Shown piece after piece: positions 1 to 27,152 of a stretch of 27,152 bases of DNA; position 1 is the stretch's first letter; each line of letters begins with the position of its first letter. The notes beneath the pieces were generated by a model, which saw only the letters and a program-made list of their open reading frames with translations, did no database searches and was not told where the DNA came from. Origin of the DNA: a virus; IMG/VR virus record IMGVR_UViG_3300043436_003380, positions 1-27,152 of that record; one strand, 5' to 3'. The translations under genes and the position numbers were made by a program.

Positions 1-384
1 CGACTGTTCAATCCGCAACAGGTCTGCCGAGTATCCGCGGCAAAGGATGGTTTCCGGCCGCGCTTTGTAGAGCCCCGAAACGGTTTCATAGACCTGGCCG
101 TTTTTCTCTATGTAGTTTTGCGTTTCGAGCCATAGCGCGTAGGTCCGACAGTACCGCGCCCATGTCGTCGCCGCGTCTTCCGACCAGACCCGCATGGTCG
201 AGAGCATTGGGACGGACGCCAGCCATTTTTCCAGCGCGACGCCGACCAGGTCCGCCGGCGGTTCCTTGGAATCGCCCGGCGCCGGTGGCATCCGCGACGC
301 CATTTTCCCAAGGCCCTCTTTGCCGGGATTGCCTTTGAGTATCTTCAGTGAGATCGGTGTCTTTTGGGGGCCGCGGCGTCCCAT
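1..384 (-). CDS. terS: Phage terminase small subunit, P27 type (3' end cut by window)
   Basis: The N-terminus MGRRGP, followed within 25 residues by LKxLKGNPGK, is the hallmark opening of P27-family small terminase subunits, which bind phage DNA and help the large subunit start packaging. The first 128 codons are present; the reading frame is open to base 1, so the C-terminal part and the stop lie outside. The start at 384 is fixed by the conserved MGRRGP; the upstream Shine-Dalgarno is weak (GGGTAA). The gene follows an HNH endonuclease gene, the usual HNH-TerS-TerL arrangement of phages with defined DNA ends, so TerL is expected next, beyond the left edge. Family assignment rests on motif recognition. 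Confidence 0.88.
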   Translation of the reverse strand, partial: MGRRGPQKTPISLKILKGNPGKEGLGKMASRMPPAPGDSKEPPADLVGVALEKWLASVPMLSTMRVWSEDAATTWARYCRTYALWLETQNYIEKNGQVYETVSGLYKARPETILCRGYSADLLRIEQS

Positions 385-555
385 TTGATTACCCGTTAAC
401 GTTGATAACCTACGGAAATTCGCGTCAGTCCTGAGGCGAGGTTTCGGAGGGGCCAGGTTTTAGAGGCTGGACGCCCCCCCCGCCATTTTGGCAGCGTTCG
501 GCGCGTGTTCGGTGTTACAAACTTCAGCCTATGGCGAATGCCGTAAGCCGTCCAG
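385..555. other. Non-coding gap between HNH and terS, candidate cos/packaging region
   Basis: These 171 bases hold no convincing gene. They contain a near palindrome around GTTAACGTTGATAAC just upstream of the terS start, a run of nine C at about 472-480, and a degenerate direct repeat (GGCGAGGTTT / GGCCAGGTTT). In HNH-containing phages the cos site lies close to the HNH and terminase genes, so this gap is the best place for it. That is inference from position only; no cohesive-end sequence was recognised. Confidence 0.3.
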
Positions 556-849
556 CTACTTTCGCCGCTGTTGCTCGTCCCGGATTTTCCGACCGTGGCA
601 AACGTTACACCGGACAGCCAGGTTCGCGGGGTCGTCCGTCCCGCCATCCTTCAGTGCGAGGATATGGTCAACCTGCGCCGCTATCCCCGTGACGACGCGC
701 CGACAATCGGCGCAGGTATACGCGTCTCGCACCAAGATCGTCTTCCGCAGCGCCTTCCATTGCGGGGTGAGATAGTGCGCGTTGTGCCCGAGGGGCCGCG
801 CCCGTTGTCGCAGCCGAGGGGGCCGGAAAGATTGGGGCCGCGTTGGCAT
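556..849 (-). CDS. HNH endonuclease
   Basis: A 97-aa protein with a complete HNH ββα-metal fold signature: C46xxC49, then V60-D61-H62, N76 in PANL, and C81xxC84-H85 followed by basic residues. The Cys pairs would hold a structural zinc and the DH/N/H set would hold the catalytic metal. HNH proteins of this size next to terminase genes are known in several phages to be needed for cos cleavage during packaging; that role is inferred here from the neighbour terS. The start codon overlaps the stop of the upstream gene as TAATG, indicating translational coupling. Confidence 0.88.
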   Translation of the reverse strand: MPTRPQSFRPPRLRQRARPLGHNAHYLTPQWKALRKTILVRDAYTCADCRRVVTGIAAQVDHILALKDGGTDDPANLAVRCNVCHGRKIRDEQQRRK

Positions 850-1034
850 TACGCCTTATCCCATTTTTGCGGCGCGTCGCTTGTCGGCTGACCCATCGCA
901 GCACGTTCCGCATCGCAGGCCGACCGGACCGCGTCGAGCGCGGCGTCTTGCTCCGCCGCCAGCTTCGCCTCCGCGGCCATGCGGGCTTCCATTTCCTTAG
1001 CCATTGCCGCCATCGCGGCTTCGTTGTCCGTCAT
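849..1034 (-). CDS. Small coiled-coil protein, unknown function
   Basis: A 61-aa protein rich in Ala, Glu, Lys and Met; residues about 5-45 (EAAMAAMAKEMEARMAAEAK and onward) have a heptad-like pattern and should form one long helix or coiled coil. A good Shine-Dalgarno (AAGGGG, six bases before the ATG) and tight spacing on both sides (nine bases after the fibre gene, TAATG overlap with the HNH gene) support it as real. No family was recognised. It could be a small tail or packaging accessory protein, but nothing in the sequence decides this. Confidence 0.6.
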   Translation of the reverse strand: MTDNEAAMAAMAKEMEARMAAEAKLAAEQDAALDAVRSACDAERAAMGQPTSDAPQKWDKA

Positions 1035-1043
1035 GGGTTCCCC

Positions 1044-2297
1044 TTAGAAAGTAGCCAGCGCCACCCGCTTCCACGCGGTAGCCGTCCGAATGTATAGGAA
1101 GTTTTCATCCCAGCGCATCGACCCAACAGCCCCAGCCGCGGCCGACGTTGCCGGCGTGAATGCCGTACCGCCGACGACAGCCGACGATGGAATAGACCCG
1201 GCTGCGAAACTGTGCGCGGTGCCGGCGCTCGTGATATTGCCCACGACGTTGAGCGTGGATCGGATCATGGCCGCGCCGCCGATTTCGAGCGCGTTGGTGG
1301 GGGTCGACCAGGATATACCTACATTGCCCTTGAAGTACGAATCCGCGTCCCCTTGACACTGGACGGACCAAGAGTTTGCCGCCTTTTGAACGTCAACGTA
1401 TACGCCACAGTTTCGAGTGCCGCCGCTAATGGTGGCGACCAGACCGTAATTTTGCGTCGCCGTCGCGGTGACGACGGCCGCCACAGCCGTTCCCGTGCTA
1501 ACCGTTCCCGTTACCTCGCCGCGCACGCCAGTAACGCCGCCACTCGTCAGGCTTGCCCCGGTACATTTCGCTTGCACGCCGTACCCGGTTTCGCCACTGC
1601 CAACGTTGGATGTCTCAAACTGCCCAGCGGCTCCGAGCCGCGTGCGCTGGACAAGAATTCCGTCCTTGCTCGTTATGAAACCGGCTGCGTTGACTGCGAA
1701 ATTAACGCAGGAAACAAAAAACGCTTCCGTACTGATAGCCATGACTTGCGTTGTACCGGCACCGTTGCTGTTGCCTACGACAAACCGCATTTCCGAGCGT
1801 ATGGCAGCGTCGCCCGCAATCGGGCTTCCGATACAGGTAACGCCAAGAGATGCCGCCAGTGCATACGACCCGTCTGCGCGAACCCCATGCCAGCCCACTA
1901 CACCCATTCCGTCGTTAGCCTGAACGGCAGTCTGTGCGGCCGTCGTTCCCCTTGAACGCTTGAAACGAACAGCCGGGTTCGTGTTTGCGTCTGAATTGCG
2001 CTGTATCGAAACGATCGCGTTTGTGTTGTCGCCGATGACGGCAATGGTTCCATCGGGCGCGGCCGGGCCTACCGCCGGCTTGATCGAAAGGACGCCCGTC
2101 ATGTTGTCGCCTATGACGTTGACATAACGCGCGTCAAGGTCCGCTTGCGCCACGAGAATCTTTCCGTCCGTCCCAATCTTCGCGACGTTGACCGCGTCCG
2201 CGGAAACGACCGTAGGGCCTTCCGGGCCGGTGGCGCCTTGGGGGCCGCGGCATGATTCCCAATCCGCCCCCGTCCATACATAGATTTCCGTCGCCAT
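1044..2297 (-). CDS. Tail fibre protein with short collagen-like neck
   Basis: A 417-aa fibre-type protein. The N-terminus (TEIYVWTGADWESCRGPQG) carries the short W-x-G-x-x-W element that opens the neighbouring fibre genes, followed by a brief Gly-x-Pro stretch, then a long Ala/Thr/Val/Gly-rich region with repeating beta-strand patterns typical of phage receptor-binding shafts. The last 25 residues (SMRWDENFLYIRTATAWKRV) resemble the small C-terminal module that ends many phage fibres. The ATG at 2297 was chosen because homology-like sequence starts there; the frame is open upstream to 2399 through a terminator-like hairpin, which is unlikely to be coding. It is likely to be a distal fibre subunit; receptor unknown. 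Confidence 0.75.
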   Translation of the reverse strand: MATEIYVWTGADWESCRGPQGATGPEGPTVVSADAVNVAKIGTDGKILVAQADLDARYVNVIGDNMTGVLSIKPAVGPAAPDGTIAVIGDNTNAIVSIQRNSDANTNPAVRFKRSRGTTAAQTAVQANDGMGVVGWHGVRADGSYALAASLGVTCIGSPIAGDAAIRSEMRFVVGNSNGAGTTQVMAISTEAFFVSCVNFAVNAAGFITSKDGILVQRTRLGAAGQFETSNVGSGETGYGVQAKCTGASLTSGGVTGVRGEVTGTVSTGTAVAAVVTATATQNYGLVATISGGTRNCGVYVDVQKAANSWSVQCQGDADSYFKGNVGISWSTPTNALEIGGAAMIRSTLNVVGNITSAGTAHSFAAGSIPSSAVVGGTAFTPATSAAAGAVGSMRWDENFLYIRTATAWKRVALATF

Positions 2298-2325
2298 TGC
2301 TTCGCCTTTTGTGTTGAAGACGGGC

Positions 2326-2352
2326 GCCCCCGGCGCGTCGTGCGCCGGGGGC
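2326..2352 (-). terminator. Terminator-like hairpin between fibre genes
   Basis: An 11-bp perfect stem, GCCCCCGGCGC / GCGCCGGGGGC, with a five-base loop, lies between the stop at 2381 and the fibre start at 2297. On the minus strand it is followed by GCCCGTCTTC, a poor U-tract, so it may attenuate rather than end transcription. The stem core is the same as that of the terminator after the capsid gene (25623-25654). Confidence 0.55.
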
Positions 2353-2380
2353 CGCCCGCGAATTGACCGAGGGTTGACCG

Positions 2381-2974
2381 TTAGCCGCGAACGATCCACA
2401 TCGCACCGGGAGCAATCGGCGTGGGCTGCGCCAACTGGACGTACACTTCGCTATTGCGCCCGTCCGCGCCCGCTGGGCCGGCGTCGCCCTTCGCGCCCGC
2501 GGGGCCGGCTTCGCCCTGGACGCCTTGAATACCCTGGTCGCCCTTAACGCCAGCGGGGCCAGCCTCACCGGCGATACCTTGCGGTCCCTGGATCGAGCCG
2601 CCCGAAACCCACTTCGCCCCGGCGGCGTCGTAGACCCAAAACGAATCGTCCGCCTGGACAATGTAGGAATCGCCCTGAGCCGCGCCGGCCGGCAGATCGG
2701 CTTCCGTCGGAACTTCGCCCTTGAAGTTGATGCCGAGACCGGCCGGGCCTTGGATACCCTGTTGGCCCGTAGGACCGGCTGGACCCTCCGGACCCGCTTC
2801 GCCTTGAATACCCTGGACGCCGGCGGGACCGGCTTCGCCAGCCGGACCGGCGGGGCCGACTTCGCCAGCCGGACCCGCTCCGCCGGCCGGACCCTGGTCG
2901 CCCTGCGGTCCGCGGATCGAAACCCAGGAAACGCCGTCGTATACGAGAACGTCTTGCGTGTCTGCCATTGTCAT
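2381..2974 (-). CDS. Collagen-like fibre protein
   Basis: A 197-aa protein with two Gly-x-Y blocks (about residues 20-80 and 130-170; repeated GPAGEAGPAG and GIQGVQGEAG units) separated by a globular spacer of about 45 residues (GINFKGEVPTEADLP ... GDSYIV ... W.YD...KW). The same kind of spacer occurs in the 701-aa fibre. Gly-x-Y repeats trimerise as a collagen triple helix in phage fibres. The N-terminus (VLVYDGVSWVSIRGPQG) matches the short module that opens the other fibre genes here. The ATG at 2974 overlaps the preceding stop as ATGA; a second ATG two codons later is also possible. Ends in MWIVRG. Confidence 0.8.
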   Translation of the reverse strand: MTMADTQDVLVYDGVSWVSIRGPQGDQGPAGGAGPAGEVGPAGPAGEAGPAGVQGIQGEAGPEGPAGPTGQQGIQGPAGLGINFKGEVPTEADLPAGAAQGDSYIVQADDSFWVYDAAGAKWVSGGSIQGPQGIAGEAGPAGVKGDQGIQGVQGEAGPAGAKGDAGPAGADGRNSEVYVQLAQPTPIAPGAMWIVRG

Positions 2975-3318
2975 TTCCTTTTCTTGAGAACCGGATATTT
3001 CCCAGGCCTGTACGTCAAACCTCCGGAAAGTGATGGATATGCGGGACGCTTCCCGCATGGGGTCGCCGCCACCGGGGGCAGCGGCTTGTATTTCAGACGG
3101 TTTCCGCAGGCGGTCTTCGTGACCGCGCGTGTTGACGTGTAAAGCCACATATCGCCCTTATCCGGCATCGCGGGGATAGACGCCTGCGGTCCGTAGACCT
3201 CGACGCTATGGCCGGCGGGGCCAGGCGGACCGGCCGGACCAGAGGCGCCGCCGCCTCCGCCGCCCGAGGCTATCGGCCGCCATTGCGTTCCGTCCCAATA
3301 GTAAAGAGCGTCCGCCAT
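2971..3318 (-). CDS. Small fibre/collagen-like protein with unusual C-terminal extension
   Basis: A 115-aa frame. Residues 1-62 are convincing: an opening MADALYYWDGTQWRPI module, a Gly-rich linker, a short GPAGPPGPAG collagen-like stretch, then HSVEVYGPQASIPAMPDKGDMWLY, which resembles the end of the neighbouring 197-aa fibre (SEVYVQLAQPTPIAPGAMWIVRG). That neighbour stops right after MWIVRG, but here the frame continues for about 50 basic, Pro-rich residues with no recognisable fold. The ATGA overlap with the next gene supports the frame being translated. The extension may come from loss of an earlier stop. Confidence 0.6.
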   Translation of the reverse strand: MADALYYWDGTQWRPIASGGGGGGASGPAGPPGPAGHSVEVYGPQASIPAMPDKGDMWLYTSTRAVTKTACGNRLKYKPLPPVAATPCGKRPAYPSLSGGLTYRPGKYPVLKKRK

Positions 3319-3321
3319 GCG

Positions 3322-3738
3322 TCAGGACCTTGGTTGAATGTAGAACTCTATTTTCCGGCGGTCGCGGCCCGGAACGTTCGACAAATCTTCAAGCGTACAA
3401 TCCAGCTTTGAATAGCCGCTTGCCGTGAATGTTTTCGAAAAGGTGCGCGAAACATACCCGTTTCGCGGTATCTGGACGCATTGAAACATGAAAGCCTCGT
3501 CGGGATCGGTAGGCGCACCGATACGCGCAGTGAAATCGACGACATAGCCCGGCTTGTAAACTACGTCGCACGCGTAAAGGTACGGAGGCTCCGCGGCCGC
3601 GGCTTCCTCCCAGACCAGTTTCCACGCGCCGCCCGTTAGGACATACATTTTCTTAGGCGCGACCCATGCGCCGCCGACCATGACCCCTTTCGGGGTCGCG
3701 GGCTTCCATGCTCCGGCGTTGAGAACTTGAACGGTCAT
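3322..3738 (-). CDS. Minor tail/fibre-associated protein
   Basis: A 138-aa protein. The first 50 residues contain three tandem short elements of the form (V/M)xxxGAWKxxxxxxV (LNAGAWKPA, VGGAWVAPKKMYV, TGGAWKLVWEE), a repeat common at the N-terminus of phage tail proteins that attach to the baseplate. The rest is beta-rich (YKPGYVVDFTARIG, FQCVQIPRNGYVSRTFSKTF) and has no family I recognise. The ATG at 3738 overlaps the stop of the 701-aa fibre gene as ATGA, which fixes the start five codons downstream of the first possible one. Likely a small structural or decoration subunit of the fibre complex. Confidence 0.65.
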   Translation of the reverse strand: MTVQVLNAGAWKPATPKGVMVGGAWVAPKKMYVLTGGAWKLVWEEAAAAEPPYLYACDVVYKPGYVVDFTARIGAPTDPDEAFMFQCVQIPRNGYVSRTFSKTFTASGYSKLDCTLEDLSNVPGRDRRKIEFYIQPRS

Positions 3739-5843
3739 CAGTATTCCACCCATAGGGTTCCCGCGCTCAGGCCCGTAACCGCGGGGGCTGCGCCGCCGGC
3801 TGCCTGCGCGATTACCCGCCCGTCTACATAGTCTTTTCTGGTCAAGTGGCTGGCGGCCGTGGGGGCCGCGGTGGTCGACTCGACGTTTGCCGTGATCGAC
3901 ACGACGCCGGATACATTCGTGACCGTCGGGCCTGCACTGCCAAACCGAATGGCCGCGCCGGTTGCCCGGACCTCTAGCAACACGACCGCCGCGACACTGG
4001 TCGTCGTCATCAACAACAGGTTGGCGTTATTGTTGCGGAATGCGACGCCACCGCTGGAGCCGAAAATGTTGTAGCTCGTCGCCCAGGTCATCGTATTGAC
4101 AGCCGTCGGGGCGACGATGGTCCCCGTCATCGTGCCGCCGGTCGTCTTTAGGAATTGCGTCGCGCCGGTGATCGCGCTGGATACTGCGCCATCGACGTAT
4201 TTTTTGTTCGCCAGGTCTTTATCATCGGCGGGGGTAAAGGGGGTCTGTGGGTTCGCTCCGAGGAACTGCACTTGCGCCGTATCGGGGGCGGCTATGAACG
4301 CTTGCCGGCCGCCCGGCATATACAAACGGTAATACGCGCCGTCGTAGTACGTATAAACGTCGGTTCCATTAAATCCGGCGGGGCCGGCGTTTGGCGCGTA
4401 CCGTAGGGGGCCGTTCATTACGTCGCCGGCTTTGTTGACGTAGTTCCCCGCGAGGCTCGCCGCACACACGCCGTTTGCGTCGATCGATAGCCCGGCGCCG
4501 ATTTTGATACCGCCCAGTACGGTCGCGCTCGCCTTCGGCAAGACGTAATCCGTACCCGCCGCGGCGCTGATCGTGCCATCGGCCGTAACCGTGATTCCGG
4601 CGCCGATTTTGACGCCGCCGAGGACCGTATCCGTAGCGATTGCCGTGGGGCCGGCCGGGCCGGTTTCGCCCTGGACGCCCGCCGGACCTTCCGGGCCGAC
4701 CTCGCCGGGAATGCCGGGTTCGCCGCGCTCGCCTTGAATGCCGGCCGGACCAGCGGGGCCAGCCTCGCCGGGGATTCCTTGCGGACCCTGCGAACCGACC
4801 GCGCCCGGCTCGCCGGCCGGACCCTGGACGCCTTGCGGACCCGCGACGCCTTGCGGACCTTGAACCGGGCCGGCATCGACCCAATCGTATGCGTCTTCAT
4901 CCCATACGAACCCGTGAGCCGGGGCAGGCTCCGCGACGGTCCATAGGTCGCCCTGCGCCGCCGTGTCCGGCAGATCGTCTACCGTCGCGACGTTGCCGCG
5001 GTAGGTGATCCCGAGCCCCGGCGCGCCTTGAATGCCGGGTATCCCCTGGATTCCTTGCGGACCCTCCGGGCCGACTGCGCCGGGCTCGCCTTGCGGTCCG
5101 ACCGGGCCAGGCTCTCCGTCGCTTCCGTCGATGCCGTCCTTTCCGGGTTCGCCAGCCGGGCCGGGGGCGCCGTCAACGCCGGGGGCACCGTCGCTTCCGG
5201 GTTCGCCCTGGATACCTTGCGGACCGGGTTCGCCTTGCGGTCCTTCCGGGCCGACCTCGCCCGGAATGCCCTGGACGCCGTCGACGCCAGCCGGGCCGGG
5301 GGCACCGTCGACCCCCGGAATCCCTTGCGGAATCTTGAACGACAACAGCGCTTTGTTGGCGTTGCCGAGATTGACGACCTCAGCCGGATAGCCGGGTTCG
5401 ACCGTGACAGTTTCCGCGACTTCGACGGTCGCCGCCGTGCCGGGGGGGCCAGGCGGGCCGGCCGGCATTTCGACCTCCGGCGCGTTCGTGCGAATCCACA
5501 AATCGCCAACGTCACCAGGGGGCGGCGCCGTCTCCGAAACGATATGGGCGCCGCCGTCTTCACCGGGCGGGCCTTGAATCGGTCCCGTGTTGACCCAGGT
5601 TTCGCCGTCCCAACTGGCGCCGTCGCCAGGCTCGAAACCCTCCGGCGTTCCCGGCGGGATGGGGTCCGGGATAACCCACAGATCGCCGTCTTCCGGCGCG
5701 TCCGCCGGGGGCCACGCCTCCGCCACGCCTTTGACCTGGATACCGGAGCCGGGTTCGCCCGGAGGACCAGGCGGACCGCCCCAAACGACGATTTCGACGG
5801 CGCCGGGCGTTACCTCTACGGTCGATTTTTGGCGGGAACTCAT
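3738..5843 (-). CDS. Long collagen-like tail fibre protein
   Basis: A 701-aa fibre. The first 150 residues alternate short Pro/Gly collagen-like stretches with globular spacers of the type [20 protein letters not shown] ... GDLW and [20 protein letters not shown]. Long Gly-x-Y arrays follow (about residues 155-270 and 325-400; for example [19 protein letters not shown]), split by another spacer at about 275-325. The C-terminal 290 residues contain two copies of [18 protein letters not shown] with [10 protein letters not shown]-like strands, then a shaft-and-tip region including [10 protein letters not shown] and [10 protein letters not shown]. These KKYVD motifs are characteristic of phage tail fibre shafts. 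ATGA overlaps at both ends show tight coupling to the adaptor upstream and the small tail protein downstream. Confidence 0.9.
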
Positions 5844-6214
5844 CGGCGGGAAATCTCCATAGGTCCATCGACCCGAGTACGTTCAACGTCGCCCGGCGCG
5901 GTCGTCCGCAGCCGCCAAAAATACGTTCCCGGCGTTACCGATAGCGTCTGGGCTTCCGTCAACGACAGAAAAACGACGCCTTGCGCGGCGCGGCCGGCGT
6001 CGATCGCGATTTCCAAGAGCGGTTCCGAGTCGTACCGAACCGAGACATACGCCCGGAACGCGTAGCCCTCCATCGGGATCGGAACGCGGTTCCCGGTTCC
6101 GTCATCCTGCCGAAACAGGAACGCCCGCCACCATTCATTGCCAGCGGGAACCCGTAGCGTGAGCCGCGGCGGCGCGTCGTCGTCGGTAGCGCAGCGGGCA
6201 GGGTAGTTGGTCAC
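5840..6214 (-). CDS. Baseplate/fibre adaptor-like protein (BppU N-terminal-like)
   Basis: A 124-aa beta-rich protein immediately upstream of the collagen-like fibre and overlapping it by ATGA. The pattern, [20 protein letters not shown], then [27 protein letters not shown] and GPMEIS, looks like the Ig-like domain that begins many fibre-adaptor and upper-baseplate proteins, with a final strand reporting a return to the gain of form (D/N)G.(M/I). The position before the fibre supports a role in docking it to the tail. The start is GTG at 6214 with GGGG five bases upstream. Family link is by pattern and context only. Confidence 0.6.
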
Positions 6215-6229
6215 GGGCGCCCCGCTTTG

Positions 6230-6358
6230 TTATTTGTTGAACCATTCCGCGACCCGGTTCCGCCACGCGTAGGGATTCGGGGACGGCGCCGGCTTCCGCT
6301 CGACGCGCTTTTCCGTCTCCGGCTGTTCGTCGCGCTTTGGTTTCCGCCGCTTCGCCAT
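6230..6358 (-). CDS. Small basic protein, 42 aa, unknown
   Basis: A short frame, MAKRRKPKRDEQPETEKRVE at the start and ending NPYAWRNRVAEWFNK, fills the gap between the HTH gene (stop at 6398) and the adaptor gene (start at 6214). The N-terminal half is highly charged and basic, the end is amphipathic and aromatic. Its tidy fit (39 bases after one gene, 15 before the next) and sensible composition support it; no clear Shine-Dalgarno is seen. Function unknown; perhaps a small nucleic-acid or membrane-associated peptide. Confidence 0.5.
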   Translation of the reverse strand: MAKRRKPKRDEQPETEKRVERKPAPSPNPYAWRNRVAEWFNK

Positions 6359-6397
6359 GGGGGCGAAACTAAACCGGGACGCGTCCCCCTTGAATCT

Positions 6398-6778
6398 TCA
6401 GCGGTTCCGAATGGCCGCCGAAAGATCGGCGCGCCGTACCAGGCGGTGAGTCGCCGGAGGGACACGCCCGCCGGAAATCCGCTTGAGCCGTTCCGATTCC
6501 GTCCACCCGGCGCGTATCTCCGCGGCGCGCTGCGCAATCAACTCCGGCGGGAAATCTGCCTCCGTCGGTTCGGGAACCCGAGGAACGCCCGCCCGGCATC
6601 CACGCGCCCGAATCGGTAGGTCCGCGAGTTGGTCCAATCGCCGCGCGATGAATGCGTCGCGGGTTATGTCGAGCGCCGCGCAGATCACAGAAACCGCGTC
6701 GCCCTCCGCCCACATTTCGCGAACGGTTGCCAATTCGGGTTCCGTCAAACGCCGGCAGCGGGAACGCTGGAGCATCAT
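6398..6778 (-). CDS. Helix-turn-helix protein (GcrA/terminase-like HTH)
   Basis: A 126-aa basic protein. Residues about 10-55 form a helix-turn-helix: LTEPELATVREMWAEGDAVS, then VICAALDITRDAFIARRLDQL. This is the pattern (acidic-helix, small turn, recognition helix) found in GcrA-type regulators and in phage small terminase or sigma-like HTHs. The remainder (PPELIAQRAAEIRAGWTESE, then KRISGGRVPP) looks like a second short helical piece similar to HTH-containing phage regulators. The ATG at 6778 overlaps the resolvase stop as ATGA; the alternative ATG one codon later is also possible. It is the last gene of the replication group, a position where late-gene activators are often found; that role is inference. 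Confidence 0.6.
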   Translation of the reverse strand: MMLQRSRCRRLTEPELATVREMWAEGDAVSVICAALDITRDAFIARRLDQLADLPIRARGCRAGVPRVPEPTEADFPPELIAQRAAEIRAGWTESERLKRISGGRVPPATHRLVRRADLSAAIRNR

Positions 6779-7218
6779 TCGCCGTAGTCTCCGGGAGCAA
6801 CTTCGGCAATCCGAACGTCCACAAAAGCCGTATGCCAATAGCGGCGCCGGACGTATCCCAAATCCGCCTGGTCGTCGTCGATGAACGCCACGCCGTGCAG
6901 CGCGTCGAGAATTCCTTTCGCGAGGTTGTCCGCGTCGCCGCAGCGCCGGCCGGGAAACAGCGGCGCCGCCGGCCGGAGGCTACCGTCGGCCTTTCGGTGC
7001 GATGGGGGCCGGGCGAAAACCGCGAGGATGGAAACCTCGACGGGGCCGGCCGACCGCTGGACGCCCGCGGCGATTGCCGCCAGGCGGACGGCTTCGCGGA
7101 ATGCGTGGATCGGATGCGTTTTCTGGACGTATGCCCGAGCGATACCACCAAACGTGGAAACACGCGGCCGCGGCTGCGGAACGGGATCGCCGTAGACCCG
7201 AAAAGATACTAGGGTCAT
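6775..7218 (-). CDS. rusA: RusA-type Holliday junction resolvase
   Basis: A 147-aa protein with the RusA family signature. The N-terminal strand FRVYGDPVPQPRPRV is followed by a central region and the catalytic block GDADN (94-98), D105 in KGILDALHG, and D114-D116 in FIDDDQ. These acidic residues bind magnesium and cut four-way DNA junctions. Family length is usually 120-150 residues, so it is complete. In phages the enzyme resolves replication or recombination intermediates, or debranches DNA before packaging. The ATG at 7218 is preceded by GGGAGGG. It sits in a run of replication genes and overlaps the HTH gene by ATGA. Confidence 0.92.
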   Translation of the reverse strand: MTLVSFRVYGDPVPQPRPRVSTFGGIARAYVQKTHPIHAFREAVRLAAIAAGVQRSAGPVEVSILAVFARPPSHRKADGSLRPAAPLFPGRRCGDADNLAKGILDALHGVAFIDDDQADLGYVRRRYWHTAFVDVRIAEVAPGDYGE

Positions 7219-7239
7219 CCATGACCCTCCCGAGGTGTT

Positions 7240-7422
7240 TTAGTTCCGGCCGTGCCAGACCTTCGCCCGTTCCTCGTCGCGAACGGCCTTCCGGAACCGC
7301 GTCATGTCCGCCGCGGAATGATTCCGGAACCAGGCTGCGCCGGAGAGGAACCCAACGAAAAACGTCCCGACGCAAACGACCACGCCCGAGACGATGAAAA
7401 CGAACGCGGCCACCGTACCCAT
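7240..7422 (-). CDS. Small single-span membrane protein
   Basis: A 60-aa protein with one hydrophobic segment at about residues 3-29 (VAAFVFIVSGVVVCVGTFFV) followed by a charged C-terminal half (RFRKAVRDEERAKVW). The ATG at 7422 is preferred over the upstream GTG at 7479 because GGAGG lies eight bases before it. The topology would place a short N-terminus outside and the charged tail in the cytoplasm. It lies among replication genes. Without an endolysin next to it there is no good reason to call it a holin, although small single-span proteins of this sort can act as such. Confidence 0.7.
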   Translation of the reverse strand: MGTVAAFVFIVSGVVVCVGTFFVGFLSGAAWFRNHSAADMTRFRKAVRDEERAKVWHGRN

Positions 7423-7494
7423 ACCGTCGCCCTCCGATGAGCCGGGAATGTATCCGGCGAAGTGAAAACCATCCAGCACTTTCGGAAAACCGAA

Positions 7495-8625
7495 CTACGG
7501 GCGACCGTCCTTCCCGACCCAGCCGTCCCGGATGGGGTCAAAATCCTCCCTTTCGAGCGATTCGTCGTCGGTCTCTCCGGCCTCCGCATTTGCGCCAGGA
7601 CGCCCGTTTGTTTCGGTTGTGCTCTTTTCCGAACTTTCCGCCGCGAGGCGGGAGGCGCAATCCTGGAGCCTCTGACGATGAATCCGGAGCGACTCCGTCC
7701 GGTTTTGATCGTATTCATGCTGCGAAAGCATTTGGTTAAAAAACCGTCCGGCCAGGTCTTCCGGGCATCCGTCCGGCGGCGCCCGCCAAGTCTTTCGCGT
7801 CCGGGCTTCGCGGCGATCGACTGAAAGTTTCTCGTCGAGCGTCATCGGGCCGGCCGGGGCCGGTTTCCCGTAACGCGGCGCCGCCTTCGCGTTGTCGAAC
7901 TCGCCGGCAAGAATCCGATCGACCCAGCCCGGTTCGAGAAATTTCGTAACGGCCAGGGGAGTTTGGAAAAACTCGCATCGTGGCAAACGCTCGACGGCTT
8001 GCCGAGCCAGTTCGAGCCAGCCAGGGGAGGCCGCGGCGTCCACCCAGCCGCCAGGCGGGGACAACGGAACCCACGGCGCCGCCCGCTTCGTCGCGTTCCA
8101 GGTCGCCGCGAACGCTTCCCATTCGACGGCCGCCCATCCGGGCTTTCGGAATTCGTCTCCCGCGCCCGCGGTGTTTGTGAATTCTTCCGGGCAGAGGGAA
8201 GGGGAAGGGGAAGGGGAAGGGGAAGGGGAAGGGGAAGGGGGGCATCGTTTTGCCATGCCGTTTGCCATCGGCTTTGCCATGCCGTCTGCCATCGGTTTGC
8301 CATCCGGTTTGCCATCCGAACCCCATTTCGCCCGTGCGCCAGCCTTTCCGGCCGCCGACTTCGTTTCCCGGTAGACACGCTCCCGCTCTAGCCGCGGGTT
8401 CCGTCGCTTGCCGTCTTCGCATATCGGGAACTTTTCCCCGAACTCCGGCCAATCGCGGACGACGCCGGGAGAAATGCCGTCGACCCGCGAAGGGTCGCCC
8501 GGTAGCCCTCCCTGTTCCCATTGAACCGAAAGGAGCGTTATGTAATGACCCTTTGCCGCGGCCGGCCATCCGATAGTGGACGCCAAGAAATCGCGCGGAA
8601 AAAAATCGAATTGTGGCGTCGCCAT
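7495..8625 (-). CDS. Phage replication protein with DUF1376-type N-terminal domain
   Basis: A 376-aa protein. Residues 1-90 match the DUF1376/YdaU-type winged-helix domain: PQFDFFPRDFLAST, then GHYITLLSVQWEQGGLP and a later SAAGKAGARAKWG block. Such proteins take part in phage replication initiation or primosome loading. A hypervariable linker follows: degenerate DGKPMADGMAKPMANGMAK repeats (about 105-127) and a Pro-Ser tract (about 130-143) encoded by GGGGAA hexamers. The C-terminal part contains a Trp-rich region (WAAVEWEAFAATWN) typical of the DnaD/DnaT-like half, then a charged tail. The start overlaps the upstream stop as TAATG. A partner helicase or helicase loader was not recognised. 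Confidence 0.75.
   Translation of the reverse strand: MATPQFDFFPRDFLASTIGWPAAAKGHYITLLSVQWEQGGLPGDPSRVDGISPGVVRDWPEFGEKFPICEDGKRRNPRLERERVYRETKSAAGKAGARAKWGSDGKPDGKPMADGMAKPMANGMAKRCPPSPSPSPSPSPSPSLCPEEFTNTAGAGDEFRKPGWAAVEWEAFAATWNATKRAAPWVPLSPPGGWVDAAASPGWLELARQAVERLPRCEFFQTPLAVTKFLEPGWVDRILAGEFDNAKAAPRYGKPAPAGPMTLDEKLSVDRREARTRKTWRAPPDGCPEDLAGRFFNQMLSQHEYDQNRTESLRIHRQRLQDCASRLAAESSEKSTTETNGRPGANAEAGETDDESLEREDFDPIRDGWVGKDGRP
8196..8242. repeat. GGGGAA hexamer microsatellite inside the replication gene
   Basis: About seven in-frame copies of GGGGAA (minus strand TTCCCC) encode the Pro-Ser tract of the replication protein. The hexamer keeps the frame when copy number changes, so linker length can vary without disrupting the gene. 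Just to the right (8252-8320) lie degenerate repeats built on TTTGCCAT that encode the GMAKPMA stretch. Confidence 0.85.
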
Positions 8626-8996
8626 TACTTGCCCTCCCTGGTCGTCGATGAAACCGGAACGTCCGTCCCGTCCGGCATGATTCGCCGCATTTCGTGGCCC
8701 GTGCCTTCAATCTTCCGCAGGACTAACGCAATCAGCTTCGACGCCTGGAGCATCGACAGCCGGTTTGCCGTCATCGTGTCCAAAAGACGTATCCGCAGTG
8801 CTTCCAACTGGTCCGGCTCCGTCGTGTCCGCAATCAACGCCGTGAACTCCGTCACCAGGCGGGCCGCTTTCGCCTCGTCTAGTTCCGCTTCGATCCGCAG
8901 GCCGGCCGGCGGCGGAGGGATAACGTAGCGGTCCACCGGAAACCGGGGGCGCAACCCGGCTTCCTTCATCCATTCCGGGCGATCGTCGAATTTCAT
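8625..8996 (-). CDS. Conserved-type phage protein, unknown (123 aa)
   Basis: A 123-aa, mostly helical protein. After an N-terminal basic and Pro-rich part (PEWMKEAGLRPRFPVDRYVI), residues about 40-105 form several amphipathic helices (KAARLVTEFTALIADTTEPD, LEALRIRLLDTMTANRLSML, ASKLIALVLRKIE). No catalytic or metal-binding pattern is seen. It is coupled at both ends: ATGA with the gene upstream and TAATG with the replication protein. The position makes a replication accessory or helicase-loader role possible, but this is not shown by the sequence. Confidence 0.65.
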   Translation of the reverse strand: MKFDDRPEWMKEAGLRPRFPVDRYVIPPPPAGLRIEAELDEAKAARLVTEFTALIADTTEPDQLEALRIRLLDTMTANRLSMLQASKLIALVLRKIEGTGHEMRRIMPDGTDVPVSSTTREGK

Positions 8997-9187
8997 CCTT
9001 CACCCCCTTCCTTCGCTTCCATTCCTTCCATGAGCCGGACACGCGCCCGGCAGATCGCCGCATGGATCGCCCGCCGCAAATCCCCGACGAGGATTTCGAA
9101 TTCCGCCTGGTCCGCCTTCGACTGCCGACATTCGAAACTCAGAACTTCCGCCAGGTCATTGACCAACTTTGTCAAATGCTCGCGCAT
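8993..9187 (-). CDS. Small helical protein, unknown (64 aa)
   Basis: A 64-aa protein predicted to be all helix (MREHLTKLVNDLAEVLSFEC then EILVGDLRRAIHAAICRARV), with two Cys and a charged C-terminus. It overlaps the upstream nuclease-like gene by 16 bases and the downstream gene by ATGA, the same coupling seen along this operon. No family recognised. Confidence 0.55.
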   Translation of the reverse strand: MREHLTKLVNDLAEVLSFECRQSKADQAEFEILVGDLRRAIHAAICRARVRLMEGMEAKEGGEG

Positions 9188-9672
9188 TGCTTGCCCTCCG
9201 GTGCCAAGAAATCCGCCAGCGACGCCGCCGGCTCCAGGTACGTTTGCGGGACCATGTAGGCCGCCCGCTTGTATTCAGTGCGCCAATAGGTGAGGCGCTT
9301 GCATTCGGCGGCCGGAAGCCAACCGACAATCCGGACGCCCTCGCGGAAAACGTCCCCGACGAACGCCAGGACAAACGCGGCGTCGTCCGGGTCCGACGGG
9401 TAGACCTGGAGCGCCGCGCCCGGCTTGTCGATGCTCCGGACCTCGACGCCGCGAACGTCGACGCCGCCGCGACCGGTGAACCCGAACGGGAAACGGTCCA
9501 GCCATTTCGCGACCGCGTACTCCCCGAGGCATCCGACGAAATCAGCGCCCAGGCCAGCGGCGCCGGCGGATTCGTACCGCTCCGCCCGGCCCTCCCGGAG
9601 CCATTCCAGGCGCCTTTCGAGAGCGTTGCCGGCCGCTTGACGTATGTCACGTTCAGAAAGACGAATTAGCAT
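9172..9672 (-). CDS. PDDEXK-like nuclease-fold protein
   Basis: A 166-aa protein. E51 in CLGEYAVAKWL, D72 in GRGGVDVRG and E77-x-R79 (VEVRS) form the E...D...ExK core of the PDDEXK nuclease fold, with Arg in place of the usual Lys. The following strands (AALQVYPSDPDDAAFVLAFV and GVRIVGWLPAAEC) are typical of the core sheet and of a small family of phage proteins with this layout. The start at 9672 has a strong GGAGGGGG Shine-Dalgarno and overlaps the preceding gene by 20 bases. With Arg replacing Lys it may cut weakly or only bind DNA. Function in replication or recombination is inferred. Confidence 0.6.
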   Translation of the reverse strand: MLIRLSERDIRQAAGNALERRLEWLREGRAERYESAGAAGLGADFVGCLGEYAVAKWLDRFPFGFTGRGGVDVRGVEVRSIDKPGAALQVYPSDPDDAAFVLAFVGDVFREGVRIVGWLPAAECKRLTYWRTEYKRAAYMVPQTYLEPAASLADFLAPEGKQCASI

Positions 9673-9889
9673 CCGCCACCCCCTCCGGAACGTGAACGTA
9701 GGTCGCGACCTGGAGCGAATCGCCGTCAACGACGGAACGCTCCAGGTCCAGCCGGTAGAGGTGCAGGCGGGTCATATGCCCCAGGTCCAGAACAGGGCAG
9801 GGCGGCGCTTTCCGGCCGCGTAGGTGGTACTCCAGGCCGTCGTATGGGCCGCCAATCAAACAGACGTAGCCGACAGGCTTCCGAGCCAT
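9653..9889 (-). CDS. Small phage protein, unknown (78 aa)
   Basis: A 78-aa protein beginning GYVCLIGGPYDGLEYHLRG, a GGPxDG opening seen in many short phage proteins of unknown role, followed by Pro-rich and beta-strand segments (LHLYRLDL, SLQVATYVHVPEG). The ATG at 9889 has AAAGGA upstream. It is the first gene after the structured RNA element at 9920-9998. Confidence 0.65.
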   Translation of the reverse strand: MARKPVGYVCLIGGPYDGLEYHLRGRKAPPCPVLDLGHMTRLHLYRLDLERSVVDGDSLQVATYVHVPEGVADANSSF

Positions 9890-9919
9890 AGAGGGGCATC
9901 CTTTCCAGTGTGAAGAAAT

Positions 9920-9998
9920 CCCGCGCGACCAGGACTAGCCGCCCTGGAGCCGGCCGGAGGTTCCGGCCGCGGCCCGGCATCGGGGCCGCTCGCGCGGG
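9920..9998 (-). ncRNA. Four-way-junction RNA element downstream of the SSB-like gene
   Basis: On the transcribed strand this 79-base stretch folds into a closed four-way junction made only of perfect stems. An outer 9-bp stem pairs 9990-9998 with 9920-9928. Inside, in 5' to 3' order, are a 7-bp hairpin with a 7-base loop (9983-9989 with 9969-9975), a 6-bp hairpin with a 5-base loop (9963-9968 with 9952-9957), four unpaired bases, and a 5-bp hairpin with a 9-base loop (9943-9947 with 9929-9933). Three of the four joints have no unpaired base. It starts eight bases after the SSB-like stop and no gene covers it. It lacks tRNA features. Folding was done by eye. Confidence 0.5.
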
Positions 9999-10006
9999 GT
10001 GATGAA

Positions 10007-10438
10007 TCAGAAGTGAATGTCTTCCGCGCCGCCGCCGGGTTCCGTATTCCGAACTACGTTCCGCGCCGCCGGCCGCGTCTCGACCTTCGGCGGGGGCGGT
10101 TCGAACCACATACCGACCGTGGCGATTTCGCGGCCCAGCTTCGTCGTCTTGTGGCGGACCTCGACGCCAACGCGACGACCGACCAGCGCCGACGCGTTAA
10201 CGTCCCCGACCGGCTGGACGCCGCATGAACGGCAGATGACCGCCAGCCGGGCTTCCGAATCAAGCCCAGTGAAATCGTCGAACGTCATAGGGCGCCCGTC
10301 GACGATGACCTCCAGAGTGAGCGCCAGAGAATCGCCTCCCCACGGGGCCGGCTTTTCGGACGCCTCGACGACAACCGCAACATATTTGTCCGGCGGGACC
10401 AGTTCGCCGCCAGAAACACCGCTACCAGAAAAACGCAT
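10007..10438 (-). CDS. Single-stranded DNA-binding-like protein (DUF669-like)
   Basis: A 143-aa protein. The opening ELVPPDKYVAVVVEASEKPA, the central strand pair SLALTLEVIVDGRPMTFDDF, and ALVGRRVGVEVRHK are the pattern of DUF669-type phage proteins, which behave as OB-fold single-strand binders. It ends in an acidic tip, GGGAEDIHF, like the C-terminal tail by which SSBs recruit partners. The ATG at 10438 has GGAGG upstream. It follows directly after the annealing-protein candidate, the usual pairing of a phage recombinase and its SSB. The OB fold itself is inferred. Confidence 0.65.
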   Translation of the reverse strand: MRFSGSGVSGGELVPPDKYVAVVVEASEKPAPWGGDSLALTLEVIVDGRPMTFDDFTGLDSEARLAVICRSCGVQPVGDVNASALVGRRVGVEVRHKTTKLGREIATVGMWFEPPPPKVETRPAARNVVRNTEPGGGAEDIHF

Positions 10439-10492
10439 GATTCCCTCCAGGTTGGAAAACTACAGACCGACCGCCGGAACGCCCGGCGGGTA

Positions 10493-11227
10493 TCAACGCG
10501 CGACCTCTTGCGAATCGGTGTTGTCCAGGAACACGCCGCCGACCGACTCCGCGCGGGCCAGTACCAGGCCGACAAGTTCCCGGTGCGTCGCCTGGTCGAA
10601 CGTGCCATCCGCCAGCCGTTCATCCAGCCGCCGCCGGAGGCCGTCGCAATCGTCGAGCGTCGCCGCGCGAGAGATCGCAATGCGGGCCGAATCCGCCGCG
10701 CCACGCTTGGGGTCCGGCAACCGCGCCGGCCGCGGCCGATACTCGACCGGCCCCGCGTCGTGCCCCATTTCCTCCGCCGGCGTCGTCTCCAGGCCCGCGT
10801 CCATCAAAACGACGACGAACGCGAACGCGGACCGGCAGGCCCGAGAGATTGCCCGCGTCTGCGCCATCGCTCGCCGGGCGAATTCGTTCCGCCCGCTCCA
10901 GGTCTTTTCGTCGTCCCCGACGAACCCCTCCGCCGTCGCCAGGATCGCCCCGTCGGAAACACGGCGGACCTGGCCGACCGCAGCAATGCCGCCATCGACC
11001 CGCCGAACGTCAACCGCCGACGCAACCGCGCCGAACGCGTTCGCGATAGCCTGCCAACCCTCGACGCGAACGTACTTCCGGCCTTGAATCGTCTGCGCCG
11101 TCTTCGTGACAATCTCCCGGCAGACGCCCGCGGCATCCGTAGCCGCCCGATGCGCCACCAGCGCGGACCGTTCCGGCCCAGCCGGCGCGACCGCGTAGGA
11201 ATCATTCGAACCATCTACCGTAGCCAT
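10493..11227 (-). CDS. Putative single-strand annealing/recombination protein
   Basis: A 244-aa protein of a family I know from phages next to SSB genes: KYVRVEGWQAIANAFG (near residue 45), a beta-rich middle (VRRVSDGAILATAEGFVG), then SGRNEFARRAMAQTRAISRA with a later TPAEEMG. The pattern AxAQTRAIxRAxR is shared with Rad52/Erf/Sak-type annealing proteins, so a recombination role is likely, but the family label is not certain. The C-terminal 90 residues are a charged helical domain (AISRAATLDDCDGLRRRLDE). The ATG at 11227 has GGAGG seven bases upstream; the open frame further up runs through pentamer array A and is not coding. Confidence 0.6.
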   Translation of the reverse strand: MATVDGSNDSYAVAPAGPERSALVAHRAATDAAGVCREIVTKTAQTIQGRKYVRVEGWQAIANAFGAVASAVDVRRVDGGIAAVGQVRRVSDGAILATAEGFVGDDEKTWSGRNEFARRAMAQTRAISRACRSAFAFVVVLMDAGLETTPAEEMGHDAGPVEYRPRPARLPDPKRGAADSARIAISRAATLDDCDGLRRRLDERLADGTFDQATHRELVGLVLARAESVGGVFLDNTDSQEVAR

Positions 11228-11272
11228 TTCAAAACCTCCAGAGTTATGGGAACCGAACTTTAGAAAACAACC

Positions 11273-11347
11273 TTGCCTTGCCTTGCCCTGCCTTGCCTCG
11301 CCTTGCCCCGCCGTGCCTCGCCCCGCCTCGCCTCGCCCCGCCATGCC
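11273..11347. repeat. NNGCC pentamer array A
   Basis: Fifteen uninterrupted five-base units, each ending in GCC, with the first two bases mostly TT, TC or CC. It lies in the 276-base gap between the annealing-protein gene and the gene ending at 11504. A five-base period is not a coding period, and all frames stay open through it on both strands. Confidence 0.9.
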
Positions 11348-11405
11348 CCGCAACCAACCATCCCGCCGCCGGATTGCGAACACCGGTTACGCTTCGGCGG
11401 TTTCC
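11348..11405. other. Spacer between pentamer arrays A and B with inverted repeat
   Basis: These 58 bases separate two NNGCC arrays. They carry CCGCCG and CGGCGG at the ends of a possible stem, with the near palindrome AACACCGGTT inside. No gene is seen here. Confidence 0.45.
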
Positions 11406-11500
11406 TTGCCTTGCCTCGCCTTGCCTCGCCGTGCCTCGCCCCGCCGAGCCTCGCCCTGCCCTGCCGAGCCACGCCCAGCCGCGCCTCGCCGTGCCGAGCC
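11406..11500. repeat. NNGCC pentamer array B
   Basis: Nineteen consecutive NNGCC units in the same orientation as array A. The leading pair varies (TT, TC, GT, CC, GA, CT, AC, CA, GC) while GCC never changes. It ends four bases before the stop codon of the gene at 11504-12067. Confidence 0.9.
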
Positions 11501-11503
11501 GTG

Positions 11504-12067
11504 CTATTGAACCTGGAATGTTTCGACTTCATACCTTCCGAAATACGGACGAAACGTGCCAACGCCGAGCATCCCGCCCATCGTCAACGCCTGCCGGAGA
11601 TTCTCCAGAGAACAATACTTGTTCTCTATGTAGTCCATCGTGAAAGCAAGATTCCACGGCGTCGCCAAAACGGGCCGGTGCTTCGCGTTCGGGACTCCCT
11701 TCGCCAGACGCGCAACGGTCCGGTGTTCGAAGACCTGAGCGTTGAACCCGTTGAAGACGACCGGCCCGTTATCGTCGCAAATAAGAATGTCGAACGGCGT
11801 GATCGTGACGTAACTAGCCATCCCCAGGCCGATCGTCTTTCCGTTCTTCCCGAAAAACTGACGGCATACGCTTTTCGTGTTCTCCGCGCACAGCATCGAA
11901 AAGAGGTTGACGGCGGGAAGCGTCAAACGCCGTTCCGCGTCCAGGTACATTTTCTCCGCCACGGGGAGGCTTGTGCTGTTGTCCCCCGAATAGCGGTCGA
12001 ACATCAAAGGCCGAACTCCGATGAGTCGGCACAGAATCGAAATCGCCTTGGTCGATACGGTAGCCAT
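11504..12067 (-). CDS. Phage protein of beta-rich family, possibly RAMP/Cas7-like fold; function unknown
   Basis: A 187-aa protein. The layout ISILCRLIGVRPLMFDRY, then YLDAERRLTLPAVNLFSMLC, a middle with ITPFDILICDDNGPV, later RPVLATPWNLAFTMDYIENK and ending TMGGMLGVGTFRPYFGRYEV resembles a family of phage proteins recalled as ITxLxPLLMxR ... GVGDFRPxxGRFxV, found next to recombination genes. A ferredoxin-like or RAMP relation has been suspected for such layouts, but I cannot show it. The start at 12067 (MATVSTK) is chosen from sequence character; Shine-Dalgarno is weak. It overlaps the GIY-YIG frame by 254 bases. Confidence 0.6.
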   Translation of the reverse strand: MATVSTKAISILCRLIGVRPLMFDRYSGDNSTSLPVAEKMYLDAERRLTLPAVNLFSMLCAENTKSVCRQFFGKNGKTIGLGMASYVTITPFDILICDDNGPVVFNGFNAQVFEHRTVARLAKGVPNAKHRPVLATPWNLAFTMDYIENKYCSLENLRQALTMGGMLGVGTFRPYFGRYEVETFQVQ

Positions 12068-12317
12068 GTAATCGCGCCGCTTCCGCGGCCTCCAGTGATG
12101 AAACGTCGAACCATTCGCCATGAACATGGCGATACGAAAAAAACCGATGCAAAACCGCCTCTAGTTGCTCCGCGTCTTCGCAGGGAACCCGAGCGAAAAC
12201 GTGGAGCGTTCGCGGGTTCCCTATCTGTAGTTCCCCCTTCCTTTTCGACGGCGACCATGAACGGCCGATTTTCACCGGACCCGATTCGCGTTCGCCTATG
12301 ACGTAAACGAAATTCAT
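11814..12317 (-). CDS. GIY-YIG (T5orf172/Mug113-type) nuclease-domain protein
   Basis: A 167-aa frame whose first 85 residues are a clear T5orf172-type GIY-YIG domain: NFVYVIG (2-8), VKIGRS (15-20), RKGELQIGNP (26-35), E53 with LHRFF (56-60), and HGEWFDV (66-72). This domain is found in phage and host proteins that cut or bind DNA, including some homing enzymes. From about residue 84 the frame overlaps the next gene and reads as low-quality sequence (RSSAFDVRPLFGGQQHKPPR), so the native C-terminus may have been lost. The ATG at 12317 lies right next to pentamer array C and has no clear Shine-Dalgarno. Confidence 0.75.
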   Translation of the reverse strand: MNFVYVIGERESGPVKIGRSWSPSKRKGELQIGNPRTLHVFARVPCEDAEQLEAVLHRFFSYRHVHGEWFDVSSLEAAEAARLHGYRIDQGDFDSVPTHRSSAFDVRPLFGGQQHKPPRGGENVPGRGTAFDASRRQPLFDAVRGEHEKRMPSVFREERKDDRPGDG

Positions 12318-12323
12318 AAAACC

Positions 12324-12453
12324 TTGCCTTGCCTTGCCATGCCCGGCCTTGCCTCGCCATGCCATGCCACGCCACGCCGAGCCCCGCCGAGCCCCGCCGA
12401 GCCATGCCGAGCCCCGCCTCGCCCGGCCGCGCCGAGCCCGGCCGTGCCACGCC
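12324..12453. repeat. NNGCC pentamer array C
   Basis: Twenty-six consecutive NNGCC units, 130 bases, filling almost the whole gap between the gene stopping at 12459 and the GIY-YIG start at 12317. The variable pair samples TT, AT, CG, TC, AC, GA, CC, GC and GT. Orientation is the same as in arrays A and B. Confidence 0.92.
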
Positions 12454-12458
12454 GAATA

Positions 12459-12713
12459 TCAAATGCCCCCGGCTCGATCGGCGCCGGCATTCGCGCGAAC
12501 GCGTTCGGCGTCGATCGACTCCAACCAGGGCCGGACCCGTTGCAACTCCAGGGCCGCCCGCATCTCCGCGGCAACGTCGCCGCGATACAAACCCTTCCCC
12601 AGCGAAACGCGGGAATCCCGCGCCGCCAACTGCGCCCGGAGAACCCGGTACAGTCGCGCCAACTCAAAAGACTCCCGGCCCTGCGCCTTCGTTGGCGCTC
12701 TATCAACAGGCAT
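12459..12713 (-). CDS. Small helical protein, unknown (84 aa)
   Basis: An 84-aa basic, helical protein (ESFELARLYRVLRAQLAARD and VAAEMRAALELQRVRPWLES). It starts 11 bases after the gene upstream with AAGGGGG just before the ATG. No family recognised. It ends directly at pentamer array C. Confidence 0.55.
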   Translation of the reverse strand: MPVDRAPTKAQGRESFELARLYRVLRAQLAARDSRVSLGKGLYRGDVAAEMRAALELQRVRPWLESIDAERVRANAGADRAGGI

Positions 12714-12724
12714 GATGAACCCCC

Positions 12725-13135
12725 TTAAAAGTTGAGAACGTTTCGGGCCGCGACTTCGACAACCTCGCCGGACTCGCTCGACCGGACCAGGAACGAACTA
12801 CCGTCCGGGGCGACTTGCTCGACGACGCCGCGACATTGCCCGCCATCGACCGTGAACCAAACCAATTGGCCGACGGGCGGCGCGGCGGCATTCGCTTGGA
12901 AGAAACGCGGCGGGGGCTGGATCGACTCCAGGGGGATTTCGAGCGTTTCGGATGCCGACCGTTGAACGCGAACCGCCAGACCGTCCGCCGTGTCGATGAA
13001 TCCCAAGACGCGGCCACTAGAAATGCCGCGGCCGTAGGGAAACCAGACGACCGAGCCCATCGGCGGGAACGGCCGCCCGTAGGCTTCCGCCATGCCCTCC
13101 GCAGCCGCCAAATACTCCGATCCGTGAGCATCCAT
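12725..13135 (-). CDS. Protein with two tandem small beta-barrel domains, unknown
   Basis: A 136-aa protein. After an N-terminal helix (EYLAAAEGMAEAYGRP), two similar segments follow: MGSVVWFPYGRGISSGRVLG ... LAVRVQ ... LEIPLESIQPPP, and VGQLVWFTVDGGQCRGVVEQ ... FLVRSS ... VEVAARNVLNF. Each reads as a five-strand SH3/Tudor-like barrel of about 50 residues, so the gene arose by internal duplication. The ATG at 13135 has GGAGGA upstream. It is the first gene downstream of the predicted promoter at 13264-13293, so it is the first product of the early left operon. A DNA- or protein-binding role is possible. Confidence 0.6.
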   Translation of the reverse strand: MDAHGSEYLAAAEGMAEAYGRPFPPMGSVVWFPYGRGISSGRVLGFIDTADGLAVRVQRSASETLEIPLESIQPPPRFFQANAAAPPVGQLVWFTVDGGQCRGVVEQVAPDGSSFLVRSSESGEVVEVAARNVLNF

Positions 13136-13163
13136 GACCGCTTCCTCCGTGAAGTGTGGAAAA

Positions 13164-13242
13164 CCGACCTTCGAACCATCGCAAAAGCCGGTTTCCCGGC
13201 AAGTGCCCAGCGTTCAGCATCTACCAAACGCGGGAAGGTCGG
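13164..13242. promoter_or_regulatory. Long-spaced inverted repeat upstream of the early operon
   Basis: CCGACCTTC (13164-13172) and GAAGGTCGG (13234-13242) are perfect nine-base inverted copies 61 bases apart, between the predicted promoter and the first early gene. GGTCGGCGGACC at the right arm is itself a small inverted repeat. This could be a pair of operator half-sites or a structured leader; no regulator is assigned. Confidence 0.35.
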
Positions 13243-13263
13243 CGGACCGAACTTCGATGCCGG

Positions 13264-13293
13264 AATATACGCCGAGGGCTTCGAAAAGTTCAA
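13264..13293 (-). promoter_or_regulatory. Candidate promoter of the early leftward operon
   Basis: On the minus strand TTGAAC (-35) and TATATT (-10) are 18 bases apart, close to the sigma-70 consensus. It lies immediately downstream of the terminator of the HTH gene and about 130 bases upstream of the gene starting at 13135, so it would restart transcription for the replication operon. Confidence 0.5.
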
Positions 13294-13295
13294 GC

Positions 13296-13327
13296 AAAAA
13301 ATCCGGGGAGGAATCCGGAATTTTTTT
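13296..13327 (-). terminator. Intrinsic terminator after the HTH gene
   Basis: A five-base stem (TCCGG 13302-13306 with CCGGA 13315-13319) with an eight-base loop, flanked by A6 on one side and T7 on the other. On the minus strand the stem is followed by six U, directly after the HTH stop codon. Because of the A/T flanks it could also work in the plus direction. Confidence 0.6.
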
Positions 13328-13584
13328 CAGCCGGCCCGGCGGGGCCGGGGAGCCGATTTCCGACCGGCTTTCGGCTTGTCGCGATTGCAACCGGCGCGGC
13401 TCGAAAGTGTCTTCCGGAATTCCATCGCGGTCCGTTGGGTGAGAACCCAGCCGCCGCCGATCGTCTTGATTGCTTCGACGCGGCCCGCCTTAATTTGTCG
13501 GCGGAGGTAGTTCGCGGAACAGCCGGCGACCGTGGCGGCGCGTTCGGCAGTCATCAGCGGCGAATCGGTCAGAATCATTTCCAT
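13327..13584 (-). CDS. Small helix-turn-helix protein, excisionase/regulator-like
   Basis: An 85-aa protein. Residues 11-58 form a MerR/excisionase-type HTH: MTAERAATVAGCSANYLRRQ, then IKAGRVEAIKTIGGGWVLTQ and RTAMEFRKTL. This pattern (helix-turn-helix followed by a wing ending in W/Y-x-(I/L)) is that of Xis and helix_turn_helix_17 proteins. The C-terminal 25 residues are highly basic (RDKPKAGRKSAPRPRRAG), suited to DNA contact. It is divergent from the integrase across a palindrome-rich gap, as expected for an excisionase or repressor. The ATG at 13584 has AGGGG upstream. Which of the two roles applies is not decided by sequence. Confidence 0.7.
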   Translation of the reverse strand: MEMILTDSPLMTAERAATVAGCSANYLRRQIKAGRVEAIKTIGGGWVLTQRTAMEFRKTLSSRAGCNRDKPKAGRKSAPRPRRAG

Positions 13585-13596
13585 GCCCCTAGTATC

Positions 13597-13612
13597 GTTC
13601 GGGAATCCGAAC
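13597..13612. promoter_or_regulatory. Palindromic operator candidate GTTCGG-GAAT-CCGAAC
   Basis: A perfect six-base inverted repeat with a four-base spacer lies 13 bases upstream of the HTH start, in the divergent gap. This spacing and place fit autoregulation by the HTH protein or by another dimeric repressor. Confidence 0.45.
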
Positions 13613-13628
13613 TAGTCCAATCGAATAG

Positions 13629-13651
13629 AGCCCCCGAAAACGGCGGGGGCT
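13629..13651. other. Hairpin AGCCCCCG/CGGGGGCT in control region
   Basis: A perfect eight-base stem with a seven-base loop, in the divergent gap. No T-run follows on either strand, so a simple terminator is unlikely. It may be a recombination or regulator site. Confidence 0.4.
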
Positions 13652-13678
13652 ATGAATCGGTCCAGGAATCCAGGTTTC

Positions 13679-13716
13679 CCGCGAATCCTGCCCCGTTTTG
13701 GGAACAGGATTCGCGG
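13679..13716. other. 12-bp inverted repeat in control region
   Basis: The arms CCGCGAATCCTG (13679-13690) and CAGGATTCGCGG (13705-13716) pair perfectly around a 14-base spacer that itself can add a CCC/GGG helix. This is the strongest inverted repeat in the integrase upstream region. An arm-type integrase or excisionase site, attP core, or transcription-control hairpin are all possible. Confidence 0.5.
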
Positions 13717-13803
13717 ATTACCAATGGCGGGGACAGGAGTCTGAAAAAAACCGCATACCAAGGTTGCCCCTACCACCGTCACAATCCGCTATATCGGAAT
13801 AGA

Positions 13804-13819
13804 CGGGGACAATTCCCCG
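13804..13819. promoter_or_regulatory. Second 6-4-6 palindrome, CGGGGA-CAAT-TCCCCG
   Basis: A perfect six-base inverted repeat with a four-base spacer, the same geometry as 13597-13612 but a different sequence, 58 bases before the integrase start. A smaller palindrome, GGAACccGTTCC, follows at 13832-13843. These are operator candidates for the integrase gene. Confidence 0.4.
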
Positions 13820-13877
13820 AACCGCAAACTAGGAACCCGTTCCGACGCATGGATGCGCCCCACAATAAGGGCACACC

Positions 13878-14786
13878 ATGTCGCTCACCGATTTCCTACA
13901 TACGATTTACATCCCCCTCCGCCTCCGCGGCCGCAGCCACAACAGCGTCCGCCTACTGGCCCACGCTATCCGGCAGTATTCGAAATTCCTCCGCCGAGAC
14001 GCGACACTAGAGGATTTCGACGATCTAACCGTTTCGCAATTCCTTTCCCACCGGGGCGCGACACTCTCCCCGTATTCGGTCGAGCGCGAGCGGTCCGGAC
14101 TACTCGCGCTTTGGAGACTCGCCGCAGACCGGCGGCTTGTGGATCTCCGGCCATGCGTCCAGGCAGAACTACTCCCCGAGCGAATCCCACGGGCCTTTAC
14201 CGTCGCGGAACTTGAGCGCCTCTATGCCGCCGCCGAGGATACGCCGGGGTGGATAGGCCCGGTGGCGGCCGGCGCGTTTTGGACCGCCGCTATCATGGCC
14301 CTGTACGAATCGGGGGAGCGTATCGAGGCGATGCTAAACGCCCCGAAATCGGGCTATACGGCCCCGTTCCTCCGCGTTCCCGCCAGCATTCGCAAAGGGA
14401 AACGAACCGAGCGCATCTACGAATTTTCGGCCGATACTTGCCGGCTTGTCGAAATCGCCGCGAAACATGACGCGGCCACGCTGTTTCTATGGCCGATGGA
14501 CCCAAGCGGCATCTACAACCATTTCCACAAGATTACCCACCGCGCCGGGTTGGGGTCCGGCCGGGAAGTTATGTTCCATTGCATCCGCCGGACAACCGCC
14601 AGCCATCTCGCCGCCGCGACGGGTAGCGTTGACGCGGCAACCGTCTATCTTGGGCATTCTTCCGACCGAATCACCCGCCGCAGCTACATTGACCCCCGGA
14701 TAATGGGGGCCGCAGGGGTCAAACCGCTTGACGCACTCCCGCGGATTCGACCGCCGGCCGGGCCGAAAATCCATCGGATTGCATGA
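13878..14786 (+). CDS. int: Tyrosine-family phage integrase
   Basis: A 302-aa site-specific recombinase, the only plus-strand gene. An N-terminal SAM-like core-binding domain (about 5-95, with SHNSVRLLAHAIRQYSKFLR) precedes the catalytic domain with a full set of residues: R148 in ESGERIEAML, K173/K175 in the RKGKR beta-hairpin, H234-x-x-R237 in FHCIRRTTASHLA, H260 in YLGHSS, and the nucleophile Y270 in RRSYIDPR. It lacks a long N-terminal arm-binding domain. AAGGG precedes the ATG at 13878. It would integrate the phage into the host chromosome. Its last 68 bases overlap, on the opposite strand, the end of the GT8-like gene. Confidence 0.92.
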   Translation: MSLTDFLHTIYIPLRLRGRSHNSVRLLAHAIRQYSKFLRRDATLEDFDDLTVSQFLSHRGATLSPYSVERERSGLLALWRLAADRRLVDLRPCVQAELLPERIPRAFTVAELERLYAAAEDTPGWIGPVAAGAFWTAAIMALYESGERIEAMLNAPKSGYTAPFLRVPASIRKGKRTERIYEFSADTCRLVEIAAKHDAATLFLWPMDPSGIYNHFHKITHRAGLGSGREVMFHCIRRTTASHLAAATGSVDAATVYLGHSSDRITRRSYIDPRIMGAAGVKPLDALPRIRPPAGPKIHRIA

Positions 14787-15489
14787 CCCGCCACGCCGTC
14801 CGGTCGATCCGCTGCCCGCGCAGCTTCCGCCCCGTGAAATGGTAGATGAACCCATTCATCCGGCCCGTATTGTGTTCGGGGCGAATGTCCTGGCCGGCCG
14901 CTACCGTATTCCAGGCCGCCGGCAACCACGTTGCCGGGGCCGCCTTCGAATGCAACAAGAGCGATAGGCAGACCTGTTCCGGTAGCCGCCGAGGGTTCCA
15001 GCGGTTCCGCTGCCCGCACTCGCGGAGCCGATGGAATAGGCCCGCGTGAACTTGCGGCCCGTACAGGAAAAAGCCGCCGTTCAAGTGTTTCGAATCGGGG
15101 CAGGCGGGTAGGCCCGTCCATTTCGACCATTGCCCGACGCAAAACTCCCGATGGCGCGAGATGATTTTCCCGTCTTCATAGCCAACGTCCCCGGCCGCGC
15201 CCGGAAACTGACAGGCGGACACAACCCCGATACTCTCCGCCGGGACCAACGCGAACGGGTCCGGCGCGTCATCGCGGATGAGCATATCGGCATCTAGCTG
15301 TAGAACGCGTTCATAGTCCGCCAGCCGGACCGGCGCGAACGCTTTCTGCCAGAAGATATGAACGGGAGCCAGCCGCCCGCGTAGCTCGACAAACTCCACG
15401 CCCCAACGGGCCGCGGCCGCCTCGAAACTCTCCCGGCTTTTCGGGTGGATCGACTGCCCCCCGACGTTCAAAACCGCGAGCGCTTTCAT
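14719..15489 (-). CDS. GT8-like glycosyltransferase
   Basis: A 256-aa enzyme with family-8 glycosyltransferase features: MKALAVLNVGG at the N-terminus, YERVLQLDADMLIRDD with the DxD metal/nucleotide-sugar motif (66-68), HLNGGFFLYGP (136-145) that positions the sugar, PEQVCLSLLL and a C-terminal IYHFTGRK (215-222). Such enzymes move a sugar from a UDP-sugar to a protein or glycan. It is the last gene of the long tail operon, coupled by ATGA to the GT25/sulfotransferase gene. The acceptor is not known; the adjacent Ser-rich virion-type proteins are the obvious candidates. The end overlaps the convergent integrase gene. Confidence 0.85.
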   Translation of the reverse strand: MKALAVLNVGGQSIHPKSRESFEAAAARWGVEFVELRGRLAPVHIFWQKAFAPVRLADYERVLQLDADMLIRDDAPDPFALVPAESIGVVSACQFPGAAGDVGYEDGKIISRHREFCVGQWSKWTGLPACPDSKHLNGGFFLYGPQVHAGLFHRLRECGQRNRWNPRRLPEQVCLSLLLHSKAAPATWLPAAWNTVAAGQDIRPEHNTGRMNGFIYHFTGRKLRGQRIDRTAWRVMQSDGFSARPAVESAGVRQAV

Positions 15490-16790
15490 GCTGCCACCGC
15501 CGCCCGGATATGCCCGGCCGCCGCCACCAACGCTTCCGGCGCTGGCTCCAGGCCCAGGAATCCCACCAGAGCCCCGGCGACCGCCGCGGGATCCGCCAGC
15601 ATTTCCGCCCATGCCACCCGAAACACCCGCTCCGCCGGGAACCCCTGCAGAAACGCTTCCCGTTCGCCGTGTAGCCATGTTTGCACGGCCGCGGCTTCCG
15701 CATCCGAAACCGCCAGCCAGCCCCGAGCGGCCCGGCTGCGCCGCTGGAGACTGTCAATGGATTCCGCCAGCGGCCGTTCACAAACCACGACCCGCAACGC
15801 GTCCCCGGCGGCCGCCACCAACTCCGGACCCATTGCGCATAGGTGGGGATATTTTCCGCCGGCTATTGCCCGCGTTTGCATCCGGCCCCGAATCCAGCCG
15901 GCCAATTGCCGCGCCGCCTCCCGCCTATCCGCGATTTCGCACCGGGGGAACTTTGCGGCCCGTTCACAGATCGCGGCCAGCCCGACCGCCTCACCTCCGC
16001 CGCCGTTTTTCCGTTCCCACCCGCCAAGGCGGTCGCCCATGCTTACCCCCAGCTTGTGCAGAACCATAGCCGTCGCGCTCGATCCCGAGCGGTGTAGGCC
16101 CATGACCGCGACAAACTGTTTTGAATCCGGAACCGTCGCGGCCCTCGCGCCCCACCAACGTTCGATAACATCCTTTCCCGATATGTTTGACCGGCCCGCC
16201 GCCTGCCCGCAAAGCCAGACGGCCGGCGCGTAGAAACCGCTTTCCTCCGCTTTGTGCAGGCGGCCGAAGTGGTGGTCGATATGGCATGAATTCTTCCACT
16301 GGTCGCACGACTCAAGCCACCGATAAAGCCGCAACAGCCCGGCCCGGCCGCGAACCGCGTAGGCATGTGTCCGGTTGATATTCGAAGCCTTGACCACCAG
16401 CGGATTTCCGGGGATTGCCAGCGGCGGCCGCAAGTGTTGCCCGCCTAAATACGCTTGCGTCCAGCCGGCCGGGAGCGCGTCGAAATACCTTTCCGCCGCT
16501 TCACTGAAACCGGGGGAAAACGTCGCGTCATCCTCGAAAATCAAAACGCGTTCCTGCCCGGCGTTCAATGCGTCTTCAATGATTCGTACATGGGACCGAT
16601 AGCATCCCCACGCGCCTCCGCCCTGCCGCCACCATTCCGGGCTCTTGCATTTCGCGCCATCGACCGCGACTTCCAGGCCAATAGGCCCATACGGAAAATC
16701 TGCCGGAACCCCGGCCCGGAACGCGGCCAGCCGATCCGGCCGCCGGGCCAACGAAACAACCGCCACCCGGTCAAAGCGTTTATTAGACAT
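15486..16790 (-). CDS. GT25-type glycosyltransferase fused to sulfotransferase-like domain
   Basis: A 434-aa two-domain protein. Residues about 5-205 are a family-25 glycosyltransferase: DRVAVVSLARRPDRLAAF at the start, AWGCYRSHVRIIEDAL (60-74) and LIFEDDATF (83-91) with the EDD metal site; this family includes LOS and collagen galactosyltransferases. Residues about 226-434 are sulfotransferase-like: FVAVMGLHRSGSSATAMVL (226-244) has the 5'-phosphosulfate loop GxHRSG(T/S)S, and the pattern continues with RVVVCERPLAESIDSLQRR. PAPS would be the sulfate donor. The start at 16790 is preferred because it overlaps the upstream stop. The fusion suggests adding and then sulfating a sugar on one acceptor. 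Confidence 0.75.
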   Translation of the reverse strand: MSNKRFDRVAVVSLARRPDRLAAFRAGVPADFPYGPIGLEVAVDGAKCKSPEWWRQGGGAWGCYRSHVRIIEDALNAGQERVLIFEDDATFSPGFSEAAERYFDALPAGWTQAYLGGQHLRPPLAIPGNPLVVKASNINRTHAYAVRGRAGLLRLYRWLESCDQWKNSCHIDHHFGRLHKAEESGFYAPAVWLCGQAAGRSNISGKDVIERWWGARAATVPDSKQFVAVMGLHRSGSSATAMVLHKLGVSMGDRLGGWERKNGGGGEAVGLAAICERAAKFPRCEIADRREAARQLAGWIRGRMQTRAIAGGKYPHLCAMGPELVAAAGDALRVVVCERPLAESIDSLQRRSRAARGWLAVSDAEAAAVQTWLHGEREAFLQGFPAERVFRVAWAEMLADPAAVAGALVGFLGLEPAPEALVAAAGHIRAAVAA

Positions 16791-17187
16791 ACCCCAGCTT
16801 TCTTGCATTGCGGATCGCCCGCGCCACGACAAGCCGCGCCACCGTCGCCACAAACGGCAGTTTCCGCCGGCCGCTTTCCTCGCGCAACCATTCAACCACC
16901 GTTGCCCGGTTTTTATCAACCCACGCAACGCCGCGGCGGTCCATTTCAGCGGCCCGCGCGTTACATTTACAGGTAGGGGAAGAACGTATTCCCACCAGCG
17001 ATAGTAATTTTTTTAGCTCTGTTCCCGCGCCGCCGGGGGGGGGCCGCGGCCGAGGATAGGCCGGGTGGTTTTCGTCTATCGTCCACATGGGACCGTCCCG
17101 CGAAACCACGCACGGCATAACGACGGCCAACAGGTAGCCGCGCTCCCGGCATCGCTCAAAAAGGTGCCGCCTATGGCATGTAATCAT
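16783..17187 (-). CDS. Small Cys-containing protein, unknown (134 aa)
   Basis: A 134-aa basic protein starting MITCHRRHLFERCRERGYLL, then AVVMPCVVSRDGPMWTID, a Pro-rich linker, GTELKKLLSLVGI and TCKCNARAAEMDRRGVAWV, and a C-terminal helical half ending AIRNARK. I recall this layout from planctomycete phage and prophage genes near tail proteins and glycosyltransferases, but know no function. Cys residues at 4, 13, 26, 72 and 74 could bind a metal. Start and stop are coupled to neighbours (ATGA with the poly-serine protein; overlap with the fusion enzyme). Confidence 0.6.
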   Translation of the reverse strand: MITCHRRHLFERCRERGYLLAVVMPCVVSRDGPMWTIDENHPAYPRPRPPPGGAGTELKKLLSLVGIRSSPTCKCNARAAEMDRRGVAWVDKNRATVVEWLREESGRRKLPFVATVARLVVARAIRNARKLGYV

Positions 17188-17948
17188 GGGAGTGGGTTAA
17201 CGTCACGGGTTGCGCCGAACGAAATGCTACAGGTAACGCCGTCGCTTACGCCTGCACCCTTCCAGACCTCCGGCCGCGTCACGAGCGCTTTGGGGCCGGG
17301 GGCCGCAACCGTGCCAAACTTCCAGCCATCGGGGTACTTAGGCAAAGGCAACAACACTCCGTCGACATAACTGCTCCAGAATCCTTCTATACACTGCGGC
17401 CCGCCTTCGATTGTTTCGATGCTTAAGCGGGCACCGTCGCAATTCCCAAAAATCTCAGTTCCGCGATCTAGCCTAATGCCTAACACAGGCCAATCCGGCG
17501 GGAGTTTTAGCGTGCCTTTCCATACCAAAAGCTCATCATACAATTCAGGTCTTGGGATATATTCTAGTTCGACCTCTTGATTTAACGCCTCCGCGTATCC
17601 GGCCGAAACGCCGGGAATACACCACGGCAACGGGTCTGAATCGACAAACCCGCATAGCTTAACCGTGGCCGTTCTGGGAACATTCTCGCCGCAAACCCAA
17701 GGAGGCGGCTGCGGGTTGCAAGCCTCGTGGGCTAGGTCAAGGTCTATGAACCCGCCCTGATCTAGGCAGACATCATTGGGGAGAAAGACTGTCTGGATGT
17801 TGTTTGGGAAGCTGGAGTTACAGAAGTAGCAAGGCGGATCGGGCGGCGACGACGAACTAGACGAAGACGAACTGGAAGACGATGAACTAGAAGACGATGA
17901 ACCGCAGCATTCGCAGTCGCTGCGAACCGTCCGGGTAGCGCTGTTCAT
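17184..17948 (-). CDS. Poly-serine, Cys-rich tail-operon protein
   Basis: A 254-aa protein. After MNSATRTVRSDCECCG comes a run of 18 Ser (residues 17-34), then a Pro-rich, Cys-containing region (PPDPPCYFC) and a beta-rich domain of about 200 residues (FIDLDLAHEACNPQPPPWVC, ATVKLCGFVDSDPLPWCIPG, LLVWKGTLKLPPDWPVLGIR) with an even scatter of Cys that could form disulfides. No catalytic motif is seen. The ATG at 17948 overlaps the preceding stop as ATGA and has AGGG just upstream; two earlier ATGs in frame are less good. It is probably a virion surface protein; that is inferred from the operon. Confidence 0.65.
   Translation of the reverse strand: MNSATRTVRSDCECCGSSSSSSSSSSSSSSSSSSPPDPPCYFCNSSFPNNIQTVFLPNDVCLDQGGFIDLDLAHEACNPQPPPWVCGENVPRTATVKLCGFVDSDPLPWCIPGVSAGYAEALNQEVELEYIPRPELYDELLVWKGTLKLPPDWPVLGIRLDRGTEIFGNCDGARLSIETIEGGPQCIEGFWSSYVDGVLLPLPKYPDGWKFGTVAAPGPKALVTRPEVWKGAGVSDGVTCSISFGATRDVNPLP
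17847..17900 (-). repeat. Poly-serine tract, 254-aa protein
   Basis: Eighteen Ser codons in a row, using several TCN codons and AGT rather than one repeated triplet. It follows Cys-Glu-Cys-Cys-Gly. Confidence 0.85.
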
Positions 17949-19678
17949 GTTCCCTGCCATACCCGCGCCCATATTTTCGTCTTTGTCACAACAAGCTGGC
18001 CGTCTTCACAGCTTACATCCGTAACGACTTCCAGCCATTCGCCGGGGCCGAACGAACCCGAGCCCGGCGGCCCGGAGGATGAGCCGTCGCTACTAGGGGG
18101 AGCGCACCCGCAAACCTCGCAGCATTCGGCCGCCGTATCGTACGGGCCGCTCACGGGCGTGTTACCGTCCCAACGATCCCCCGATTCGTTCGGTTGCCGG
18201 CAAACCGCCTTTGTTTCCTCGCCGTTCGGCCAATAACAGTACCACGCGCCACCGCTCCCGCTAGAAGGGGGAACACAGCCGCAAGCCTCACAACATTCGG
18301 ATTCCGTACCATACGGGCCGCTTTGCGGGTCCAGACCTTCCCAGACTCCGCCGGGGGCAGACGATTGCCGGCATATCGCCTTTGTCTGGTCCCCGTCCGG
18401 CCAATAACAGTACCAGGGCGGCGGCGGATTACATTCCGCCTCACATTCCTCGCGGGTATCGTGCGGCCCCGAACTAGGGAATAGCGGTTCCTGGCCCTCG
18501 CCAGGGGTCCACAAGCCTAGTTCGTCATCTTTCGAGTCTGATACATGGCATTCCTTTATCGGGCTCCCGTCTTCCGCCGTGCCGACCTCATAACAGTACC
18601 AGCGGCCCCAATAGCTGGAACCGTCGCTAGACGTTGAACTAGACGAATCACCGCCGCAGGCCGCCGCGCATTCGGCAGCGGTTTCGTATGGCCCCGATTC
18701 CGGGGAAAGCGGTTCCCCGTCATCGCTCGACCCGTCGCCGGGGCCGGGTGGGGTCCAAAGCGCGGCCGGGTCTTCCGGATCGTCTGGGGTATGGCATTCG
18801 CGGATTGGGGTTCCATCGGATGCCGTATCGACAACGTAACAATACCAGGGGCCGCCGCCGGATGAATCGGACGAACCCGAACCGGATGAACCAGAAGACG
18901 ATGAACTTGCGCAGCCGCAAACCTTGCAGCATTCTTCCTCTGTATCGTATGGCCCGCTTACGGGAGTATTCCCGTCATGGCAGTTTCCGGATTCGTTCGG
19001 CTCCGCGCAATATGCCTTGGTTTCCTCGCCGTTCGGCCAATAACAATACCAACCGCCCCCCGATGAACTAGAAGACGAACTAGGTTCGCTGGAGGAATCC
19101 GACGATTCAGAAGACGAACTGGAAGAAGACGAACTAGGTTCGCTGGAGGAATCCGACGATTCAGAAGACGAACTGGAAGAAGACGAACTGGAAGACGATG
19201 AACTGGAAGACGATGAACCGCAGCCGCATTCCATAACGCGCAGGATTCGCCAAAACGGTTTTTCGCCGTCATCCCGCGGAAATTCGTACCGCGCCTCCAC
19301 CACCGATTCCGCCGGCAGCGGTTCCGATATGTCTTCCTCGCGGGCCAAATTCCAGAGCCGAACGACCGTGGAAACGTCGCGCAGCGTTTGCGGTTCGTTG
19401 TCGCCGCCGGCCGGCGTGAACCCAACGCCGCAGCCCTCCGCCGATTCGGCCGAGGAAAGGAAAACCTCCTCCGCCTCAACTTCCCCGCACGAATCCAGAT
19501 CCGCCAACAGCCGGAAGAACAATTCCTGCGGCGGTTCCTCCGGCCGATACTTCCAGTGACCCGCGCCATCCTGGCCGGGGCCGCGCTCGACCGAACGCAC
19601 GGCGCTGGCTATACGATCGGCGGCCGCTGGCGTGAAAACAACGCCAGGCTTTCGAGACGACGGGCGGCGCGTGGACAT
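17945..19678 (-). CDS. Modular poly-serine protein with five Cys-rich WYCY...SGPY modules
   Basis: A 577-aa protein. Residues 1-150 form an N-terminal domain (FTPAAADRIASAVRSVER, LFFRLLADLD, TVVRLWNLAREEDI, FWRILRVMECGCG), probably the virion anchor. A Ser-rich linker with 18 consecutive Ser and a repeated ESSDSSSEPSSSSSSSSS unit spans 155-207. Five Cys-rich modules then start with WYCY at 210, 278, 360, 422 and 479; each has a later C, an SGP(Y/H) turn, and an ECC/EC pair followed by CGC or C. Modules are separated by short Ser, Gly or Pro linkers. A beta-strand tail (549-577) ends the protein. The pattern suggests a disulfide-rich, rod-like surface display protein, possibly glycosylated. 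Confidence 0.75.
   Translation of the reverse strand: MSTRRPSSRKPGVVFTPAAADRIASAVRSVERGPGQDGAGHWKYRPEEPPQELFFRLLADLDSCGEVEAEEVFLSSAESAEGCGVGFTPAGGDNEPQTLRDVSTVVRLWNLAREEDISEPLPAESVVEARYEFPRDDGEKPFWRILRVMECGCGSSSSSSSSSSSSSSSSSSESSDSSSEPSSSSSSSSSESSDSSSEPSSSSSSSGGGWYCYWPNGEETKAYCAEPNESGNCHDGNTPVSGPYDTEEECCKVCGCASSSSSGSSGSGSSDSSGGGPWYCYVVDTASDGTPIRECHTPDDPEDPAALWTPPGPGDGSSDDGEPLSPESGPYETAAECAAACGGDSSSSTSSDGSSYWGRWYCYEVGTAEDGSPIKECHVSDSKDDELGLWTPGEGQEPLFPSSGPHDTREECEAECNPPPPWYCYWPDGDQTKAICRQSSAPGGVWEGLDPQSGPYGTESECCEACGCVPPSSGSGGAWYCYWPNGEETKAVCRQPNESGDRWDGNTPVSGPYDTAAECCEVCGCAPPSSDGSSSGPPGSGSFGPGEWLEVVTDVSCEDGQLVVTKTKIWARVWQGT
19058..19216 (-). repeat. Ser-rich linker with 54-base tandem repeat
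   Basis: Encodes residues 155-207 of the modular protein. Two near-identical 54-base units (ESSDSSSEPSSSSSSSSS) follow the run of 18 Ser. Codons for Ser are mixed (TCG, TCT, TCA, TCC, AGT). Confidence 0.85.
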
Positions 19679-20562
19679 TAGCCAATGCTCCCGAACCCGG
19701 AGAACGGATAGGTACCGTAAGGGTTCACGCCGTCGCCGTCGTTAATGACCTTGGGGAAACTAGGCGTCCCGGCATCCACGGCAACGCCGCCCGACAGGCT
19801 CGCGGGTTCCTTAATTGGTTTCTTGTCTTTACCCAAAATCGCCGCGGTGTATTGCCCGGACCCGGTGGGGTTGCCCTCTTCGTCGACTAACTGAGAGTAC
19901 CCAATATCCAGCGGTTTAAGGAACCAGGTATCTTCCCGGTAGTTAAATTCGAACGTAACTTCCCAATAGACAAACATCTGCCCATCGGCGTTTTCGGTTT
20001 TCTTGGAAAACCGGCCACCCTGGCATTTCCAGGTATGTTTCGGACAACCAAGAAACGTGTCGGAATTAAGTTTATTCGTTGCCGATTGTAGGATCCCGAG
20101 AAAAGACAGATTCCCGTAACATCGCGTTAGCGAAACAGAAAATTCCGCCGTATCCATCGTAAGATCCGGTAGCGAAATACCCGCGGAATTCGTTATTGGC
20201 TTCCCCTGTTTGTCTTGCCAGCACGGCGCCGACGCAACCGCACTACCGCCGCTCCAAACGTCCGCCGGCAACTGGAACGGTTCCGGCTTGTCCTCGCGCG
20301 CAGGCGTCGAATATTTCACCGTCACGACATACAAAAGTAACGTGTCGCCGCGCGGCTTGCAGTCAAACTCCATCGCGTAGACGGAACCGTCGTCCGGATG
20401 CGCCGCGCCAAACGAAATCCCCGGCGCTTGCGATATATCGCGAATAGACGTAGACGGAGAATCCACGCGGACCAGGAACGACCGGGAATAGTTCATCGTG
20501 TCCCGGTATTTACCGGAAACGCTGCGATCGTCGATTGATTCCGATACGGCTACGATCGCCAT
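19678..20562 (-). CDS. Distal tail-type protein, unknown
   Basis: A 294-aa protein directly after the tape measure, where distal tail or baseplate hub proteins sit. It is beta-rich (YSRSFLVRVDSPSTSIRDIS, YAMEFDCKPRGDTLLLYVVT, QMFVYWEVTFEFNYREDTW) with conserved-looking Trp and Cys. The C-terminal 40 residues (SGGVAVDAGTPSFPKVIND) look like a flexible tail. AAGGGG precedes the ATG at 20562. No enzymatic motif. No named family is recognised; a baseplate or tail-tip role is inferred from position alone. Confidence 0.6.
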   Translation of the reverse strand: MAIVAVSESIDDRSVSGKYRDTMNYSRSFLVRVDSPSTSIRDISQAPGISFGAAHPDDGSVYAMEFDCKPRGDTLLLYVVTVKYSTPAREDKPEPFQLPADVWSGGSAVASAPCWQDKQGKPITNSAGISLPDLTMDTAEFSVSLTRCYGNLSFLGILQSATNKLNSDTFLGCPKHTWKCQGGRFSKKTENADGQMFVYWEVTFEFNYREDTWFLKPLDIGYSQLVDEEGNPTGSGQYTAAILGKDKKPIKEPASLSGGVAVDAGTPSFPKVINDGDGVNPYGTYPFSGFGSIG

Positions 20563-20571
20563 GTCTGCCCC

Positions 20572-22113
20572 TTAGAAATCCTGTTCGACCAGTTCCAGGC
20601 CCATGTCTTCCGTATTGTCCGCGATCCTCGCGAGATTGTCGGCATTCTCTTTTTCGAACGTCCGCTTCCCACTGTCCGGGGTCATAAGGCGGAGCATTTC
20701 ATTTACGCCGGCCGTCGAACGAACGTCGAGCCCTTTCGCTAGCTTCGTTTCGTCGATGACCACCTCCGGCGGCGGTTTCGGTTCCAGTGTCGTTTTCGCC
20801 GCTTCATCCGTCGCCGTCCGCGCTCTATCAATGTCGGCGCGGATGCCGCGGAATGCCGTCGTGATGGGGCCGGCAACGCCCTCCGTCCCGTCCTTCGCCC
20901 GCTCCCCGAATGTCTCCCCGAACAGCCGGCCGGCTTCCGACGCGTTATCAAGCATCGCCTGCCCGTACACGCCCGCCATTTCGTTAGAGGCGGCCGCCAG
21001 TTTCGCGGCCTCCTCCGAATAGCCCCCGGCTCCAGGTATGTAGCTTGAAGCGCCGGCAATCAATTCGAAAAACTTCCCCGCAACACTCAGGAGAACGGCA
21101 CCAATTGCATTACCGGCGACTTCGAACGACTTGAAAACCGCCTGCGCGAACGTCATGGCCCGGCCGAACAGGTCGACAATCGTGGCCCAATACTGCCCGA
21201 CGCCCTCCGCGAACCGGAATACCGCCGGGATACTGTCGACGACGAAATCCGCAGCTTGAACCAGATAGTCCGCCGCGTCCAGGATCGCGTCCGCGATCGC
21301 CTCACCTATGCTTTTGCCGCCGAACCCCGAGACGAAATTCGTAAACGCTTGATTGATAGCCGTAACGGCCGGGGCCAGGTTCGCCGTAATCTGGGTTACA
21401 ACGCCCTCGATCGCCTTTTGGACCAGCGTCCAAGAGTCGTTCATCGCCTCAACGTTCGTTCCTTGAACATTGGTTACGGCCAGGCCGAACCGCTCCGCCT
21501 GTTCGGTCGCCTGCCGGATGCCTTCGCCGCCGCCCGCAAACAACGGGAGCAACTCCGCGCCAGCCTTCCCAAAGAGCGCGATAGATGCCGCGGCCCGCTC
21601 CGCTTCCGACGGTAGCGCGGCGATACCGTCCGCAATCAACGCGAACCGCTCCGAACCGCTCTTGCCCTGGAGATCCTCCAGAGAAAGACCGATCGCGGCG
21701 AAAGCCTTCGTAGCCGTCTTCGACCCCTGCGACGCCTGGACAAACGCCCGATCCGCCTTCGTCAGCGCGTTGCCTATCTTGTCGACGCCGACGCCGGCCA
21801 GGTCGCCCGCCAGCGCCAAACCGGCGATTTCGCTATATGTCTGCCCGGTCCGCGCCCCCAGTTTCGATAGCGTGTCGATCGTCTCCGACGCTGCCGAAGA
21901 CATTCCGTAGAGCGATTTCGTAGCCGACGAAATGCCCGCCGCAATCTGCCCGAATAGCTGCGCCCCGGAAATGGCCGTCAACGCACCCAGACCGGACCGC
22001 AGACCCTTAACGTCTTTCGCCAGCGAGTCGAAAGCCGCCGACGCCGTCTTCGTGCCCGCGACCAGGCCCGCCGTATTCGCGGTAAAAACTGCGGCGATTT
22101 TCGACGTTGCCAT
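20572..22113 (-). CDS. Tail tape measure protein
   Basis: A 513-aa protein in the place of the tape measure, right after the frameshifted tail chaperones. It begins KIAAVFTANTAGLVAGTKTA, the repeat-like helix of tape measures, with long Ala-rich helices (SAAFDSLAKDVKGLRSGLGA; SKLGARTGQTYSEIAGLALA; DKIGNALTKADRAFVQASQG), a Leu/Ala-rich central part (QAVFKSFEVAGNAIGAVLLS) and a charged C-terminal end (EKENADNLARIADNTEDM). The length would set a tail near 75-80 nm using the usual 1.5 Å per residue, short for a siphovirus. ATG at 22113 follows the chaperone stop without gap. Confidence 0.85.
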   Translation of the reverse strand: MATSKIAAVFTANTAGLVAGTKTASAAFDSLAKDVKGLRSGLGALTAISGAQLFGQIAAGISSATKSLYGMSSAASETIDTLSKLGARTGQTYSEIAGLALAGDLAGVGVDKIGNALTKADRAFVQASQGSKTATKAFAAIGLSLEDLQGKSGSERFALIADGIAALPSEAERAAASIALFGKAGAELLPLFAGGGEGIRQATEQAERFGLAVTNVQGTNVEAMNDSWTLVQKAIEGVVTQITANLAPAVTAINQAFTNFVSGFGGKSIGEAIADAILDAADYLVQAADFVVDSIPAVFRFAEGVGQYWATIVDLFGRAMTFAQAVFKSFEVAGNAIGAVLLSVAGKFFELIAGASSYIPGAGGYSEEAAKLAAASNEMAGVYGQAMLDNASEAGRLFGETFGERAKDGTEGVAGPITTAFRGIRADIDRARTATDEAAKTTLEPKPPPEVVIDETKLAKGLDVRSTAGVNEMLRLMTPDSGKRTFEKENADNLARIADNTEDMGLELVEQDF

Positions 22114-22805
22114 TTATCGGCCTTCCAACTGTTTCGCGAACGCGGGAATCTTCCGTAGTTCCGCGATCATCTCCGCCTGGGTTTGGGGCCGGATCGGTTC
22201 CGGTTCCGCCTCCCGATACGTCGGGGAAAACTTCCGCTCGAAATCGACTCCCGTCTTACCGCCGAGCGCCGCGCCCAACAGCGCGACCATTCGCCCGGTT
22301 CTCCGCCAATCGTCGCCCCACGGCTCCAGGTCGTAAAAATGCCGCCACTCCCGAACCAGATTCATAGGCATCCGCTCCGCGAGGCCGTCAACGTCGACCG
22401 TTCCCATTGCCAGCGCCAGCCGGAATAGGAAAAGCCGCTCCGGCTCCCGCTCTAGTCTTTTTTTGCGTCGTCCGCTGCCTCCGGCCCGCGTAGGACGCCG
22501 CCCCAGGCGGAGACATACAATTCCATAACGGCGGCCGGGGGCATCGCCTCGACCTGCCCGGCCTCCTCCGGCGTGAACATTCGCGACCCGTCCGGATTCG
22601 CCAGAACGACCGCCACCGTCCGGGCAATCAACTCCGCCGACGGCTCCGCGCCGTTTAGCCGCCGATGCTCCAGCGCGATCGAATGCCACTCCGAAAACGT
22701 CGGGTAGCGTAGATCGACCTCGACGCCAAGCGCCGGAACCGCCACCGGCTCCAGGCGGTTCACCGCCCGGCAAGAATCTAAAAGAGAATCGCGCGAAACA
22801 GCCAT
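22114..22805 (-). CDS. Tail assembly chaperone, -1 frameshift extended form
   Basis: The full-length product of a -1 frameshift: the 117-aa gene (22452-22805) is read to the A7 site at 22458-22464 and then continues in the -1 frame to the stop at 22114, giving about 230 aa. The second part (REPERLFLFRLALAMGTVDV, then GLAERMPMNLVREWRHFYDL) has the usual features of the second chaperone, with WRHFYDLEPWG, and ends KIPAFAKQLEGR. This mirrors the G/GT arrangement of lambda and most siphoviruses. The -1 frame lacks its own start codon near the junction, so it is expressed only by frameshift. Confidence 0.85.
22452..22805 (-). CDS. Tail assembly chaperone, short form
   Basis: A 117-aa protein between tail tube genes and tape measure, the canonical place for the short chaperone. 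Features: VSRDSLLDSCRAVNRLEPV, VEVDLRYPTFSEWHSIALEH and AMPPAAVMELYVSAWGG. It ends in DDAKKD just after the slippery site. GGGGGC precedes the ATG at 22805. It helps polymerise the tail tube on the tape measure in related phages. Confidence 0.8.
   Translation of the reverse strand: MAVSRDSLLDSCRAVNRLEPVAVPALGVEVDLRYPTFSEWHSIALEHRRLNGAEPSAELIARTVAVVLANPDGSRMFTPEEAGQVEAMPPAAVMELYVSAWGGVLRGPEAADDAKKD
22458..22464 (-). promoter_or_regulatory. Programmed -1 ribosomal frameshift site A AAA AAA
   Basis: On the minus strand seven A in the phase gcA AAA AAA G fit the X XXY YYZ rule in the frame of the short chaperone. The zero-frame stop TAG follows one codon later, and the -1 frame opens straight into the second chaperone domain. 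Confidence 0.88.
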
Positions 22806-22818
22806 CACTCTGCCCCCT

Positions 22819-23199
22819 TTAAATGAACTGAAATTCCATCGTGGACCGAACAACTTCGCCAGCCGAACCGCTTACCGTCAGTTTCGACAGCATCGCCGCA
22901 TACGAAACGGTTCCCCAATCGCCGGAGATCGTCAGATTCCCGACCATGCCGGTATCCAGGGCGCTATAGACGGGCGTCCCCAATAGTTCGACGGTCGCCG
23001 TGCCGGGGTCGATCGTGCCGGGGTGATACTGCCGGACGACGCGCGACGCGTAACCCGTGCCGACCGTGTTGGACTCAATGCCGGTTACGTCCGACGGAGA
23101 ACAGGTCGCCGGCGTCGTGTCGAACCGGACTAGACCGTTCAGCGCGAACCCCGCGAACCGTGCGAAGGTGCCTTGCGCGTCTGGGAAATATTTCTGCAT
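22819..23199 (-). CDS. Second tail-tube-like protein
   Basis: A 126-aa protein with the beta pattern of tail tubes: FALNGLVRFDTTPATCSPSD, a loop, then RQYHPGTIDPGTATVELLGT, GMVGNLTISGDWGTVSYAAM and VSGSAGEVVRSTMEFQF. The ending beta-hairpin after GEV is typical for tail-tube and tail-decorating proteins of siphophages. GGAGG precedes the start at 23199. It follows another tail-tube-like protein and precedes the chaperones, so the phage may build its tail from two related subunits or use one as an Ig-like decoration. Confidence 0.65.
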   Translation of the reverse strand: MQKYFPDAQGTFARFAGFALNGLVRFDTTPATCSPSDVTGIESNTVGTGYASRVVRQYHPGTIDPGTATVELLGTPVYSALDTGMVGNLTISGDWGTVSYAAMLSKLTVSGSAGEVVRSTMEFQFI

Positions 23200-23213
23200 C
23201 GGCCGGCCTCCAA

Positions 23214-23663
23214 CTAGGCCGCCTTGCCCGCGGGGGCCGGATCAGTCGAAGGGGCCGGGGCCGGGGCGAAAAGCGCCGCCAATAGCTCCGGATCGTCGAT
23301 AGCGAACTCCGCCGTCCCTTTGAGAACTTCCCCTACCGCCGCTTCGACTTCGTAGGACGTACAGCGAGCCGTACCGCTGATTCCGAGCGCGGCGCATTCG
23401 ATGGGGTATGCCTTATCGGTTGGCGGTTCCTCCAGGCCCAGGAACGAAATCGACACAATAGCCAAAACGCCCTTATTCGGGTCGTCGATCAGAGGCGGAT
23501 CCTGGTAAAGACGCTTGGAACCGCTGGGAAGGCTCGTTGTGGATACGTCGATCTTATCATCGGTCGACGACCCGTTGACCTTTTTCTTGATATTGGTACA
23601 GCCGAATTCCTGCCCGGCAAAGGTAAACGTGATCCCTTGAGAATCTTCATATGGGTAAGGCAT
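23214..23663 (-). CDS. Major tail tube protein candidate
   Basis: A 149-aa protein with tail tube features: ITFTFAGQEFGCTNIKKKVN, KIDVSTTSLPSGSKRLYQDP, NKGVLAIVSISFLGLEEPP, and GTARCTSYEVEAAVGEVLKG with EFAIDD. The first motif FxFxGxxxxCTxIKKK is shared with other phage tail tubes. An Ala/Pro-rich C-terminal tail (FAPAPAPSTDPAPAGKAA) extends beyond the fold. It comes after the tail terminator and before the second tube-like gene. GAGGAA precedes the start. Confidence 0.7.
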   Translation of the reverse strand: MPYPYEDSQGITFTFAGQEFGCTNIKKKVNGSSTDDKIDVSTTSLPSGSKRLYQDPPLIDDPNKGVLAIVSISFLGLEEPPTDKAYPIECAALGISGTARCTSYEVEAAVGEVLKGTAEFAIDDPELLAALFAPAPAPSTDPAPAGKAA

Positions 23664-23668
23664 CGCGT

Positions 23669-24061
23669 TTATTCCTCGCGGTATCGGATTTCGAACTGGA
23701 GCGCAACGGTGTACGTCGGTTTGCCTTCCCCGGCGAAATCGACCAAATCGCCGTCGGCCTCATCTGCCAGGAAGACGCGTTCGATTGTTACCCCGTCCGC
23801 CGCCCCCTTGAAATTGTCTACCGCGAGCCGGACACGCTCCGCTAACTCCTTGCCCGCCGCGTAGGTATCCGAGTAGATCCAGACCGAAAACGACGCCAGG
23901 GGGATCCTCGCGTTATTCGTTAGGGTCCGCTCCCGGCTCGTTGCCGTCCGCTGGTACACGACGTAGGGGGTAACGGCGTTTTCGGCCGCCTGGACGGGGA
24001 ACGTCCGGCAGTTGGTCGCCGCCTCGATCGCCCCGCGGAGCCATTTTTCGGGGTAGCCCAT
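23669..24061 (-). CDS. Tail terminator/completion protein (DUF3168-like)
   Basis: A 130-aa protein with the tail completion fold: helix WLRGAIEAATNCRTFPVQ, then NAVTPYVVYQRTATSRERTL, SFSVWIYSDTYAAGKELAER and VRLAVDN, and a final strand TYTVALQFEIRY. The PYVVYQ ... SF.V..YS.....A..L...V pattern is that of DUF3168/gp17-type proteins that stop the tail tube and join it to the head. It fits between the gp10-like gene and the tube genes. Starts five bases after the previous stop. Confidence 0.75.
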   Translation of the reverse strand: MGYPEKWLRGAIEAATNCRTFPVQAAENAVTPYVVYQRTATSRERTLTNNARIPLASFSVWIYSDTYAAGKELAERVRLAVDNFKGAADGVTIERVFLADEADGDLVDFAGEGKPTYTVALQFEIRYREE

Positions 24062-24065
24062 CGCG

Positions 24066-24644
24066 TTACCTTTTTTTGTTTTTCATGTAGTTCGGCAATT
24101 CCCGCGCAGCCGCCTCCAGGCCCGCGGACAGGTGCAAGCCCATAGACGCGGCAATGCCGGGAGCCATTGAGTTAAACAGCGTCCGCAGAAACCAGCGCGG
24201 AGAAACCTTGCCGCGGTTCCCGCCACCCGTACCCGATCGGTCCGCCGTACCCTCCTCGACCCACAACGCGTGATTGCCCTTGCCCTCGCCACGCGAAAAC
24301 GTAACGCGGGCCGTAAACGACCCGTGATTCACTTTATTGGCAAACTTCGTCACCGTGATGATGGACCGCCGCAGCCGGCCGGGCTTGATAACCGACTTTT
24401 TTCCGGATCCCTTTTGAAACCGCCCCGACGTATCCCGCGATACGGCCGCCGTCTTTGTCCGCTTGCCCTTACTCTTTGGGGTCGCCGCCCTCAGTGCCGG
24501 GACGAACGGTTTCACGGCCCGATTGACTGCCGCCTTGATATGTTTCTTTGCCAGCGCCTTGGGTAGTTGCCCGTATCCCCGGCCCAACGCCCGGCAATCG
24601 TCCGCATAAGCCAGCGAATCGAAAACTAGAAATTCGTTCGCCAT
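24066..24644 (-). CDS. HK97 gp10-like head-tail protein
   Basis: A 192-aa basic protein. After FDSLAYADDCRALGRGYGQL come a strongly basic part (KHIKAAVNRAVKPFVPALRA; KSKGKRTKTAAV; KPGRLRRSIITVTKF), ALWVEEGTADRSGTGGGNRG and a C-terminal helical end. The order KALxxAAxxxVxxA(R)...GxLRxSI...(V)EFGT is that of HK97 gp10-type minor tail proteins; the variant here reads VEEGT. It is coupled by TAATG to the head closure gene. Confidence 0.75.
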   Translation of the reverse strand: MANEFLVFDSLAYADDCRALGRGYGQLPKALAKKHIKAAVNRAVKPFVPALRAATPKSKGKRTKTAAVSRDTSGRFQKGSGKKSVIKPGRLRRSIITVTKFANKVNHGSFTARVTFSRGEGKGNHALWVEEGTADRSGTGGGNRGKVSPRWFLRTLFNSMAPGIAASMGLHLSAGLEAAARELPNYMKNKKR

Positions 24645-24967
24645 TAGCCGCGCTCCTCACAGTTCAATTCGTGTTCCTGCCGGTGGCCGCGTTCGACGAT
24701 CCCGGAGATATATAAAATCCGGTCGTCTCGCGACTGCCACCGCAGCCGCATAGAGCCGCGGATACCTTCGACGTACCGCAGGCGGACCGTATGGGATAAC
24801 TCGCCGCCGGTCTGTTGCCGGCGGGTAGCTTCCGAATAGGAAACCGCCTCAACGCTGGCCCGCCGCACCGTGAACTTGTGCCAGGTCTGGACCGACTCCC
24901 CAAGCGCGTTTTGTTCCTCGCGCGGCGCTTCGATAACGACGACTTCCCGCATGGGTCCGGCTCGCAT
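24644..24967 (-). CDS. Head closure/head-tail joining protein
   Basis: A 107-aa beta-barrel protein of the SPP1 gp16/HK97 gp7 type: REVVVIEAPREEQNALGESV, TWHKFTVRRASVEAVSYSEA, TRRQQTGGELSHTVRLRYVE, RLRWQSRDDRILYISGIVE. Such proteins seal the connector before the tail attaches. The start codon follows the stop of the connector gene directly. Family length is 100-120 residues. Confidence 0.82.
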   Translation of the reverse strand: MRAGPMREVVVIEAPREEQNALGESVQTWHKFTVRRASVEAVSYSEATRRQQTGGELSHTVRLRYVEGIRGSMRLRWQSRDDRILYISGIVERGHRQEHELNCEERG

Positions 24968-25597
24968 TCAATAGCCCCCGTCCCAGGATTCCGACGCCAA
25001 AAGCGCATCGACCGCCAGGGGCAGAACGATCGCCCCCGACTCCGTCGCTACCGCTTCGCGGTTTTCGTAGAAATGCCCGACCAGCATTTTTAGCGCCGCC
25101 CGCAACTGCGCGGGAACGTCTTCCGAACACTTCCGCCCGGCCCAAAACCGTATGTAAACGCTCGACTCGCAGCACACTCCCGGCCAGCCGGACCGGGTCC
25201 GCAGGACCGCCGGAAACCGGTCGTCATCGACAGAGTATGCCGAGGGGGCTACCCAGGTTTTCACGCCGTCGCCGTCCCGGACGAATATTTCCACCTGGTG
25301 CGCGTCGTCGATTACCAGGGGCGGCATCGGCAACGGGACGCCGCCGCAGGAACAGCCGCAGCCGACGCCCACAAGCCGCGCCTGCCATTGCGTGAGCGTG
25401 AGCGTGGAGCCGATCCGGCTTTCGATCATCCGCCGGGCGGCCGCAATCCATGCCATTAATTGAACGTCGTCGTCCGATACGTCCAGGGGAATGCGAAGGT
25501 GTTCTTTCGCGTCGAACAGCGAAACCGCTTCGAAGACGGGTTCCTGGACGCGCCGAAGGGAATCGTAGGGTAGGGCCGACATTCCGCCGCACGACAT
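24968..25597 (-). CDS. Head-tail connector protein (gp6-like)
   Basis: A 209-aa protein. The motif FDAKEHLRIPLDVSDDDVQL followed by WIAAARRMIESRIGSTLTLT defines HK97 gp6/SPP1 gp15-type connector proteins that form the ring below the portal. The middle has VEIFVRDGDGVKTWV, and the C-terminal helices contain PAQLRAALKMLVGHFYENRE, a family hallmark. The start at 25597 is chosen for the GGGAGGG Shine-Dalgarno seven bases upstream; a second ATG is five codons on. Several Cys and a GCGCSCGG stretch are unusual for the family. Confidence 0.85.
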   Translation of the reverse strand: MSCGGMSALPYDSLRRVQEPVFEAVSLFDAKEHLRIPLDVSDDDVQLMAWIAAARRMIESRIGSTLTLTQWQARLVGVGCGCSCGGVPLPMPPLVIDDAHQVEIFVRDGDGVKTWVAPSAYSVDDDRFPAVLRTRSGWPGVCCESSVYIRFWAGRKCSEDVPAQLRAALKMLVGHFYENREAVATESGAIVLPLAVDALLASESWDGGY

Positions 25598-25620
25598 AGC
25601 CAGACCCTCCCAGGAAAGAA

Positions 25621-25656
25621 AACCCCCGGCGCCGAATCCATCCGGCGCCGGGGGCC
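25621..25656 (-). terminator. Intrinsic terminator after the capsid gene
   Basis: A perfect 12-bp stem, CCCCCGGCGCCG / CGGCGCCGGGGG (25623-25634 and 25643-25654), with an eight-base loop, followed on the minus strand by TTTTCTTTCC. It sits in the 78-base gap between capsid and connector genes and could reduce expression of downstream genes compared with the abundant capsid. Confidence 0.8.
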
Positions 25657-25675
25657 ATGAATCAACGCGCCCGAC

Positions 25676-27016
25676 TTACTTCGTCGACTTCGTGGAAGTG
25701 GTCGAGGTAGTGGGGGCCGACTTCGAAGATGGAACGTCGCTCGAAACCGTAGACGGAGCCGAGGGGGTCGCTACGCCGGTTAGTTTCGCGCAGTAGCTAG
25801 GCGAGTGGACCGACCAGGCATACCGGGCAGTTCCGACGAAAACCGTTTCGTCGTACTCAATCGCCCGCTCAGTCGAAGCCCGAATCTGGAGCCCGGCAGG
25901 CTTGTAGCCAATCGCACACGACGAACCGAAATCGCCGTAGACCGCAAGCGTGTCGGCTGGCAAGTCTTGCGACTGATAGACCGGCGCACCGTAGACGACC
26001 GGACGAACCGCGTCTCCGATGCTCGCGCCGATCGCCCCAGCCGCAACGGCCATGATCTGACCCCAGCCGGCCGGGGAAACGACCCACGCACGGTTACGGG
26101 CATTCGGATTCACGCAAGAAACGACCTGCGCGAGAATCTCCGGCGACAGAGCGCCCGTCGAGGCTACGATATTCGAAGCCGGAATCATGCCGCAGAGGCC
26201 GCCGCCAGGAATGCCGGCAACGGTATCGCCCTGGAGCCAGGTCTTGTCGATCTTCCGGGCGAACGCGTAGGCAAACTGACTTGCCACCAACTGCGCGACG
26301 CTAACAAACGCGTCTTCCATCAACTCATTCGAAACCTGCGCCCGCGCGCCGATTTTCTTGAGATCGAGCGCCGCCCGCGTTCCGCCCCCAAACGTCACGG
26401 GCTTGATTTCGCAGTTTTCGAGGTAGAACTCCGCCTCTTGCATCATCTCCGCGACGGGAAGATACATTCCGGGACCATTCACCGCGTAGGTAGCACAGAC
26501 CTGAGTAGCGACGGACGAATAGGACAGGAGATTCAGAATTCCCCGGTAAATGTCATAGGTGACAAGCTCAGAGCCGCGGCCGTCGTAGGTGGGCGAAAAT
26601 TCGCCCATTGCGTTCGGCTCTTCCGTCGGCGTCGTGAAATCGCCGCGCAGTTCACCGCGAGCCAGAGCCCGTAGGAACCGACCGGCCGCCGCGGCCTCTT
26701 CCGCGTTGTCGAAACCCTGGATCCGTCCGAGCGTAGGCATTGCCCGCCGGACAGCGACCGGGGCAGGGGCAGGGACGACGACGCCGGCAGTCGTGACGGC
26801 AGACCGAACGGCCGCAGCCTTCGAACGCGCATCGGCGGCCTTATTCTCTACCGAGAGACGGGACCGGAGGGAATCAATCTCAGCGGTCAGCTTGTCGACC
26901 GTGACTCCGCGAACAGATTCATCCGACGCGTCGGCCGGCTCCATTGCGGTGATTGCGTCCAGTTCAACGATCTTTGCGTCCAGGTCTTCGACCAACTTCG
27001 TCTGAGTGGCATTCAT
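25676..27016 (-). CDS. Major capsid protein, HK97 fold
   Basis: A 446-aa protein of the HK97 major capsid type. The N-terminal 80 residues (TQTKLVEDLDAKIVELDAIT, TAEIDSLRSRLSVENKAADA) are a helical scaffold-like delta domain that a protease would remove. The mature part shows PVAEMMQEAEFYLENCEIKP, ALDLKKIGARAQVSNELMED, FARKIDKTWLQGD and AVRPVVYGAPVYQSQDLPA, the order of E-loop, spine helix and P-domain strands. It ends in a Ser/Thr/Lys-rich tail of about 30 residues (PSSKSAPTTSTTSTKSTK), unusual for the family. A gap of about 100 bases lies upstream. TAAGGG is 11 bases before the ATG. Confidence 0.9.
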   Translation of the reverse strand: MNATQTKLVEDLDAKIVELDAITAMEPADASDESVRGVTVDKLTAEIDSLRSRLSVENKAADARSKAAAVRSAVTTAGVVVPAPAPVAVRRAMPTLGRIQGFDNAEEAAAAGRFLRALARGELRGDFTTPTEEPNAMGEFSPTYDGRGSELVTYDIYRGILNLLSYSSVATQVCATYAVNGPGMYLPVAEMMQEAEFYLENCEIKPVTFGGGTRAALDLKKIGARAQVSNELMEDAFVSVAQLVASQFAYAFARKIDKTWLQGDTVAGIPGGGLCGMIPASNIVASTGALSPEILAQVVSCVNPNARNRAWVVSPAGWGQIMAVAAGAIGASIGDAVRPVVYGAPVYQSQDLPADTLAVYGDFGSSCAIGYKPAGLQIRASTERAIEYDETVFVGTARYAWSVHSPSYCAKLTGVATPSAPSTVSSDVPSSKSAPTTSTTSTKSTK

Positions 27017-27120
27017 TGCGGGCGGTTCCCTTACGGTTAAGAGTTACCGGGAAACACACTTGCCCGGAATGCCAAGAAAGGTAAACGTCTCCGCGTTCCC
27101 CTTGAATCATCGGGCCGCGG
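27017..27120. other. Gap upstream of the capsid gene
   Basis: About 100 bases between the stop at 27121 and the capsid start. A small inverted repeat CCGGG ... CCCGG spaced by 11 bases is present. No clear promoter was recognised. Confidence 0.35.
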
Positions 27121-27152
27121 CTATTCGGCCGCCGCCCGGAACTCCCGCACCA
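27121..27152 (-). CDS. C-terminal end of the gene before the capsid, possibly the prohead protease (partial)
   Basis: The last nine codons and a TAG stop in one minus frame read VREFRAAAE. A frame ending here fits the position of the prohead protease that usually precedes the capsid gene. Only a few codons are visible, and another frame ending in TGA near 27108 is also possible, so this is tentative. Confidence 0.35.
   Translation of the reverse strand, partial: VREFRAAAE

Follow-up and report, generated by a model that had tools for sequence, protein, structure and literature searches.

Our finding that genes for a glycosyltransferase-sulfotransferase fusion and for a second glycosyltransferase lie in the late operon of a linear 27-kb virus (the window, i.e. 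the whole stretch of 27,152 nucleotides analysed here), directly after the tail genes and next to two genes for proteins with long serine runs, bears on how phages may decorate their own particles. Since the pairing of a Ser-tract tail protein with a glycosyltransferase recurs in many distantly related phages, the Ser runs are probably glycan sites, and we favour, with some confidence, the view that the two poly-Ser proteins (pS1, pS2) are mucin-like tail proteins that would carry O-linked glycans on their Ser tracts. Sulfation of such glycans, for which the sulfotransferase activity is predicted, and a role in host contact are proposed with less certainty.

On the minus strand, genes for the major capsid protein, the connector, tail proteins and the tape measure (20572..22113; PHROG tail length tape measure, E 2e-31) are followed by g294 (19678..20562, minus strand), a tail protein gene assigned by its position between tape measure and pS1 and conserved in relatives, and then by pS1, pS2, a small Cys protein, the GT25-sulfotransferase (GT25-ST) fusion and a GT8-like enzyme. 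The end of the last gene meets that of a plus-strand tyrosine integrase (13878..14786; Pfam Phage_integrase, E 3e-9) tail-to-tail, with a convergent overlap of 68 nt. As an earlier note on this DNA had claimed, the five genes continue the tail operon, all five ORFs being present on the minus strand at 14719-19678 behind the tail genes. Its description of the junctions as ATGA overlaps applies to pS1/pS2, pS2/small Cys and GT25-ST/GT8, and not to g294/pS1, where TAATG is read in the sequence, nor to small Cys/GT25-ST, which share an 8-nt overlap (ATGTCTAA). Taken this way, pS2 starts at 17948 (254 aa) and the fusion at 16790 (434 aa). Production of transferases and Ser-tract proteins in a fixed ratio, as the note has it, is what such overlaps would suggest. 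Glycosyltransferase genes adjoining virion structural genes are thus seen here, in a late operon after the tape measure and a tail gene, and also in the prophage of the planctomycete strain TBK1r, whose gene set comes after portal, head-protease, neck, major tail and tape-measure genes.

The larger of the poly-Ser proteins, pS1 (17945..19678, minus strand, 577 aa), begins with an N-terminal domain and a Ser tract, to which are joined five WYCY repeats rich in Cys and a C-terminal part. Its N-terminal domain (19220..19678, minus strand, ~153 aa), which is common to tail proteins of other phages and defines an HMM family of 16 proteins, is modelled as a helix plus an OB-like barrel (AlphaFold pLDDT 74); a fold search of PDB and BFVD with it yielded nothing significant, and pS1 used as a direct query found no match among sequenced genomes. 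In relatives this domain occurs both with and without a Ser tract, which in pS1 (19061..19216, minus strand) includes runs of 18, 9 and 7 Ser. The shorter pS2 (17184..17948, minus strand; its longest ORF form starts at 17972) has a run of 18 Ser at 17847-17900 and ends in NPLP. Both proteins mix TCN and AGY codons in their Ser runs (TCA, TCG, TCT, TCC and AGT in the pS1 tract). Across 60 loci Ser codons are likewise spread over TCN and AGY, with a median entropy of 2.37 bits of 2.58, and in 19% of adjacent pairs both Ser codons are the same, which equals the expectation for random order at pooled frequencies. Mixed codons in random order argue for selection on serine rather than for DNA slippage, which we therefore disfavour as the source of the runs. 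A selected serine is what such codon mixing would fit, yet it may serve as acceptor or as spacer.

Both halves of the fusion (15486..16790, minus strand) can be assigned, which bears out the claim of a GT25-sulfotransferase fusion and supports its reading as a GT25 enzyme joined to a predicted PAPS-type sulfotransferase. Glyco_transf_25 (PF01755; ~16152-16790) is matched with E 9.6e-7 and 29.3 bits against a curated cut-off of 24, and Sulfotransfer_3 (PF13469; ~15489-16118) with E 1.9e-6 and 28.7 bits against a cut-off of 27; among the aligned homologues, 15 of 15 match the former and 13 of 15 the latter. Over 15 sequences of the family the EDD motif is invariant, and a P-loop-like GxHxSGSS and the pair R340...S348 are invariant or nearly so. 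We take the latter two to be the 5' and 3' PAPS-binding motifs, with R..S contacting the 3'-phosphate. In a profile search of PDB, sulfotransferases were matched weakly, and the GT25 half came closest to procollagen galactosyltransferase 1 (COLGALT1, E 2e-10), a protein-modifying GT25 enzyme and thereby its nearest relative of solved structure. COLGALT1 acts on collagen hydroxylysine and is not known to have a sulfotransferase domain.

For the second transferase (14719..15489, minus strand, 256 aa), the label GT8-like held in part. Its family shows invariant DxD, NGG/NAG and HF motifs, and Glyco_transf_8 is matched by 3 of 11 members (best E 0.0035), the window protein by itself having no Pfam match. 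Its AlphaFold model (pLDDT 80) matches GT-A enzymes, best of all PBCV-1 A64R (E 5e-7, 11-12% identity). That protein, described as glycosylating the major capsid protein, offers a likeness in a virus that decorates its own virion, and differs in its low identity, its algal virus and its other cassette. As the fold matches are spread over A64R, UGGT and blood-group glycosyltransferases, a GT-A fold appears secure and membership of GT8 unsure.

The small Cys protein (16783..17187, minus strand, 134 aa) gave no informative Pfam or PDB match. An anchored search marks it as a general tail-end gene: viral contigs contain many relatives (317 candidates), most of which belong to phages that lack both Ser tracts and GT25. 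So to our minds the protein probably stands outside the glycosylation module, and the cassette is not the five-gene unit that had been claimed. What can be kept of a self-contained system for sulfated glycans on Ser acceptors are the enzyme identities, the place in the late operon and the linkage of Ser-rich proteins to glycosyltransferases.

This linkage is clearest around the fusion itself. We collected 75 non-redundant fusion loci from IMG/VR and GTDB contig searches and scored a stretch as Ser-rich if 15 or more of 30 residues were Ser, an arbitrary threshold applied to mechanically picked ORFs. Of the 1-kb bins within 3 kb upstream of the fusion, 113 of 206 then had such a stretch, as against 2 of 259 for bins farther upstream and 5 of 364 for those downstream. 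Among the classifiable fusions, 58 of 68 have a Ser-rich neighbour no more than 3 kb away, versus 3 of 13 GT25 proteins without a sulfotransferase (Fisher 2e-5, kinship ignored); the other 10 of the 68 lack one within that distance, some for technical reasons. When sulfotransferase and Ser tract are followed on the GT25 tree, the independent changes are too few to separate their link from ancestry. Fusions occur on backbones as different as temperate siphophage-like genomes and, at the upper end, a phage of 187 kb (L033), in which a Ser-rich protein directly precedes GT25-ST and GT8. Transferases without poly-Ser genes in relatives, named in the earlier note as evidence against its proposal, do occur to an extent: seven loci (L034, L038, L043, L046, L052, L133, L135) combine a GT25 lacking the sulfotransferase domain with a Ser-free pS1 homologue.

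Near the fusions, the Ser-rich proteins have several types of N-terminal domain that are mutually unrelated at phmmer E 1e-4, and the feature common to them is Ser richness. This bears on one of the two main alternatives, which we consider unlikely, namely that the virion glycan is carried elsewhere, either by the Cys-rich repeats of pS1 or by the collagen-like fibres whose genes lie at 2381-5843, and that poly-Ser is an unmodified spacer. The resemblance of the GT25 half to a collagen galactosyltransferase speaks for it, as does the presence of collagen-like proteins in the window. So do the carbohydrases of Saccharophagus and Cellvibrio, which likewise have long Ser runs between domains; in the part of the account on which we draw (PMC2386152), these runs are described as linkers or plain spacers, those of Saccharophagus being common and without known modification, and a neighbouring glycosyltransferase is not reported. 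Collagen-like fibres fail as a general acceptor, since the flanks of 75 of 75 GT25-ST loci lack a gene-strand (GXY)8 collagen-like ORF, although the collagen genes of the window lie ~10 kb off, possibly beyond the reach of such flanks. As for the Cys repeats, most of the Ser-rich proteins lack them, and Ser richness is what these proteins have in common.

Two further anchors approach the pairing from other genes. With the tail N-domain, a family first recognised in fusion loci and then searched regardless of transferases, at least 13 of the 18 Ser-tract loci have an adjoining glycosyltransferase, versus at most 9 of the 42 that lack a tract (a tally taken from Pfam member counts, partly by hand). 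In most of the Ser-tract loci the place of GT25-ST beside the Ser-rich tail protein is occupied by another enzyme, either a GT4 that is often accompanied by GT2 or radical SAM, or a Mannosyl_trans3 with an apparent FkbM methyltransferase after it. The Ser-rich/GT4 loci are relatives of one another, with glycosyltransferases that are 64-87% identical, and therefore count as few events. With the small Cys protein as anchor and after de-duplication, GT25 is present in 7 of 7 loci whose upstream protein is Ser-rich and in 0 of 38 others (Fisher 2e-8), the positives being largely the fusion loci already counted and the negatives new. Co-occurrence in related phages, a check proposed in the earlier note, is hence supported on three anchors for Ser-rich tail proteins and transferases, and not for the small Cys protein, which occurs mostly without the module.

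Such data also bear on the other main alternative, in which the transferases instead alter surface glycans of the host during lysogeny or infection, as in serotype conversion or superinfection exclusion, with poly-Ser as a flexible linker. We regard this as improbable, even if the cassette abuts an integrase (as is often the case for morons), Pfam describes GT25 as a family of LPS biosynthesis and PHROGs class these glycosyltransferases as 'moron'. The genes lie in a late tail operon with overlapping starts, and the cassette has no membrane protein or flippase: none of its five proteins has a transmembrane or membrane-type hydrophobic segment or a Pfam match to the gtr serotype-conversion cluster (GtrA flippase, bactoprenol GtrB, membrane Gtr). 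Moreover, action on host glycans leaves unexplained why several glycosyltransferase families stand beside Ser-rich, and rarely beside Ser-free, tail proteins. Finally, that Ser-rich proteins and glycosyltransferases are both frequent in tails of planctomycete phages and co-occur by common descent is very improbable to us, for although many loci are related, the GT25 tree gives too few independent changes to decide and Ser-rich tails may be widespread among Planctomycetota, the Ser-rich bins peak sharply upstream of the fusion, a Ser-rich neighbour is found for 0 of 38 small-Cys loci without GT25, and several unrelated N-terminal domains and glycosyltransferase families take part.

If Ser tracts are the acceptors, a scheme may be envisaged in which pS1 and pS2, produced beside the tail genes, are virion proteins whose Ser tracts would be O-glycosylated in the cytoplasm by transferases of the same late operon. 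A nucleotide sugar would supply the hexose that the GT25 half places on Ser or on a sugar attached before, and the GT-A/GT8-like enzyme might add or extend glycan. After glycosylation, the fused sulfotransferase half would pass sulfate from host PAPS to the glycan. The product would be a charged, sulfated brush at the tail tip that holds the stalk extended and may act at contact with the planctomycete surface. The sequences themselves bear out the domain identities, the gene content with its overlaps, the recurrence and the selection for Ser; the acceptor, this order of reactions, the sulfation, the place of both proteins in the virion and a part in adsorption are proposals.

How does this compare with known systems? 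Few systems of virion glycosylation by phages are known, and little is understood of their acceptors and purpose. Phage-encoded virion glycosylation has been described for mycobacteriophages (Freeman et al. 2023, as summarised in PMC12619734). As far as that summary goes, they resemble the cassette in using phage-coded glycosyltransferases, which there put glycans on structural proteins, and differ from it in that their glycans sit at the C-termini of capsid and tail tube subunits, whereas the candidate acceptors here are long Ser tracts of tail proteins; the sulfotransferase fused to a glycosyltransferase is a feature of the cassette. Likewise, serine-rich repeat glycoproteins of Gram-positive bacteria (PMC6973325) combine a Ser-rich protein with dedicated Ser/Thr O-glycosylation, a likeness to the cassette, which is unlike them in its phage tail proteins and GT25-ST; the five proteins have no family match to the GtfA/GtfB priming enzymes or accessory Sec, and their neighbours are phage genes. 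In the open-access papers searched we found neither sulfotransferases in phage virion glycosylation, an absence that is weak evidence, nor a glycosyltransferase-sulfotransferase fusion coupled to Ser tracts. Hence, with phage virion glycosylation as such already known (PMC12619734), the fusion together with Ser tracts would seem a new variation.

Full fusions in sequenced genomes come nearly all from Planctomycetota, and from the hosts of these relatives we infer that the window virus infects a planctomycete. A search of the phylum returned a strong fusion match in 3 of 294 genomes, two of them already known to carry the fusion, so that it is rare per genome; in a 'Phages' collection, the search for GT25 gave weak matches only, in unannotated huge phages. 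Several Planctomycetota strains with sequenced genomes carry the system (TBK1r, SV_7m_r, K23_9, Rhodopirellula rubra), which makes it testable.

Tentatively, and short of an even chance in our estimate, these loci may reflect a general 'phage mucin' strategy of Planctomycetota phages, in which Ser tracts would be coated by interchangeable enzymes (GT25-ST, GT4, Mannosyl_trans3), with sulfate in the GT25-ST lineage. A sulfated phage glycoprotein, if confirmed, would to our knowledge be the first. The recurrent pairing of a Ser-tract tail protein with an adjacent transferase may give a rule by which acceptor sites could be predicted from sequence; it also points to sulfate as a novel modification of virions and offers a predicted bifunctional glycosyltransferase-sulfotransferase enzyme.

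A glycosyltransferase of the GT4 family follows a Ser-rich tail protein in ten of the compared loci (L288, L304, L305, L307, L315, L319, L321, L323, L328 and L331), some of which also carry a GT2 enzyme or a radical SAM protein. In L281 and L299 the genes after a Ser/Gly-rich protein encode a glycosyltransferase, which in L281 is Mannosyl_trans3, and an apparent FkbM methyltransferase. As for GT25 elsewhere, a bacterial contig with no obvious phage genes (L173, 9974-19108) has a 2420-aa Ser-rich ORF adjoining a GT25 gene, and an unannotated 484-kb phage record (L067, 5390-8642) holds a pair of GT25 homologues separated by about 2 kb.

Within the window, the 577-aa poly-Ser tail protein contains five Cys-rich repeats of the pattern WYCY...C...SGPY.T..EC...C (18104-19051), for which Pfam returned no match. 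At its C-terminus the small Cys protein (16783-17187) carries a domain of the pattern G-G-ELK...CxC...WL..E, a member of a family that is common among viruses and for which neither Pfam nor PDB gave an informative match. In 46 of 62 loci (17184-17187 in the window; L386-L465) the last four residues of the protein encoded upstream of this gene are NPLP, and the same ending before the small Cys gene is seen in phages without Ser tracts, too.

The GT8-like gene and the integrase gene are convergent, with 3' ends that overlap by 68 nt (14719-14786). Since an ORF resembling the terminase small subunit lies at the left edge of the window (1-384) and the major capsid gene at its right edge (25676-27152), gene content suggests that the record may be a fragment without terminase large subunit and portal. 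Collagen-like (GXY) proteins are encoded at 2381-5843, in a genome that also has a GT25 related to collagen galactosyltransferase; these GXY proteins are probably tail fibres.
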